Assembly (NCBI GenBank): GCA_018333955.1
Contig: JAGXSD010000058.1
Span: forward strand, 1 to 64,000
Reading direction: 5' to 3'
From: Erysipelotrichia bacterium
GTDB lineage: Bacteria > Bacillota_I > Bacilli_A > Erysipelotrichales > Erysipelotrichaceae
Length of the DNA stretch: 64,000 nucleotides
The translations under genes were made by a program, and so were the position numbers. Position 1 is the stretch's first letter; every line of letters starts with the position of its first letter. Shown here piece by piece: positions 1-64,000 of this stretch. The notes beneath the pieces were generated by a model that was not told the DNA's origin, ran no database searches, and was given only the letters and a program-made list of their open reading frames with translations.

Positions 1-834
1 AAAGCCAAGCGAGGAGATGTGTTCATCTTAGGACCACATCGAGTCATGTGTGGAGACAGTACAGTTCCTGAAGATGTAGAGAAACTCATGAATGGAAGGA
101 TTGCGGATCTTATTGTGACTGATCCTCCCTACAATGTGAATTATGAAAACAAGATTGATTACCATAAGATGTTTAAGAATGATGTTCGTAAGAATAACTC
201 CATCATGAATGATTATATGGACAGTGATAAGTTCTTTGATTTCTTGTTAGCGATGTACATGATTGCGAATCAACACATCAAAGCAGGTGGACCGATCTAT
301 GTCTTCCATAGTGATGTGGAGCGAGTCGCATTTCAATTAGCGATGAATGCAGCTGGATTCAAATTCTCTGAGACACTCATCTGGGTGAAGAATTCATTTA
401 ACCTTAGCCGCAACGATTATCACTGGAAACATGAACCGATCCTATATGGATGGAAAGAAGGAGCAGGACATTACTTTGTGGATGATCGCACACAATCCAC
501 TGTGTTTGATGAATCAGTCAATATTGAAAAATTGAAGAAGGAAGAGCTCATAGAGTTACTTACCAATATCCTTTCTCAGATTCATACCACGATCATCTAT
601 GACAACAAGCCACTACGAAGTGATATCCATCCAACAATGAAGCCTGTATCATTAGTAGGTAAGCTTATTAAAAACTCAAGCAAAGCTCGAGAACTACTCT
701 ATGAGCCCTTTGGTGGGAGTGGATCAACACTCATTGCAGCGGATCAATTAGATCGAGTTTGTTACTGTATGGAGCTAGACCCAAAGTATGTGGATGTTAT
801 TGTGAAGCGGTGGGAAGAACAGTCGAAAAAATAA
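1..834 (+). CDS. DNA adenine methylase, C-terminal part (5' end outside window)
   Basis: The frame is open from base 1, and the first codons (KAKRGDVFILGPHRV) read like the linker before the methylase half of phage ParB/methyltransferase proteins, so the gene probably starts upstream rather than at the GTG at 19. Visible motifs are CGDST, the catalytic DPPY (121-132) and the AdoMet-binding FGGSG (709-723). DPPY before FGGSG is the beta-class order of N6-adenine or N4-cytosine methylases. In prophages such orphan enzymes mark phage DNA against host restriction. No restriction partner lies next to it. The target sequence cannot be read. Family call is firm; the ParB-like N-terminus is inferred. 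Confidence 0.85.
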   Translation, partial: KAKRGDVFILGPHRVMCGDSTVPEDVEKLMNGRIADLIVTDPPYNVNYENKIDYHKMFKNDVRKNNSIMNDYMDSDKFFDFLLAMYMIANQHIKAGGPIYVFHSDVERVAFQLAMNAAGFKFSETLIWVKNSFNLSRNDYHWKHEPILYGWKEGAGHYFVDDRTQSTVFDESVNIEKLKKEELIELLTNILSQIHTTIIYDNKPLRSDIHPTMKPVSLVGKLIKNSSKARELLYEPFGGSGSTLIAADQLDRVCYCMELDPKYVDVIVKRWEEQSKK

Positions 835-873
835 AAGACAAACAGCCAAGATAAGTTTTGGCTGTTTGTCTTT
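834..873 (+). terminator. Intrinsic terminator after the methylase
   Basis: A 16-bp perfect stem (arms 834-849 and 858-873) overlaps the stop codon of the methylase and ends in CTTTATT. It closes the early or late transcript before the reverse-strand gene that follows. Confidence 0.85.
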
Positions 874-959
874 ATTCATTAATAAAACTAATATTTAGTC
901 ATGCAGAAATTTTGATTTTTCGGTTCGAATTTTTGAAAGCATTGTTTGCATAACTTTGG

Positions 960-1649
960 TTATTCTTTTTCTAAAAAATCAGATGCGCTACTAGCAGAAA
1001 GTTCAAATTGAATAAAATAAACAACTGTTTTAATGAAATCTTTGAGATCCTTAATATCTTTTGTTTCATGTATTCGTGTATAGTGAGTTTCATCATTGCC
1101 AATCCAAGAAGCTGCAATTGATGGTTTTTTAATTCTATGTTCAGTAATATATTCATTAATACATTGACTCAATTTATATGAAGGGGAAGAAATTTTATCC
1201 TTATCAGTGGGATGTTTATGAATTGCATAATCTTTGATTAGTATCTCGAGTGCTTTGCGATACCCCATTCCACATACTTCCTTAAGATCAATTTGCTCAG
1301 CTATTGATGATTCATTATAAGTTGTTATAAATCTAGGGGAAAGTTGTTCAATAACTTTCTCAAATGGTACCTTTTCGAAAAATCTAGGAGCATGTAATTT
1401 GTAGCCTTGAAAAATATACCTATGATCATAAGTTGGTTTATAATGGTCAAAATGCGATATGAATGTTTTGTTACATGCGGTGCAATAAAACATTATTGCT
1501 CCTTCTCGTTCTGATTGAATAGCAATTGAAATTAGAACTGGTTCTATTGCATGGTGGCACATCGGACATTTCTTTGGTGATTCTATACTTTCTAAGTTAT
1601 AGAGTTCTTCAGGATTATATGAAAATTGAATACTTTTTGTATATGGCAT
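960..1649 (-). CDS. Zinc-ribbon protein, DUF4145-like
   Basis: This 229-residue protein has two CxxC pairs (Cys28/31 and Cys56/59), a four-Cys zinc ribbon. It is followed by a helical part with GMGYRKALEIL and a conserved-looking SWIGNDETHY segment, which resemble the RxALE and IGNxxxH patterns of DUF4145 proteins. DUF4145 domains occur in phages and next to restriction systems; their function is not known. The gene runs against the surrounding phage genes and is more AT-rich than the structural module, as expected of a cargo (moron) gene. A GGGGG ribosome site lies upstream of the ATG. The family assignment is from pattern only. Confidence 0.6.
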   Translation of the reverse strand: MPYTKSIQFSYNPEELYNLESIESPKKCPMCHHAIEPVLISIAIQSEREGAIMFYCTACNKTFISHFDHYKPTYDHRYIFQGYKLHAPRFFEKVPFEKVIEQLSPRFITTYNESSIAEQIDLKEVCGMGYRKALEILIKDYAIHKHPTDKDKISSPSYKLSQCINEYITEHRIKKPSIAASWIGNDETHYTRIHETKDIKDLKDFIKTVVYFIQFELSASSASDFLEKE

Positions 1650-1766
1650 TATTGGATACCCCCTAATATAGAGTATAACAAAGAACTATATTTGAGACAA
1701 AGGCTATTTTATACGCAAAAAGTATTATTCATTTAAAAGTTATTAAAATGCCTTGTTTACAGCTTA

Positions 1767-1840
1767 TTGTTCAAATTTTACTGTGAATTATAATATTAAG
1801 GTTATCTTCCATTTAATTATATTAAAACTCGTGTTATCAT
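1767..1840 (+). promoter_or_regulatory. Candidate promoters for the HD-GYP gene
   Basis: Two candidates lie in the intergenic region 1650-1921. One is TTGTTC (1767-1772), 16 bases, TATAAT (1789-1794). The other is an extended -10, TGTTATCAT, with the hexamer at 1835-1840. Either would give the HD-GYP gene its own transcript. The rest of this gap is AT-rich and shows nothing else. Confidence 0.4.
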
Positions 1841-1921
1841 TATTCTAGATTTTACACAAGATTCGGGACTTTTATTAATAACATAAGTGTAACCGGTCCA
1901 GAAAGTTGAGGAATTTAAAAC

Positions 1922-2986
1922 ATGAATAATTTTGATAATTTGATAGAACTTGGGAAACTATCTGCAATCATAACTGATGGAGATCAGTATAAACCAGAAG
2001 AAATATTTAAGAGTGTACTAGATTTATTGAATGTCTATTTCAAAGCAGATTGGTGTATTATAAGGAAACATGATGAATTGAACCAAAACCTAGAAATAAT
2101 TGAATCCAGCGGTTTGTCAAGTGACGAGCTTGTTGAACTTAAATCACTAACAACATCGAGTTTGGTTTATTCTCATATTGTATTACAGAGAAAACCATTA
2201 CAAGTTGATAATATTTACAATGAGCCTCTGTTCAACAATGAAGTTTATATAACTCAAGGTATTTTGTCATTTATTGCAACACCAATCATCGTCAATGATA
2301 GAGTGTTGGGGTCAATTAAAATTTACAGCAAAAAGCCAAAGGTTTGGAAAAAATCTGAAATGATATTTTTGAATATTGTGGCTTCTCAACTGAGCATGAC
2401 AATGTCCAATTACGATATGATGAATGGGTACAAAGCAGATTACCAAGCTATCGTAAGCGCAATCATTAAACTTCTTGAAATAAAAGATAAATACACATCA
2501 GGACACTCTATTAGAGTTTCATATTATGCGGTTTTAATCGCAAAGCAATTAGAATTGAGCACGTCAGAGATTAAAAGAATTGAAATCGCTGCAATTTTAC
2601 ATGATATTGGGAAAGTTGTTGTTTCAGATGAAATTTTAAATAAATCTAGCAAACTAAGTGAAGAGGAGTTTAATGAGATAAAAAAACACTCAGTCATTGG
2701 TGCAATTGTTCTCAGATCGGGTGGTTTTTGCGAGAAGATTTACAAAGCTGTTGAGCAACACCATGAGTGGTGGAATGGTAAAGGTTATCCCTATGGAATT
2801 TCAGGGGATATGATTAGTTTAAATGCTCGTATCATTGCGGTAGCTGATGCATATGAAACCATGACATCACAAAGACCCTATCACAAAATAAAGTCCCATG
2901 ATGAAGCAATTGAGGAATTAGTTCGATGTTCTGGAACACAGTTTTGTCCTACCATTGTAAAAGTATTTTTATCTATTAAGGAATGA
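1922..2986 (+). CDS. GAF / HD-GYP domain protein, probable cyclic-di-GMP phosphodiesterase
   Basis: A 354-residue protein with a GAF-like sensor domain (about 15-165) followed by an HD-GYP domain (about 175-350). The metal-binding HD pair is at 227-228 (ILHDIGK), a second pair HH at 280-281, and the signature GYP at 288-290, followed by ARIIAVADAYETMTSQRPY. HD-GYP enzymes hydrolyse cyclic di-GMP to pGpG or GMP; all the catalytic residues I can check are present. There is no membrane segment, so it should be cytosolic. It lies inside the prophage between the antisense zinc-ribbon gene and the packaging genes, with its own candidate promoter and a terminator, so it is built like a moron. Ligand and true substrate are unknown. 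Confidence 0.85.
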   Translation: MNNFDNLIELGKLSAIITDGDQYKPEEIFKSVLDLLNVYFKADWCIIRKHDELNQNLEIIESSGLSSDELVELKSLTTSSLVYSHIVLQRKPLQVDNIYNEPLFNNEVYITQGILSFIATPIIVNDRVLGSIKIYSKKPKVWKKSEMIFLNIVASQLSMTMSNYDMMNGYKADYQAIVSAIIKLLEIKDKYTSGHSIRVSYYAVLIAKQLELSTSEIKRIEIAAILHDIGKVVVSDEILNKSSKLSEEEFNEIKKHSVIGAIVLRSGGFCEKIYKAVEQHHEWWNGKGYPYGISGDMISLNARIIAVADAYETMTSQRPYHKIKSHDEAIEELVRCSGTQFCPTIVKVFLSIKE

Positions 2987-3008
2987 ATTTATTCATAAGC
3001 TTAAGTTT

Positions 3009-3034
3009 AACTTCGGTACTTACCGAAGTTTTTT
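3009..3034 (+). terminator. Intrinsic terminator after the HD-GYP gene
   Basis: A 10-bp stem (AACTTCGGTA / TACCGAAGTT) is followed by a run of T. It insulates the HD-GYP gene from the packaging operon that starts at 3067. Confidence 0.85.
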
Positions 3035-3066
3035 AATATGCTAACTTATCACTATAGAGGTGTACT

Positions 3067-3513
3067 ATGGCCAAGAGCAAATGGGATCAAGTTAAATCAA
3101 AACTTCATCTTGTTGAAAAATGGGCAAGGGATGGTTTAAGAGAAGATCAAATCGCTAAAAACCTTGGCATTTCAGTTACGACCTTAGAAGTTTATAAGAA
3201 ACAATACACTGAAGTTTCTAAAGCCTTAAAAAAGGGAAAAGAGACATTAATCACAGAACTTGAAAATGCTCTTATCAAGAAAGCTCTAGGATACGAGTAT
3301 GAAGAGAAGAAGGTATATACGAAAAATGAGAACGGTAATTCAGTGACGTATACCGAAATCACCAAGAAACATCAACCTCCAGATACAGGCGCATTATTCG
3401 GACTATTAAAGAACAAAGATCCTCAGAACTATTCTGACAATCCACAAATGCTACAGCTTAAGAAGCAAGAACTTGAGTTAAGAGAACGACTTGCAAAAGC
3501 AGAGGAGTGGTAG
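3067..3513 (+). CDS. Phage HTH DNA-binding protein, packaging region
   Basis: 148 residues. The N-terminus (KWARDGLREDQIAKNLGIS) is a helix-turn-helix like that of COG5484-type terminase small subunits and of phage proteins found just before packaging genes. The rest is charged and helical. An AGAGGTG ribosome site precedes the ATG. It opens the structural operon, and its stop TAG shares one base with the GTG of the next gene. A P27-type small terminase gene also lies downstream (4359), so this one may be an accessory DNA-recognition protein rather than the small terminase itself. Confidence 0.6.
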   Translation: MAKSKWDQVKSKLHLVEKWARDGLREDQIAKNLGISVTTLEVYKKQYTEVSKALKKGKETLITELENALIKKALGYEYEEKKVYTKNENGNSVTYTEITKKHQPPDTGALFGLLKNKDPQNYSDNPQMLQLKKQELELRERLAKAEEW

Positions 3514-4232
3514 TGGCAAAGTATCAAGCACTTTCAGACTTCTATAAAAGCAGAGAGTGGAGAGCATTAAGACTCAACCTTATGAATGAGCGAAGTCATC
3601 CAAGTAAAGGGTTATGCTGTCAACACTGTGGAGAAATCATCCATAAAGAGATTGATTGTATTGCCCATCACATCAAAGAGCTAACACCATCCAATGTTCA
3701 TGATGCCACCATTGCACTGAACCCAAGGAATATCTTGTTGGTTCACCATCGATGTCACAATGCTATTCATGAGCGATTCGGTCATACAACACAACGTAAA
3801 GTCTACATCGTCTATGGTCCTCCATTATCAGGCAAGACGACTTTTGTTAGAACAAGCAAAGGTCGAAAAGACATAGTACTTGATCTTGACGAACTATATA
3901 GAGCCATCACCCTATTACCAGCTTATGACAAGCCAAGTGAACTCTCACAAAATATCTTTCAACTACGAGATGTCCTGTTGGATCAAATCAAAACCCGAAC
4001 AGGGCAATGGTCTCAAGCATGGATCATCGGTGGCTATCCTAACTTTGTAGAACGAGAACGACTTGTCCAGCAACTTGGAGCAGAGCTCATTTACATTGAA
4101 GCTACCCAAGAAGAGTGTCTAAAGCGGCTCTTTGAAGACAAGGATAAACTGCACGTTCAACACGACTGGCAGAAATATATCCACGATTGGTTCCTAAGAT
4201 TCTTACCTGCTCCCCCCGGGTCTGAATCTTAG
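3513..4232 (+). CDS. HNH endonuclease fused to a P-loop kinase-like domain
   Basis: I chose the GTG at 3513, six codons' worth of spacing after AGAGGAG (3501-3507), over the GTG at 3507 that lies on the ribosome site itself. Residues 1-90 are an HNH nuclease: Cys36/Cys39, His52-His53, then CHNAIH with Cys81-His82. Residues 96-239 are a P-loop NTPase with Walker A GPPLSGKT (102-109) and a kinase-like layout (DLDELYRAI, a C-terminal ECLKRL segment). HNH proteins beside HK97-type terminases are needed for genome cutting at cos sites in several phages. The attached ATP-binding domain is unusual; its substrate is unknown. Confidence 0.75.
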   Translation: MAKYQALSDFYKSREWRALRLNLMNERSHPSKGLCCQHCGEIIHKEIDCIAHHIKELTPSNVHDATIALNPRNILLVHHRCHNAIHERFGHTTQRKVYIVYGPPLSGKTTFVRTSKGRKDIVLDLDELYRAITLLPAYDKPSELSQNIFQLRDVLLDQIKTRTGQWSQAWIIGGYPNFVERERLVQQLGAELIYIEATQEECLKRLFEDKDKLHVQHDWQKYIHDWFLRFLPAPPGSES

Positions 4233-4358
4233 GGAATCAGCCGGGAACTGGACTAGGGACAACAGATGCACGCAAACCGAAATTTCGAGAAATCGTGCCA
4301 AGTTTTGGAAAAACTGGTGAAAGAAAATCAAACTACGAAAACTTCAGAAAGGAACCGC

Positions 4359-4688
4359 ATGACTGAACTCGAGAAACTCCAAGAGATCTTCCAAAAGGTA
4401 GATCCCGATAAACAAAGACTCGTGGAGAAACTACTTCATGATGCAGCCTTCTTATCAGAACAAAATGAGGATCTGCGAAAGATGATTGAAGTGACAGGAA
4501 TGGTGAAGTTTCACCCTACAAACCCCAACCTTCAAAAACCTACTGAAGCTGCAAAGCAATATTTAAGAAATCTACAAACGTATTCAGTCGTCATTAAAAC
4601 ACTCAATCAAGTCTTCTCCAAGAACTCAATTGAGGAACAAGATGACTTTGAACAATTCATGAATCAATCCATTGATGAGGCGTTGTGA
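4359..4688 (+). CDS. Phage terminase small subunit, P27 family
   Basis: 109 residues from the ATG at 4359, chosen because AGAAAGGA ends five bases before it; a longer reading from 4266 has no ribosome site. The C-terminal half (KPTEAAKQYLRNLQTYSVVI) matches the conserved part of P27-type small terminases, which recognise phage DNA and recruit the large subunit. The N-terminal half is helical. Its stop overlaps the GTG of the large subunit by four bases (GTGA), so the two are translationally coupled. Bases 4233-4358 before it hold no convincing gene. Confidence 0.8.
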   Translation: MTELEKLQEIFQKVDPDKQRLVEKLLHDAAFLSEQNEDLRKMIEVTGMVKFHPTNPNLQKPTEAAKQYLRNLQTYSVVIKTLNQVFSKNSIEEQDDFEQFMNQSIDEAL

Positions 4689-6328
4689 CCTATCTTGAGC
4701 AGTATGTCGAAGCGATTGAATCACGACAAATCATAGTAGGCCAAGAATTAGATGCCGTCCTTAAGCAACTTGTTGAGGACATAAACGATGATCGTTATAT
4801 CTACGATACAAAACGAGCTCATCGTCGCATTGCCTTTATTGAACGATTCTGTAAACACACCAAGTCACCATTTCATGGGAAGCCATTTATCCTTGAGCTA
4901 TGGGAGAAAGCATTCATCGAAGTGGTCTATGGATTCCTTCGATCATCCACGAAACGACGACGATTCAAGAGAGTCATTCTACTTATAAGTCGAAAGAATG
5001 GTAAATCAACCCTTACCGCAGCATTAGCTTTCACAGAATTAATGATGGGAAGTGGAGGTTCTGACATTGTATGTTCATCCAACGATGATGCTCAAGCTTC
5101 AATCATCTTCTTAGAGATTGGAGCTATGCGAGAGATGTTTGATCCCTCCAGCAAACGAACTCATAAGAACCTACGCTGGATCATCAATAAGAAAAACAAA
5201 AGCAAAGTATTCAAACTCTCGGAGAAGACCCAAAACAAAGAAGGGTACAACATTGAGTTTGGTATCTTGGATGAATCTCATGAGATGAAGGATAACTCCA
5301 TTGCTAAACCGATTGAGCAATCTCAATCCACCAAAGATGAACCCCTCTTTGTCAACATCACTACTGAAGGATTTGTGAATGATGGATACCTGGACAAAGA
5401 ACTTCAATATGCTCGACGAGTGATTGCAGGGGAATATGAAGATGACACACTTCTTGCATGGTTATATACCCAAGACAGTGAAGCTGAAGTTTGGCAGGAC
5501 GAATCCAGCTGGATGAAATCCAATCCATCGCTTGGTTTGATTAAGAAAAGAGAATATCTAAGAGATCAAATCAATAAGGCTAAACTAGATAAGGGAGATC
5601 GAATGTATGTCCTAGCCAAGGACTTCAACATTAAGCAAAACAATGCTGAAGCATGGCTGATGGAACAAGACTACAACATCTCCACCACCTTCCATATGGA
5701 AGACTTTATTGGAAGTATTGCTTTAGGTGCAGTGGACTTATCAGAGACAACGGACCTCACCTGTGCCAAAGTGCTTCTCATGAAAAAGGGAGATCCCACC
5801 AAGTATATCGCTACCCGCTACTTCATTCCTGAGAGCAAAGTCATTCAAGGATCCATTGATGATAAGAAAGATTATCTGACCTGGGCAAAAGAAGGACTCA
5901 TTGAAATCACAGAAGGGAATGAAGTCGATTTATCCAAAGTGGCTAAGTGGTTTCTGGATCTATATAAGCATTACAAAATACGAACTTATAAAACGGGATA
6001 TGATAACCGATTTGCTAAAACATGGTTAAGCGCAATGGATGGGTATGGACTTGAAACAGAGCGAGTGGATCAAAACCGATTCACACTCTCTAATCCAATG
6101 AAGCTTCTTGAAGCAGATCTGAAGTCTCGACTGGTTAATTACAACAGCCATCCGATTGACAAATGGTGCCTATCCAATACCGCCATCAAAGTGGATAACC
6201 TTGGACTGGTGATGCCAGTCAAAGTAAATGATATGCGCAATCGTCGTATTGATGGAGCTGTAACTATGATTATTCTATATGCCATGTGGCAGCGTTATCG
6301 CACTGAGTTTCTTGAAATGTTGAGGTGA
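4685..6328 (+). CDS. terL: Phage terminase large subunit
   Basis: 547 residues, the usual size. The N-terminal ATPase carries a Walker A-like SRKNGKST (102-109) and a Walker B with catalytic acid in ILDESHEM. The C-terminal nuclease half has GAVDLSETTDL (about 347-358) and a late Asp in RRIDGAV. The enzyme pumps DNA into the prohead and cuts it at start and end of packaging. The GTG start overlaps the small subunit stop, and the portal gene follows after four bases. The HK97-like gene order suggests cos-type packaging, but the cutting mode cannot be read from sequence. Confidence 0.95.
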   Translation: MTYLEQYVEAIESRQIIVGQELDAVLKQLVEDINDDRYIYDTKRAHRRIAFIERFCKHTKSPFHGKPFILELWEKAFIEVVYGFLRSSTKRRRFKRVILLISRKNGKSTLTAALAFTELMMGSGGSDIVCSSNDDAQASIIFLEIGAMREMFDPSSKRTHKNLRWIINKKNKSKVFKLSEKTQNKEGYNIEFGILDESHEMKDNSIAKPIEQSQSTKDEPLFVNITTEGFVNDGYLDKELQYARRVIAGEYEDDTLLAWLYTQDSEAEVWQDESSWMKSNPSLGLIKKREYLRDQINKAKLDKGDRMYVLAKDFNIKQNNAEAWLMEQDYNISTTFHMEDFIGSIALGAVDLSETTDLTCAKVLLMKKGDPTKYIATRYFIPESKVIQGSIDDKKDYLTWAKEGLIEITEGNEVDLSKVAKWFLDLYKHYKIRTYKTGYDNRFAKTWLSAMDGYGLETERVDQNRFTLSNPMKLLEADLKSRLVNYNSHPIDKWCLSNTAIKVDNLGLVMPVKVNDMRNRRIDGAVTMIILYAMWQRYRTEFLEMLR

Positions 6329-6332
6329 TCAC

Positions 6333-7592
6333 ATGGGCTGGATGGACTCCATAAAAAACTTGCTTAATAAACCAAAGGATGGATTAGCTTCAGCACAACT
6401 TGCCATGATCAGTGGGAATCCACCCATCTATACCCAATTTGGGCAAAGTGTTTATGCAAGTGATGTGGTTCAACAAGCTATAGCCTGTATTGCCCAGGAA
6501 ATCAGTAAACTTACGCCCAAGCATGTACGCTTTGATCGCCAAGGATTACAAACCACTGTCATTGGACCTCTCAATGAACTACTTGAATATGGACCCAATG
6601 AGTGGATGACCACGAAAGACTTTCTTGAGAAGATCACCTGGCAGCTCTTTCTTAACTACAATGTGTTTCTGTATCCTGTTAAAGAAGTAAGTAATAAAGA
6701 CGAACCAGGAGTCAAACAGATTAAGGCTATCTACATTCTAGAACCACAACAAGTGTCGTTTCTGGTTGATGGCAGTAATGAGCTCTATGTCGAAATGATT
6801 TTCGATAATGCACAAAAGCTAACGTTGAAGTATGTCGATTTAATCCATTGGCGATATCGCTACTCCGTGAATCCATTCATGGGTGGGAATACCAATGGTC
6901 AACCCGATCATCATGCTTTACTTCAAACAGTGGAGATTAACCATAAGCTACTTCAATCCATTGAGAAATCAGTGAATTCCTCGATGCAAATCTATGGAGT
7001 CATGAAGTACAACACGATCCTGGATGAAGATCATATGAAGTCAGAAATACTTCGCTTTGAAAAAATGTTGTCAGAGAATAAGAATGGGATTATTGGAGCA
7101 GACTTGAAGTCAGAGTACATTCAAATCAAACCTGATCCAAAAATGGTGGATGCAGAAACCTTAGCTTTCATTGATTCTAAGATTTTACGACATTATGGTG
7201 TACCACTTCCTATCTTGACGGGGGACTTCACACCGGAACAGTATCAAGCCTTTTATGAAAAGACACTTGAACCCTTGATTCTTTCGTTAACCCAGGTGTT
7301 TACCAAAACACTATTTACACCAAGAGAACTGCAGTTTGGCAACAAGATTATCTTCTATGCGAACAATTTATTGTACATGGCTTTGGATAAGCGAGTCGCT
7401 TTAGGAGAACTGCTTGGAAATCGAGGAGCACTCACCAACAATGAACTCTTAGCCCTCTTTGGCTATCCTCCATATGAGGGTGGAAACATTCGCTTGATGT
7501 CACTCAACTATGTTGATGTGGCCATTGCGAATCAATATCAAATGAGTTTATCGTCATCACCTAAGGAGGACAAAGATGCACCAACCTCGTAA
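6333..7592 (+). CDS. Phage portal protein, HK97 family
   Basis: 419 residues, typical for HK97-type portals. The N-terminus (SDVVQQAIACIAQEIS) and the middle section (ADLKSEYIQIKPDPKMVDAE followed by ILRHYGVPLPILTGD) are characteristic of the family. Twelve copies form the ring at one capsid vertex through which DNA passes and to which terminase and connector bind. The start follows GAGGTGATC. The 3' end overlaps the protease gene by 17 bases. Confidence 0.93.
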   Translation: MGWMDSIKNLLNKPKDGLASAQLAMISGNPPIYTQFGQSVYASDVVQQAIACIAQEISKLTPKHVRFDRQGLQTTVIGPLNELLEYGPNEWMTTKDFLEKITWQLFLNYNVFLYPVKEVSNKDEPGVKQIKAIYILEPQQVSFLVDGSNELYVEMIFDNAQKLTLKYVDLIHWRYRYSVNPFMGGNTNGQPDHHALLQTVEINHKLLQSIEKSVNSSMQIYGVMKYNTILDEDHMKSEILRFEKMLSENKNGIIGADLKSEYIQIKPDPKMVDAETLAFIDSKILRHYGVPLPILTGDFTPEQYQAFYEKTLEPLILSLTQVFTKTLFTPRELQFGNKIIFYANNLLYMALDKRVALGELLGNRGALTNNELLALFGYPPYEGGNIRLMSLNYVDVAIANQYQMSLSSSPKEDKDAPTS

Positions 7593-8205
7593 TGTACAAC
7601 CCATCTGTCGATCATTTATCTCTGACTTTAAAGTCGATGGTAATAAAGTCGTTGGATTGGCAGCTGTCTATGAGAGTCGAACTAACATTGGCAACATGTT
7701 TGAAGAAGTCATTGAACGTGGTGCATTTGATTCGAGTGATCTTACGGATGTCTTGTTCTTTGTGAATCATGACATGAGCAAGATACCACTTGCACGAAGT
7801 CGACGAAACAATGGAAGTAGTACCATGAGACTCACTCTGGATGAGCGAGGACTCAACATGGAAGCCTGCCTTGATGTGGATAACAACAACGAAGCTAAAG
7901 CCCTCTATTCGGCCATTCAACGTGGAGATATGAGTGGCATGTCGTTTCTGTTCACCATCAAAGAAGACTCATGGGAAAACTTAAACTCTGAGATGCCGAC
8001 TCGTCGCATCAAAAAGATTGCACGAGTGCGAGAAGTCTCAGCAGTGAACTTTCCTGCATATCATGACACTGAAATATTAGCTCGAGATGCAGCTTCACTG
8101 GAGAGTGAGCGCAAAGCATTAGACCATGCACGAGCTTTAGGAGTGGAGACTCAACAACGCTATGATGTATGGCGTTTAAAGAATGCAAACTTAGCCCAGA
8201 AATGA
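7576..8205 (+). CDS. HK97-family prohead protease
   Basis: 209 residues. The family hallmarks are FFVNHDMSKIPLARS, containing the presumed catalytic His, and GDMSGMSFLF, containing the nucleophilic Ser. It is a herpesvirus-assemblin-like serine protease that removes the scaffold part of the capsid protein during maturation. AGGAGG sits at 7563-7568, inside the end of the portal gene, and fixes the ATG at 7576. The capsid gene follows directly and has the coiled-coil N-terminal extension such a protease would cut. Confidence 0.92.
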   Translation: MHQPRNVQPICRSFISDFKVDGNKVVGLAAVYESRTNIGNMFEEVIERGAFDSSDLTDVLFFVNHDMSKIPLARSRRNNGSSTMRLTLDERGLNMEACLDVDNNNEAKALYSAIQRGDMSGMSFLFTIKEDSWENLNSEMPTRRIKKIARVREVSAVNFPAYHDTEILARDAASLESERKALDHARALGVETQQRYDVWRLKNANLAQK

Positions 8206-8211
8206 GGACCC

Positions 8212-9438
8212 ATGAACAAAGAAAAACTCAATGAATTGTTGAAAGAAAAACAAGCGAAGATTGATGAACTTGTAGCACGATCTCAAGCCAGTGAAAACAT
8301 TGATGAGCTTAAAGCGATCAATACACAGCTTGAAGGACTAAAACAAGAAATCAGTGAACTTCGCAAACTTGAAGATGATGCTCTTCAACAAGAAGCACGT
8401 TCCCAAAGCAAAGCTACCATCTTAGCCACCTATGGTCTAAAGAAGGAAGACAAGTTCCATGAGCGACAAGTGTCGGATGAGGAGAAACGTGCTGAAGCAT
8501 TTGTGGCTTCCAACAAAATCAACATCAGTATCGATGAAGTCCGTGCCATCACAATTGGCTCAGGGGATCTTGTTAGTCCAAAACCAGTTCAAACCAGTAT
8601 CAATGAGAAATTCAATGAAGTCTCATCGATCATTGAGCAAGTCAACACCGTGTCTGCGGAACGTATGGGTGAATATGAAGTCCCTTACGTGGTTGGGTAT
8701 AGTGAAGGGGGCATTATCACTGAAGGACAAGATTACAGTGATGGCGAACCCGTCTTCAATTATGCATCCATCAAGCCGGTCAAGATTACCATCTATACCG
8801 AAGTCTCTGAAGAAGTGACCAAACTTACTCCAGTGCAATACTTTGCGAAGGTGCGTCAAGCAGCACTGATTGCATTACGTAAAAAAGTAGCGAAGTTGAT
8901 TCCACTCGGTAATCCAAACTCAACTCCTGCTGAAATCACGGGGATCATTCATGCGCCAGCGATTACGGATGGATCCCTTGAGCTCACCGCCATTGATGAG
9001 AACACCCTTCGACGTATCGCCTTAGCTTATGGTGGTGATGAAAACGTGGTGGGCAATGCCATCCTTCTTATCAACAAGCTAGATTTGATTGCCTTTGGGG
9101 ATGTTCGTGGAGCAGATAAGAAATCAGTCTATGAGATTACTCCAGACACTTCTAACCCAAACGCTGGAATCATCAAAGAAGGTGGACTCTCTGTTCGATA
9201 CATTATCAACAGTGCACTTCCTGCGGTATCCGTCGCTGCCACCCCTGCCACTTCGACCTGTATGATCTATGGAAACCCCAATGCTTATGAATTAGCGCTC
9301 TTCAGTCCTTATGAAATCAAGGTCTCTGAAGATGCAGCTTTTAAGAAAGGTATGCTTGCGGTTCGAGGCAGTGTGTTTGTTGGAGGAAACGTGGTGACTT
9401 CCAATGGATTTGTCTTAATTGAGAAGAAAGCAACGTAA
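8212..9438 (+). CDS. Phage major capsid protein, HK97 fold
   Basis: 408 residues. Residues 1 to about 75 are a charged coiled coil (delta domain or built-in scaffold), followed by the capsid body from about 100 (AITIGSGDLVSPKPVQTSI) with the E-loop region and a C-terminal KGMLAVRGSVFVGGNVV segment usual in HK97-like shells. The upstream protease should remove the coiled coil. GAGGA lies just before the ATG. Probably the most abundant virion protein. Confidence 0.93.
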   Translation: MNKEKLNELLKEKQAKIDELVARSQASENIDELKAINTQLEGLKQEISELRKLEDDALQQEARSQSKATILATYGLKKEDKFHERQVSDEEKRAEAFVASNKINISIDEVRAITIGSGDLVSPKPVQTSINEKFNEVSSIIEQVNTVSAERMGEYEVPYVVGYSEGGIITEGQDYSDGEPVFNYASIKPVKITIYTEVSEEVTKLTPVQYFAKVRQAALIALRKKVAKLIPLGNPNSTPAEITGIIHAPAITDGSLELTAIDENTLRRIALAYGGDENVVGNAILLINKLDLIAFGDVRGADKKSVYEITPDTSNPNAGIIKEGGLSVRYIINSALPAVSVAATPATSTCMIYGNPNAYELALFSPYEIKVSEDAAFKKGMLAVRGSVFVGGNVVTSNGFVLIEKKAT

Positions 9439-9450
9439 AAGAGGAACACT

Positions 9451-9738
9451 ATGAGCGAAGCAGAACAGCTTGAGGAAATCAAACGTGGACTTGGAGTGAG
9501 TGGATCGTATCATGATTCAACACTTCTGCGACATCTTAAAGATGTCAAAGCTTACTGCATCTCTGCAGGAGTCAGTCCCATTGTCCTTGAGAGTGATGCT
9601 TCGCTTGGTTGTTTACTGCGTGGTGTATCAGACTCTTGGACACAAGAAAGTGGGCATACCCAGTTTAGTGTGATGTTCACACAACGACTCATTCAGCTCA
9701 TTTCAATAAGTAAAAACAGTGAGGTGAACGGTGGTTAA
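9451..9738 (+). CDS. Head-tail connector protein, gp6-like
   Basis: 95 residues, mostly helical, placed right after the capsid gene where HK97 gp6-type adaptor proteins lie. The segment HLKDVKAYCISAGVSP fits the family's amphipathic start (DNA-packaging or head-tail connector). It would form the ring under the portal. GAGGAAC precedes the ATG. It overlaps the next gene by eight bases. Call rests on size, fold type and position. Confidence 0.75.
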   Translation: MSEAEQLEEIKRGLGVSGSYHDSTLLRHLKDVKAYCISAGVSPIVLESDASLGCLLRGVSDSWTQESGHTQFSVMFTQRLIQLISISKNSEVNGG

Positions 9739-10081
9739 ACCTAAAGAAATTCATGCATTGATTACCCCCATGAAGATCATGAAACGGTATTTAACGTGGG
9801 TGAGTGGAGCAGCTGAAAGCACATATCATGAAGCCGATGATCCTATCCTGTTTTGTAACTTCAAAACCTTTGGTGGAACCGAGTCGGTGGTCAATGGTCA
9901 GATTGTGAACATTGCTACAGCGACCATAACAACATGGTATCGCCAAGACATTCAATCTCCAGATCGACTAGTCCTGTTATCGGATAACAGTGTGTGGGAG
10001 ATTATCGGTGAACCAGAAAACTTTGAGATGCGCGGTCAGTATATGCAACTCAGAGTGAAGAAAATCAGTGGAGGTGCCTAA
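9731..10081 (+). CDS. Head closure (stopper) protein
   Basis: 116 residues, beta-rich (FCNFKTFGGTESVVNGQIV, then DRLVLLSDNSVWEIIGEPEN), like head-tail joining or head-closure proteins of the SPP1 gp16/HK97 type. GAGGTGA lies inside the end of the previous gene and sets the GTG start at 9731. The stop TAA shares its last base with the ATG of the next gene. Position between connector and gp10-like gene supports the role. Confidence 0.7.
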   Translation: MVKPKEIHALITPMKIMKRYLTWVSGAAESTYHEADDPILFCNFKTFGGTESVVNGQIVNIATATITTWYRQDIQSPDRLVLLSDNSVWEIIGEPENFEMRGQYMQLRVKKISGGA

Positions 10082-10488
10082 TGTCCAAGAACTCATTAAC
10101 CCTCTCACTCAGTGGGGTTGAACAACTCCTTAAAGAGATTGAGAAGATGGGTGGAAATGTGAATGAAGCTGCAGAGAAAGCCATCATGGCCAGTGCTCAA
10201 CCTTTCACACAAGATTTAAAACTTGCCATTGTAAAGCATCGACGAAGTGGATTAACTGAATCAGCACTTCGATCCCCACAACAAGTTAAGTGGGAAGGCA
10301 ATCGATGCAGTTTACACGTCGGCTTTGATATGGCAGCAGGTGGACTTCCAGCAATCTTTCTAGAGTATGGAACTCCAAGAATGAGTGCCCGTCCATTTAT
10401 TCGTCCAGCAATTTCAAAAGCTAAAAGAAACATGGTTCAGCTTCAAAGCCAAGCACTTCATGCGATCATGAAAGACCTCAAACCATGA
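10081..10488 (+). CDS. HK97 gp10-family tail-joining protein
   Basis: 135 residues. The pattern VEQLLKEIEKMG, then LEYGTPRMSARPFIRPAISKA, is the typical gp10 signature (a glycine-rich turn followed by ARPFxRPA). The family sits at the neck and takes part in joining tail to head. TAATG overlap with the gene before and ATGA overlap with the gene after, so the unit is coupled. Confidence 0.88.
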   Translation: MSKNSLTLSLSGVEQLLKEIEKMGGNVNEAAEKAIMASAQPFTQDLKLAIVKHRRSGLTESALRSPQQVKWEGNRCSLHVGFDMAAGGLPAIFLEYGTPRMSARPFIRPAISKAKRNMVQLQSQALHAIMKDLKP

Positions 10489-10847
10489 ACGTACGAGATC
10501 GATTGATATCAGCCCTTGCACCATGCGGGGTTGAAGTTCGTTATCAAGGATCACTCAGTGATACAGAACCATTGAGTGACACCTTTATTACCTATCAAAT
10601 CAGTGATTCAAGTGATGAGAGTTATTATGATAACGATGCACAGCGACATATCACACATATACAACTCATCATCTACACCACTAAAATGTCGATCATTAAA
10701 ACCTTACCTCTTCAAGTCAGTTCACTCATTAAGCAAGCTGGCTTTACAAGGCAAAGTTTAGGTCGAGATCATGGATTCTATGAACAACATTATGCGTGGC
10801 TCATGGAAATTCATTTTACAGAAAGGAAGCATAGTGATGTCCAATAA
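10485..10847 (+). CDS. Tail terminator / tail completion protein
   Basis: 120 residues. It begins VRDRLISALAPCGVEVRYQG and has an alternating strand pattern (HITHIQLIIYTT), like small tail-terminator proteins that cap the tail tube between gp10 and the tube protein. No motif is decisive; position and size carry the call. The 3' end overlaps the tube protein gene by 11 bases. Confidence 0.65.
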   Translation: MNVRDRLISALAPCGVEVRYQGSLSDTEPLSDTFITYQISDSSDESYYDNDAQRHITHIQLIIYTTKMSIIKTLPLQVSSLIKQAGFTRQSLGRDHGFYEQHYAWLMEIHFTERKHSDVQ

Positions 10848-11466
10848 TTATGTCTATGAGGAATACCAAGGATTTGATTCCTTGATGTTTGCCCAAATCA
10901 CTCAAGATGATGCCACTTCATATACAACCTCAGTTCCCGAAATCTTAGCTCCAGCCGGAGAAATCTCGGTCAAAACAGAGCGATCCAGTGAACCAAAGTA
11001 TTATGATAACCAACCATTTTTGATTGTGACGTCTGAAGGTTTTGATGAAGCCACCTTGACTGTTCCAGTGTTACCTATTAGTTTGGTTGCGCGACTTCTA
11101 GGAAAAACAGTGGATACAACTACAGGAGCACTCCTTGATACAGGTGAGACACAGAACAAGTATTTCGCCATAGGGTATCGACTTCGATTTACCGATGGAA
11201 CCTATCGATACGTCTGGAGACACAAAGGCATGTTTCGTCTTGATGAAGAAGCTGCAAAAGCAAAAGATGCTTCAACGGATACCAACAATCATAAGCTCAT
11301 TTTCACAGGGATTACGACCAAGTATAAGTTTACACTCCCTAACAATGTGAAGCGAAGCAGCAAACAGATCGTAGTGGATGAGCGAGATGGGAAAGCTGAT
11401 GTGGAGACTTGGTTTGAACAAGTCATCACCCCTGACAACTTAGCTCTTATTACACTCACTCCATAG
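10837..11466 (+). CDS. Major tail (tube) protein
   Basis: 209 residues from the ATG at 10837, which has AAAGGA nine bases upstream; a longer frame from 10771 lacks a ribosome site and lies in the previous gene. The sequence is beta-rich and ends in the way of phi13-type major tail proteins (an ITGITT-like strand, then DERDGKADVETWF). It should polymerise into the tail tube around the tape measure protein. The two tail chaperone frames follow directly. Confidence 0.85.
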   Translation: MSNNYVYEEYQGFDSLMFAQITQDDATSYTTSVPEILAPAGEISVKTERSSEPKYYDNQPFLIVTSEGFDEATLTVPVLPISLVARLLGKTVDTTTGALLDTGETQNKYFAIGYRLRFTDGTYRYVWRHKGMFRLDEEAAKAKDASTDTNNHKLIFTGITTKYKFTLPNNVKRSSKQIVVDERDGKADVETWFEQVITPDNLALITLTP

Positions 11467-11474
11467 GATCAGTT

Positions 11475-11774
11475 ATGAAATCAAGTATCAATTTGAAGAT
11501 CTATGATCAAAGTGATGAGATCATTGCGGAGTTTGAAGAGAAGCGCTTGCGTTGGGGTCTTGTGGAGGATGTAGTAGATCTTAGTGAGCAACTTGAAGGC
11601 CAAAGTGAGCGAGAAGCTTATGTTGCGATGGGATCATTTCTTCAACGAGTGTTTCCTTCACTCACTCATGAGCTCTTACGACAAGCGGATGTTCATGATG
11701 TGAAGCAGTGCTTTAATCAGATCATCACCTTAGTCCAAAGTATTGGAGACACAAGCCAAAAAAAAGAGGATTAG
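11475..11774 (+). CDS. Tail assembly chaperone gpG-like
   Basis: 99 residues, acidic and helical, between tube and tape measure genes, the place of gpG-type chaperones. The frame ends ..SQKKED after an eight-A run (11758-11765), a likely slippery site. A one-base slip back opens a second frame that continues to 11986. The chaperone keeps the tape measure protein soluble and recruits tube subunits. Confidence 0.8.
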   Translation: MKSSINLKIYDQSDEIIAEFEEKRLRWGLVEDVVDLSEQLEGQSEREAYVAMGSFLQRVFPSLTHELLRQADVHDVKQCFNQIITLVQSIGDTSQKKED

Positions 11775-11986
11775 AAAAGAGCACTGTAGAGAAAAGCTCA
11801 GTGATGCTCTTTCAAATGGTGTTGTCCCTCACACAAATGTTTCCTTCGCTCAATCCACTCGTGCTTCGTCAGTATGAAGCCACTGAAGTCATACAACTGA
11901 TTCATAAAATTATGAAAAGTTCACAAATGAGTGAACCAAATCATCATCGCAAGAAAGTGTATGCGGATCAGGTGAACTGGTTCTAG
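11475..11986 (+). CDS. Tail assembly chaperone gpGT, -1 frameshift product
   Basis: The zero frame holds the heptamer A AAA AAA at 11759-11765. Slipping back one base changes the reading to AAA AAA AGA GGA TTA, and that frame stays open from 11762 to the TAG at 11984-11986, adding 73 residues after residue 97 for a protein of about 170. This is the classic G/GT arrangement of siphoviruses. The extension (VMLFQMVLSLTQMFPSL onward) has no good ribosome site of its own. Seen: slippery run, correct relative frame, uninterrupted extension. Inferred: actual frameshifting. Confidence 0.75.
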
Positions 11987-13941
11987 GAGGTGATCCATTG
12001 ACACAACAAAACATTCTAGGGGGTAAATGGACCCTTGATACCACTGATCTTAAAGCAGGCATCTCTGAAGCAAACCGATTGATTCGAGTGGCCGATTCAG
12101 AGTTTAAAGCCGTTGCTGCAAGCATGGGTCAATGGGGAAATCAAGCTGATGGACTCAGTGCCAAGATTAAATCTTTAACAACCATTGTGGATGTTCAAGA
12201 ACAAAAGGTTTCAGCCCTTAAAACACAACATCAATCCATTGTGGCTACTTCAGGTGAGCACAGTAAAGCAGCTCAGGAACTAGAAATACGAATCAATCAA
12301 GAAACAGCTTCGCTTAATCGCAATAAACTTGAGTTGGAGCAATCTAAATCGGCGTATCAAAACATCATTGATAAAACTCAAGAAACTGCGCAAAAGAAAG
12401 AAGAACTTAAAAAGAAGACCGAAGAGCTTACTGCTTCCATCAATGAGATGGGGAAAAAGGCAATGGTAGCCCTCACCGCCGCAGCCACTGCCGCAGCTGC
12501 CGCACTTGGTAAGCTCATGATGGATTCAGGAAAGTTTGCAGATGACTTAATTACGTTATCCAATAAAACAGGAATCTCAGTCATCGAGCTACAAGAACTT
12601 GAGTATGCAGCTCGATTTGTGGATGTCTCATTAGAAACCATGACATCATCCATGAATAAACTCACCCGAACAATGGGGACGGCTCAGCAAAGTCTACAAA
12701 GTGGAAAACTGAATGAGCAAGCAAAAGCATATCAGCGCTTAGGTGTTGAAGTCATGAACACTGATGGAACACTTCGAAACAATAAGGTAGTTTTCAATGA
12801 AGTGATTGACGCACTTGGTAAAATGACCAATGAGACAGAGCGAGATGCCTTGGCGATGCAACTCTTTGGAAAGTCTGCCGCCGAACTCAACCCAATGATT
12901 AAAGCTGGATCAGTGGAGTTGAATCGATTAGCACAAGAAGCTCATCAAGTAGGAGCGATTGTCAGTGAAGAGGGGGTGTTAGCATTAGGAGCCTTTGATG
13001 ATCACATGCAAACCTTAAATGCCTCGACTCAAGGACTCATGCGTGAAGCGTTAGCCCAACTCGCACCACTTATCAATGACATGATTGTTGGACTTAAAGA
13101 GATGATGCCACAAATTATAGAGTCTATTCAAAACTTCATCACCTTCGTGATTACCAATGGACCAACTATAGCATCACTCATTACGGCGATTGCAACAGGA
13201 CTCTTAGCTTGGAATGTCGTCACGATGATTCAAGGCTTAATCACGGTGGTTAAAGGATGGAAACTTGCTACTGAAGGCATGACCCTCTCACAAGCATTGC
13301 TGAATGTGGTGATGTCAGCCAATCCGATTGGGATCATCATTACACTGATCGCAGCATTAGTTGGAGGACTTATTGTGTTATGGAATACCAATGACGATTT
13401 CCGTAAAGCTGTCACCAAGATCTTTAATGACATCCTTTCCACCATCAGTCATGTCGTGAACAACATTGTGAACTTCTTTACGGTGACCATTCCAGAAACA
13501 CTATCAAATGTGGCGGACTGGTTTAAGGATATAGGAAGCAACATTGTCAAAGGCGTCTGGTCAGGGATTCAAGGAATGTCGCAGTGGTTCTCCGATCAAG
13601 TTGGAAAGTTCTTTAATGGGATTGTGAGTGGTGCAAAGAAACTCCTTGGGATTCAATCCCCCTCAAAAGTATTTGCAGGTATTGGAGAGAATATGGCCCG
13701 AGGACTTGGACTAGGATTTCAAGATGAGATCCAAGATGTTCAATCCAAGATCCAACAAGCCATTCCAACTCCTACAGGATTTGAGGGACTAAGTCACGGA
13801 ACACAACGAGCAGGTTCTCAAGCTTCGACAATTACGATTAATCAATCCATTCAATCTCCAAAACCATTGAGTGCCTATGAAGTGTATCGTCAGACTCGAC
13901 AAGTGGGACAGCTCATTGCAGCGAGCCTAGTGAAGGGGTAA
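11985..13941 (+). CDS. Tail tape measure protein
   Basis: The start is TTG at 11998; the entry includes the preceding AGGAGGTGATCC (11985-11996), a twelve-base perfect anti-16S match that makes up for the weak start codon. The protein has 647 residues: an N-terminal region with GKWTLDTTDLKAGISEANR, coiled coil about 60-150, an alanine-rich hydrophobic segment near 155-175, and two or three hydrophobic segments about 385-465. This layout is that of tape measure proteins, whose length sets tail length and which enter the host membrane during injection. At 647 residues the tail should be fairly short. Confidence 0.9.
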
Positions 13942-13943
13942 GT

Positions 13944-14789
13944 ATGAAAATTACCTTCACTAATACCCAAGGACAATCCTGTTGGATTAATGATGAAGTG
14001 CATTTTTCACTAATTGGACTGACAGGGTTTCAACCTCCCAAAGCTAACATTCTATTAGGATCACTACCTGGTGTCGATGGATCATTGATCCTTCATTCAA
14101 AAGTTGAACAACGCAATATTGTTTTAACCCTTCAGATTCTGCATGATGGTGAAAGCAATCGACAAAAACTTAATTCAATCTTTAAAGTGAATCAACCAGG
14201 GCAACTGAAAGTCGAGCTGAGCCATCATAGTGTAAGCATTCAGGCATGGGTAGAATCGTGTGAAACTCTGGCAATGAACTGGCCACTGAGGGTGATGATT
14301 TCTCTTATCTGTCCTCAACCTTACTTTGAAGCAGAGCAGTGGAGTCAGCTTGAGCTGGCGTCGATTACACCACAATTTGGCTTTCCACTCAATCTCACTC
14401 AAAGTGGACAACCGATGGGGGTCCTCCTGTTATCGACTCCAGTGAATGCCTATAACCCTGGAGATATTGAAATTGGATTCATTTGTCGTTTTGAATGCAT
14501 CACCTCTGTTGAAAACCCGAAGTTGATTAACCTGAATACTGGAGAAAGCATTCAACTCAACATTGTGATGCAAGCAGGACAGGTCATTGAGATCAACACT
14601 GAAATAGGACAAAAACGAATTGAACTACTGAGTGGCAGTGATCGACTCAATCTTTTCAACACCTTAAAGATTGGTTCAACCTTCTTTCGACTTAAAGAGA
14701 AAGACAACATGATTCTAGCCACGAGTGAACTCGGTTCAAGTGGACTCATGACGGAGATACTCTATCGACCAAAATACAGCGGGGTCTAA
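13944..14789 (+). CDS. Distal tail protein (Dit), siphovirus tail component family
   Basis: 281 residues. It follows the tape measure gene and precedes the tail-tip protein, the fixed place of Dit. The N-terminal half is beta-rich with the usual GxDGxxI turn (LPGVDGSLILHSK), the family's tube-like domain; the C-terminal half resembles a galectin-like fold. Dit forms the hexameric hub at the tail end to which receptor-binding parts attach. AAGGGG lies before the ATG. Confidence 0.8.
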   Translation: MKITFTNTQGQSCWINDEVHFSLIGLTGFQPPKANILLGSLPGVDGSLILHSKVEQRNIVLTLQILHDGESNRQKLNSIFKVNQPGQLKVELSHHSVSIQAWVESCETLAMNWPLRVMISLICPQPYFEAEQWSQLELASITPQFGFPLNLTQSGQPMGVLLLSTPVNAYNPGDIEIGFICRFECITSVENPKLINLNTGESIQLNIVMQAGQVIEINTEIGQKRIELLSGSDRLNLFNTLKIGSTFFRLKEKDNMILATSELGSSGLMTEILYRPKYSGV

Positions 14790-14791
14790 CC

Positions 14792-16696
14792 ATGCAGTGT
14801 AAAGTTTACAATCAAGAGATTCAACTCCTAGGAATCATTGATTCAATTCAATCTCTCATATGGCATCGCCATTTTTATGAGCCAGGTGAGTTTGAATTGG
14901 TGATTCCATTTTCACATCACGTTTTATCCCTGCTTGAGATTCAAAACTACATCACAAAAGATGAATCCGGTGAGTTTGCGATCATTGAAACCATTGATGT
15001 TGAAAATAGTGAAGATGGAGAATGGATTCATTGTAGTGGTCGCTTTGGACCATCCCTGCTGTATCGACGTATCATCTATGATCGACTCACCATTTCAAAT
15101 ACCGTTGAAATGGTCATGAGAATGCTGGTGACCCACTCGTGTATTACCCCAAGTGATCCTTCAAGAGTCATACCTAAACTACAACTCGAAACCTTTCAAG
15201 GACACGCTCCAACCGTGACCATGCAAGTCACGTATCGTAGTCTTGCGCAAACTTTGTATCAACTATCCTATACCCATCAAGTAGGTTGGGATGTTCATCT
15301 CAATCCATCAACTCAAAAACTCATCTTTAAGACATGGATGCCCCAAGATCACAGTGCTAATCAAACCACAAACCCTCAAGTCGTCTTCAGTGAAGACTAT
15401 GAAAACATTCGCTCAACTCATTATCAAAATAGTGAGCGATTCACTCGTAACATTGCTTTGGTGGGTGGTCAAGGCGAAGGAGATGAGCGGATTCTTGTGG
15501 AAGTGGGTGAAGGAAGTGGATCATCACGATTTGAAACCTTTGTGAATGCGAAAGATTGTCGTTGGGAAGATGAAATGAGTGAACAAGAATATCTTAATGT
15601 CTTGAGTCAGCGAGGGTGGCAATCGATAGAACCACCGATAAAGTTTATTGAAACACAAGTGATTCTTAATGGATCGATTCGATACAAGGAAGACTTTGAT
15701 TTAGGAGATTGGGTCAGTATTGATCAATCACGGTGGAACACGATTATCCATGTACAAGTCAGTGAGATTACTGAAGTCTGGGATGAACAAGGTTATCACC
15801 TTCAACCCATCTTTGGACAATCCTTAGGCTCACAGCGAACTCAACTTCAAAGTGATACCTCAGGAACCAGTCAAAGCCTGTCGCCAGCCTTTAGCCCTAA
15901 TAAAGCACTGGTTAGCGATAGTAGTGGGCAGCTCAGTGCGTCAAATGTTTCCACAAGTGAGTTATCCAGTTTATCTGGAATAACATCCTCTATTCAAACT
16001 CAGCTTGATACTAAGCAAGCTGTGATTAGCGGGGCAGCCAGTACAATCGCAAGTAGTAATTTGACGACCAGTCGTGCTCTTATTAGTAATTCAAGTGGAA
16101 AAGTGACTGTGAGTAGTGTAACCAGCACTCAACTTGATACCTTGTCTGGAGTGACATCTTCCATTCAAACCCAACTTGATTCTAAAGCAAGCACTAGCCA
16201 TACCCATACGTCCTCACAGATTACTGACTTTCTTAATAAGGTGTATCCAGTGGGAGCGATTTATCTCTCAACTAGTTCAACCTCCCCAGCAACACTGTTT
16301 GGTGGAACATGGACAGCGATTCAAAACCGTTTCCTTGTGGCTGCAGGGAGCAGTTATTCAGCAGGGAGTACGGGTGGAAGTGAATCCCATACCCATACCT
16401 CTGCGGCACATAAGCATGGAGCAGGATTTGAAAGTGGTGGGGATGGAGATCTATGGGCGACTGTATCTGGGAATACGGGATACATCTACTTTAGAGAAGA
16501 TGGCACTGTGACTGGATCAGTAGCCACATGGCCAGCAACGCATCGAGTGAGTGGAACCTATGGAACAACCTCCAACAGTGTTGGTGGTGGAGCTGATGTG
16601 CGTGGCTTTACATCAACCACCACACCAGGACCCACAGGATCATCCAGCTCATTACCTCCGTATTTATCAGTCTATATGTGGCAGCGAACTGCCTAG
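14792..16696 (+). CDS. Tail-tip protein (Gp37-like) with fibre repeats and collar-type C-terminus
   Basis: 634 residues in three parts. Residues 1 to about 355 match siphovirus Gp37-like tail proteins (HRHFYEPGEFELVIPF near the start, a baseplate-hub type fold). Residues 371-467 contain one full and one partial copy of a 57-residue repeat (RALVSDSSGK.., ..SGVTSSIQTQL). The end has YPVGAIYLSTSSTSPATLF, FGGTW, HTHT and HKHG motifs and finishes LPPYLSVYMWQRTA, as in tail-collar or fibre-tip domains where His residues bind metal. It should reach from the tail hub to the cell surface. The repeat is shared with the gene at 17074. Confidence 0.8.
   Translation: MQCKVYNQEIQLLGIIDSIQSLIWHRHFYEPGEFELVIPFSHHVLSLLEIQNYITKDESGEFAIIETIDVENSEDGEWIHCSGRFGPSLLYRRIIYDRLTISNTVEMVMRMLVTHSCITPSDPSRVIPKLQLETFQGHAPTVTMQVTYRSLAQTLYQLSYTHQVGWDVHLNPSTQKLIFKTWMPQDHSANQTTNPQVVFSEDYENIRSTHYQNSERFTRNIALVGGQGEGDERILVEVGEGSGSSRFETFVNAKDCRWEDEMSEQEYLNVLSQRGWQSIEPPIKFIETQVILNGSIRYKEDFDLGDWVSIDQSRWNTIIHVQVSEITEVWDEQGYHLQPIFGQSLGSQRTQLQSDTSGTSQSLSPAFSPNKALVSDSSGQLSASNVSTSELSSLSGITSSIQTQLDTKQAVISGAASTIASSNLTTSRALISNSSGKVTVSSVTSTQLDTLSGVTSSIQTQLDSKASTSHTHTSSQITDFLNKVYPVGAIYLSTSSTSPATLFGGTWTAIQNRFLVAAGSSYSAGSTGGSESHTHTSAAHKHGAGFESGGDGDLWATVSGNTGYIYFREDGTVTGSVATWPATHRVSGTYGTTSNSVGGGADVRGFTSTTTPGPTGSSSSLPPYLSVYMWQRTA
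15902..16192 (+). repeat. 57-residue coding repeat, copies in the tail-tip gene
   Basis: One complete 171-base unit (15902-16072) and a partial one (16073-16192). Each begins [KR]AL[VI]S, has SGVTSSIQTQL in the middle and ends SSNLTTS. The same unit occurs in the fibre gene at 17587-18042. Confidence 0.85.
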
Positions 16697-16708
16697 AAAT
16701 GGAGTCCT

Positions 16709-17065
16709 ATGTTACGTTCTCTTATGATGGTGTTACCCATCGCGATTGGGGTCAATATTTTATTAGGTAGTGCTATCGCTCAATCAACCACAAAGTTTGA
16801 TAAAGCCAAGTTTCTTAAAGGGCTCTTTAAAGCAGGGTGTATCTATGCAGCAATTGGTGGACTAGTGCTCATTGCCCAGATCATCCCCGTCGTCAGTGTC
16901 GATGGACTTGGTGAGATTGACATCATAAATTCACTTACCATTATCGTCTCAACGGTGTTTGGACTATACATCACCCAAGCGTTACAGAAACTGATTGAAG
17001 CGTTAAAACTCAAGATCAAAGTTCCCGTGCGCAGTGAAGAATTTGAGTCTCATGGAACGGAGTAA
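16709..17065 (+). CDS. Small membrane protein, putative holin
   Basis: 118 residues with three hydrophobic segments (about 5-23, 42-62 and 73-97) and a charged C-terminus (KLKIKVPVRSEE). GGAG precedes the ATG. Size, three membrane spans and location among the late genes suggest a holin, which would open the membrane for the lysin at 18890. However, it lies between two fibre genes rather than next to the lysin, and the 93-residue protein at 19663 is a second candidate. No family motif is clear. Confidence 0.45.
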   Translation: MLRSLMMVLPIAIGVNILLGSAIAQSTTKFDKAKFLKGLFKAGCIYAAIGGLVLIAQIIPVVSVDGLGEIDIINSLTIIVSTVFGLYITQALQKLIEALKLKIKVPVRSEEFESHGTE

Positions 17066-17073
17066 AGAGTATT

Positions 17074-18159
17074 ATGGCTATTCGTAGTGGATTCTTTAAT
17101 AGCATCAATGATGATCGGTTGTATTCAGCCACCGAATTTGCAGAGTATTTTGCAACCTTTATTGGTAATGGAGTGTTTCCAACCCCATTGAATGGACTTC
17201 AAGTGGTGCCTGATGATGGGAACACCATTCTCATTAAAGCAGGGAAAGCATGGATTAATGGATACTACTTTGTGAGTGATGCAGATGTATCACTATCTAT
17301 ATCACCTGATGTGCTTTTACCTCGTATGGATCGTATCGTGTTACGACTTCATTTTACCGGTCGACAGATTACACTAGAACATAAACAAGGCATTCCAGCT
17401 TCAACCCCTGGTGCACCAGCACTCACACGAAATGCAGAGATGATTGAATTGTCCCTAGCAACGATTAACTTGCCAGCTTCAGGATCTTCCATCCCCAGTG
17501 GCATGATTACCGACACGAGAGCTAATATTTCAGAATGTGGCTTTGTTGCCTCAACCATTACCAACATACCAACACTCACCTTTAATCGTGCATTAGTGTC
17601 CAACTCCAGTGGGGAGCTGAGTGTGAGTGAGATCACCTCCACTCAACTTGGACATTTATCGGGTGTCAGCAGCAATATTCAAACTCAGCTCAATGGAAAG
17701 CAAGCCATCATTAGTGGAGGAGCGAGTACGATCACGTCAAGTAATCTTACAACCTCACGAGCTCTTCAATCCGATGGCAGTGGTAAGGTGGCAGTAAGCA
17801 GCGTGAGTTCCACCGAACTAGGGTACTTAAGTGGGGTAACTTCATCACTTCAAAACCAACTCAACGGGAAACAAGCGACGATCACTGGAGCAGGAACCAC
17901 ACTAACATCCACAAATCTGACAACCAATCGAGCCCTTGTTTCAGATGCAAATGGGAAAGTCGCAGTAGCAACGATCACTTCGACTGAACTAGCAACACTA
18001 TTGGGGGTCAGTTCAGCCATTCAAACTCAACTCAATGCCAAACTAGGTTCAACGGCTCAAGCCGCTGATTCAGCAAAAATTGGAGGTCGTAAGATTCATG
18101 TGGGAACTTCAGCACCAATTGGTCCAGTCAATGGAGACTTGTGGGTGGACACCAACTAA
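17074..18159 (+). CDS. Tail fibre / receptor-binding protein with repeats
   Basis: 361 residues. The N-terminal 150 residues (IRSGFFNSINDDRLYSATEF, later AGKAWINGYYF) form a domain common in tail or baseplate proteins of Firmicute siphoviruses. Residues 172-323 hold two full and one partial 57-residue repeats also found in the tail-tip gene. A short C-terminal tail (GGRKIHVGTSAPIGPVNGDL) resembles segments joining fibres to receptor-binding heads. It likely forms a fibre stalk attached to the tail end. The stop TAA shares a base with the next ATG. Confidence 0.7.
   Translation: MAIRSGFFNSINDDRLYSATEFAEYFATFIGNGVFPTPLNGLQVVPDDGNTILIKAGKAWINGYYFVSDADVSLSISPDVLLPRMDRIVLRLHFTGRQITLEHKQGIPASTPGAPALTRNAEMIELSLATINLPASGSSIPSGMITDTRANISECGFVASTITNIPTLTFNRALVSNSSGELSVSEITSTQLGHLSGVSSNIQTQLNGKQAIISGGASTITSSNLTTSRALQSDGSGKVAVSSVSSTELGYLSGVTSSLQNQLNGKQATITGAGTTLTSTNLTTNRALVSDANGKVAVATITSTELATLLGVSSAIQTQLNAKLGSTAQAADSAKIGGRKIHVGTSAPIGPVNGDLWVDTN
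17587..18042 (+). repeat. 57-residue coding repeat, copies in the fibre gene
   Basis: Two complete 171-base units (17587-17757, 17758-17928) and a partial one (17929-18042). Each starts RAL[VQ]S, then ST[EQ]L, SG[VI][ST]S, and ends NLTT[SN]. They match the copies at 15902-16192 residue for residue in spacing. Confidence 0.88.
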
Positions 18160-18788
18160 TGGCAATTAAAACTTTTGGAATCAAACCCACACTCACCAGT
18201 GCATATTGGGGAGGAGTGCCATACTATGCGAATGTAGGCTATCGAACTGTGATGCCAGAGCGAGGAAAGCTTATCTCCATTGCACTGCGACTTGCGCGTT
18301 ACAGTGACAATGAAGTTCCACTAGTGTGGGGAACGATATGGAATCGAAGTAGTGGTGCACTCTTGGCACAATCCAATCACTCCCATTCACCCAATAACAC
18401 GTATTCAAATTTGGCAAGCTTACAGATTTATACATTTAACTTTGATGGACAAATCATTGAAGCAGGAACACTGTTATGGATTGGGTATGGTAAACGATCC
18501 AATCAAAGTGGTCGAGCGTTTCATTTTGGAGCTCACAATAACACATCAGGTCATTTCATTGATTACAACGATGTGAGTCAAAGTGCACCAGCAACCACAT
18601 TTACTGCCACAAGCACTCACTCCAACAATGCATTATGGGTGGAAGTCATCTATGAGAGTGGCGGCGAAATCAAAGTGTGGGATGGCAGCTCATTTGTGCA
18701 AAAACCTGTGAAAGTCTTCAATGGATCATCATGGGTTACAAAACCAGTAAAACACTATAAGGATGGACAATGGTTTGAAAGCAACTAA
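18159..18788 (+). CDS. Phage tail-end protein, possible receptor-binding tip
   Basis: 209 residues from the ATG at 18159, overlapping the fibre gene by one base; GGGTGGA lies upstream. The body is beta-rich and polar. The C-terminus holds two copies of a short motif, roughly W(D/N)GSS(F/W)V.KPVK, in WDGSSFVQKPVK and NGSSWVTKPVK, followed by YKDGQWF. Such KVW(D/N)G..W repeats are common at the ends of phage surface proteins. Position after the fibre gene suggests it binds the host surface. No precise family is recognised. Confidence 0.55.
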   Translation: MAIKTFGIKPTLTSAYWGGVPYYANVGYRTVMPERGKLISIALRLARYSDNEVPLVWGTIWNRSSGALLAQSNHSHSPNNTYSNLASLQIYTFNFDGQIIEAGTLLWIGYGKRSNQSGRAFHFGAHNNTSGHFIDYNDVSQSAPATTFTATSTHSNNALWVEVIYESGGEIKVWDGSSFVQKPVKVFNGSSWVTKPVKHYKDGQWFESN

Positions 18789-18918
18789 AGATAAACCAAT
18801 CTATACTCAACCTCTTGATGAAGAGATTGAAGAACTAGATTACTCAAAAGAACAAGCATTCTTATTAGAAGAAGAAAGTGAGGAACATCATGAGCAAAAC
18901 CAATCTCGGACTGGTTGA
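18775..18918 (+). CDS. Very small acidic phage protein (possible)
   Basis: A 47-residue frame from TTG at 18775, with AGGATGG about eight bases upstream, running to TGA at 18916-18918. It is strongly acidic (DEEIEELD, LEEESEEHHE) and overlaps the gene before by 14 bases and the lysin gene by 29. It fills the only gap between these genes. Small acidic or XkdX-type genes are usual here in Firmicute phages, but no homology is recognised and the TTG start is uncertain. Confidence 0.35.
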   Translation: MKATKDKPIYTQPLDEEIEELDYSKEQAFLLEEESEEHHEQNQSRTG

Positions 18919-19666
18919 GTTTGCCAAGAGCAAACTGAATGTGCCTACAATCTATATGCTGGGAGGTTTCGGGCGACACCTCACTCAAGCGATGATTAAT
19001 CGCCGTGTGAATGAACTTCAATGTGCCCATACTATTCGAAACCTATCTACCATTCAAGGAGGACTCGGAAAAGCCTGTTATGACTGTGTGGGGTTGATCA
19101 AAGGATATCTATGGGAAGATAAACCAGGAATTATTCGCTACAACGTACCTAAGGGAAGTGATCAAAATGTAGGCGACATGTTTCGCTCATGTAAAGAAAA
19201 AGGCAATCTCTCGGAGATGCCTGATCTTCCTGGTTTACTTGTGTTTACAAAGAATCTTGGTCATATAGGAATTTACATAGGTAAAAACAAAAATGGTGAG
19301 CGAGAATACATTGAAGCAACTCCAGCACGTAATCAGTGGGGAGTGACGCTTAGTAATGACAAACTAAGAACCTGGGCTTTCTGGGGTAAGTATTCCTACA
19401 TCGAGTACCTGAGTAAAAATTCACCCATCCACTTCAAACCAGGCGATATTGTCTATGTCAATGGAATCGGCAGAGCAAGCAGTTTAGGAACCGGAAAATC
19501 CACCGCAACCTATCGCAATAAAAAAATGATGATCATCAAGCATTTACCGCAAGCCTCACATGCTTATGGGTGTTCGTCCATGTTGATGGCACCAATTGGT
19601 GAAGGAGGATCACGATTCATCACAGCATACTTTAAGGAATCATCACTAAGTAAACATCGCTTATGA
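18890..19666 (+). CDS. Endolysin, NlpC/P60 peptidase with C-terminal SH3-like domain
   Basis: 258 residues from the ATG at 18890 (GAGGA at 18880-18884); a GTG at 18878 overlaps the ribosome site. The catalytic Cys lies in CYDCVGLIKGYLW (Cys66) and the His in LGHIGIYIGK (His125), as in NlpC/P60 or CHAP-type cell-wall peptidases. Residues from about 175 (FKPGDIVYVNGIGRASSLG) look like an SH3-type wall-binding domain. No signal peptide, so release needs a holin. It cuts peptidoglycan peptides at lysis. The stop overlaps the next ATG (ATGA). Confidence 0.85.
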   Translation: MSKTNLGLVEFAKSKLNVPTIYMLGGFGRHLTQAMINRRVNELQCAHTIRNLSTIQGGLGKACYDCVGLIKGYLWEDKPGIIRYNVPKGSDQNVGDMFRSCKEKGNLSEMPDLPGLLVFTKNLGHIGIYIGKNKNGEREYIEATPARNQWGVTLSNDKLRTWAFWGKYSYIEYLSKNSPIHFKPGDIVYVNGIGRASSLGTGKSTATYRNKKMMIIKHLPQASHAYGCSSMLMAPIGEGGSRFITAYFKESSLSKHRL

Positions 19667-19944
19667 CAAGTGACACCTCATTAAGTATCTCGGTAGTAAT
19701 TGCGATTGTAGGGTGTTTTGTAGGACTTGCGGGTTGGATTCGTGGTCGAGATACACGGATTATTAATGATTCAGAGTGGAAAGGCATGGTCAATGCTAAG
19801 TTAGACATGGCCATAGGCCTTAGAAAAGATCATGATGAACTTCAAGATCGTCACAATCAACACTCAGAAAGAATTGGCCGAGTGGAGGAATCAACAAAGG
19901 CAGCTCATCGACGAATTGATGCGATGGAAAACAAAAGACAATAA
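19663..19944 (+). CDS. Small membrane-anchored coiled-coil protein, lysis module (XhlA-like)
   Basis: 93 residues: one N-terminal membrane segment (about 8-26, SVVIAIVGCFVGLAGW) and then a charged coiled coil (RKDHDELQDRHNQHSERI onward). This build resembles XhlA-type haemolysin or holin-associated proteins that partner the holin in Bacillus-like phages. It overlaps the lysin stop by four bases and is followed by a terminator, so it ends the late operon. Either this or the protein at 16709 makes the lesion. Confidence 0.55.
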   Translation: MTSDTSLSISVVIAIVGCFVGLAGWIRGRDTRIINDSEWKGMVNAKLDMAIGLRKDHDELQDRHNQHSERIGRVEESTKAAHRRIDAMENKRQ

Positions 19945-19963
19945 AAGGGCATTGCCCTTTTTT
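19943..19963. terminator. Bidirectional terminator at the end of the late operon
   Basis: Stem AAAAGGGC / GCCCTTTT with a three-base loop, T runs on both strands. It ends the phage late operon on the plus strand and can end the antisense 35-residue gene on the minus strand, whose stop codon lies at 19962-19964. Confidence 0.85.
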
Positions 19964-20069
19964 AGTCTAGAATCAAATCTAGAATCTTATCTTTTAATCG
20001 ATATAAAATTTCATGTGATGAAATCTCGACAAATCCTTCAACAAAGCAATTCAATGCAAATTGAAACAT
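19962..20069 (-). CDS. 35-residue protein with strong ribosome site
   Basis: Read on the reverse strand, AAGGAGG is followed seven bases later by ATG (20067-20069) and 34 further codons, ending TAA just before a terminator. The peptide (begins MFQFALNCFVEGFVEISSHE) is half hydrophobic, half charged. An optimal ribosome site, exact spacing and a terminator make a real gene likely despite the size. It is antisense to its neighbours, between lysis genes and the restriction block. No family recognised. A type I toxin, a phage regulator or a membrane micropeptide are all possible. Confidence 0.55.
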   Translation of the reverse strand: MFQFALNCFVEGFVEISSHEILYRLKDKILDLILD

Positions 20070-20184
20070 AAGTTAACCTCCTTAGACTAATATTCACATT
20101 TTGTGCAGTTATTCCTAAAAAAGTGAGCAAAATCCCTTTTGCAATGATAGAATTATAAAAGAAACAATTAGTGGGAGGAAATAC

Positions 20185-21660
20185 ATGTCACTACTTAATA
20201 TCGAATCACAACTCTGGGAAATGGCAGATAAACTAAGGGGGAATATTTCTGCCAATGAGTATAAAGATGTAGTTTTAGGACTTATATTCTTGAAATATAT
20301 TTCTGACAGTTTTGATGAAAGATATCAAGAACTTGTCGCACAAGGTGAAGGCTTTGAGGAAGACGAAGACTTCTATATTGCTGAAAATGTGTTCTTTGTT
20401 CCACAACTAGCTCGTTGGGGTTATATCAAGAGTAACGCAAAACAACCAACAATTGGGCAGATAATTGATGATGCAATGATTTTAATTGAGAAGGAAAACA
20501 AATCATTGAAAGGAGTTTTACCAAAGAATTATGCTCGTCCTGAGCTCGACAAAATCAAACTTGGAGAACTTGTCGATTTGTTTTCGTTTAATTTGGGTAA
20601 TAAAGAGGCAAAATCCCAAGATATTTTAGGTAGAGTTTATGAGTATTTTTTAAGTAAGTTTGGATCAACAGATGGAGAATTCTATACTCCTCCATCGATT
20701 GTAAAGTTATTAGTAGGTATGATCGAACCCTACAAAGGTAGAGTCTATGATCCATGCTGTGGATCAGGCGGAATGTTTGTGCAGTCGGCAAAATTTGTGG
20801 AGCAACATCAAGGAAGACTTGGTGACATTTCTATCTATGGTCAAGAATACAATGCCAGTACATGGAAACTTGCAAAGATGAATTTAGCCATTCGAGGAAT
20901 TGATGGAAATCTTGGTGAACGAGATGCAGACACCTTTGGAAATGATCAACATAAAACGCTTCGAGCTGACTACATTTTAGCTAATCCACCGTTTAATATA
21001 AGTGATTATTCACTTCAACAAGACGATGTGAGATGGAAATATGGTATTCCACCATTAGGCAATGCCAACTATGCATGGATTTCTCATATCATTAGCAAGT
21101 TATCGCCATCTGGTATTGCAGGATTTGTCATGGCTAATGGATCAATGAGTACTTCAAATAAACAAGAACTTGAGATTCGAAAAAATATTATTGAAGCAGG
21201 GCTTGTCGATTGCATAGTAGCCATGCCATCACAATTATTTTATACAGTTGCTATTCCTGTTTGTCTTTGGTTTGTTACTAAAAACAAAGCTAATCGAAAA
21301 GACAAAATACTTTTTATTGATGCACGTAAAATGGGGACAATGGTTACTAGGAAACATCGTGAGTTTTCAGATTACGAGATATCCAGCATATACAATACAT
21401 ATCATTTCTGGAGAGATAATAAAGAATACATAGATGTTGATGGTTTTTGTAAGTCTTCTTCAATTGAAGAAGTTCGTTTAAACTCGTATTCACTTACTCC
21501 AGGACGATATGTTGGAATTGAAAGTAATGATAATCTTGACGATGAATTCAGTGAAAAGATGGAAAGTTTGATTGATGATTTAAGACTACTATTTGAAGAT
21601 TCAGATGCTAATGACTCTCAAATTAAAGAGCAGCTAAAGGGTATCGGTTATGAGCTTTGA
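20185..21660 (+). CDS. hsdM: Type I restriction-modification, methylase subunit HsdM
   Basis: 491 residues. It has the HsdM N-terminal helical domain (LRGNISANEYKDVVLGLIF) and a methylase domain with the AdoMet motif VYDPCCGSGGMF (about 187-198) and the catalytic NPPF (ANPPFNISDY, near 272). M2S complexes methylate adenine at the split site chosen by HsdS and protect DNA from HsdR. GGGAGG lies before the ATG. It starts an hsdM-hsdS-hsdR unit that is visibly more AT-rich than the phage structural genes, so it was probably acquired separately as prophage cargo. Confidence 0.95.
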   Translation: MSLLNIESQLWEMADKLRGNISANEYKDVVLGLIFLKYISDSFDERYQELVAQGEGFEEDEDFYIAENVFFVPQLARWGYIKSNAKQPTIGQIIDDAMILIEKENKSLKGVLPKNYARPELDKIKLGELVDLFSFNLGNKEAKSQDILGRVYEYFLSKFGSTDGEFYTPPSIVKLLVGMIEPYKGRVYDPCCGSGGMFVQSAKFVEQHQGRLGDISIYGQEYNASTWKLAKMNLAIRGIDGNLGERDADTFGNDQHKTLRADYILANPPFNISDYSLQQDDVRWKYGIPPLGNANYAWISHIISKLSPSGIAGFVMANGSMSTSNKQELEIRKNIIEAGLVDCIVAMPSQLFYTVAIPVCLWFVTKNKANRKDKILFIDARKMGTMVTRKHREFSDYEISSIYNTYHFWRDNKEYIDVDGFCKSSSIEEVRLNSYSLTPGRYVGIESNDNLDDEFSEKMESLIDDLRLLFEDSDANDSQIKEQLKGIGYEL

Positions 21661-22882
21661 AACTTGGAAGGAATCATTATTAAAGGATGTCTTTGAAATC
21701 AATCCTAAAGAGACATTACCAAAAAATACGACAGCAAGAAAGATTTCGATGGATAAAATTTCACCATTTACAAGGTTCATTACGTCTTTTGATGTTGAAC
21801 AATATAAAGGTGGATCAAAGTTTAGAAATGGAGATACTTTACTTGCAAGAATTACTCCATGTTTAGAAAATGGTAAGACGGCTCAAGTGAAATTCTTGAA
21901 CGATGATGAAGTTGCTTTTGGATCAACTGAGTTTGTAGTCTTAAGAGGAAAGCCCAATGTATCTGATAGTGATTTTGTTTACTATTATTCGATATCACCA
22001 TATTTTCGTGAGAGAGCAATAAAGTCAATGGTTGGTACATCAGGTAGACAACGTGTTCAGATAAATGAGATTGAGAATACGGTTATTAGTTTACCACCAC
22101 TAAATGAGCAAATAGGAATCGCAGCAGTGCTGTCATCACTTGACAATAGAATTGAGATCAATAGCAAAATTAACAAGAAACTTGAATTACTAGCTCAGAC
22201 TATTTTTAAGAATTGGTTTATTGATTTTGAACCATTCAAAGATCTTGATTTTGTAGATAGTGAGATAGGCAAGCTACCTATTGGGTGGACTGTTGGAAAT
22301 CTTGGAGAAAGTAATTTAACCTCGTTGGTTAAACCTGGTATCGAATCATTTGATGGAGAAAAAAAATATTTGGCTACTGCAGATGTTTCAGAGACACAGA
22401 TCAATTTCAACTCAACAAACATTTCATTTTACAGCCGTCCAAGCAGAGCAAACATGCAACCATTACCTAAGACAGTGTGGTTTGCCAAAATGAAAGATAG
22501 TAGAAAGCTGATCATGATTGATGACTTTTCTGATTTGATATTGTCTAGCTATATTTTTTCGACTGGATTTGCTGGTATAAAATGTACCAATGAAAGTTTA
22601 TATTATATTTGGTTGTATATATCAAGTTTGCAATTCGATCAAGTGAAGAACAGCCTGTGTAATGGTACAACAATGGAAGCTATTAATAATGAAAACATAA
22701 GTAATATTAAGATTGCTATACCGGATGTAGAAACACTTGTGAAGTTTAATGAGATTTGCAAACCGATTTTTAAGAAGATTTACTTAAATTCGATTCAAAA
22801 TATTAAAATTTCAAACTTAAGAGATCTTTTATTGCCAAAACTTATGTCAGGTGAAATTAGAGTTCCTAAAGAGGAGGTATAA
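21650..22882 (+). CDS. hsdS: Type I restriction-modification, specificity subunit HsdS
   Basis: 410 residues, full length, overlapping hsdM by 11 bases. Two target recognition domains (about 1-150 and 210-370) are each followed by a helical spacer; the central one contains [20 protein letters not shown]. Each domain reads one half of the bipartite site. The C-terminus ends [16 protein letters not shown], the normal terminal repeat of the family. No frameshift, inverted repeat or second hsdS copy is visible, so there is no sign of phase variation inside this window. Confidence 0.93.
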
Positions 22883-22884
22883 TT

Positions 22885-25800
22885 GTGCCAAATACCAGTT
22901 TTTATGAATCTCATTTGGAAGAAGCTGCAATTGAATGGTTCCGTGAACTAGAATATGACTATATCTTTGGACCTGACATTGCACCTGATGCAACATTTCC
23001 AGAGCGGACGAATTTTGGTGATGTTATTTTGAATGAAAGGGCATTCGATTCATTAGCTCTTATTAATCCAAGTATTCCAGAAGAAGGAATTCATGAAGCA
23101 ATAAGACAATTACAGTATCATCCAAGTCCAAGTGTATTGATTAATAATGTAAGATTTCAGAAGTTTACTAGTGAAGGAATTAATGTTCCGGTCAGAAAAA
23201 ACGATGGATCTACACAAGTCCTTAAGGTCAATTTATTCGATTTTGATGATCCGTCAAATAATCAGTTTATCGTGGTTAATCAGTTTTCTGTTGCAGAGCA
23301 TCAATATACTAAAAGACCTGATTTAGTTGTTTTTGTTAATGGAATTCCACTTGTTGTATTTGAACTTAAAAGTGCTTCTGAAGAAAAAGTAGATATTAGC
23401 GATGCATTCAATCAGATTCGAAACTATATTAAAACTATTCCAAGTCTATTTAATTACAATGCATTTGCTGTGATAAGTGATGGAATTAATGCCAAAGTTG
23501 GAACGATTACTTCAAGTGAAGATCGATTTATGAGTTGGCGTACAATGGAAGGATCAGAACTAGCTCCGCAAAACATTCCTCAGCTTGAAGTTCTAATAAA
23601 AGGGATGTTTAGAAAAGAAATACTTCTTGATATTATTAAGAACTTTGTGCTATTTCAAAGTGATAACTCAGACTATATTAAGATCATTGCAGGGTATCAT
23701 CAATATCATGCTGTCAATAAAGCAATCACAAACACCATTAAAGCGATCGATATTCAAGGAGATCGTCGAGCTGGTGTTATTTGGCATACGCAAGGCAGTG
23801 GCAAAAGTTTAACGATGGTTTTTTATGTCGGGAAACTAGTGACAAATAATCATCTTGATAATCCTACAATTGTTGTTATTACAGATCGAAATGATTTGGA
23901 TGATCAACTCTATGAAACATTTAGTAAAAGTAAAGATGTTTTAAGAAATACTCCAGTGCAGGCAAATGATCGAGCTCATTTGAGAACGTTACTAAACCAG
24001 CGAACTAGTGGAGGAATTATCTTTACCACCATTCATAAGTTTTCACCTGAAGAGAACAATGATACCACATCTGTTCTTACAGATAGAAGAAACGTCATTG
24101 TCATTGCGGATGAAGCTCATCGCAGCCAATATGGATTTGAAGCACAAGTGGTTAGTAATATAAATAAGGATGAAGCCGAGATTAAGTATGGGTACGCAAA
24201 ATATATGAGAGAAAGCTTACCAAACGCTTCGTATATTGGATTTACTGGTACACCAATTGAACTAACTGATAAGAGCACGCAAGCAGTTTTCGGTAATTAT
24301 ATTGATGTATATGATATGACTCGAGCTGTAGAAGATGGAACAACAGTAAGAATTTACTATGAAAGTAGACTAGCTAAGCTAGAACTTCCTGAGAAACTTA
24401 AGCCGCAGATTGATGTAGAATATGAAGAAATCACAGAATTCCAAGAGCAAACCCAACGAGAGCAACTTAAATCCAAGTGGGCAAGACTTGAAGCTATCGT
24501 TGGTGCTAAAGAGAGAGTGGAAGTTATCGCAAAAGATATTATTGATCATTTTGAAAAGAGAGAGAAGTCTCAAGAGTTTGATGGTGGTAAAGGAATGATT
24601 GTAGCAATGAGCCGACGTATTGCGGTTGATTTATATCAAGCAATTATTGCACTTCGACCTCATTGGCATAATCCAGATATAAACAAAGGGCAAATTAAAG
24701 TTGTCATGACTGGAAGTTCATCTGATCCAGAAAGTTGGCAAGAATATGTTGGATCAAAGACTTCAAGAGAAACATTGGCTAAACGTTACAAAGATAAGAA
24801 TGATGAACTAAAACTTGTAATCGTACGAGACATGTGGCTTACGGGTTTTGATGTGCCAAGTATGCATACTATGTATATCGATAAACCAATGAGTGGTCAT
24901 AATTTAATGCAAGCAATTGCGAGAGTAAATCGAGTATTTAAAGAAAAACAAGGTGGACTAGTTGTTGATTATATAGGGATTGCCGAGAACTTAAAAAATG
25001 CACTAGCTCAATACACAGATAGTGATCGTAAAAATACTGGAGTTAATGCAGAGATTGCTTCACAATTACTTTTAGAAAAGTATGAAATAATCAAGAGTCT
25101 ACTTCACAAGCATAACTATCAAAGATTCTTTGCTGGAACTTCTAGTGAAAAGATGCAAGCAATCTCTGAAACAATGGACTTTGTTTTAGGACTTGGCAAA
25201 GATGACAAAGAAAGTTATCTAAAGATTGTTAATGAGATGGCAAGAGTATATTCACTTTGCTCAACAACTGATATTGCACTTAGCTTAAATGTAGAAATAG
25301 GATTTCATAAAGCGGTACGTGCTGCAATTATTAAGTTGCAAACTGATGATGGAAAGAAAAAAACTATTGGAATACTAGACTCAGAAATTAATCAGTTGAT
25401 TTCTAAATCAATATCATCTAATGAAGTGGTAGATATTCTCGGTTCGGTTGGATTAAATAAACCAAATATTGGTATTCTTTCTGAGGAGTTTTTAGAAGAA
25501 GTTAAGTCCATGAAGCAAAAAAATCTTGCAGTAGAATTGCTAAATCGATTACTAAAAGGTCAACTAAAATCATTTTCAAAACGGAATTTGATTCAGTCGC
25601 GAAAGTTTTCTGAGATGTTAAGTAATACCTTAAGCAAATATCAAAATAGAGCTATTGAGACAACAATAATTATTCAAGAGCTTATTGAGCTTGCAAAGCA
25701 AATCAGTGAAGCAGAAGATCGTGGGGTGAAATCAGGTTTATCTCAAGATGAGCTAGCATTTTACGATGCACTTGCTGATAATGAAACAGCCAAAGAAGTG

Positions 25801-26028
25801 CTTGGTGATGAAACACTTAAGAAAATCGCTAGAGAACTTACAGTATCAATTAAAAATGATATGAGTGTGGATTGGACTATTCGGGAGAGTGTTCAAGCAA
25901 AGATAAGAACCTCTATAAAAAAATTACTGAAAAAATACGGTTATCCACCTGATCAATCAGAAAAAGCTGTTAAAACAGTATTAGAGCAATCTAAGCTAAT
26001 GGCTTCTAGCATTGCAGGTGAGTTTTAA
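22885..26028 (+). CDS. hsdR: Type I restriction endonuclease HsdR
   Basis: 1047 residues from GTG, with GAGGAGGT nine bases upstream. The PD-(D/E)xK nuclease lies at Asp146 with Glu160 and Lys162 (VVFELKS). Helicase motor motifs are Walker A HTQGSGKS (about 301-308), DEAH (about 409-412), GFTGTPIE and the late QAIARVNR. HsdR translocates unmodified DNA through the complex and cuts it. All core residues are present and the gene is intact, so the system is probably active and would protect the lysogen against other phages. Confidence 0.95.
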
Positions 26029-26158
26029 TAACAGTCTTGAAAATTGAAAATATACAATCAAAAGGCAAAGACGTTTTACTTATGTTTTATATCTATGATA
26101 ATTTTCTTAATTAAAAAATTCGAAGTTAATAAAAAATTCTATAGAGAAAGGTAGCAAC

Positions 26159-26818
26159 ATGGAAAGCAAAAATGGAGTCATCTATATACTAACAAATCCT
26201 TCTTTTCCAGAATATGTAAAAATAGGTTATGCAGACGATATCAGAAGTCGATTGAATCAACTAAATAGAAGTGAATGCATTCCTTTTGCCTTTCGAGTTT
26301 ATGCTACATATGAAGTGAACTCTCGATTATCTGATTTGAAGATTCACTCAATAATTGATAAGTTAAACCCTAACTTACGTTCAATTGAAACATTTAGTGG
26401 AAAGCAACGTGTTCGTGAGTTTTATGCAATGTCACCTGAAGATGCATACTCCATATTAGAAGCAATAGCTGAGATACATGGTTTCTCTGAGAGATTAAGA
26501 ATTGTTAAACCAAATGATGAAGAAGTTGAAGCTGAAGAATTAGCGAAGCAGATTGATACAGAAAGTGCTGAAAGAGCATCTAATTTTTCTTTTTCAATGT
26601 GTCAAATTCCTATTGGAGCAACAATTGAATATGCTTATAATGAAGACTTTAAAGCAACTGTTGTTGATGATAGAAGTGTTAAATATGAGGGTAGGGTAAT
26701 GTCTCTGACTGCCTTAGCAAAACTCTTGTCTGGTAAACAGTACTCAATTTCCGGACCGAAATTTTTCAAATATAAAGGGGAATGGTTGAACGAGATACGT
26801 CATAGACTTGATGTATAA
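26159..26818 (+). CDS. GIY-YIG nuclease-family protein with RAMA-like C-terminus
   Basis: 219 residues. The N-terminus (GVIYILTNPSFPEYVKIGYA) is a GIY-YIG-type domain of the T5orf172/MUG113 kind: the first motif reads GVIYIL and the second KIGYA, followed by RSRLNQLNR with the usual Arg. The C-terminal 70 residues (IPIGATIEYAYN, then SLTALAKLL and FKYKGEWL) look like the RAMA/DUF4357 domain found in restriction-linked proteins. It follows hsdR after 130 bases with AAAGG before the ATG. It may be a nuclease accessory to the type I system or independent defence. The RAMA call is from pattern only. Confidence 0.7.
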   Translation: MESKNGVIYILTNPSFPEYVKIGYADDIRSRLNQLNRSECIPFAFRVYATYEVNSRLSDLKIHSIIDKLNPNLRSIETFSGKQRVREFYAMSPEDAYSILEAIAEIHGFSERLRIVKPNDEEVEAEELAKQIDTESAERASNFSFSMCQIPIGATIEYAYNEDFKATVVDDRSVKYEGRVMSLTALAKLLSGKQYSISGPKFFKYKGEWLNEIRHRLDV

Positions 26819-26833
26819 AAAATGATATTTGAG

Positions 26834-26877
26834 TTTAGATAATAAGAATTTAGATAATGTGGTCACAATGTGGTCAC
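26834..26877 (+). repeat. Direct repeats next to the attachment site
   Basis: Two perfect tandem copies of AATGTGGTCAC (26856-26866, 26867-26877), preceded by two copies of TTTAGATAAT. Short direct repeats close to an att core are typical arm-type binding sites for a phage integrase; that role is inferred. Confidence 0.55.
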
Positions 26878-26880
26878 GGC

Positions 26881-26908
26881 AAACTAAAACCCGCTATTTA
26901 AGCGGGTT
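26881..26908 (-). terminator. Terminator of the tRNA-Trp transcript
   Basis: Stem AACCCGCT / AGCGGGTT (26888-26908), followed on the reverse strand by TTTTAGTTT. It lies 10 bases beyond the tRNA 3' end, on the prophage side of the presumed junction. Confidence 0.75.
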
Positions 26909-26918
26909 ATTTACATGT

Positions 26919-26951
26919 TGGCAGGGGTAGCAGGAGTTGAACCCGCATCAG
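26919..26951. other. Probable attachment site (attR) at the tRNA 3' end
   Basis: Everything left of the tRNA 3' end is phage or cargo; everything right of it (pyrR onward) is core chromosome. The 3' half of tRNA genes, covering T arm and acceptor, is the usual crossover core. The matching attL copy must lie left of the window, so the core cannot be measured here. Confidence 0.5.
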
Positions 26952-26992
26952 CGGTTTTGGAGACCGATATTCTACCATTGAACTATACCCCT
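26919..26992 (-). tRNA. tRNA-Trp (CCA), probable prophage attachment site
   Basis: Cloverleaf on the reverse strand: acceptor AGGGGTA / TACCCCT, anticodon loop CTCCAAA giving anticodon CCA, T arm GCGGG-TTCAACT-CCTGC, discriminator G and encoded CCA (26919-26921). The anticodon stem has one terminal mismatch. The 3' end points at the prophage, as for integrases that use tRNA genes and restore the 3' half. A CCA rather than UCA anticodon agrees with UGA being stop. Confidence 0.93.
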
Positions 26993-27113
26993 AATTGTGT
27001 GCTAAGAAATAATACCATAAGATGAATTTCATTTCAATGAATTATCAAACACATTCATGATTTTGTGATGTTTAAAAAGCAAGATTTGTTATAATGATAC
27101 AAAGAGGTTTTAT

Positions 27114-27623
27114 ATGATGAAAGAAATTATGGATCATGCGGCAATCACACGCTCAATCACACGACTATCGCATGAAATTATTGAAAGAAATAAAAATTTG
27201 GATGATGTTGTGCTTGTGGGGATTAAGACACGTGGTGTTAACCTTGCCAAAAGACTTCAAGCCATGATTCAACAATTATCAGGAATTGAATTACCCATGG
27301 GAGTATTAAACATACGGCCTTGGCGAGATGATCTTGTTGAAGAGGTTGCAATTGAACCCCTAGATGTTGATGTGAGGAATAAAAGAGTTATTCTTGTCGA
27401 TGATGTTTTATACACAGGAAGAACAATTCGAGCAGCGATGGATGGTCTTGTGTATTTTGGCCGACCAAGCCAAATCCAACTAGCTGTTCTAGTTGATCGC
27501 GGTCACAAAGAATTCCCTATCAAAGGTGACTATGTAGGTAAAAATATCCCTACATCAAAAGATGAAGAAGTGATTGTACAACTCAAAGAAGTTGATCTTC
27601 AAGAAGGAGTCTTTATTCAATGA
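27114..27623 (+). CDS. pyrR: PyrR, bifunctional pyr regulator / uracil phosphoribosyltransferase
   Basis: 169 residues, normal length. The PRPP-binding loop is [17 protein letters not shown] (about 93-109), and the PyrR segment NIRPWRDDL is present. The protein senses uridine nucleotides and controls pyr mRNA termination; some members also convert uracil to UMP. TATAAT lies at 27090-27095 and AGAGG before the start, which may be the ATG at 27114 or at 27117. No pyrimidine biosynthesis genes or PyrR-type attenuator are nearby, so its targets lie elsewhere. It is the first chromosomal gene after the prophage. Confidence 0.93.
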
Positions 27624-28654
27624 AACCACACATTCATGATATTTTAAAACTTGGGAAAGAAATATTAGAAATCCCAAGTCCTACAGGATACTCAGAGAAA
27701 ATAATCCCTTACCTGATTTCTAAATTAAATAACCTACCATATGAATATGAAGTGACCCCAAAAGGAAACTTACTCATTCATCTTGAAGGAAATGACACCT
27801 CAAAACATGTGGCATTGTCAGCACATACTGATACTTTAGGATTAATGGTACGATCCATTCAATCCAATGGTACACTTAAAGTCACCACATTAGGAGGTAT
27901 TATTGTTCCGACCTTAGATGGAGAATATTGTCATGTGATTACACGTGATAATAAACTAATATCAGGTACTATTCTTTATAAATCTCCATCATCTCATGTG
28001 TATAAGGATGCGAATAGTGGAGTACGTGAAGTCGACAACATGATTATTCGTCTTGATGAAGTAGTGAAATCAAAACAGGATGTGGAAGCTCTGGGAATCC
28101 AAAATGGTGACATCATTGCGATTGATCCTAAAACTCAGATTACTCCAAGTGGATTTATTAAGTCTCGCTTCTTGGATGATAAGATCTCTGTAGCTATTTT
28201 ACTTGCTTTGTTAGAATATGCTCATAAAACAAATCAAAAACCAGTATTTAATACTACATTCATTATCTCGACATATGAAGAAGTGGGACATGGTACCGCA
28301 TGGATACCTTCATCAATTACAGAAATGATTGCGGTTGATATGGGCTGTATTGGAGAAGATCTAGCTTGCACTGAATATGATGTCTCCATTTGTGCTAAGG
28401 ACTCTTCAGGTCCCTATGATCGTGACATGATAACATCACTAAAATCAATGGCGGTTAAAAAATCACTTAATCATGTCCTTGATATTTATCCAATGTATGG
28501 TTCGGATGTATCAGCTGCACTAAGAGGTGGAGCTAATATCAAGGGTGCACTAATTGGTCCAGGTGTTATGGCGTCACATGGCATGGAGCGTACTCACGGC
28601 GATGCGGTGGAAGCAACTTTTGAATTATTAAAATCTTATTTAAACCTAGGTTGA
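27620..28654 (+). CDS. M42-family aminopeptidase
   Basis: 344 residues, overlapping pyrR by four bases (ATGA). Metal-binding parts of the M42/M20 co-catalytic zinc fold are visible: LSAHTDTLG (His and Asp), [13 protein letters not shown] (Glu pair) and AVDMGC. The FrvX/PepA-type cytosolic enzymes form dodecameric shells that trim peptides from the N-terminus. Close match in length to the family. Its coupling to pyrR has no obvious functional reason. Confidence 0.9.
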
Positions 28655-28675
28655 TAAACTAATTTATCAACCTTT
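28648..28675 (+). terminator. Terminator overlapping the stop of the M42 peptidase gene
   Basis: An 11-bp perfect stem AGGTTGATAAA / TTTATCAACCT with loop CTAA, followed by TTTCACATTATTTT. The stop codon lies within the stem. Confidence 0.6.
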
Positions 28676-28697
28676 CACATTATTTTCCAACACTTCA

Positions 28698-28728
28698 TGG
28701 ACAACCCATGTCAAGAATTTGGTATGAT
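28698..28728 (+). promoter_or_regulatory. Promoter of the GDPD gene, start base at its ATG
   Basis: TGGACA (28698-28703), 19 bases, extended -10 TGGTATGAT with hexamer at 28723-28728. Exactly six bases separate the hexamer from ATG 28735, so transcription should begin at or next to the start codon. Confidence 0.6.
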
Positions 28729-28734
28729 ACTCCT

Positions 28735-29508
28735 ATGATATTTTTTCTAATACTGATCGCCTTTATAGGCTTGGTGATGCCATTTCCTAAACCTAATCGT
28801 TTTAGATGGTTACGACAACATCATGCTCATCGAGGTCTTTATGATGAACTTCACCCAGAGAACACTCTAGGTGCTTTTGAGAATGCCATTTCAGAAGGTT
28901 TAGGTATCGAATGTGATGTGAGATTATCAAAAGATGATAAAGTGATCATGATGCACGATCCAACTTTAAAAAGATTGTGTAACATTGATAAACGTCTTGA
29001 TGAGTTTACATATGAAGAACTACAATCCTTAAAAATAGCAAACACAGAGTATTCATTTATAGACTTAGAAACATTCCTGCAATGTGTGGATGGACAAGTT
29101 CCTATCATGATAGAAATTAAACCTACTTCACAGGCACAAAAGATTGTTGATATGGTTTATCACCAGTTGGAATCATATGTTGGAAATGTAAGTGTCATTT
29201 CTTTTGACCCACGTATTGTAGCGATGTGCAAACGTAAGAAAGAAAACGATCGACCTGTAGGACAGATTATTGAAGTACATTTTAAAAATCAAACACTTTC
29301 AATTTGGCAACGCTTTGCTTTAACATTCAATATTTATCAACGATATTCAAAGGCTGATTTTGTTTCTGTGAATGTTGATTTGTTTCCATTTTATCAATGG
29401 ATGACTTGGTTTGGAGTGTGTGTTGGGGTATGGGCTATTCGGAGTAAGAAAATGTTAAGTCAATGTCGTTCAAACAATATTGCGATACTAGAAAAAGAGG
29501 CTTTATGA
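28735..29508 (+). CDS. Glycerophosphodiester phosphodiesterase, membrane-anchored
   Basis: 257 residues from ATG 28735; an ATG at 28708 lies upstream of the probable transcription start and has no ribosome site. One membrane segment (about 2-16, IFFLILIAFIGLVMPF) precedes the GDPD domain: AHRGLYDELHPENT holds the catalytic HR and E-N, then ECDVRLSKDD and MMHDPTL with the second catalytic His. The enzyme splits glycerophosphodiesters from phospholipid or teichoic acid turnover into glycerol-3-phosphate and alcohol. No Shine-Dalgarno precedes the ATG, and a leaderless mRNA is likely. The stop overlaps the MATE gene (ATGA). Confidence 0.9.
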   Translation: MIFFLILIAFIGLVMPFPKPNRFRWLRQHHAHRGLYDELHPENTLGAFENAISEGLGIECDVRLSKDDKVIMMHDPTLKRLCNIDKRLDEFTYEELQSLKIANTEYSFIDLETFLQCVDGQVPIMIEIKPTSQAQKIVDMVYHQLESYVGNVSVISFDPRIVAMCKRKKENDRPVGQIIEVHFKNQTLSIWQRFALTFNIYQRYSKADFVSVNVDLFPFYQWMTWFGVCVGVWAIRSKKMLSQCRSNNIAILEKEAL

Positions 29509-30890
29509 TGGGCTGGTTGCTGAATTTAATAGGATATAAGATTGATATCAAAGATCCAACTCCTGCAAGTATGATAAAGAAAACAATAAAGATTGCTTGG
29601 CCAAGTGCTACTGAAGCCTTTTTGATCAGTATCATTGGTGCAGTTGATATGATGATGGTGGGCCGCTTAGGTGAATCTGCCATTGCGGCTGTTGGAATCA
29701 CTAATCAACCAAAATTTATCTTGTTGTCGATGCTATTTGCGCTTAATGTTGGGACGACCGTTGTTATCTCTCGACGTAGAGGAGAGAAAAACTATCAAGC
29801 ACTCAAGGATGTCATGCGACATTCTTTAATCATGTCTTTTGTGATTAGTTTAGCTTTTTCTTTAATTGGAATCATTTTTGCAAAAGAGTTATTACTCATT
29901 GCGGGTGCAAGTAGTGATTATCTTGCAACATCGATCAACTACTTACGTGTGATTATGATTGGTAATTTCTTCTTAGGAATGTCAATGAATATTAATGCAG
30001 CACAACGTGGTGTTGGAAATACGTTCATTGCTATGAAAACCAATCTTACAGCGAATATCGTGAACGTCATTTTAAACTTTCTACTCATTAATGGTATCTG
30101 GATATTTCCGCGTCTTGAAGTATTAGGTGCTGGGATTGCGACAACCATTGGTAACTTTGTGATGTTTGTGATTGCATTTCGCTCGATTTTAGATAAGGAA
30201 TCATTATTATACCAATCATTTAAAGATTCATTTGAATACTCAAAGGACATTGTGAGTTCATTTGTAAAGCTAGGTAAACCAGCTTTAACTGAGCAAATTT
30301 TTATTCGTATAGGATTTCTTTTATACGCAAGAGCTGTTGCGGATTTAGGAACAACAGCCTTCGCAACCCATCAGTTAGTTATGAATGTCATGGTTATCTC
30401 ATTTGCGATTGGGGATGGTTTATCAACTGCAAACTCAGCTTTAATTGGACAATCCTTAGGATCAAAACGTCCAGATGTCGCGATGGGATATGGGAAGATC
30501 ACACAAAGAATAGGACTTACTTTAGCTATTATTTTTAGTTCATTACTCGCATTGAATCGAAGAAGTGTTTTATCTCTTTTTACCAGTGATCAAAACATCA
30601 TAGAACTTGGTGGACCTCTCATCATTATCCTAGCCGTCATCATTCTATTTCAGATTGTACAGGTTATTGTTGTTGGAGCATTAAGAGGTGCGGGAGATGT
30701 GAAGTTTGTAGCGACATTATCACTGATTAGTGTCTCGATTGTGCGACCAGGATTAACGTATCTTTTTGCTTATGGATTAGGCTTTGGGCTAACTGGAGCT
30801 TGGATGTCCGTCTTAGTTGATCAGATGATGAGGTTCGCGATATCACAACATCGATTCAATGGAGCAACATGGACTAAAATCAAAGTCTAG
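29505..30890 (+). CDS. MATE-family efflux transporter
   Basis: 461 residues from ATG 29505 (AAAGAGG upstream); a longer reading from 29463 lies inside the GDPD gene. About twelve membrane helices, with the repeated MATE halves: PSATEAFLISIIGAVDMMMVG in the first and PALTEQIFIRIGFLLYARAV in the second. MATE proteins export cationic drugs or metabolites using Na+ or H+ gradients. Substrate unknown. It is translationally coupled to the GDPD gene. Confidence 0.9.
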   Translation: MMGWLLNLIGYKIDIKDPTPASMIKKTIKIAWPSATEAFLISIIGAVDMMMVGRLGESAIAAVGITNQPKFILLSMLFALNVGTTVVISRRRGEKNYQALKDVMRHSLIMSFVISLAFSLIGIIFAKELLLIAGASSDYLATSINYLRVIMIGNFFLGMSMNINAAQRGVGNTFIAMKTNLTANIVNVILNFLLINGIWIFPRLEVLGAGIATTIGNFVMFVIAFRSILDKESLLYQSFKDSFEYSKDIVSSFVKLGKPALTEQIFIRIGFLLYARAVADLGTTAFATHQLVMNVMVISFAIGDGLSTANSALIGQSLGSKRPDVAMGYGKITQRIGLTLAIIFSSLLALNRRSVLSLFTSDQNIIELGGPLIIILAVIILFQIVQVIVVGALRGAGDVKFVATLSLISVSIVRPGLTYLFAYGLGFGLTGAWMSVLVDQMMRFAISQHRFNGATWTKIKV

Positions 30891-30960
30891 ATATCATATT
30901 TATTTCACTAATCATTTCACAAACAAGCAATTTCACATGGTCTTTTGAGCCTTAAAGGTG

Positions 30961-30966
30961 TATAAT
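30961..30966 (+). promoter_or_regulatory. -10 box of the PFOR promoter
   Basis: TATAAT 33 bases before the PFOR start, preceded by GGTG. No close -35 is seen. GAGGAGGAAC is the ribosome site of the gene. Confidence 0.5.
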
Positions 30967-30998
30967 TGACATGTTAAGAAGGTATCGAGGAGGAACAA

Positions 30999-33900
30999 AT
31001 GCCGAAACAATTTATGACTATGGATGGGAATACCGCTACCTCTCATGTGGCGTATGCGTTCACAGAAGTCGCAGGTATATATCCAATTACTCCATCATCC
31101 ACGATGGCTGAACTTGTTGATGCGTGGGCATCACAAGGACGTAGAAATATTTTCAACTCAGTGGTGAAAGTAGTTGAAATGCAATCAGAAGCAGGAGCTG
31201 CAGGGGTTGTGCATGGTGCTCTACAAGGTGGAGCATTAGCTGCAACATTTACAGCATCTCAAGGATTATTACTCATGATTCCTAACATGTACAAATGGGT
31301 AGGAGAATTATTACCAGGGGTTATTCACGTATCAGCTCGTTCACTTGCTACACGTGCTTTGTCAATCTTTGGTGATCATCAAGACGTGTATGCTGTTCGT
31401 CAAACTGGCTTTACAATGATTGCTTCACATTCAGTACAAGAAGCGATGGACCTTGCAGGGGTTGCTCACTTAACTGCGATTCAAGCATCAGCACCAGTAT
31501 TACATTTCTTTGATGGTTTTAGAACCTCACACGAAATTCAAAAAATTGAAGTCTTAGATTATGAAGATTTAGCAAAACTTGTTGATCAAGATGCTTTAGC
31601 TCGTTTTAGAGCACGTGCTTTAAACCCACATACAAACCCAGTAACTCGTGGGGGAGCTGAGAATGATGATATCTACTTCCAAGGTCGTGAAGCTCAAAAC
31701 ACTCATTACGAAAAGATTAGTGATGTAGTCATTCATTACATGAACGAAATTAGTAAACTTACAGGTCGCAATTATGCTCCATTTACTTATTATGGTGCAA
31801 AAAATGCAACACGTGTAATTATCGCTATGGGTTCAGTCACTGAAGCTACTGCGGAAGTTATTGATGAACTTAATGCTCGTGGTGAAAAAGTTGGTTTAGT
31901 GAAAGTTCACTTATTCCGTCCTTTCCGTGCTGATTTACTTAAATCAGTTTTACCTGCTTCAGTTGAAAAAATTGCAGTCTTAGATCGTACAAAAGAAGTA
32001 GGTTCACATGGGCCTTTATATCTTGATGTCCATGAAGCACTTCATGGATTTGGAAACATCAAAACAATCATTGGTGGACGTTATGGATTATCTTCAAAAG
32101 ATACTCAACCTGGCGATATCAAAGGTGTTTATGATCATTTACTTGTTGAGAAACCAATTAATGGCTTTACTATCTCCATTGTGGATGATGTTACTTTCTT
32201 ATCCATCCCTAGTGATGATTCATTCAAAGTTAAAAATGATTACACATCATGTTTATTCTATGGATTAGGTTCTGATGGAACGGTTTCTGCTAACAAAAAC
32301 TCCATTAAAATTATCGGTGATCATACTGATTTATATTCACAAGCTTACTTTGCGTACGATAGTAAAAAAGCTGGTGGAGCAACTCGCTCATTCTTACGTT
32401 TTGGTAAATCTCCAATTCGTAGTACATACTATGTGAAAGATGCTGATTTTATTTCATGTTCACTTGATTCATATCTTTTCCGTTATGATATGCTTCGTAA
32501 TTTAAAAGAAGGTGGAACATTCTTGTTGTCAACTTCAACACCTGCAGCTGATATTGATCGCTTATTACCAAATCGTGTTAAGAAACAATTAGCACAGAAA
32601 AAAGCAAAAATGTATGTCATTGATGCGAATGCAATTGCGGAATCTATTGGCATGGGACGACGCACTAATACAATTCTTCAATCTTCATTCTTTGCTCTCA
32701 ATGAATCTATTATTCCTTATGAAGATGCATTAACTTATATGAAGGATGCAGCTGAAAAATCATATGGCAAAAAAGGTGATGAAGTTGTTGAATTAAACTT
32801 CAAAGCAATCGATATGGGTAAAGAAGGATTAATCGAAGTAAGTATTGATCCTGAATGGGCAAATATCGTATTAGGTAATACTCGTAAAACTACAGGTGAT
32901 GAATACTTTGATGAACACGTTGCAATGATTAATGGACTTGAAGGCTATGATCTTCCTGTTTCAGCATTCACAACTGATCGTCTCATTGATGGTTCAATGC
33001 GCAACAATATTACATTTAAAGAAAAACGTACCATAGCAACTCAAGTTCCTAAATGGATTCCTGAAAACTGTATTCAATGTGGGTTCTGTTCATTTGTATG
33101 TCCTCACGGTACAATTCGTACATTCTTACTTGATGAGAATGAAGTGAAGAATGCTCCAATGGAATTTGCAACATTACAACCTAATGGTAAAGGGGTTGAT
33201 CATTTACGTTATCGCGTTATGGTTTCTCCTGATAACTGCGTCGGTTGTTCACTTTGTGTGGTAGAGTGTCCAGGTAAAGGTGGCCAGAAAGCATTAGTGA
33301 TGACTGATGTGAATGAACAACTTCATGAAGCGCCATTAGCTGATTACATCTACAAACATACTACTTATAAATCTGAATACTTCCCAACTGATTCGATTAA
33401 GGGAACTCAATTCTTAATGCCTTACTTTGAAGTTTCAGGAGCATGTGCTGGTTGTGGAGAAACTCCATACTACAAACTTGTAACTCAACTTTTCGGTAGT
33501 GACATGATGATTTCTAATGCTACAGGTTGTACATCCATTTATTGTGGATCTACTCCATCAACTCCATTTGTGACTGACGCTTCTGGAAAAGGACCAGCAT
33601 GGGCTAACTCCTTATTTGAAGACAACGCTGAGTTTGGATTTGGTATGAAAGTTGCTCAAGAGTTTAAAGCTCGTCAACTTGTTGAACGTTTAACTGAGGC
33701 ACAATCTTCATTTGAACCTGAATTACAAGGTGTTGTTGCTGAATACTTAGCAGCAAAAGGCAACAGAAATGTTGAAAAAGAAATTGCACCTCGCTTAGTT
33801 GAATTATTAAAAGCATCTAAATCTGAATTAGCAACTTCTCTTCTTGAGATGGAAAGAGACTTTATCTCCAAATCTGTATGGATTATTGGTGGTGATGGAT

Positions 33901-34508
33901 GGGCTTATGATATCGGATTTGGTGGTTTAGACCATGTTATTGCCAATAACTTGAATGTTAACATCCTTATCCTTGATACTGAAGTATATTCAAACACTGG
34001 TGGACAATCCTCTAAAGCTTCTCAAGCGGCATCCATTGCGAAGTTTGCAGCAGGTGGTAAACCTACAGGTAAGAAGGACTTAGGTCTTATGGCGATGATG
34101 TATGGCCACGTGTACGTAGCATCCATTGCAATGGGAGCTAACCGTGTACAAACCATTAAGGCATTAAAAGAAGCTGAAGCATATCAAGGACCATCTGTGG
34201 TTATTGCTTACTCTCCATGTATTGAACATGGTATTAAAGGTGGATTATCCAATCATCAAATTACCCAAAAACTTGCGGTAGAATGTGGATATTGGACTTT
34301 ATATCGTTTCAATCCAGATGCAGAGAAACCTCTCACAGTGGATTACACAAAACCTGATTTCAGTAAATTCCGTGACTTTGTTATGACTGAGACTCGTTTC
34401 AATCAACTCCCTAATGCGAATCCATTTGAGGCAGAAGCTTTACTTGAAAAAGCAGCTTCAGATGCTGAGAAACGTTTCGGACGTCTCATGAAATTAGCAA
34501 GAGACTAA
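30999..34508 (+). CDS. nifJ: Pyruvate:ferredoxin (flavodoxin) oxidoreductase
   Basis: 1169 residues, the full one-chain enzyme. N-terminal pyrimidine-binding domain (VAYAFTEVAGIYPITPSS), middle domains, then two 4Fe-4S motifs, CIQCGFCSFVCPHG (about 690-703) and CVGCSLCVVECPGKGG (about 748-763), and the thiamine diphosphate domain with GDGWAYDIGFGG and SNTGGQSSKAS. It decarboxylates pyruvate to acetyl-CoA and reduces ferredoxin, so the host can ferment anaerobically. Codon choice (GTT, CGT, ACA, GGT) is more biased than in its neighbours, suggesting high expression. Strong ribosome site, own terminator. Confidence 0.97.
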   Translation: MPKQFMTMDGNTATSHVAYAFTEVAGIYPITPSSTMAELVDAWASQGRRNIFNSVVKVVEMQSEAGAAGVVHGALQGGALAATFTASQGLLLMIPNMYKWVGELLPGVIHVSARSLATRALSIFGDHQDVYAVRQTGFTMIASHSVQEAMDLAGVAHLTAIQASAPVLHFFDGFRTSHEIQKIEVLDYEDLAKLVDQDALARFRARALNPHTNPVTRGGAENDDIYFQGREAQNTHYEKISDVVIHYMNEISKLTGRNYAPFTYYGAKNATRVIIAMGSVTEATAEVIDELNARGEKVGLVKVHLFRPFRADLLKSVLPASVEKIAVLDRTKEVGSHGPLYLDVHEALHGFGNIKTIIGGRYGLSSKDTQPGDIKGVYDHLLVEKPINGFTISIVDDVTFLSIPSDDSFKVKNDYTSCLFYGLGSDGTVSANKNSIKIIGDHTDLYSQAYFAYDSKKAGGATRSFLRFGKSPIRSTYYVKDADFISCSLDSYLFRYDMLRNLKEGGTFLLSTSTPAADIDRLLPNRVKKQLAQKKAKMYVIDANAIAESIGMGRRTNTILQSSFFALNESIIPYEDALTYMKDAAEKSYGKKGDEVVELNFKAIDMGKEGLIEVSIDPEWANIVLGNTRKTTGDEYFDEHVAMINGLEGYDLPVSAFTTDRLIDGSMRNNITFKEKRTIATQVPKWIPENCIQCGFCSFVCPHGTIRTFLLDENEVKNAPMEFATLQPNGKGVDHLRYRVMVSPDNCVGCSLCVVECPGKGGQKALVMTDVNEQLHEAPLADYIYKHTTYKSEYFPTDSIKGTQFLMPYFEVSGACAGCGETPYYKLVTQLFGSDMMISNATGCTSIYCGSTPSTPFVTDASGKGPAWANSLFEDNAEFGFGMKVAQEFKARQLVERLTEAQSSFEPELQGVVAEYLAAKGNRNVEKEIAPRLVELLKASKSELATSLLEMERDFISKSVWIIGGDGWAYDIGFGGLDHVIANNLNVNILILDTEVYSNTGGQSSKASQAASIAKFAAGGKPTGKKDLGLMAMMYGHVYVASIAMGANRVQTIKALKEAEAYQGPSVVIAYSPCIEHGIKGGLSNHQITQKLAVECGYWTLYRFNPDAEKPLTVDYTKPDFSKFRDFVMTETRFNQLPNANPFEAEALLEKAASDAEKRFGRLMKLARD

Positions 34509-34519
34509 AAAGAAGATTA

Positions 34520-34549
34520 AATCAGGGTGATTGAACACCCTGATTTTTT
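34520..34549 (+). terminator. Terminator after PFOR
   Basis: Stem AATCAGGGTG / CACCCTGATT followed by TTTTT. The glycosyltransferase ribosome site follows immediately, so some read-through could feed that gene. Confidence 0.9.
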
Positions 34550-34565
34550 AAAAGGAAGGTCAATC

Positions 34566-35561
34566 ATGAAAGTATTATTATACTTTGAAGGAGAGAATTT
34601 AATCTCAAAATCTGGGATTGGACGTGCTTTAAAACATCAAAAACGTGCTCTAGAGCTTGTAGGTGTTGATTATACGACAGATGTCATGGATGATTATGAT
34701 ATCCTTCATATCAATACCGTTGGAATTACAAGTCCTCTTGTAGTAGCACAAGCTCACGCTTTAGGGAAAAAGGTGGTTTATCATGCCCATAGCACTGAAG
34801 AGGATTTTAGAAATTCGTTTATTTTATCGAATCAAATAGCACCATTAGTTAAGCAACATCTTATAAACATGTATCAAATGGCGGATGTGATTATCACACC
34901 AACTCCTTACTCAAAATCCTTACTAGAGAACTATGGCATCATCAAACCTATTTATGCTGTCTCCAATGGGATTGATTTATCACGATATTCAAAAGATGCT
35001 GAAAAAGAGAAAACTTTTAGAAGTTATTTCCATCTTGCACCTGAGGATAAAGTGGTGGTCAGTGCAGGACTTTATCTAAAACGTAAAGGCATTATTGATT
35101 TTATGGAAGTTGCACGAATGATGCCAGAAGTAACTTTTATATGGTTCGGTTCGACTCCACGAATTGCATTAAGTCAAGAAGTAAAACGTGCCATTGATCA
35201 TCATCCTGTCAACGTGAGATTACCGGGATATCTCAAAGGTCCAGGATTTGAAGGAGCATTTTCAGGAGCTGATGCGTTTTTCTTCCCTTCACTTGAAGAA
35301 ACCGAAGGGATTGTAGTGCTTGAAGCGTTAGCATCGAAACAAAAGATTGTCGTTAGAGATATTGGAGTTTACCAAGGTTGGTTAAATCATGGTCAGAACT
35401 GCCTTATGGGATCAACCAATCACGAGTTTGTGAATCATCTCAAAGCGACACTCGATGGGAAATATCCTAATGAACTTATCGAACAAGCTTATCAGACAGC
35501 TAGTGATCGTAGCCTTGATAAAGTGGGGCAACAACTAAAAGCGATTTACGAATCTTTATGA
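34566..35561 (+). CDS. Glycosyltransferase, CpoA/LafB-like (glycolipid synthesis)
   Basis: 331 residues from ATG 34566 (AAAGGAAGG upstream); an extension from 34527 would run through the PFOR terminator. GT-B fold of family 4: the N-terminal SGIGRALKHQKRALELVG is the hallmark of CpoA-type enzymes, and the C-terminal donor site has FPSLEETEGIVVLEALA with the E-x7-E pattern. CpoA/LafB adds the second sugar to glucosyl-diacylglycerol, giving the anchor lipid of lipoteichoic acid. The LafA-like partner is two genes downstream, which supports this; the sugar and linkage are inferred. Confidence 0.8.
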   Translation: MKVLLYFEGENLISKSGIGRALKHQKRALELVGVDYTTDVMDDYDILHINTVGITSPLVVAQAHALGKKVVYHAHSTEEDFRNSFILSNQIAPLVKQHLINMYQMADVIITPTPYSKSLLENYGIIKPIYAVSNGIDLSRYSKDAEKEKTFRSYFHLAPEDKVVVSAGLYLKRKGIIDFMEVARMMPEVTFIWFGSTPRIALSQEVKRAIDHHPVNVRLPGYLKGPGFEGAFSGADAFFFPSLEETEGIVVLEALASKQKIVVRDIGVYQGWLNHGQNCLMGSTNHEFVNHLKATLDGKYPNELIEQAYQTASDRSLDKVGQQLKAIYESL

Positions 35562-35570
35562 ACATCTTAA

Positions 35571-35598
35571 TTGACTTATTTGTATGATTTGATATAAT
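35571..35598 (+). promoter_or_regulatory. Promoter of the YbhN-like gene, leaderless layout
   Basis: TTGACT (35571-35576), 16 bases, extended -10 TGATATAAT with hexamer 35593-35598, then exactly six bases to ATG 35605. A near-consensus promoter that should place the first RNA base at the start codon. Confidence 0.75.
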
Positions 35599-35604
35599 AC
35601 AATC

Positions 35605-36618
35605 ATGAAAACAAACAAGTCGATGCTTTTGAACTTTATGATTATAATTTCAGTCATTGGATTGATGATTTTCATCATGGCCGATGACTTTTCTTCTATT
35701 ACACAAATTTTGAGTAGTATACGCTTAAGTTATGTCGTCTTAATTGTTTTACTTACTATTTTTTATCATGTTTTAGTCGGGGTATCACTTACAAGACTAG
35801 CTCGTGTCTCAAATCCTAAATATACTTATTTAAAAGGTATTCATAACGCATTCATAGCAGCTTTTTTTCATGGTATAACACCTGGATCAAGTGGCGGTCA
35901 AGTTGCGCAAGCAATCATTTTTAATAAACAAGGTGTAAATTCTGGAGCTGCAGCAAGTATACTTTGGATTGAATTTATCATTCATCAAGCAGCCTTAGTG
36001 ATTGTAGGATTTGTTTTTCTCTTTACAAAAGTAGGAATTTTAAGAATGCTTAATCCAACCATTCAACTCCTCGTATTTTTAGGATTCATTATGAATATGA
36101 TTGTGCTATTATTCTTATTCTTAATTGTTCAATCACCACGATTTAACAAGTGGTTTCTTATTAAGGGACTCCATATACTTAAAAGCATTCGTGTAATTAA
36201 ATCTATTGAGAAAAATCAACAAAAAGTTATAGAATTTGTTCATCAATTTGAACAAGCACAAACCATGTTAATGAACAATCTTGATGAAGTAGCACGAGTC
36301 ACAATCATGTCTATATGTAAGATAACATTATTCTATTTTATCCCTTATCTTGTGTTGCGATCATTTGGAGTCCAACTCATTAGAGTTAATTTCTTAGATA
36401 TTATGGCTTTGTCTGCATTTTTGGGTATGTTGAAGGTATTTGCACCACTTCCAGGGGGAGCTGGTGGAACAGAAGTGCTATTCATTATCTTATTTTCAAT
36501 CTTTACGAATCAAATCGTAGCAACTTCTACCATGATAGTGTGGCGTTTTGTCTCGTTTTATATGATAATGTTAATAGGCTTTTTATTCTACATGACATAC
36601 AAACTTAAAATGAGGTAA
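35605..36618 (+). CDS. YbhN/AglD-like flippase-type membrane protein
   Basis: 337 residues with about eight membrane helices. The late FAPLPGGAGGTEVLF matches the PPxPGGxGGxE signature of the lysylphosphatidylglycerol synthetase membrane domain / UPF0104 family; GITPGSSGGQVAQA is the family's first conserved block. Relatives move or modify lipids in the membrane, as in MprF. Placed between two glycolipid glycosyltransferases, it may translocate glycolipids, an inference. It has no Shine-Dalgarno site and a strong promoter six bases before ATG. The next gene follows after two bases. Confidence 0.85.
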   Translation: MKTNKSMLLNFMIIISVIGLMIFIMADDFSSITQILSSIRLSYVVLIVLLTIFYHVLVGVSLTRLARVSNPKYTYLKGIHNAFIAAFFHGITPGSSGGQVAQAIIFNKQGVNSGAAASILWIEFIIHQAALVIVGFVFLFTKVGILRMLNPTIQLLVFLGFIMNMIVLLFLFLIVQSPRFNKWFLIKGLHILKSIRVIKSIEKNQQKVIEFVHQFEQAQTMLMNNLDEVARVTIMSICKITLFYFIPYLVLRSFGVQLIRVNFLDIMALSAFLGMLKVFAPLPGGAGGTEVLFIILFSIFTNQIVATSTMIVWRFVSFYMIMLIGFLFYMTYKLKMR

Positions 36619-36620
36619 CT

Positions 36621-38609
36621 ATGCGAATCGGATTATTTGCTGACACGTATGCTCCGGATATTAATGGAGTAGTCAGTTCAATTGTGACACTTCAAGAAGG
36701 ACTAATCGAACTAGGGCATGAAGTGTTTGTGATTACGACACATAACAATCTAATTTCAACAAAATTTGAAAACAATGTTTTAAGATTACCTGGAATTGAA
36801 ATCAAGAAACTATATGGGTATGTGCTTACCACGCCAGCCCATTTTCTTGCGTACAATCATGTGAAATCGATGAACCTGGATGTTATTCATGTTCATACTG
36901 AATTTGGTGTTGGTATTTTTGGTCACATTATGGGGAGTATGTTAAAACTTCCTATTGTATCTACCTACCATACAACCTATGAAGATTACACGCATTATGT
37001 GAACATTTTCAATTCTAAAACTATCGAACGCTTAGCAAAGAAAACAGTGATGAAGTTATCACGACTTTATGGTTCTCACTGTATGGCGATTATTTCACCA
37101 TCAGAAAAAACTAAAGAGATGTTGGAGCGATATCAAATAGAAACACCAATCCATGTTATTCCAACAGGATTAAATCTAGATAAATTCAAAAAAGTATACT
37201 CAACTTCAGAGAAAAAGGATTTCAGAGTGAAGTTAGGTATTAATGATGATGATTTTATTATCACTTATGTAGGAAGAATCGCAAAAGAGAAAAGTATTGA
37301 TGTTGTGATAGATGGAATGGCTGAACTGAAGAAAATTAACCAAAGAGTTAAGTTTCTTATCGTAGGTGCTGGACCTGAATTAGAAGAACTTCAATCACAA
37401 TGTGAAAAACTTAAACTTAATGATTGTGTTATATTTTATGGAAAAGTTCCAAATCAAATGGTTTCAGAGATATATGGTCTATCAGATATGTTTGTTTCTG
37501 CATCACTAACTGAGACCCAGGGACTTACTTTTATTGAAGCATTAGCTTCAGGATTACCTGTATTCGCAAGAAAAGATGATGTTCTTGAAGAATTAGTGTT
37601 TGATAATGAAACTGGGTATTATTTTGATTCAGCTAAGGAATTTGCACTGAAGGTTGATTCATATACTAAAATGAGTCAAGAAGATCGAATCAAGATTGAA
37701 AGTAATGCTCATCAAGTCGTCGAAAAATTTGATCGATTAAGTTTTGCGAAAAAAGTTATCTCAACTTATGAACTTGCGATGAAGCGTTACTTTTCAACTT
37801 ATTATATTGAAGATATCATAGTACGAAATGATATTTCAGAAGTTGAACTAATTTCAAAGTTTGAGAAAAGCAAGGTTAAGATTTTCCCTGATATTGTAAG
37901 ACAGCTCAAACTTAAGAAGGGATCTATTGTGAATAAAGAGACATATCAACGGTTTGAAGAGGAGCAGAAAGTTGTTGATGCATTTGAGAAGTGTGTGAGA
38001 AAGATTGCGTTTAAAGATCGTACTCGAAAAGAAATTTTTGATTTTCTTCACCAACTTGGTGATCTCAATGCGACTCAAATGAATGCAATCATTTCAAAAC
38101 TTGAATCTTATGGATATATTGATGATGTGAGGTACACATCTTCGATGATTATGAACTTTCAATCTTTGCTTGTTGGGCAAAACAAGATACTTAAATCATT
38201 GCAAGATAAGGGAATACCATATGAAATGATTCTCAAGGTTCTTAGCGAAGAGAATAGTCAAAGTGAATATGAACGTGCTGTTATGTTTGCGGAAAAGACA
38301 AAATCTTCACTTCATGACATGCCTTTACTGGCGAAGAAAAGTAAAATTAGGAATAGACTTATTTCACGTGGATTTGAATCTTCATTAGCTACTGAAGTTG
38401 TGAACCAATTAGATTATGATATGGATGAAACCGAAGAGTTCATTATCTGTCAAAATGAAGCAATGAAACTTAAAGAAAAACTTGCGAAGAAAGACTTAGA
38501 TCCTTATAAAGCGCGTCAAACTTTATTGCGCCAGCTTGTCAACAAAGGATTTAGATTTGAAACTATCCAACAAGTGATTGATGGATTAAAGGAGGATGAA
38601 ATTGGTTAA
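36621..38609 (+). CDS. LafA-like glycosyltransferase fused to full-length RecX
   Basis: 662 residues. Residues 1 to about 390 are a complete GT4 enzyme like 1,2-diacylglycerol 3-alpha-glucosyltransferase: MRIGLFADTYAPDINGVVSS at the start, IPTGLNLDKF, and the donor motif ETQGLTFIEALASGLP. Residues about 393-662 look like a whole RecX protein, not a fragment: a small N-terminal beta part (QLKLKKGSIVNKETYQRFEE), then tandem three-helix repeats beginning AFKDRTRKEIFDFLHQLGD, with GYIDDVRYTSSM and NKGFRFETIQQVIDGL. RecX inhibits RecA filaments. The frame is continuous with no stop or internal ribosome site visible at the joint. It overlaps yhaM. Confidence 0.85.
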   Translation: MRIGLFADTYAPDINGVVSSIVTLQEGLIELGHEVFVITTHNNLISTKFENNVLRLPGIEIKKLYGYVLTTPAHFLAYNHVKSMNLDVIHVHTEFGVGIFGHIMGSMLKLPIVSTYHTTYEDYTHYVNIFNSKTIERLAKKTVMKLSRLYGSHCMAIISPSEKTKEMLERYQIETPIHVIPTGLNLDKFKKVYSTSEKKDFRVKLGINDDDFIITYVGRIAKEKSIDVVIDGMAELKKINQRVKFLIVGAGPELEELQSQCEKLKLNDCVIFYGKVPNQMVSEIYGLSDMFVSASLTETQGLTFIEALASGLPVFARKDDVLEELVFDNETGYYFDSAKEFALKVDSYTKMSQEDRIKIESNAHQVVEKFDRLSFAKKVISTYELAMKRYFSTYYIEDIIVRNDISEVELISKFEKSKVKIFPDIVRQLKLKKGSIVNKETYQRFEEEQKVVDAFEKCVRKIAFKDRTRKEIFDFLHQLGDLNATQMNAIISKLESYGYIDDVRYTSSMIMNFQSLLVGQNKILKSLQDKGIPYEMILKVLSEENSQSEYERAVMFAEKTKSSLHDMPLLAKKSKIRNRLISRGFESSLATEVVNQLDYDMDETEEFIICQNEAMKLKEKLAKKDLDPYKARQTLLRQLVNKGFRFETIQQVIDGLKEDEIG

Positions 38610-39537
38610 TATAAAAGAGTTTAAAGATAAAGAAAAGCACGAACAACCTTTATTAGTAAGTAATATTCTTCAAGGTGTGACCACAAAAGGTTCACCCTAT
38701 TTATCAATAACTTTGCAAGATAAATCAGGTCAGATTGAAGGAAAATTATGGGATGTTAAGCCTGAGCAACTTCAAATCATCAAACAAGGCATGATAGTTT
38801 TAGTTTCCTTTGAGGTATTAAATTATCGTGAGCAACTTCAACTTAAGATTTTTGATGTAAAACCATTGGATCAAAAAACCGTTTCAATTGATGATTTCCT
38901 ACCAGAATCTGATGTGTCCTCTGAGGAATTAAAATTATCAATTGAAGGCTTTATTTCTCAGTTGAAGAATCCAGTGTATAAATCTTTAGTCAGTGCTATT
39001 GTGACTGAAGTAGGATATGATTTCTATGAATACCCTGCCGCAAGTAAAAATCATCATGAATTTAAAGGTGGACTTGCAAGCCATGTGGTAAGTATGATTA
39101 AACTTGCGAAGGAAGTACTTCGTTTATATCCAATGTTAGATCATGATTTATTGATGAGTGGGATACTACTCCATGACATTGGTAAGACTGTAGAACTTTC
39201 AGGACCTATTTTGACCGAATATACAACGGTGGGGCGTCTACTTGGGCATATCTCAATTGTGAATGCCATGATTTATCATCATGCGAAATTGTTGGGCATA
39301 GAGAATAAAGAAGAGACTATGTTACTTCAACATGTCGTCTTATCCCATCATGGTCAGTATGAATTTGGTTCGCCTGTTCTTCCACTTGTTCCTGAGGCTG
39401 AAGTTTTACATTTGATTGATAACTTAGATGCAAGATTAAACATGTTTTCTAAAGCTATGGAAAATATTGAAGAGGGAATGTTTACTCAAAGAATATTCAG
39501 TTTAGAGAATAGAAGTTTTTATAAGAAAAAAGGTTAA
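38596..39537 (+). CDS. yhaM: YhaM-family 3'-5' exoribonuclease
   Basis: 313 residues, usual size. An N-terminal OB-fold (KGSPYLSITLQDKSGQIEGK, about 30-50) is followed by an HD domain with LLHDIGKTVEL and SHHG, the build of YhaM, which degrades RNA and some DNA from the 3' end. AAAGGAGG touches the ATG at 38596, so the TTG at 38602, six bases after it, may be the true start (311 residues). The gene overlaps the RecX fusion by 8-14 bases. Confidence 0.9.
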   Translation: MKLVNIKEFKDKEKHEQPLLVSNILQGVTTKGSPYLSITLQDKSGQIEGKLWDVKPEQLQIIKQGMIVLVSFEVLNYREQLQLKIFDVKPLDQKTVSIDDFLPESDVSSEELKLSIEGFISQLKNPVYKSLVSAIVTEVGYDFYEYPAASKNHHEFKGGLASHVVSMIKLAKEVLRLYPMLDHDLLMSGILLHDIGKTVELSGPILTEYTTVGRLLGHISIVNAMIYHHAKLLGIENKEETMLLQHVVLSHHGQYEFGSPVLPLVPEAEVLHLIDNLDARLNMFSKAMENIEEGMFTQRIFSLENRSFYKKKG

Positions 39538-39539
39538 TT

Positions 39540-39577
39540 AAAACACCGTGCTTCATTACAATGGTCACGGTGTTTTT
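39540..39577. terminator. Bidirectional terminator between yhaM and the HIT gene
   Basis: Stem AAACACCGTG / CACGGTGTTT with T run on the plus strand and A run before it. It separates two convergent genes. Confidence 0.85.
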
Positions 39578-39584
39578 AAATATA

Positions 39585-39983
39585 TCATAATTTAATGTCT
39601 TGATGGAGCGAGAATAAATCAATCTGTTCTTTAACTTGTTTAAAAGATTCAAACAAATGATGATCGACCTTATATCTAGGAATGATATGAAAATGGGTAT
39701 GAAATACACTTTGACCCGATGATTCATGAACATTACTTACAATATTATATCCTGTAGCTTTCAAGACTTCATCATAATGTTTTGTAATGATTTTAATGAC
39801 CTCGAAGCAACGATGAATGGTTTCATCTGAAGCTTCAAGTACGTGTTCACTATGATGCTTTGGAACGACTAAGGTATGTCCTTTACTCATTGGGAATATG
39901 TCTAAAAATGCATAGGTGTGTTCATCTTCATATATTTTATATGATGGAATTTCTTGATGGATAATTCTACAAAAAAGGCACAT
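39585..39983 (-). CDS. HIT-family nucleotide hydrolase
   Basis: 132 residues from the ATG at 39983 (AAGGAG five bases upstream); an extension to 40010 would cross a terminator stem. CLFCRIIHQEIPSYKIYED is the Hint/HIT N-terminus, including one of the zinc-type Cys pairs. The catalytic triad reads HTHFHIIPR (HxHxH). Members hydrolyse nucleoside phosphoramidates or dinucleotides. It is last in a reverse-strand unit after two foldase genes, a pairing seen with prsA in other Firmicutes. Confidence 0.93.
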   Translation of the reverse strand: MCLFCRIIHQEIPSYKIYEDEHTYAFLDIFPMSKGHTLVVPKHHSEHVLEASDETIHRCFEVIKIITKHYDEVLKATGYNIVSNVHESSGQSVFHTHFHIIPRYKVDHHLFESFKQVKEQIDLFSLHQDIKL

Positions 39984-40001
39984 GGCATTCTCCTTATTAA
40001 A

Positions 40002-40020
40002 AAGCCGCAATTAGCGGCTT
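40002..40020 (-). terminator. Terminator-like hairpin between foldase lipoprotein and HIT gene
   Basis: Stem AAGCCGC / GCGGCTT followed on the reverse strand by TTTAAT. The foldase stop codon lies in it, and the HIT ribosome site follows at once, so it probably lowers HIT expression rather than abolishing it. Confidence 0.65.
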
Positions 40021-40871
40021 GGTAAAAATTTAGATTGACTTCCGTTTTTAATAGCATTGTAGACGTTGATGTCATAAATTGTGAAACCAGCATCTGTAAA
40101 CTCTTTTAACCACATAGTATCAATAAGCGTAGAAACTGCGGATAATGAAGTGATCATTTCTTCTTGGAATCGTGATGGAACTGCTTCAATCACTTCAACA
40201 ATGTAGAACTTGCTATTAGCGCTGATGAGTTCTTGAGTAAGCATTGGTCCATTAGCATCTTTTAAGAATGTCTTGACAGTAGCAGGAAGATTGCTGTCGC
40301 GATGATATGTTGCAAGTTGCCCGAAGAAATCAAGAGAAGTAGTATTGGCTTTTCCTAATTCTTCAGTATTTCCACCAGCTTTAATTGCAGCAAGAACTTC
40401 TTTGGCATCTTCTTCAACTGCAAATTCGATGATGCGTGCACGACGTGGATAATATGTCGCAACAACGAAATCCAGATTTGCTTCAATATAGGTTTTCATC
40501 ATGACGTTTTGTTGTGCTAAAGGCACTAATGCTCTTTCAACGTAGTCTTCTTCAGAAGTATAACCTAATGATTTCAAACCTAGTAAGAAATCATCTTTAA
40601 GGATATCTTTCATAAGAACTAAATCTTTTTGAGCCATCTCTCTAACTTCGTCAGTAACTTCAACTTTTGCATTTCTAATGACATTTTTTGCCATGTTGAT
40701 GATCACCGTTGATGTATCACCGCTAATCATAAATTGGAATACTTGATCTTTAGTAATAGTAGTATCACCAATTTGAAGGACTTTTTCACTTGGATTTGAT
40801 AATTTTGCGACTGCATCACTACATGCTGCAAGAGTTAATACTAGAGTGAGGAGAATAAGTATTTTTTTCAT
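40011..40871 (-). CDS. PrsA-like foldase lipoprotein with degenerate parvulin region
   Basis: 286 residues from the ATG at 40871, nine bases after AAGGAG; the ATG at 40880 lies directly on that site. The signal peptide ends in a lipobox, LTLAAC (Cys about 17), so the protein is anchored to the outer face of the membrane. The body resembles a SurA/PrsA chaperone, but the parvulin core is poor: the usual HIL and GDLG/YGYHI motifs are missing. It may act as chaperone only. It is coupled to the parvulin gene upstream and probably derives from duplication. Confidence 0.75.
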   Translation of the reverse strand: MKKILILLTLVLTLAACSDAVAKLSNPSEKVLQIGDTTITKDQVFQFMISGDTSTVIINMAKNVIRNAKVEVTDEVREMAQKDLVLMKDILKDDFLLGLKSLGYTSEEDYVERALVPLAQQNVMMKTYIEANLDFVVATYYPRRARIIEFAVEEDAKEVLAAIKAGGNTEELGKANTTSLDFFGQLATYHRDSNLPATVKTFLKDANGPMLTQELISANSKFYIVEVIEAVPSRFQEEMITSLSAVSTLIDTMWLKEFTDAGFTIYDINVYNAIKNGSQSKFLPSR

Positions 40872-40872
40872 A

Positions 40873-41856
40873 TTATTCATCTCCTTCTTCTTTGTTAAGT
40901 TCAGCGAAATAATCTAAGAAACGTTTTTCAAACTCTGCATTCCCAAAGGTTAATCCTAAAGATTGTGCCTTTTCCCAGATTAGTGTTTGTTGAGCATTTG
41001 GGAATAACGAAACCATTGAACTTAAGAATTTTTGATCCTTCACAATGTCTTCTTTTGCTAATGAATCTAAACGAATAATATGATAACCATAAGTTGTTTT
41101 AACCCATGCAGATAACTGACCTTCTTCAGTTAAAGCAAGAGATGCTGCTAAGAATTCAGGGACAAATTGAGTCGTCGAATCCACAAGTCCTAAACTACCA
41201 TTTGTTGCAACAGAGCCTGTGTCATCTGAATATTGTTTTGCTAATTGAGCGAAGTCTTCACCTGCTTCAATTTTTGCTTTAACAGTATCGAGTTTTGTTT
41301 GTTCTGCTTCAGTAGGTTGATTTGGGTTTGTCATACGCACTAAGATGTGACTCACAATACGTGGTTTTCTTTGTTCAAGATACTGATTGAACTGTGCTTC
41401 TTCAGTAAAATAAGTAGTCATCAAATCTTCCAACATTAATGCACTTTCAAAGAATAAGTGCATATCACTAATGCGATCGATTCCTACAGCTTTTAGTGCT
41501 TCTAACAAATAGGTTTCGTAATCAGCACCATAGTAATCTTTAAAACTCTTGATGGTTGACTCAGCTTGTAAACGTGCATCAGTAATAATGTCATCAGTAC
41601 GGTTACCGACTTGTGCTAGAACTGCTCTCTCAAATAATTGATATACAGCTTGAATACCAAATGTACGCTCTAATTCTAAATAATATTCATCTACAGTAAT
41701 CGCTTGTCCATTAATTTCGAAGACGATATCTTTACCATTAACAGTTTTACCTGGTAATAAGTCTTTTGTCTGCTCAAGGGCGAAAAAAACCGTCGCACCA
41801 GCGAACAAAATACCGATAAGAACAATGAACCAATTTTTCTTAATAAAATTGATCAT
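40873..41856 (-). CDS. prsA: PrsA-like foldase, membrane-anchored parvulin
   Basis: 327 residues from the ATG at 41856 (AAGGAGG five bases upstream). An N-terminal membrane segment (about 9-27) lacks a lipobox. A parvulin (PpiC) domain lies at about 185-280, with VSHILVRM, AKQYSDDTGS, LGLVDSTTQFVPEF and YGYHIIRLD. It should help secreted proteins fold outside the cell by prolyl cis-trans isomerisation. Promoter TTGCAA (41904-41909), 17 bases, TATAAT (41881-41886) on the reverse strand. Confidence 0.88.
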   Translation of the reverse strand: MINFIKKNWFIVLIGILFAGATVFFALEQTKDLLPGKTVNGKDIVFEINGQAITVDEYYLELERTFGIQAVYQLFERAVLAQVGNRTDDIITDARLQAESTIKSFKDYYGADYETYLLEALKAVGIDRISDMHLFFESALMLEDLMTTYFTEEAQFNQYLEQRKPRIVSHILVRMTNPNQPTEAEQTKLDTVKAKIEAGEDFAQLAKQYSDDTGSVATNGSLGLVDSTTQFVPEFLAASLALTEEGQLSAWVKTTYGYHIIRLDSLAKEDIVKDQKFLSSMVSLFPNAQQTLIWEKAQSLGLTFGNAEFEKRFLDYFAELNKEEGDE

Positions 41857-41880
41857 GAAGACCTCCTTGTATGCCACATA

Positions 41881-41909
41881 ATTATAATTTAACCACTAGT
41901 AAATTGCAA
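41881..41909 (-). promoter_or_regulatory. Promoter of the foldase-HIT unit
   Basis: Reverse-strand TTGCAA, 17-base spacer, TATAAT, about 25 bases before the ATG. The rest of the 219-base gap up to sufC is AT-rich with no clear suf promoter. Confidence 0.7.
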
Positions 41910-42075
41910 TTATACATGATTATTGCGACACTTTTCACACACATTCACAAAACAAAAATGTGATTTGAAGCACAGTAAAATACAATTAGTCAAAGATTGT
42001 CCCAAAATAAGTGCTTTTAATTGAGAAAAGGTGGGTAATTTGATAAAGTTATTGTCAGGAAGGTAGGTAAACTTA

Positions 42076-42921
42076 ATGTCAGTTTTACAAATTAAAAATC
42101 TACATGTATCTATTGAAGATAAAGAAATATTAAAAGGTGTGAACTTAACGATTTCAACTGGTGAAATTCATGCAATTATGGGGCCAAATGGAAATGGTAA
42201 GTCCACATTATTATCAACCATTATGGGACACCCAAAGTATGAAGTCACTGAAGGGGAAATTCTTTTTGATGGTGAGAATGTACTAGAAATGGAAGTTGAT
42301 GAGAGAAGCCGTTTAGGATTATTTTTAGGAATGCAATATCCTCAAGAAGTTCCTGGGGTGACTAATTCAGATTTCATGAAAGCAGCAATGAATGCACGTC
42401 GTGAAACCCCAATCAATCTCTTCTCATTTATTAAAGAGATGGAAAAAGCAGTTAAAGCTTTGGAAATGAAGCCCGATCTTGCACATCGTTATGTGAACGA
42501 AGGTTTTTCTGGTGGAGAGAAAAAACGCAATGAAATTATGCAAATGCTCCTACTAAAACCAAAAATCGCAATGTTAGATGAAATCGATTCGGGTTTAGAT
42601 ATTGATGCTTTGCGTATAGTTGCTAACGTTATTAATGATATGGTTAAAAACAAAGATATGGGAATGATGGTGGTTTCTCACTATGAGCGATTCTTCCAAC
42701 TTCTTGTTCCAACTCATACTCATATTATGATTGATGGTCAAATAGTCCTTGATTCTGATGCTTCATTAGTATCAAAAATTGATGCCGAAGGATATGAATG
42801 GATTGCTAATGAATTAGGTATTGAAATTGTTGATGAGAATGAAGAAGCACCTAAGAAACAAGTTGTAAGTGTAGGATCTTGCGCTGTCAATGAATCAACC
42901 AAGGGGGCAAGAAATGTCTAA
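42076..42921 (+). CDS. sufC: SufC, Fe-S assembly ATPase
   Basis: 281 residues, some 25-30 longer than usual because of a C-terminal tail (EIVDENEEAPKKQVV onward). ABC-type ATPase: Walker A MGPNGNGKST (about 35-44), signature FSGGEKKRNEI, Walker B MLDEIDSGLD. It powers the SufBCD scaffold that builds iron-sulphur clusters. First gene of a C-D-S-U-B operon that runs without a break to 46821. The cell needs such clusters for PFOR, MutY and others. Confidence 0.96.
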   Translation: MSVLQIKNLHVSIEDKEILKGVNLTISTGEIHAIMGPNGNGKSTLLSTIMGHPKYEVTEGEILFDGENVLEMEVDERSRLGLFLGMQYPQEVPGVTNSDFMKAAMNARRETPINLFSFIKEMEKAVKALEMKPDLAHRYVNEGFSGGEKKRNEIMQMLLLKPKIAMLDEIDSGLDIDALRIVANVINDMVKNKDMGMMVVSHYERFFQLLVPTHTHIMIDGQIVLDSDASLVSKIDAEGYEWIANELGIEIVDENEEAPKKQVVSVGSCAVNESTKGARNV

Positions 42922-43741
42922 TCTTGAAAGTGTGATTGTAAAGAGTTCTACCTTAGAATTGGAATCAGGTGGACTTCATACCATCAACATTCAAGTGAGC
43001 GAGCACATTGAGGTTACGCTTGTTGCACCTAAGAGAACGAAGGGTAATGCCCTCATTAATGTGCTTGGTGAAGGACAACTTAAATTGAATGTTGTTATAG
43101 AAGAATCGGCTAACTGGGCTATTTTAGAAATGAACCAAAGTGATAATGCGATTGTATTTGAGGAGCGTTGGACTTTGAAAAAGAACTCAAATTTGCTTCT
43201 CGCTGTGGGAGAACTTACTGCAGGAAGTCATGTTAAAAATGTAAACTATGATTTGGCTGAAGAAGGAGCAACCATTAATGTTCGTGGAGCAACTTTAGTT
43301 CAATCTAAACTGGAAGCTGTACTGACGGCTAATCATATTAAAGGAAATACTTATGCTGAGATTAATACCTATGGTATTGTTTTAAAAGAATGTACTTTAA
43401 AACTTGATGTTGTAGGTGTAATCAAAGCAAAAGCAAAAAATTCCAAAACTCATCAAACTAGCCGAGTCATGAATTTTGATACTAAACCTAATACATCTGT
43501 AAATCCTCAACTTGTCATTGATGAGAATGATGTGGAAGCATCTCATGCAGCTTCTGTAGGTCAACCGGATGTGTTGCAAGTGTATTACTTACAGTCACGA
43601 GGAATGTCACGTAGTGAATCCTTAAAACTCATTTCATTAGGATATTTAATGCCTATTGTGGATGTCATTGAGAATGAAGTTGTTAAAGAAGCTTTAAGAG
43701 AAGCGGTTATCAATAAGGTTGCCGAGTCATGCTTGATATAA
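42914..43741 (+). CDS. sufD: SufD, Fe-S scaffold subunit
   Basis: 275 residues from ATG 42914 (GGGGGC before it), overlapping sufC by eight bases. Shorter than the typical 400, missing much of the N-terminal helical part. The beta-helix core is clear, with KNSKTHQTSRVMNFD, VDEN-like EASHAASVGQP and YLQSRGMSRSESLKLI at the end. It pairs with SufB. The 3' end overlaps sufS by 13 bases. Confidence 0.9.
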   Translation: MSNLESVIVKSSTLELESGGLHTINIQVSEHIEVTLVAPKRTKGNALINVLGEGQLKLNVVIEESANWAILEMNQSDNAIVFEERWTLKKNSNLLLAVGELTAGSHVKNVNYDLAEEGATINVRGATLVQSKLEAVLTANHIKGNTYAEINTYGIVLKECTLKLDVVGVIKAKAKNSKTHQTSRVMNFDTKPNTSVNPQLVIDENDVEASHAASVGQPDVLQVYYLQSRGMSRSESLKLISLGYLMPIVDVIENEVVKEALREAVINKVAESCLI

Positions 43742-44955
43742 AGGTTATTCGCGAACAATTTCCAATACTAAAAACTAAGATGAGTGGAGAACCACTAGTC
43801 TATTTTGATAATGCCGCAACAACATTAAAGCCAGAAGCTGTAATTAATGATGTTACTCGTATACTCTCAACTCAATCAGTTAATATTCATCGTGGTGATT
43901 ATCAATTGTCATACGATATTTCAAATCAATATGAGGATGTAAGACAAAGTGTTGCAAAGTTCATTAATGCAACTGAGAGTGAAATCGTTTTTACATCAGG
44001 AGCGACTCAATCTCTTAATGATATTGCTTATGGTCTAGAATATTTGCTTAAAGAGGGAGATGTCGTATTAACTTCCCATACTGATCACGCTTCAAACTTA
44101 TTGCCTTGGTTTGAGGTCACTAAACGAAAGAATGCAAAAATTGAATATTTTAAATTAACTGAAGAAGGTCGTATTGATCTTGAAGCAGTCGAAGGGTTGC
44201 TTCATGACAAAGTTAAATTCATTACTCTAGTGCATGTTTCTAATGTGTTGGGATATATCAATCCTGTGAAAGAGATTATTAAACTTGCTCATGAAAGAAA
44301 TATTTGTGTCATTCTTGATGGTGCTCAATCTGTGGCACATCTTAGTATTGATGTGAAAGATTTAGACGTTGATTTCTTAGCTTGGTCAGGTCATAAGATG
44401 TGTTCTCCAACTGGAGTAGGTGTCTTATATGGTAAGAAGACATGGTTAGAGCGTTTAAAGAGTGTCAAAATGGGTGGTGGAGCGAATGCTCAGTTTAATG
44501 AGCTCGGTGAAGTCATCCTTAAATCAGCACCAACTCGCTTTGAAGCAGGGACTCCAGCCATTGAGTCAACCATAGCTTTAAAATCAGCCATTTCATTTCT
44601 TTCTTCATTGGGAATGGATAATATTCATCAACATGAACTGCTTCTAAAGAACTACTTCTTAAGTAAGATACAAGACTTTACTCACGTCAAGGTGTATAAT
44701 CCAAATACAGACACTGGTATTGTTGTATTCAATGTTGATGGAATTTTTGCCCAAGATGCTGCAGCATATTTGAGTTCAAAAGGTATTGCTGTTAGGGCAG
44801 GTAATCACTGTGCAAAACTTATTCATCATGTTATTGGTGTGACAGAAACGCTACGTGCGAGTTTCTATCTTTATAACAGCATTGAAGAAGTTGATCATCT
44901 AGTGGAAGTTCTTAGAGATATCACGCTTGAAAAATGCGTTGATTTATATATTTAG
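43729..44955 (+). CDS. sufS: SufS, cysteine desulfurase
   Basis: 408 residues. The PLP Lys lies in WSGHKMCSPTG (about 222), and the catalytic Cys in RAGNHCAKL (about 361). It takes sulphur from cysteine as a persulfide and passes it to SufU. Class II type (SufS/CsdA) by DGAQSVAH and the RAGxHCA loop. It lies between sufD and sufU, the partner pair used by Firmicutes. Confidence 0.96.
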   Translation: MLDIKVIREQFPILKTKMSGEPLVYFDNAATTLKPEAVINDVTRILSTQSVNIHRGDYQLSYDISNQYEDVRQSVAKFINATESEIVFTSGATQSLNDIAYGLEYLLKEGDVVLTSHTDHASNLLPWFEVTKRKNAKIEYFKLTEEGRIDLEAVEGLLHDKVKFITLVHVSNVLGYINPVKEIIKLAHERNICVILDGAQSVAHLSIDVKDLDVDFLAWSGHKMCSPTGVGVLYGKKTWLERLKSVKMGGGANAQFNELGEVILKSAPTRFEAGTPAIESTIALKSAISFLSSLGMDNIHQHELLLKNYFLSKIQDFTHVKVYNPNTDTGIVVFNVDGIFAQDAAAYLSSKGIAVRAGNHCAKLIHHVIGVTETLRASFYLYNSIEEVDHLVEVLRDITLEKCVDLYI

Positions 44956-44966
44956 GAGATGCAATC

Positions 44967-45401
44967 ATGAACTTAAACGATCCTCAATTAATGAGAAGTA
45001 TTATCATGGATCATTATCAATACCCTCGTAATCGTCGAGAGTGTCATGATCATGATTGTAAATCTGTGCATATGAATTCTGAGTCTTGTATTGATGATAT
45101 TATGGTGTATGTCAAACTAGACCATAATGTAATAAAAGACTTTAGTTTTACTGGTCAAGCTTGCACAATTTCAACCGCATCCACTTCAATTTTAAGTGAA
45201 TTGGTAAAGGGAAAGACGCTTGGTGAGGCTAAAGAGATTATTAGTGAATATCGCAAGATGGTGAATTTAGAATCTTATGACGCTGAAACTTTAGAAGAGG
45301 CTGTGGCGTTTTCAAATATTGGCAAACAAGCCAATCGTATCAAATGTGCTCTCATTGGATGGGATGCACTCTCGCAAATCATTGCAGAAAGTGAGGAGTA
45401 A
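44967..45401 (+). CDS. sufU: SufU, zinc-dependent sulfur transfer protein
   Basis: 144 residues. Conserved Cys are in [10 protein letters not shown] and [11 protein letters not shown], and the Asp-containing segment in [11 protein letters not shown], the IscU-fold SufU pattern. It receives persulfide sulphur from SufS and hands it to SufBCD. The N-terminal DHYQYPRNR is typical. GGAG precedes the ATG. Confidence 0.94.
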
Positions 45402-45402
45402 T

Positions 45403-46821
45403 ATGGCAGAAATTACATTTGAAGAGAATATAAAAAATATTCCTAAGGATGAGTATAAATACGGTTTTGCGGATAAGGATGTAAGTGTTTATCGTACCGC
45501 AAAAGGAATCAATGATGATATTGTTGCTGAAATTTCAACGATTAAGAAAGAACCAGAATGGATGAAAGAGTTTAGATTGAATTCTTATCATGCATTTGAA
45601 GCTAAACCAATGCCACAATGGGGAGCGAACTTAAATCAAATTGAGTTTCAGGACTTCACATATTATGTTAAGCCTAGTGAGCGTCAAGAAACAAGCTGGG
45701 ATGATGTTCCAGAAACAATCAAAAACACTTTTGATCGCTTAGGTTTGCCTGAAGCTGAACAGAAATATCTGGCGGGGATTTCTACTCAATATGAATCAGA
45801 AGTTGTATATCACAATATGCTTCAAGAAGTTACTGATAAAGGTGTAATCTTCTTAGATACAGACAGTGGATTACGTGAACACCCAGAACTATTTAAGAAG
45901 TACTTTGGAACAATTATTCCACCAAGCGACAATAAATTTGCAGCACTAAATAGTGCTGTGTGGTCTGGTGGGTCATTCATTTATGTGCCTAAAGGTGTTA
46001 AACTTGATAAGCCTCTTCAATCTTACTTTAGAATTAATTCTGAAAGTATGGGTCAGTTTGAGCGTACATTGATTATTGTGGATGAAGGTGCGGATGTTCA
46101 CTATGTTGAAGGTTGTACAGCTCCTTCATATTCTAAAGATTCACTACATGCGGCAGTGGTTGAGATTTATGTTGCAAAGAATGCTAAATGTCGCTATACC
46201 ACTGTTCAAAACTGGAGTACTAATGTTCTTAACTTAGTAACTAAACGTGCTTATGTAGAAAGTCATGGAGTTATGGAGTGGATTGATGGAAACATTGGTT
46301 CCTCTATTACTATGAAATATCCAGCATGTGTATTGGCTGGAGAATATGCTCGCGGAATGACGATTTCCATTGCGGTTGCAGGTGCTGGACAAGTATTGGA
46401 TGCTGGCGCAAAAATGATTCATTTAGCACCGAATACCTCAAGCACAATTATTTCAAAATCCATTGCTCGTAATGGTGGCGCAGTGAACTATCGCGGTTTA
46501 ATTAAGCACACCGGTCGTGCAGTAGGTGCGAAATCAAAAATTGAATGTGATACCTTACTTCTTGATGATCGCTCAACAAGCGATACTTTACCAACTAATG
46601 TTGTGACGACACATCAGTCTACAGTAGAACATGAAGCATCAGTCTCTAAGATTTCTGAGGAGCAATTATTCTATCTGATGTCTCGTGGACTAACTGAAGA
46701 ACAAGCTGCAGAAACCATTATTCTTGGATTCCTAGAACCGTTTACTAGAGAACTTCCAATGGAATATGCGGTTGAATTAAATCAACTAATGAAGCTTGAT
46801 ATGATTGGATCAATAGGATAG
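45403..46821 (+). CDS. sufB: SufB, Fe-S scaffold subunit
   Basis: 472 residues from ATG 45403 (GAGGAG upstream); a frame extending to 45319 lies inside sufU. The family's landmark segments are present: YKYGFADKD at the start, [34 protein letters not shown] and [17 protein letters not shown]. With SufC and SufD it forms the scaffold on which clusters are assembled. Last gene of the operon, followed by a terminator. Confidence 0.97.
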
Positions 46822-46831
46822 TATATACAAC

Positions 46832-46868
46832 AAGCCCTTTCTTTGAATTTAGTCAAAGGAAGGGTTTT
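46832..46868 (+). terminator. Terminator of the suf operon
   Basis: A long stem (46832-46846 with 46853-46867) containing CCCTTTCTTTGA / TCAAAGGAAGGG, ending in TTTT. Confidence 0.88.
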
Positions 46869-46891
46869 AATTTATTGCATTAAAGGATTAA

Positions 46892-48070
46892 ATGCACTAT
46901 GATAAATCAATGAGAAAACTTACTAACTTCATATTACCTTATTCTATTTACTTTTTTGTGTTTGGTAGTTTTGCGTTCATCTACACTCAGTTAATTCCAT
47001 ATTTAACTTTTCTTGGTTTTTCAACGTTTGAAAGAGGATTGATTTTATCATCCATTTCTTTACTAACATTGTTTATTCAAATCATCTATGGATACTTTAG
47101 TGATAAATATAATACAATTAAGCCTTTTTTTAATATCTCATATTTAGTTCTTGGAGTATTATCGTTTATTTTATACAAATCAACAAGCTCAAACTTCTTT
47201 ATTATCATGTTGCTAGTTTCACTTGTTGGAGCATTATTTAGAACATTAGCGGGATATTTAGAGACGTGGACATTGTTATCTGATGAGTCAGTTAAAATGC
47301 GTTTTGGATCAATTCGTGCATTTGGCTCAATTGGATGGGCCCTTATTGCACCACTAACTTCAATTATTGTTAATCAATATGGATATTCAGTTTTGGCGAA
47401 TGTGTTACTAATAATGATTATTTTTACCTTAACTTTGACATTTATGCAAAAAGATGTCACAAGTATTGAAACGTCAAGTTTACGATTTGTTGATATCAAA
47501 GATTTGATTAAGACCCCTGATTATGTGAAGTTAATTTTAATTTTTACAATTATTAATATTGGTTTCAACACAGACAATTTCACCGTGATTGATAAGATGA
47601 TTTTTTTAAATGCTACTAACACACAGATTGCACTTAAGTGGTCGATACAAGCAATTATTGAGATGCCTGCGTTATTTTTAAGTGGTTGGATACTCATGAA
47701 ATTAGATATCCTAAAAGCATTGAGAATATCCATTGTGTTTTTTATTTTAAGAATTGCATTAAATGGTTTGGCAAGTTCACCTGATCAAATCTTAATGATT
47801 TCATTACTGCAGGGAGTAACGTTTCCGTTATCATTTTTAGCTCAGAAGTTTATGATTGAACAAATTACACCTGTTAGACTCAGAAGTAGTGCTCAGATGA
47901 TAGGGTTAGCTTTTTATGGAGCATTTCCCGCTTTTTTTACACCACTTATGTCTGGGTTTCTGGTGAGTTTGACAGGGTATAACATATCTTTATTTATATT
48001 TTCAATTTCATTATTAAGTGGCTTAGCGTTAACTTTTAGGCTCACACAATTTCACAAAGCTAAAATATAA
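46892..48070 (+). CDS. MFS transporter
   Basis: 392 residues with about twelve membrane helices and the shape of major facilitator proteins: FGSFAFIYTQLIPYLTFLGF, then YGYFSDKYNTIKPFF after helix 2, which carries the family's G-x3-D-(R/K) loop. AFGSIGWALIAPLTS in helix 4-5 resembles sugar or nucleoside H+ symporters. The substrate cannot be told. Stands alone between two terminators. AAAGGA lies about nine bases before the ATG. Confidence 0.85.
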   Translation: MHYDKSMRKLTNFILPYSIYFFVFGSFAFIYTQLIPYLTFLGFSTFERGLILSSISLLTLFIQIIYGYFSDKYNTIKPFFNISYLVLGVLSFILYKSTSSNFFIIMLLVSLVGALFRTLAGYLETWTLLSDESVKMRFGSIRAFGSIGWALIAPLTSIIVNQYGYSVLANVLLIMIIFTLTLTFMQKDVTSIETSSLRFVDIKDLIKTPDYVKLILIFTIINIGFNTDNFTVIDKMIFLNATNTQIALKWSIQAIIEMPALFLSGWILMKLDILKALRISIVFFILRIALNGLASSPDQILMISLLQGVTFPLSFLAQKFMIEQITPVRLRSSAQMIGLAFYGAFPAFFTPLMSGFLVSLTGYNISLFIFSISLLSGLALTFRLTQFHKAKI

Positions 48071-48181
48071 TTGAGAGTACGCACTAGGTTATTATTTACT
48101 TGCAATTAAGTTGCGCTGTATGGACCTCTTCTCCTACAAAATACATGATAAAATCAACCATACAGGAAATTCTTTCCCCTT

Positions 48182-48212
48182 AAGAAAAAAGCGATGATCT
48201 CGCTTTTTTCTT
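48182..48212. terminator. Bidirectional terminator between the MFS gene and alr
   Basis: A 13-bp stem AAGAAAAAAGCGA / TCGCTTTTTTCTT with a five-base loop and T runs on both strands. The 111 bases between the MFS stop and this hairpin contain nothing clear. Confidence 0.9.
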
Positions 48213-49302
48213 ATTCTTCAATTATTACTTCATTGTCGAGTCTAAATATTCTATGGATTCGAATATTTAGGCAGGTTAGAACCTCGTACGTAATTGTGTT
48301 TGTAAGTTTGGCCATGGTTTCAAAATTACTAATCATTCCACTAATAGTGACTAAATCAGATGTGCAATCTTGAGGTATCTTTATCATCAATTGATCCATG
48401 CAAATTTTTCCAATAATAGGACATGAGACATTCTCAATTGTGACTTCAAAGTTATTGCTTAAACCTATAGGAAGTCCATCAGCATATCCAACTGGTACGA
48501 TACCAATCATCATATCTTCACTTGCAGTATATGTCGCTCCATAACTTACCGTTTCATTTTTCTTAAGTAATTTCTTTTGGGTAATCTGTGAGAAGAAATG
48601 CATAATGGGGATGAGTTCGGATTTAACACTAGAGTAGCCATAGAGTGCTAGACCTGGTCTGATTGCATTTGAAATATCATCTTTTAGATTGAAGATAGCG
48701 TCAGAGTTTGCTGTATGAATCCATTTAAATGAAAAATCAAGTTCGTTTACGATATCTTTAAATGTGTTGAATTGCAAGGTCATTGAACCATCTTGTTTGT
48801 CTGAACTATGGAAATGGGTGTAAATACCTTCTAAAGTAATATTTTGGTTGGCTGAGTCAATAATAATCTGCTTAATCTCGCTTATATTTTTGAATCCTAA
48901 GCGGTTCATTCCAGTATCTACTTCAATATGTAATGTAATTGGAGAAGTGTTTAAGTTGAATCTTGTGAGTTCCTGAAACCATTCTAGTGAAATGACAGTC
49001 AAGGTGATTTTATTCTTTGAGACAATGTTTAATACATGCTGAGTCAGTTTGGTATATCCAAGGATAAGAATTGGTGAAACGATTCCCTTGTTCCTTAGTC
49101 TCATAGCTTCATCAAGAGAAGAAACGCAAATATAGGCACATTGAAGTTGGTCAAGATATTTTGATATCCCAATCATCCCATGGCCATAAGCATTGGCTTT
49201 AACAACGGCAAATATTTCTTTTTGGGATACATTTTTAAGATAATCAAAATTATGTTTGAGTGCATTGAGATTGATTTCTAAGTAGGTGGGGCGATTATAC
49301 AT
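48211..49302 (-). CDS. alr: Alanine racemase
   Basis: 363 residues from the ATG at 49302 (AAGGAT before it). The PLP Lys35 lies in AVVKANAYGHG. The second catalytic residue, Tyr in VSYGATYTA (about 253-262), is present, as are DTGMNRLGF and VGYADGLP. It makes D-alanine for peptidoglycan and teichoic acid, so the host has a cell wall. Preceded by a small membrane protein gene with two bases between, so the two form a unit. Confidence 0.95.
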   Translation of the reverse strand: MYNRPTYLEINLNALKHNFDYLKNVSQKEIFAVVKANAYGHGMIGISKYLDQLQCAYICVSSLDEAMRLRNKGIVSPILILGYTKLTQHVLNIVSKNKITLTVISLEWFQELTRFNLNTSPITLHIEVDTGMNRLGFKNISEIKQIIIDSANQNITLEGIYTHFHSSDKQDGSMTLQFNTFKDIVNELDFSFKWIHTANSDAIFNLKDDISNAIRPGLALYGYSSVKSELIPIMHFFSQITQKKLLKKNETVSYGATYTASEDMMIGIVPVGYADGLPIGLSNNFEVTIENVSCPIIGKICMDQLMIKIPQDCTSDLVTISGMISNFETMAKLTNTITYEVLTCLNIRIHRIFRLDNEVIIEE

Positions 49303-49303
49303 A

Positions 49304-49729
49304 TTAAATAATCCTTGAGTTCTTGTAAACAATGTTTATGGAATATATGATAATTAATAGATTAATGATTGAAGATAAATCAGTGATGTTTAGGGCACTG
49401 ATGATGATGACAGGTGTGAATATTGACAAGAGTTGTATGCTAGGTATGTTTAATCCAATGATGGTGAATAAATCAATTGTAAGAATTGACACCACGAAAA
49501 TTGCGATTGCAATATAACTTGCTTGAATGGAAACAGAACGGCCATATTTCCTGAATACACTAGAAATGACGTATGCAATTAATAAGTAACTCAAAGAAAG
49601 TTGTAATCGAATCGAATTTTGAATAATCCCAATGACGATACTTAAAAGCAATGCGATTGGTAATGTGTAGAGTGTACCTCTAACTAATCGTTTTCCACCT
49701 GAGTATCTGTTGAAGTTATATAATTTCAT
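49304..49729 (-). CDS. Small integral membrane protein, unknown
   Basis: 141 residues with about four hydrophobic segments (20-38, 43-58, 70-95, 100-135) and a basic N-terminus (NFNRYSGGKRLVRG). GAGG lies before the ATG, and reverse-strand TATACT upstream gives a likely promoter. It is the first gene of a unit with alr, ending one base before its start region. No family is recognised. It might serve the cell envelope, by context alone. Confidence 0.65.
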   Translation of the reverse strand: MKLYNFNRYSGGKRLVRGTLYTLPIALLLSIVIGIIQNSIRLQLSLSYLLIAYVISSVFRKYGRSVSIQASYIAIAIFVVSILTIDLFTIIGLNIPSIQLLSIFTPVIIISALNITDLSSIINLLIIIYSINIVYKNSRII

Positions 49730-49811
49730 TTTAATACCTCTGCACTAAAGTATAGCACATGAAAAGAGTTTATAAAATTGATGATAAATGAAAAATAATA
49801 TTTATAATTTG

Positions 49812-49840
49812 TTGACCGATGTGGTGTAGTGTGTTATATT
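49812..49840 (+). promoter_or_regulatory. Promoter of the tRNA cluster
   Basis: TTGACC (49812-49817), 17 bases, TATATT (49835-49840), about 20 bases before the first tRNA. A strong sigma-A type promoter. Confidence 0.85.
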
Positions 49841-49859
49841 ATTTAGGCACTATAGTTGC

Positions 49860-49935
49860 GGAGGTTTAGCTCAGTTGGGAGAGCATCTGCCTTACAAGCA
49901 GAGGGTCAGCGGTTCGAGCCCGTTAACCTCCACCA
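49860..49935 (+). tRNA. tRNA-Val (TAC)
   Basis: Acceptor GGAGGTT / AACCTCC, anticodon loop CTTACAA, T loop TTCGAGC, encoded CCA. First of six tRNAs. Confidence 0.95.
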
Positions 49936-49938
49936 TTC

Positions 49939-50014
49939 GCCGATTTAGCTCAATTGGTAGAGCAACTGATTTGTAATCAGTAGGTTGTGGGTTCAAGTCC
50001 TATAATCGGCACCA
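49939..50014 (+). tRNA. tRNA-Thr (TGT)
   Basis: Acceptor GCCGATT / AATCGGC, anticodon loop TTTGTAA, encoded CCA. Three bases after tRNA-Val. Confidence 0.95.
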
Positions 50015-50026
50015 TTATTTTTTTTT

Positions 50027-50111
50027 GGAGGGGTAGCGAAGTGGTTAAACGCGGCTGACTGTAACTCAGCTCCCTACGGGTTCGGGGGTTCAAATCCCTC
50101 CCCCTCCACCA
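50027..50111 (+). tRNA. tRNA-Tyr (GTA)
   Basis: Acceptor GGAGGGG / CCCCTCC, anticodon loop CTGTAAC, long variable arm (CTCCCTACGGGTTCG region) as expected of class II tRNA, encoded CCA. Confidence 0.95.
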
Positions 50112-50118
50112 GCGTTTT

Positions 50119-50193
50119 TGGGGTATAGCCAAGCGGTAAGGCATCAGACTTTGACTCTGACATTCCCTGGTTCGATCCCAGGTACCCCAGCCA
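50119..50193 (+). tRNA. tRNA-Gln (TTG)
   Basis: Acceptor TGGGGTA / TACCCCA, anticodon loop CTTTGAC, encoded CCA. Confidence 0.95.
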
Positions 50194-50199
50194 ATTTTT

Positions 50200-50275
50200 G
50201 ACCCGTTAGCTCAGGTGGTAGAGCAACTGACTTTTAATCAGTGGGTCGTAGGTTCGAGTCCTACACGGGTCACCA
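50200..50275 (+). tRNA. tRNA-Lys (TTT)
   Basis: Acceptor GACCCGT / ACGGGTC, anticodon loop CTTTTAA, encoded CCA. Confidence 0.95.
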
Positions 50276-50279
50276 TGTT

Positions 50280-50353
50280 GCGAGTGTAGTTCAATGGTAG
50301 AACTTCAGCCTTCCAAGCTGACTACGCGGGTTCGATTCCCGTCACTCGCTCCA
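50280..50353 (+). tRNA. tRNA-Gly (TCC)
   Basis: Acceptor GCGAGTG / CACTCGC, anticodon loop CTTCCAA, discriminator T, encoded CCA. Last of the cluster. Confidence 0.95.
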
Positions 50354-50369
50354 TTTTGACAAAAATTCG

Positions 50370-50395
50370 AAACTGCGTAGTAGCAGTTTTTTTTT
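50370..50395 (+). terminator. Terminator of the tRNA cluster
   Basis: Stem AAACTGC / GCAGTTT with loop GTAGTA and a run of nine T. Confidence 0.9.
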
Positions 50396-50438
50396 AGGTT
50401 TTTAAGAAATAATAGCATATATTAAGTAGGAGGTGATT

Positions 50439-51422
50439 ATGTATAGAACTTATACCTTTCCTATTTATCCACAAAATGAGACTAAGCAGTTTATCGATGA
50501 TACATTTGAAGAGTTGCATTCATTAATAGTTCAGCAAGTAAGCAATGACCTAAAACTTGAAAGCAATAAAATAGTTAAAGCCAAGAATGTGCCAATGTCA
50601 TCGAATCGACACATTTACAGTTTGTCTTCAATGATTGTAAAACATAAAAGATATGGATACGATCAATTTCAAAACCTCTTCATTAAGCAAAAGAAGCACG
50701 CTTACTTCCACTTTGTCAATTTCACCATATCTTCTGAAATATCACTTAGAAGTAGGAATGGGAAACTATTCAAAACTCCATATCGAATGACAGAATATGT
50801 CAAAACAAGAGTTTTATCAGGACATCTTGTAAGTATAAAGATTTTCAAAAAAAATCAAAAGTATCTTGCATCAGTTTTGATCAAACATAAACCGAGTGCA
50901 TCTAGTGGAGAATATAAAGCGGGACTGGATATTGGAATTAAAGTGCCAGCTGTATTAAGTACTGAAAATGGTTCAATTCGGTTCTATAAAGGAGGGAAAA
51001 TTCGTAGATATTTGATAAGCAAGCAAATATCGTTATTGAAAGATAGCAAAATTCAGCTAACACAAAAACTTAAAGTAAGTAGAAAACTAAAAAACTTAGA
51101 TCACAAGATAAGTTCAATGATTGTAAAGGATTTGATTAAGTTAAATGTTAAGCAATTAAATATTGAAGACTTGAAGTATATCCAACTCAATAAAACCGCG
51201 CAGTTACAGTCCTCTTGGAGTTATGAGAGACTTCAAAGATTCATTATCTATAAATGCGAATCTACAGGTATTGAAGTTAAGAAGGTTGACCCAAGATTCA
51301 CGTCAAGGTTGTGTCCAAAATGTAAAAGACATAATCAAGCCTATAAACGGATTTATTCATGTGTTTGTGGTTATCAACATCATCGAGATGTGGTAGGTGC
51401 TACTAATATTATGAATAGATAA
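50439..51422 (+). CDS. tnpB: TnpB, RNA-guided endonuclease of an IS605/IS607-type element
   Basis: 327 residues from the ATG at 50439 (TAGGAGGTGAT upstream). The RuvC triad is intact: Asp164 in AGLDIGIK, Glu243 in LNIEDLK, Asp317 in HRDVVGATN. The zinc finger has Cys292/295 (RLCPKC) and Cys308/310. TnpB uses an omega RNA from the element's right end to cut DNA and so keep the element in the genome. No tnpA transposase is adjacent. At 327 residues it is clearly shorter than the usual ~400. It sits right after the tRNA cluster terminator. Probably active by residues, activity unproven. Confidence 0.92.
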   Translation: MYRTYTFPIYPQNETKQFIDDTFEELHSLIVQQVSNDLKLESNKIVKAKNVPMSSNRHIYSLSSMIVKHKRYGYDQFQNLFIKQKKHAYFHFVNFTISSEISLRSRNGKLFKTPYRMTEYVKTRVLSGHLVSIKIFKKNQKYLASVLIKHKPSASSGEYKAGLDIGIKVPAVLSTENGSIRFYKGGKIRRYLISKQISLLKDSKIQLTQKLKVSRKLKNLDHKISSMIVKDLIKLNVKQLNIEDLKYIQLNKTAQLQSSWSYERLQRFIIYKCESTGIEVKKVDPRFTSRLCPKCKRHNQAYKRIYSCVCGYQHHRDVVGATNIMNR

Positions 51423-51487
51423 GTTAGCCAATATTACTATAAGTACAGATATTGGAAGGATTATGAGGAATCCATAATATGCCTCAA
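51423..51487 (+). ncRNA. Candidate right end / omega RNA 3' part of the TnpB element
   Basis: Directly after the tnpB stop are CCAATAT-TACT / AGTA-ATATTGG (51428-51455) and an overlapping dyad ATTATG / CATAAT (51460-51478) with TGAGG / CCTCA (51464-51486). Such hairpins at the tnpB 3' end are where omega RNAs and subterminal transposase sites lie. Exact ends are not determined; the RNA would start inside tnpB. Confidence 0.4.
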
Positions 51488-51504
51488 GGGATCTCGAATC
51501 ATGA

Positions 51505-51510
51505 TATACT
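51505..51510 (+). promoter_or_regulatory. Extended -10 of the hydroxyacid dehydrogenase gene
   Basis: TGATATACT, 19 bases before the ATG, with AAGGAG between. No clear -35; it may be in or near the insertion element's end. Confidence 0.5.
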
Positions 51511-51529
51511 CTTACTAAGGAGTCATATT

Positions 51530-52429
51530 ATGGATATTCTAATTACTACAAAACAAATACAAAAGATTAATGTACCTGATGGAAGTAGCATAAAGCATTT
51601 GGGAGATTTGAATGTTTCTGATATAAATGAAATCGAAGATATATATGATGTTATTGTAGGTGGATTTGAACTAAAAAATCTAAATTTTGCAAGATTAAGA
51701 AACCTTAAACTAGTCCAGCTGATTAGTTCAGGATATGATTATGTCGATTTATCAAACGCTTCCCATGTAGTATTAGCAAATGCTAGAGGGGTCTATTCCA
51801 AGGCAATTGCGGAATGGACCTTATCAACATTACTCTACGAATTAAAAGGTATAAGGAAAATCATCGAAAACCAAAGAAGAAAAAAGTGGGAACGGAAAGT
51901 TAATTCTGAAGATTTATGTGATAAACGTATACTGGTATTTGGAACTGGCAGTATAGGTCAAGAGTTCGCAAAGATAATGAAGTTCTTTAACGTGCATGTA
52001 GATGGTGTGAATTCAAATGGAAGACCAATAGATTTTTTTGGAAAAACTTATTCATTGGCTGAGTCTAAATCTCATATTAAGGAGTATGACACTTTTATTT
52101 TTTGCTTACCATCTACAAAAGAAACCATAAATTTCATTGATGAAGAAGCAATAGTACTTTTTGAACCGAATAGTATTATTGTTAACGTTGGACGTGGCGA
52201 TTTAATTAAGGAAGAAGCACTTTACCTAAGAAATGATATTAGATTTATACTCGATGTTCATTTTAACGAACCATTACCTGAAGAGTGTAAGTTGTGGGAC
52301 ATGGATAATATCCTGGTTTCTCCACATATTTCATTTCAATCTTCTGAATATGTCAACAAATTAAGAGAATTGATTCAAATCAATATTTCAAATGTCTATT
52401 ACCATAGAGATATTGTTAACAGAGTATAA
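51530..52429 (+). CDS. D-2-hydroxyacid dehydrogenase family protein
   Basis: 299 residues from ATG 51530 (AAGGAG nine bases upstream). NAD-binding VFGTGSIGQEFAKIM (about 137-151), then LPSTKETINFID and VNVGRGDLIKEEAL, and a C-terminal catalytic His region LVSPHISFQS. The substrate-domain segment LVQLISSGYDYVDL is typical. Slightly shorter than the usual 310-330. It reduces 2-keto acids with NADH, or the reverse; the substrate is not evident. Followed by a small-RNA candidate. Confidence 0.85.
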   Translation: MDILITTKQIQKINVPDGSSIKHLGDLNVSDINEIEDIYDVIVGGFELKNLNFARLRNLKLVQLISSGYDYVDLSNASHVVLANARGVYSKAIAEWTLSTLLYELKGIRKIIENQRRKKWERKVNSEDLCDKRILVFGTGSIGQEFAKIMKFFNVHVDGVNSNGRPIDFFGKTYSLAESKSHIKEYDTFIFCLPSTKETINFIDEEAIVLFEPNSIIVNVGRGDLIKEEALYLRNDIRFILDVHFNEPLPEECKLWDMDNILVSPHISFQSSEYVNKLRELIQINISNVYYHRDIVNRV

Positions 52430-52432
52430 TAA

Positions 52433-52461
52433 TTGTAGATACTTCATTAAAGTGATATTAT
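52433..52461 (+). promoter_or_regulatory. Promoter in the gap before the patatin gene
   Basis: TTGTAG (52433-52438), 17 bases, extended -10 TGATATTAT with hexamer 52456-52461. It begins just after the dehydrogenase stop and fires towards a terminator only 45 bases further on. Confidence 0.6.
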
Positions 52462-52467
52462 CAAGTT

Positions 52468-52535
52468 GTCTCGATACCTTCTTAACAACTTTTTATCGAA
52501 ACAACAGCACCTCCTGCAAAGGTGCTTTTCTTTTT
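52468..52535 (+). ncRNA. Candidate small RNA (about 68 nt)
   Basis: A transcript from the promoter at 52433-52461 to the terminator at 52506-52535 would be about 68 nt: a hairpin GTTGT / ACAAC (about 52465-52488), then the terminator whose loop side holds CACCTCCT, the anti-Shine-Dalgarno sequence. No reading frame fits. It could also be an attenuated leader of the patatin gene. Confidence 0.3.
52506..52535 (+). terminator. Terminator before the patatin gene
   Basis: Stem AGCACCT / AGGTGCT, loop CCTGCAA, followed by TTTTCTTTTT. It precedes the patatin -10 box by only five bases. Confidence 0.85.
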
Positions 52536-52539
52536 GTGA

Positions 52540-52545
52540 TATAAT
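52540..52545 (+). promoter_or_regulatory. Extended -10 of the patatin gene, leaderless layout
   Basis: TGATATAAT with hexamer 52540-52545, then TTGCGT and ATG at 52552: six bases. No -35 is visible (the terminator occupies its place), but the TGn motif can replace it. Confidence 0.6.
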
Positions 52546-52551
52546 TTGCGT

Positions 52552-53433
52552 ATGATTAACCTCGAAATTTTTAATAAGAAAACTGGTCTTGCTCTTTCGG
52601 GTGGAGGAATTAAATCTTATGCTCAACAACCGGTGGTTGAATTTTTATATTCTAAGAAGATTAAATTCAACTACTTTGCGGGAACAAGCATGGGTTCAGT
52701 CATTGCAACCTTGCTTGCTTTGGGATTGGATGCTGAAGAACTTAAAACAACATTGATTCGACTAGAGAAGAAGTTTGAAGAACGAAGAATTATGACCCCC
52801 AACATCCCGTCATTAGCCACTAGTAAAAACAATGGACTTCTTGATGGGAGAAAGTTAGAAGAGCTTCTTGAAGAAGAATTCAAGTTGTTAGGATGTATAA
52901 ATATTGAAGATGTCAAGACAGGATTGTTCATTATTTCTGTGGATATACTAACGTCAAAACTTGTCATTTTTACATCATGTAAATCATATAAATCAAAGAT
53001 TGCCAATTCGATTGTTATTAACAAGGGGAAGTTGTCCAAAATAATTAGAGCTTCATGCTCGATTCCTGTTTTATTCGCATCTTATGATGTTAAAGGTATG
53101 AAATTAGTTGATGGTGGGTTGCTCATGAACTTACCTGTTACTCCTCTATTAGACGCAGGAGCAAGAAAAATCATATCAATTTCAATGGTTTCTGAATACT
53201 CAAAATCAAACTGCACGACTATACTTGATATTGGATCAAGAAGCTTAGAAATGATGTTAGATTCAACAGTTCATCTTGAAAGAAACAAAGCAACTGTGAA
53301 CATCAATATTCCACTTGATGATGTTTCAATTATTGATGTAGGAAAGTCAAAACTTGTTTTTGAGATTGCATCAAAATGGATTGAAGAGAATCGAGAGTAC
53401 TTGAGTAAACAATTAAAAGAAAAGGAGATTTAA
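52552..53433 (+). CDS. Patatin-like phospholipase
   Basis: 293 residues from ATG 52552. The oxyanion hole SGGGIKSYAQ (16-25), the nucleophile in GTSMGSV (GxSxG, about 43-49) and the catalytic Asp in VDGGLLMN are all present, the Ser-Asp dyad of patatins. These enzymes hydrolyse acyl esters of membrane lipids; no membrane segment or signal peptide is present, so it acts from inside. No Shine-Dalgarno. It adjoins the aldo/keto reductase gene, which has its own ribosome site. Confidence 0.88.
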   Translation: MINLEIFNKKTGLALSGGGIKSYAQQPVVEFLYSKKIKFNYFAGTSMGSVIATLLALGLDAEELKTTLIRLEKKFEERRIMTPNIPSLATSKNNGLLDGRKLEELLEEEFKLLGCINIEDVKTGLFIISVDILTSKLVIFTSCKSYKSKIANSIVINKGKLSKIIRASCSIPVLFASYDVKGMKLVDGGLLMNLPVTPLLDAGARKIISISMVSEYSKSNCTTILDIGSRSLEMMLDSTVHLERNKATVNINIPLDDVSIIDVGKSKLVFEIASKWIEENREYLSKQLKEKEI

Positions 53434-54240
53434 ATGATTACTAGAAAACTATTAAATGGTGTGGAGATTCCCGCAATTGGATTAGGAACTTGGAAAATTC
53501 CTAATGATGAAGTTGCTGATGTTATTGTAGAAGCTATTAAGATTGGTTATCGTCACATTGACACTGCAGCAGTATACAAAAATGAACAAGGTGTTGGAGA
53601 AGGCATTAGAAAAAGTGGAATTGATCGTTCTGAGATTTTTGTTACTACAAAAGTTTGGAATGATGATCAAGGATTCTTGACCACCTTAAAAGCATTTGAT
53701 AAATCACTTGAGCGTCTAGGTTTAGAATATATAGACCTTTACTTAATTCACTGGCCTAAACCACTTAATGCAGAAACATGGCGCGCGCTTGAGCAGTTAT
53801 ACAATCAAGGTAAAGTAAGAGCAATTGGGGTCTCTAATTTCCATCCTCATCACTTTGATAATCTTCTCTTAACCGCAAAAATAAAGCCCATGATTAATCA
53901 GTTTGAACTTCACCCAAAACTAACTCAAGAAACAAGTGTTTTATATTACCAAAATCAAGGTGTTGTTGTCGAAAGTTGGAGTCCACTCATGAGAGGACAG
54001 TTAGATAGTGTGATTCTACATGACATTGCACAAAAATACGGGAAGACACCTGCTCAAGTCGTTTTAAGGTGGAATATTGAAAAGGGTTTTGTAACTATAC
54101 CAAAGACAGTAAAAAAAGAGCGTCTAATTGAGAACTTTTCAATCTTTGATTTCCAATTAAATGAAGATGATATTCATCGAATTGATTCTATGAATATCAA
54201 CCATCGCACAGGTCCAGACCCAGATCTTATTACCTTTTAA
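53434..54240 (+). CDS. Aldo/keto reductase
   Basis: 268 residues, family-typical. The tetrad is visible: Asp and Tyr in HIDTAAVYKNE, Lys in VTTKVWND, His in YLIHWPKP. The NADPH part is IPKTVKKERLIENFSIFDF. It reduces small aldehydes and ketones; the substrate is unknown. AAAGGAG lies before the ATG. Its last 11 bases overlap convergently with mutY. Confidence 0.92.
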   Translation: MITRKLLNGVEIPAIGLGTWKIPNDEVADVIVEAIKIGYRHIDTAAVYKNEQGVGEGIRKSGIDRSEIFVTTKVWNDDQGFLTTLKAFDKSLERLGLEYIDLYLIHWPKPLNAETWRALEQLYNQGKVRAIGVSNFHPHHFDNLLLTAKIKPMINQFELHPKLTQETSVLYYQNQGVVVESWSPLMRGQLDSVILHDIAQKYGKTPAQVVLRWNIEKGFVTIPKTVKKERLIENFSIFDFQLNEDDIHRIDSMNINHRTGPDPDLITF

Positions 54241-55204
54241 TAATTTTATCTATTATTTTCTTATGTGCCGTGATAATCGGTACATTTTTTAATTCTTTTA
54301 TTTTTATTGGAATTACATTTTCTGTGTTATCTAGTTGATTGACAAAGACATTCATAGCCCATGTTTTGTGAGAATAGATGTGCTTGCTTACAAAAACTGG
54401 TCTTTCTTCTCTTATGGTTTCACTGACCTGTGGTAATCGATACATGCCTTGCATTAGACCATCTGAATCGTCTAAACTCATAAAAATTGTTTCATCTGAG
54501 AAATTAAGAATGACATCATAAAACTCTTTCTTTATTAAACTCTTCTTAACGACCATTGGGAGTTCGGATTGTTTATTATATTGATTTGCATAGCAAAACG
54601 ACTTTAAGGGGCAATCATTACATTTAGGGTTTTTTGGAGTACAAACTAAGGCCCCCAATTCCATCCATGCTTGCGTCAAAAGATGATTATTCTCATTATC
54701 TAAAAAAGGTGCCATGTGATTCTTGATGATATCAAGAGTGGTTCTCTTTGAAGGATTCTCATGAATTCCATATAGACGAGAGATTACGCGAACTACATTT
54801 CCATCTACAGCAACAACCGCACTATTAAAAGCGATAGACATGATTGCGCCTGCTGTATAGTCTCCGATTCCAGGAAGTGAGCGAACTTCCTCATATTCAT
54901 GAGGAAAAACCCCTTGATAGTCATTCATAATTTTTTTCGCAGCTTGATGAATAAAACGGGCTCGTCGATAATATCCTAAACCCTCCCACATTTTGAGTAT
55001 CTCAACTTCACTTGCATTCGCAACACTTTCTATAGTTGGGAAAACGCTCATCCATCGTTCATAGTAAGGAATCATGGTGTCTATTTGTGTTTGCTGTGCC
55101 ATGATTTCAGAGATCCAAATATGATAAGGATTATTGCTTCCTCTAAATGGTAAAACTCGTTGGTGTTTTGCATACCAATTAAGTAAATGTTTTTTAATTG
55201 TCAT
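54230..55204 (-). CDS. mutY: A/G-specific adenine glycosylase MutY
   Basis: 324 residues. The catalytic Glu33 (ISEIMAQQTQ), the helix-hairpin-helix LPGIGDYTAGAI and Asp in VDGNVVRV, and the 4Fe-4S motif CTPKNPKCNDCPLKSFC (Cys-x6-Cys-x2-Cys-x5-Cys) are present; a C-terminal MutT-like domain reads 8-oxoG. It removes A opposite 8-oxoguanine. No Shine-Dalgarno; TATGAT lies exactly six bases before the ATG, so the mRNA is probably leaderless. A strong hairpin (55220-55246) overlaps this promoter. Confidence 0.95.
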   Translation of the reverse strand: MTIKKHLLNWYAKHQRVLPFRGSNNPYHIWISEIMAQQTQIDTMIPYYERWMSVFPTIESVANASEVEILKMWEGLGYYRRARFIHQAAKKIMNDYQGVFPHEYEEVRSLPGIGDYTAGAIMSIAFNSAVVAVDGNVVRVISRLYGIHENPSKRTTLDIIKNHMAPFLDNENNHLLTQAWMELGALVCTPKNPKCNDCPLKSFCYANQYNKQSELPMVVKKSLIKKEFYDVILNFSDETIFMSLDDSDGLMQGMYRLPQVSETIREERPVFVSKHIYSHKTWAMNVFVNQLDNTENVIPIKIKELKNVPIITAHKKIIDKIIKR

Positions 55205-55210
55205 GAATCA

Positions 55211-55239
55211 ATCATAATTAAAAAGAGTGACATTGTCAC
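55211..55239 (-). promoter_or_regulatory. Promoter of mutY, leaderless layout
   Basis: Reverse strand: GTGACA (55234-55239), 17 bases, TATGAT (55211-55216), six bases, ATG (55204). The -35 lies in one arm of the hairpin. Confidence 0.65.
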
Positions 55240-55349
55240 TCTTTTTAATTAATGATTTGTTACCCGAAGTTAAGTAATGAAAAAGGAGGGAGGTTTAGAC
55301 ATTTCTGATCGGTAACGATACAACATTCATGGTTACGTTTGATGTTGTT
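55219..55349 (-). ncRNA. Candidate small RNA or mutY leader (about 130 nt)
   Basis: Reverse-strand promoter TTGAAA (55379-55384), 17 bases, TATAAT (55356-55361); end at a strong terminator. The RNA can form ACAACAT / ATGTTGT, then a stem GTTACCGA / TCGGGTAAC (55309-55316 with 55259-55267, one bulge) whose loop shows CCTCCCTCC. It contains an 11-codon frame (MNVVSLPIRNV). It could be a regulatory RNA, an attenuated leader, or the antitoxin of an overlapping plus-strand frame. Confidence 0.45.
55220..55246. terminator. Hairpin with T runs on both strands, before mutY
   Basis: A 12-bp perfect stem AAAAAGAGTGAC / GTCACTCTTTTT with a three-base loop. It can end a reverse-strand RNA from 55349 and, lying over the mutY -35, could also serve as an operator. 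Confidence 0.75.
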
Positions 55350-55355
55350 GGGATG

Positions 55356-55384
55356 ATTATAACAACCTTTGAAATCATTTTCAA
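55356..55384 (-). promoter_or_regulatory. Promoter of the candidate small RNA
   Basis: Reverse-strand TTGAAA (55379-55384), 17-base spacer, TATAAT (55356-55361). Confidence 0.65.
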
Positions 55385-55482
55385 GCATTTTGAAAGATTT
55401 TCACATCCATTTCACAGAAGAATAAAGAAATCATATGAATCATATAGATCAACTTTTTTCATAAAAAGGTAATTTATGATAA

Positions 55483-56639
<1,157 letters not shown>

Positions 56640-56640
<1 letters not shown>

Positions 56641-57668
56641 TGAAAACAAGTGATTTTGATTATCATTTACCACCTGAGCTTATTGCACAAAATCCAACAG
56701 ATCAACGTGATATGTCTAGACTTATGCATATTAAAGTTAATTCAAAATCGTGGTCACACGGAGTCTTTTCAGACATTTTAGATATTCTAAAACCTGATGA
56801 TGTGCTTGTGTTAAATAACACAAAAGTGATTCCTGCACGATTGTATGGGATTAAAGCAGACTCACTTGCAAAAGTAGAATTACTAATTCTAAAACTTGAA
56901 GGTGACTTAGCTCAATGTATGGTGAAGAAAGCAAAGGTAGTGAAGGTTGGAACCATCATTCAATTTCAGCATCCCGATTTATTAGCGGAATGTGTGGAAG
57001 TACTAGAAGAAGGGCTTAGGATGTTTAAATTTAGTTCCCATCGACCTATTTTAGAAATGCTATATGAAGTAGGAACCATGCCTTTACCTCCTTACATTAA
57101 GCATTCAACCACAAGTATGGACCGTTATCAAACAGTGTATGCAAAAAAGGAGGGTAGTAGTGCCGCTCCTACAGCGGGTCTACATTTTACCCCTGAACTA
57201 ATTGAAAAAATGAAGAAAAAAGGCATTCAATTTGTGGAAGTAACACTTCATATCGGATTAGGCACTTTTAAACCGGTTGAGGTTGAAGATGTATCCTTGC
57301 ACAAAATGCATTCCGAAACTTATTTTGTAAGTGAAGAAAGTGCAAAAATTATTGCGAAAGCGAAAGCAAATCATCAACGGATTATTGCGGTGGGAACAAC
57401 TAGTGCAAGAACACTTGAAAGTGTGATGCAAAAACATGGTAAAATAATGAAAGATGAAGGAGACACAAACATATTTATTACTCCAGGATATGAGTTTAAA
57501 GCGATTGATGGTCTTATTACAAACTTCCATCTCCCAAAATCAACATTAATGATGATGGTGACTGCTCTAGGTGGATATGAATTGATGATGAAGGCATATC
57601 ATGAAGCTGTAGATCAAAAGTATCGCTTTTTCTCTTTTGGAGATAGTATGTTTATCGAACTAGCATGA
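56640..57668 (+). CDS. queA: QueA, S-adenosylmethionine:tRNA ribosyltransferase-isomerase
   Basis: 342 residues; ATG shares a base with the tgt stop (TAATG). Landmarks: FDYHLPPELIAQNP at the start, LNNTKVIPARL, SSAAPTAGLHFT and GTTSARTLES, then NFHLPKSTLMMMV. It turns preQ1 in tRNA into epoxyqueuosine. The queH gene overlaps by four bases (ATGA). Confidence 0.97.
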
Positions 57669-58309
57669 ACGCAAAAGAACTCTATCAGCTTCAGCTTTCA
57701 ACAATTGAATCAGTTGTAGCAACGGGTCGAAAACCAACCCTTCTTTTGCATTCTTGTTGTGGACCATGTAATACATATCCTATGGAGTATTTGTCTCAAT
57801 ATTTCCAATTAACCTTATTCTTCAATAACCATAATATTTATCCTTATGAAGAATATAAACGTCGTTTTGATGAACTTCTGAGTTATGTCAAATTCTTTGA
57901 GAAACAAGAAAATATTAAGATTGATGTGGTATTACCACCAGATTATCTAAATGCGTCTTTTAGTGAAAAGTTACGACCTTTTGCAGATGAAAAAGAAGGT
58001 GGAACTCGATGCAATATGTGTTTTGCTTTGCGTATGGCAGAAGCAATGAAATTTGCTGCCAAGCACGAATTCGAGTATATCGCGACAGTGATGAGTGTAA
58101 GCCGCCATAAAGATGCCTTAGCAATCCACGATATCGCATCAAAGCAAGTGGCAAAATATCAAGATCTTAAATACCTGCCATCAAACTTTAAAAAAGGTAA
58201 TGGGTATAATCGTGGAATAGAATTATCCAAAGAACATCACATGTATCGACAAACGTATTGTGGATGCCAATTCTCCCAATCATGTGGAAAGGACTCAGAA
58301 GGATGCTGA
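57665..58309 (+). CDS. queH: QueH, epoxyqueuosine reductase
   Basis: 214 residues. The Cys pairs of the QueH/DUF208 family are clear: LLHSCCGPC (about 28-36), CNMCFALRM and YCGCQFSQSCG, together binding a 4Fe-4S cluster and a metal. It reduces epoxyqueuosine to queuosine, replacing QueG. With tgt and queA it completes the final steps of Q synthesis. Q precursor genes (queC, D, E, F) are not here; the cell may salvage the base. Confidence 0.93.
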   Translation: MNAKELYQLQLSTIESVVATGRKPTLLLHSCCGPCNTYPMEYLSQYFQLTLFFNNHNIYPYEEYKRRFDELLSYVKFFEKQENIKIDVVLPPDYLNASFSEKLRPFADEKEGGTRCNMCFALRMAEAMKFAAKHEFEYIATVMSVSRHKDALAIHDIASKQVAKYQDLKYLPSNFKKGNGYNRGIELSKEHHMYRQTYCGCQFSQSCGKDSEGC

Positions 58310-59445
58310 TTAAACTAAACGAGAGATTAGAAAAACTTGAAATGAGTGGCATTCGTTTGTTTACAAACCAAGCCTCAAAGTTTCAAGATGTTATTAAGTT
58401 GACGATTGGAGAACCAACTTTCGCAACCCCTGAACCAATCAAACAAGCTTTAAAAGCATCGCTTGATAAAAACAGAACCTTTTATCCTTCTTTTGCCGGT
58501 AGTGAATCTTTTAAACAAGAAATTATCGCCTATGAAAAACGTGTCAATGGGGTAGAATATACGATGGATGAAATACTCATCACGCAAGGTGCAACAGGCG
58601 CAATTTTTGGAGCATTAGGTTCAATCCTAAATCCTGGGGATGAAGTAATATTATTTGAACCTGCCTACATTGCCTATCAACCAGCCATAGAGTTTTTTCA
58701 AGGTAAGCCAGTTTTTGTGGATACCACAAAAAATCAGTTTCAATTGAATTATGAAGACATTAAGAAACAGATGACTCCTAAGACAAAGGCACTTATTGTG
58801 AATTCTCCAAATAACCCAACAGGTGTAATCTATAATGAGGCATCACTTAACATTGTCAAGCGTATTCTTGATGAACATGAGGTGTTTGTAATCTCAGATG
58901 ACGTGTATGCGCAGTTAGTGTATGATAAAGCAACTTTTCTAAATCAAGATATTCGATACAAAGACAGAATTATTTTGACACAAAGTTTATCTAAACCATA
59001 TGCCATGACAGGATGGCGGATTGGATATTTATGTGCCCCCAAAGATATCATCAAGAGTGCCCACAAAATCCAACAATACGCAGCTGCAGGAGTACCGTTA
59101 TTTATTCAGGATGCAGGTGAAGTAGCACTGAATACAAATGTGGATGAAATGACAACGTTTTATCGTCAGAATCGAGATGATGTGGTGAAATTACTTGATC
59201 AGGCAAAAGTACCTTACATTTATCCTCAAGGCGCATTCTATATTTTTATTGATGTATCACATAAGCAATTAGATTCATGGACATTCGCAACTCAGTTATT
59301 AGAACATTATCACGTTGCGGTGATCCCTGGGGTGGTATTTTCAAAACATAGTGATCACTTTATCCGAATTTCTTTAGCTGCATCCAATCAAAATTGTAAA
59401 GAAGGAGTTAAGAGGTTGATTCAATTCCTTTATGAAGCACAATGA
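58303..59445 (+). CDS. PLP-dependent aminotransferase, class I
   Basis: 380 residues from ATG 58303, overlapping queH by seven bases, with AAAGGA about nine bases upstream. IRLFTNQASKFQDVIKLTIG at the start, NSPNNPTGVIY, and the PLP Lys in SQSLSKPYAMTGWRIGYL (fold type I, PatA/AspC-like). The C-terminal Arg is in HFIRISLAAS. It moves amino groups between amino acids and 2-oxo acids; substrate probably aromatic, branched or N-acetyl-diaminopimelate, not resolved. Confidence 0.9.
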   Translation: MLIKLNERLEKLEMSGIRLFTNQASKFQDVIKLTIGEPTFATPEPIKQALKASLDKNRTFYPSFAGSESFKQEIIAYEKRVNGVEYTMDEILITQGATGAIFGALGSILNPGDEVILFEPAYIAYQPAIEFFQGKPVFVDTTKNQFQLNYEDIKKQMTPKTKALIVNSPNNPTGVIYNEASLNIVKRILDEHEVFVISDDVYAQLVYDKATFLNQDIRYKDRIILTQSLSKPYAMTGWRIGYLCAPKDIIKSAHKIQQYAAAGVPLFIQDAGEVALNTNVDEMTTFYRQNRDDVVKLLDQAKVPYIYPQGAFYIFIDVSHKQLDSWTFATQLLEHYHVAVIPGVVFSKHSDHFIRISLAASNQNCKEGVKRLIQFLYEAQ

Positions 59446-59900
59446 AAAAAGATATCTATAATCTGATACTAACGTATCTATTTATTCAAGTCATCTATAG
59501 TCTTGTGTTATGGATTGCATTCACAACAAGTCATCCTTTACGATTCTTACCATCAAGTTATTTAAGATTTGGGTTGAGTGTACTTTTTATTACCTTAACC
59601 TATATGCTATTAGGCTATTTTGCGATGCTAGCACGTTCCAAATTTCTTAAGGAAGCTCATGATGCATCTAAAAGTATGTTGATTATGATGGTGATGAATG
59701 CTCTAAGTGCAATCATCTATTATTTCACTTTGCAAGTTCGATATCTTTCATGGCTAAATGATCTTGCGATAGTGTTTAATTTCCCAGGTTATTTATTTTT
59801 AACCCTTGAACCGATGTCATTACTAAATTTACTTGTCATAGTGATTCTCCCACCTTTTTCATACATGATTGGTTTGTTGATAAGACAAACTCACCACTAA
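59442..59900 (+). CDS. Membrane protein, four predicted helices, unknown
   Basis: 152 residues overlapping the aminotransferase by four bases. Hydrophobic segments about 7-25, 38-60, 75-95 and 118-145, ending with a short tail (RQTHH). No motif is recognised. Ordering with the aminotransferase and the next small membrane protein suggests co-transcription. Confidence 0.6.
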   Translation: MKKDIYNLILTYLFIQVIYSLVLWIAFTTSHPLRFLPSSYLRFGLSVLFITLTYMLLGYFAMLARSKFLKEAHDASKSMLIMMVMNALSAIIYYFTLQVRYLSWLNDLAIVFNFPGYLFLTLEPMSLLNLLVIVILPPFSYMIGLLIRQTHH

Positions 59901-59908
59901 GGAGTTTT

Positions 59909-60253
59909 ATGAAACATTTCTTTAATACTTTAAAACCATTGTTAGTTTTATTAGTGAGTTATCTACTTTTCATAGTGAGTGATTGGTTGTTTAATGGCCA
60001 ACCTTATGCCATGATGGTTCAACTTATCACTATAGGAATGTTCTTTTCTTTAGGACTTATACTTCATAGTAGTAAAAGAAAAAATCAAGACTGGATTAAG
60101 AAAGTCTTGATTAGTTTAATACTGATTTTGATTGTGTTTGATCGACTCAATGTAATCCAAATTCAATGGTTATCAATTAGTCAATTCATGAATGCATACC
60201 CTCTTATTGTGAATGCGTTATTAGTTTATTTAGGTTGGCTATTCTTTGAATAA
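59909..60253 (+). CDS. Membrane protein, four short hydrophobic segments, unknown
   Basis: 114 residues. Hydrophobic parts about 10-27, 33-52, 63-82 and 97-113. AAGGAG lies eight bases before the ATG. No family recognised. It follows the previous membrane protein after eight bases and ends with a 15-base convergent overlap with yggS. Confidence 0.6.
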   Translation: MKHFFNTLKPLLVLLVSYLLFIVSDWLFNGQPYAMMVQLITIGMFFSLGLILHSSKRKNQDWIKKVLISLILILIVFDRLNVIQIQWLSISQFMNAYPLIVNALLVYLGWLFFE

Positions 60254-60862
60254 AGCTCGTCCTAGCCTAATATGAGTGGCTCCTCTTTCAATAGCCCAAT
60301 GATAATCATCACTCATCCCCATGGATAATATATTCATGTGGGGTGAGTTTTTTATATTGTCTTGATGAATCTTGAATGCTTGATCAAAGACTGCTTTAGT
60401 ATGGAACTCATCATTTGAGGTAGGTCCCATGACCATGATGCCTTTAAATTGAAGATGTGGGTATTGATCTTGGTTTTGAATAAGATATTTCATAGTTGAC
60501 TCATCTAGACCGTATTTTGATATTTCATGAGTCAAATTGAGTTGAAGTAAAATGGGTATAGTTTTTTGGATTCTAGAAGCTTCTTTCTCAATCACTTCAC
60601 ATAACTTAATGGAGTCAACGGAATGAATCATATAAACATATGGAAGTAAAAGTCTAACTTTATTGGTTTGTAAGTGACCAATAAAGTGCCATCTCCATGG
60701 TTGATTTGATTCGGTTTTGGTAAGTAGTTCTTGAACCTTATTTTCTCCAAAATCATGGATTCCAAAACTGTAGGCTTTTTTGATTGTGTCAAGAGATTGA
60801 TGTTTACTGACACCAATACACGTTATGTGAGTCGGCAAAGATTGCAGAAGTTTTTGATTCAT
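60239..60862 (-). CDS. yggS: YggS/PROSC-family PLP homeostasis protein
   Basis: 207 residues from the ATG at 60862. The PLP Lys20 is in CIGVSKHQSLD, with FGENKVQEL, WHFIGHLQTNKVR, LNLTHEISKYG and SMGMSDDYHWAIERG, all family signatures. It binds and carries pyridoxal phosphate without catalysis. The gene has no Shine-Dalgarno: TATAAT lies exactly six bases before the ATG, with -35-like GTGACG at 60892-60897 seventeen bases further. Divergent from the YwaF-like gene. Confidence 0.95.
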   Translation of the reverse strand: MNQKLLQSLPTHITCIGVSKHQSLDTIKKAYSFGIHDFGENKVQELLTKTESNQPWRWHFIGHLQTNKVRLLLPYVYMIHSVDSIKLCEVIEKEASRIQKTIPILLQLNLTHEISKYGLDESTMKYLIQNQDQYPHLQFKGIMVMGPTSNDEFHTKAVFDQAFKIHQDNIKNSPHMNILSMGMSDDYHWAIERGATHIRLGRALFKE

Positions 60863-60868
60863 ATAAAC

Positions 60869-60926
60869 ATTATAAATCAAAACAGTTCAATCGTCACTTG
60901 TATGGAAGTCAACTTCTTTCTATAAT
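60869..60926. promoter_or_regulatory. Divergent promoters of yggS and the YwaF-like gene
   Basis: Reverse strand for yggS: GTGACG (60892-60897), 17 bases, TATAAT (60869-60874). Plus strand for the next gene: TTGTAT (60898-60903), 17 bases, TATAAT (60921-60926). The two -35 boxes touch. Confidence 0.7.
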
Positions 60927-60944
60927 CTAATTAGGAGAAAATTT

Positions 60945-61679
60945 ATGACATTCTTTGCCCATTTTTCAGAACTTACGTCAATTCAACCAGTGATGCCTTT
61001 TGATGCTCAGAATATTCAATTGATTATCTTAGGTTTAATTAGTGCAGTCGTTCCATTAGTCCATGCGAAATTCCTAAATGACTCACAACGTAGAAAAGCG
61101 CTTGTATTTTGGGTTGGAATGATTGTGTTTCTTGAATTTAGTCGACAGATTTGGGCTTTATCTTTAGGTAGTTATGATTTTTCAGAAATGCTTCCACTTC
61201 ATCTTTGTGGGTTACAAATCATACTGATGCCGATCATGTTAAAAACAAACAAACGCACATGGCGTACCTTTGTCTATCTGACAGCGATGATTGGAGCACT
61301 AGCAGCCATATTCTTTAATGAGGGAATATTAGAGCGTTATCCATTATGGCATTTTCAAAGTCTTCAATCATTCATCATCCATGGACTTATTATGATGGTA
61401 CCTTTATATGACATCATTTGGTTTAAGTTTAGACCATCATTTAAAGAGCTTCCTTTCGCAACACTACTTATGGGATATTTAGCCATTCAAAACTATATTA
61501 TTAATATCTTTACAGGTGGTAATTACTTATTTGTGACCTTTGCACCGCGAAACACCCCGCTTGAACTCGTGTCTTCAATCGTTGGGCCAACTCTCTATGT
61601 TCCCGTGATGTTTGTGATTATTCATGTGATATGGACTCTACAATTACTTCCATTTCACTTTCAAAGGAAAGTTGTATGA
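60945..61679 (+). CDS. YwaF/TIGR02206-family membrane protein
   Basis: 244 residues, about seven membrane helices. The start (FFAHFSELTSIQPVMPFDAQ) and the LPLHLCGLQIILMPIMLKTN and FNEGILERYPLWHFQSLQSF segments match the TIGR02206 family, of unknown function. AGGAG is eight bases before the ATG. It ends with a four-base overlap with the glucosidase gene, so it is probably co-transcribed and might help use alpha-glucosides, by context only. Confidence 0.8.
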   Translation: MTFFAHFSELTSIQPVMPFDAQNIQLIILGLISAVVPLVHAKFLNDSQRRKALVFWVGMIVFLEFSRQIWALSLGSYDFSEMLPLHLCGLQIILMPIMLKTNKRTWRTFVYLTAMIGALAAIFFNEGILERYPLWHFQSLQSFIIHGLIMMVPLYDIIWFKFRPSFKELPFATLLMGYLAIQNYIINIFTGGNYLFVTFAPRNTPLELVSSIVGPTLYVPVMFVIIHVIWTLQLLPFHFQRKVV

Positions 61680-63331
61680 AACCTTTTCAAGAAGCAGTAT
61701 TTTATCAAATATGGCCAAGAAGTTTTAATGATTCCAATCATGATGGTATTGGAGATCTTAGAGGAATCATCGAAAAACTTGATTATATCAAAAGTCTACA
61801 TGTGGACTATATTTGGATTTCACCTTTTTATAAATCGCCACAAGATGATTACGGATATGATGTAAGTGATTATATGAGTGTCGCAAGTGAATATGGAACA
61901 CTTGAAGACTTTAAAGAACTTGTCGCCAAAGCAAAATCCCTCAATATGGGGATTATTTGCGACCTCGTTGCGAATCATACTTCCACTTCTCATGCTTGGT
62001 TTCAAGAGGCACTAAATAACCCTCTTAGTGACAAAAGAGATTATTACTTTTTTAGACCCATCAGTGAAGGAGTTCCTAACAATTGGATTTCAATCTTTGG
62101 GGGGAGTGCGTGGACACAAGTGAGTGAAAAAGATTATGCGTTAACTCTATTTACCCCCACTCAAGCAGACCTAAATTGGGATAATCCAAAAGTAAGAGCA
62201 GAAGTAAAACATATCATGAAGACATGGTTAGATTTAGGCATAGCAGGATTCAGATTAGATGTATTTAATACCATTTCGAAAATTGAAGGACTTATTAGTA
62301 AGAATCCACATAAAAAAGGATACCAATTTGCGGATGATTTTATTAAAGATCGACCTTTAGGACAAAAATATCTCAAAGACCTATTAAGAGAACTAAAACA
62401 AGATTATGAGTTCATTACCATTGGGGAGGGCATGTTGATAACACAAGAGGCTGCTGCTATCATGTGTGGGCCGAATAAAGATCAACTCGACTTAATCATT
62501 CACTTTGATCTACATATGCTTGGATGTGGACCCTTAGGCAAATTTGATTTTAGAAAGCTGTATCACTATACTAACAAGGATTTTAAAAAAGTGTTAAGAG
62601 CATGGAATAATGCTGCTCAAAGCCGTGGTTTCAAGATAGCTTCAACCATGTCAAATCATGATCAACCACGCTCAGTGTCTCGATTTGGTGATGATCGACA
62701 ATACCGCTTTGAAAGCGCAAAAGCATTGTTCGCTATTAACTTCTTTAATGTAGGGAGTCCTTTTATTTATCAAGGTGAAGAAATCGCCATGAAAAATATG
62801 GATCTTCCGATCGAGGAATGGAAAGACTTTGAAGCAATCAATACATACAAAGCATTACAAAGCATGATGAAAGTTCCAGCATTCATCGCCAAGAGAATCA
62901 TTCAAAAGATGAGCAGAGATCATGCACGAGGTGTAATGCAATGGGATGATTCAACCTATGGTGGCTTTAGTGAAGTGAAACCATGGTTTAAAGTTAACGA
63001 TGATGTGAAAACCATTAATGTCTTCAATCAAGAACATGATCCTCACAGTGTATTGAATTATGTAAGAAAGTTATCTGCACTTTATCATGAATTTTCAACG
63101 CTTGCACTTGGAGTGTGGAGTGAAAGTCTGAGTGAACACCCACAGTGTATTATCATGCATCGTCAAGATCAAGACTTTCAGTTTACCTTAGTATGTAATT
63201 TCTCAAAGAAGAAGATTTCACTTCCTCAAATTGATTTCGGACAACTTGTATTAAGTAATATGAAGACTAATCATTCAAGTCAATTATTAGGTCCATATGA
63301 GACTCATATCTATCAAAAAGGTTTAAAATAA
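61676..63331 (+). CDS. GH13 alpha-glucosidase (oligo-1,6-glucosidase type)
   Basis: 551 residues from ATG 61676 (AAAGGAAAG six bases upstream). GH13 signs: QIWPRSFNDSNHDGIGDLRG, DLVANHTS (region I), GFRLDVFN with the nucleophile Asp about 195 (II), IGEGM with the acid/base Glu about 250 (III), MSNHDQPR with Asp (IV). The SFxDSNxDGxGD start is that of oligo-1,6-glucosidases, trehalose-6-phosphate hydrolases and alpha-glucosidases. No signal peptide: it works on sugars already taken up. Exact linkage not settled. Confidence 0.9.
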   Translation: MKPFQEAVFYQIWPRSFNDSNHDGIGDLRGIIEKLDYIKSLHVDYIWISPFYKSPQDDYGYDVSDYMSVASEYGTLEDFKELVAKAKSLNMGIICDLVANHTSTSHAWFQEALNNPLSDKRDYYFFRPISEGVPNNWISIFGGSAWTQVSEKDYALTLFTPTQADLNWDNPKVRAEVKHIMKTWLDLGIAGFRLDVFNTISKIEGLISKNPHKKGYQFADDFIKDRPLGQKYLKDLLRELKQDYEFITIGEGMLITQEAAAIMCGPNKDQLDLIIHFDLHMLGCGPLGKFDFRKLYHYTNKDFKKVLRAWNNAAQSRGFKIASTMSNHDQPRSVSRFGDDRQYRFESAKALFAINFFNVGSPFIYQGEEIAMKNMDLPIEEWKDFEAINTYKALQSMMKVPAFIAKRIIQKMSRDHARGVMQWDDSTYGGFSEVKPWFKVNDDVKTINVFNQEHDPHSVLNYVRKLSALYHEFSTLALGVWSESLSEHPQCIIMHRQDQDFQFTLVCNFSKKKISLPQIDFGQLVLSNMKTNHSSQLLGPYETHIYQKGLK

Positions 63332-63337
63332 GAGTGT

Positions 63338-63373
63338 ATCATACATGAAACCAAACCATGGTTTTGGTATGAT
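63338..63373 (+). promoter_or_regulatory. Promoter and dyad before the Bcp gene
   Basis: Extended -10 TGGTATGAT with hexamer 63368-63373. The outer arms ATCATAC (63338-63344) and GTATGAT (63367-63373) are inverted repeats around an inner ACCAAACC / GGTTTTGGT dyad centred on CCATGG. No T run, so an operator is more likely than a terminator. Confidence 0.5.
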
Positions 63374-63395
63374 AGGACTACTTAGGAGGAACAAT

Positions 63396-63854
63396 ATGTT
63401 AGTTATTGGACAAAAAGCCCCAGATTTCACTTTGCAAAATGAGGCAGGAGATTTAGTTTCATTAAGTGATTTTAAAGATCAAACATGCGTACTTTATTTT
63501 TACCCAAAAGATGATACCCCAGGATGTACAACTCAGGCGTGTTCCTATCGTGATTCATCACACGAATTTGTAAAACGAGGGGTAAAGGTGATTGGTATTT
63601 CAAAAGATGATGTGAAGTCACACAAGAAATTCCAAGAGAAGTTTCAACTTAACTTTACTATTCTTGCAGATCCTGACACCACAGTGGTTCAACGCTATGA
63701 TGTATGGAAGGAAAAATCCATGTATGGCAAAAAATACATGGGAGTTGCTCGTACCACCTTCGTGATTGAAAAGGGCATAATTAAAGCGATATTTGAAAAT
63801 GTAGATCCAAAAAATGATGTCGAGATGGTTCTAAACTTCCTTGACCAACAATGA
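63396..63854 (+). CDS. bcp: Peroxiredoxin, Bcp/PrxQ type
   Basis: 152 residues from ATG 63396 (TAGGAGG upstream). The peroxidatic Cys44 is in KDDTPGCTTQACSYRD and the resolving Cys49 lies five residues later, as in PrxQ. It reduces hydrogen peroxide and organic peroxides with thioredoxin. Useful in an organism dependent on Fe-S enzymes such as PFOR. The stop overlaps the next gene (ATGA). Confidence 0.94.
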   Translation: MLVIGQKAPDFTLQNEAGDLVSLSDFKDQTCVLYFYPKDDTPGCTTQACSYRDSSHEFVKRGVKVIGISKDDVKSHKKFQEKFQLNFTILADPDTTVVQRYDVWKEKSMYGKKYMGVARTTFVIEKGIIKAIFENVDPKNDVEMVLNFLDQQ

Positions 63855-64000
63855 AGGTATTCTACGCTTTCTTAGCACTCCTCATGTTTATTCTAGGGGT
63901 AATAGGAGCATTTTTACCCGTCATGCCGACCACCATCTTTATTATCTTAGCCATTTTTTTCGCATCAAAGAGTTCACCTCAACTCACTGAGAAATTGAAA
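63851..64000 (+). CDS. DUF454 (YbaN-like) membrane protein, 5' part
   Basis: The first 50 codons are in view, and the gene runs out of the window. Two close hydrophobic stretches with the FILGVIGAFLPVMPTT turn are the DUF454 start (LGxxGxxLPxxPTTPF). Function unknown in the family. Coupled to bcp by a four-base overlap. Confidence 0.8.
   Translation, partial: MKVFYAFLALLMFILGVIGAFLPVMPTTIFIILAIFFASKSSPQLTEKLK

Follow-up and report, generated by a model that had tools for sequence, protein, structure and literature searches.

The window, that is, the whole stretch of 64,000 nucleotides that was analysed, carries an open reading frame at 36621-38609 which starts with ATG, comprises 662 codons and has zero internal stops in the ORF reading of the window. 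Its first part encodes a glycosyltransferase (GT) and its second part RecX. The frame, its parts and its neighbours are as follows.

34566..35561, + strand: LafB/IagA-BgsA-type glycolipid glycosyltransferase (NF053513, 495.9 bits, over the cut-off of 460)
35605..36618, + strand: YbhN/LPG_synthase_TM flippase-like membrane protein (PF03706, 1e-33; TIGR00374 over cut-off)
36621..38609, + strand: lafA::recX fusion gene, 662 codons (open frame and order-wide fused orthologues)
36621..37778, + strand: GT4 half, LafA/MGlcDAG-synthase-like, residues 1-386 (GT4 profiles; intact EX7E motif)
37770..37796, + strand: joint, about residues 384-392 (the place where the GT and RecX genes overlap in unfused relatives)
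37797..37887, + strand: RecX N-terminal beta part (predicted strands, residues 394-421; profile-profile alignment)
37935..38606, + strand: RecX helical repeats, about residues 439-662 (Pfam, NCBIfam and PDB sequence matches; predicted fold)
38596..39537, + strand: YhaM-type 3'-5' exoribonuclease (NF010007, 4.5e-107, below the equivalog cut-off; synteny)

The flippase-like gene ends 2 bases ahead of the fusion gene, while the YhaM-type gene overlaps it by 14 bases and adjoins RecX in fused as well as unfused relatives. A preliminary description of this DNA had placed the frame in a lipid context on account of its LafB-like and YbhN-like neighbours, and this placement stands, the LafB-type neighbour scoring over the IagA/BgsA cut-off. 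The start of the LafB-type gene has been reassigned from GTG 34527 to ATG 34566, which has aaggaagg upstream and, judged by these signals, is likely the true start. The GTG first listed is located within a terminator-like hairpin (34519-34566) behind the upstream oxidoreductase gene.

The RecX model NF010733 matches residues 415-656 (E 1.3e-34), with a score under the 240 bits that NCBIfam requires for an equivalog, which is also true of all 395 genomes of the class draw. Pfam RecX_HTH3 and RecX_HTH1 are above cut-off in this half; RecX_HTH2 is unmatched in the copy of the window's genome and matched in relatives. The PDB sequence matches are the RecX crystal structures 3e3v and 3d5l. Profile-profile comparison with the standalone RecX of the class gave a probability of 100% over 266 columns, the N-terminal beta part included. 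The structure model of residues 386-662 (mean pLDDT 84) consists of three N-terminal strands followed by helical repeats; it has the three-helix repeat fold, and RecX structures take the first six places among its PDB matches. The model of the whole chain, with the window and related-locus sequences as input, is poor (pLDDT 64). Based on the family profiles and the predicted fold, the C-terminal half is a genuine RecX. No second RecX was found elsewhere in the window's genome (G000), so that the fused copy is the sole one, and the genome encodes RecA (PF00154, 4.8e-138). No LexA-type box GAACNNNNGTTC was found in the window. It would be conceivable that RecX now serves the GT as a regulatory or binding domain and has given up its action on RecA, as its fusion to a metabolic enzyme and the identity of only about 20-34% between the RecX halves of different genera might suggest. 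We consider this very unlikely, however, since the profile match covers the entire RecX family, RecX survives the loss of the GT in some relatives (see below), and this sole RecX occurs together with RecA.

In the GT half, the Pfam domains Glycos_transf_1 (1.3e-34) and Glyco_transf_4 (1.2e-27) were identified, and the EX7E motif is intact, with E298 and E306 invariant in the 28 rows aligned. By its GT4 domains and this motif, the half is a GT4 glycosyltransferase. Its best NCBIfam model is the MGlcDAG synthase NF049988 (residues 1-384, E 8.8e-88). Because the score of 295.3 bits misses the equivalog cut-off of 400 bits, the half is designated here as MGlcDAG-synthase-like only. The claim of the preliminary description that one 662-codon frame holds a full-size glycosyltransferase and a whole RecX is thus upheld by profiles, profile-profile alignment and predicted fold; the search with GT4 and RecX profiles that it had proposed matched both, the RecX match lying after residue 390 (415-656).

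The gene at 36621-38609 is confirmed as a real GT-RecX fusion, in which a GT (residues 1 to about 386) is joined to a complete RecX (about 387-662). An assembly error or chimera was considered and ruled out by the occurrence of the same joint in many independent assemblies, including single-contig genomes, and its recurrence in two families places the fusion beyond chance. The joint is nearly indel-free across the fused relatives: among 29 aligned fused proteins, the anchor-to-anchor distance across it measures 83-86 residues, with a single exception (79). Both halves share similar purifying selection, with a dN/dS of about 0.06-0.10 (GT half 0.07-0.10, RecX half 0.06-0.08, window copy versus two congeners), values that are rough with synonymous sites near saturation.

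A whole-protein search of 60 relatives recovered a full-length fused orthologue in most of them, and these orthologues span two families. In the 148-genome draw of the order, RecX was matched in 143 genomes, and 128 of these 143 matches are frames of fused length (at least 600 codons; counted from the table), while 3 of the remaining 15 (G499, G493 and G057) are fused genes truncated at a contig end. Every RecX gene examined in family f2 is fused, except one frameshifted copy. Outside the order, RecX occurs in frames of about 250-310 codons among the matches listed for the class draw, and no fused case outside the order was found in a 392-genome phylum draw, which the same class dominated. Two genomes (G021 and G281) were left out, as they matched nothing, RecA included, and G450 was rejected as a RecX-less genome, its contig ending inside the gene. 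There are also irregular copies. For example, one fused gene (L093, genome G105) has an intact GT half and a weakly matching, long-branch RecX half that is possibly decaying, and another, from a single-contig genome (L077, G435), shows a frame change near the GT middle with RecX intact, either real or a sequencing error.

Then, how did the two genes come together? In three families that belong to the class but lie outside the order, f8, f10 and f19, the flippase, GT, RecX and YhaM genes occur in the same order as in the window, with GT and RecX as separate genes that overlap by about 20-70 bases (longer in f10, 56-74). At 11 of the 12 f8 and f19 loci read, a RecX-frame GTG or ATG is located 20 bases ahead of the GT stop, with GGAGG or similar within the last GT codons at several of them; for f10, AGGAG lies ahead of ATG in two of four loci. 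In families f11, f12, f14, f15 and f21, the GT orthologue is not adjacent to RecX and usually sits beside a flippase gene. In the GT tree, GTs without a RecX neighbour come first, then the unfused neighbours, and then one fused clade (support 90) that holds both families of the order, and the RecX+YhaM tree places the unfused f10 outside the order. On this sequence evidence, the fusion was most likely born once, in the ancestor of the order, by one frame change within the GT/RecX overlap. Alternatively, an older fusion may have been split separately in f8, f10 and f19, but more steps would be required. The preliminary description had also suggested a survey of homologues in the class and had named a lineage-specific fusion of adjacent genes as one possibility. 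With fused orthologues nearly throughout the order and the unfused state in three families outside it, the survey bears out the fusion of adjacent genes, whereas the fusion is lineage-specific only if the order in its entirety is taken as the lineage.

Other arrangements were observed in the same survey. In genus g104 of family f8, a related GT carries a different N-terminal extension of about 260 residues (L116, L117 and L118, in G157, G323 and G116), which appears hydrolase-like by eye and was without match in a Pfam search. In family f18 (L059, G086), the order of the window is reversed: RecX comes first, and a glycosyltransferase gene with weak similarity to the GT overlaps its end slightly.

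The fusion has also been undone in several members of the order. At loci L080-L088, RecX stands alone, still adjoining YhaM, and the GT is absent there; in genus g3, fused and GT-less states coexist. In G452, G020 and G539, the GT has been cut to 113-172 residues that keep the MRIG start and remain in frame with a well-scoring RecX. Of these stubs, the one in G020 clearly resembles the GT (30.7 bits), and those in G539 (14.3) and G452 (11.0) do so less strongly. Each score exceeds those of 300 shuffles, the two weak ones of 11 and 14 bits standing against shuffled maxima of 6.4 and 0.6, respectively. G513, G546, G549 and G555 have gone back to two genes, which overlap where the joint would be, in two cases by an ATGA stop/start. 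An Erysipelothrix MAG (L035) is also split at the joint, with an ATG-started RecX of 264 residues, where a sequencing error is possible. On the RecX+YhaM tree, about 7 changes of the fused state are counted, at least 6 of them on well-supported branches. Since GT loss with RecX kept, stubs and re-splits recur, RecX can do without the GT, and the fused state is not essential. Two genomes, G473 (L136) and G494 (L137), have an additional, unfused GT located apart from RecX; the G473 copy branches within the clade of fused GTs, so copies of the GT alone arise as well.

The recurrent undoing bears on the idea that RecX is anchored to the membrane by the GT half and would there act on membrane-associated RecA or couple RecA control to lipid synthesis, and that the fusion has been kept for this purpose. 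Lipid GTs of this type sit on the membrane surface, and a tether would agree with the order-wide conservation and the fixed joint. In addition, E. coli RecA, in its bundles and storage structures, is associated with anionic phospholipids (PMC6363387), which both favours a tether and makes the statement of the preliminary description, that membrane lipid glycosylation and RecA control have no known link, slightly too strong. However, the persistence of RecX after GT loss and the repeated re-splitting argue against an essential role, and B. subtilis RecX-YFP acts in nucleoid foci (PMC3527212). Consequently, we regard the tether as unlikely.

Another possibility is that the gene yields two products, through cleavage at the joint or an internal RecX start that would give free RecX. 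In the window copy, an in-frame GTG at 37929 lies behind an SD-like AAG AAG GGA run, and 6 of 28 relatives have AAGGA with a start codon at residue 436/437. E. coli-type RecX is without the N-terminal part, so an internally started product could work. Nevertheless, most fused relatives are without such a start, the window copy is absent from the scan's motif-list matches for internal ribosome sites, and the aligned fused genes show no start near the joint that is both conserved and accompanied by a ribosome site. The region where RecX starts in unfused relatives has not been kept as a start in the fused genes, and the stubs described above hold their frame into RecX, which would be needless with a strong internal start. 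Two products thus seem rather improbable.

The explanation that we favour, and consider quite probable, is one bifunctional chain with two most likely independent activities, which arose by a single ancestral fusion and in which RecX is translated from the GT start. The N-terminal half would be a glycolipid glycosyltransferase that, judging from the families, probably adds the first sugar onto diacylglycerol, the LafB-type neighbour adding the second, and the C-terminal half would be a RecX regulating RecA, as family membership and the RecA of the genome suggest. The ancestral frame change in the overlap would have eliminated the stop codon of the GT as well as the start codon of RecX itself. 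From that point on, translation of RecX would have begun at the GT start codon, and the supply of RecX may be set by the lipid operon. GT and RecX activities would thus share one polypeptide, not needing each other, and the fusion would persist as a heritable, tolerable arrangement that has been undone several times. B. subtilis RecX is functional with YFP on its C-terminus (PMC3527212), so RecX tolerates a partner, though at the other end. Two points should be noted, however. RecX is about 500-fold scarcer than RecA in E. coli (PMC9252578), and its one-to-one production with a metabolic enzyme therefore poses a question of dosage. The survival of the fusion in nearly the whole order could mean that it is useful, which counts against this explanation.

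In the literature covered, open-licence PMC papers, no description of a GT-RecX fusion was found. Both halves belong to known families, while in these papers nobody seems to have described how they are joined, how widely the joined protein occurs in the order or how it evolved. One chain with two jobs that do not depend on each other is better supported by the evidence than a novel connection of lipids with DNA repair. The locus and its relatives offer a natural series of gene-fusion evolution, all stages of which are found in living lineages, from neighbours through overlap and fusion to erosion or re-splitting. They also indicate that cells can produce RecX as the C-terminal part of a metabolic enzyme, and annotating such a gene from one half hides the other. 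If the tether were true after all, an entire order would link its control of RecA filaments to glycolipid synthesis or to RecA at the membrane, and membrane lipid synthesis would be connected with recombination control.

Three known systems can be compared with the fusion protein. The GT half resembles the alpha-monoglucosyldiacylglycerol synthase, or LafA-BgsB-type GT4 (NF049988), in its full-length match, GT-B/GT4 fold, EX7E motif and LafB-type neighbour, but the fusion protein scores below the cut-off of that model and bears a RecX domain. The RecX half is similar to the Bacillota-type RecX (B. subtilis RecX, 264 aa, PMC3527212; PDB 3d5l and 3e3v) in length, N-terminal beta part, helical repeats and whole-length profile match; here, however, it makes up the second half of a 662-residue chain and its own start is absent. 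Finally, the flippase-GT-RecX-YhaM group of f8, f10 and f19 has the same genes in the same order, whereas GT and RecX are separate overlapping genes there, which looks like the pre-fusion state.
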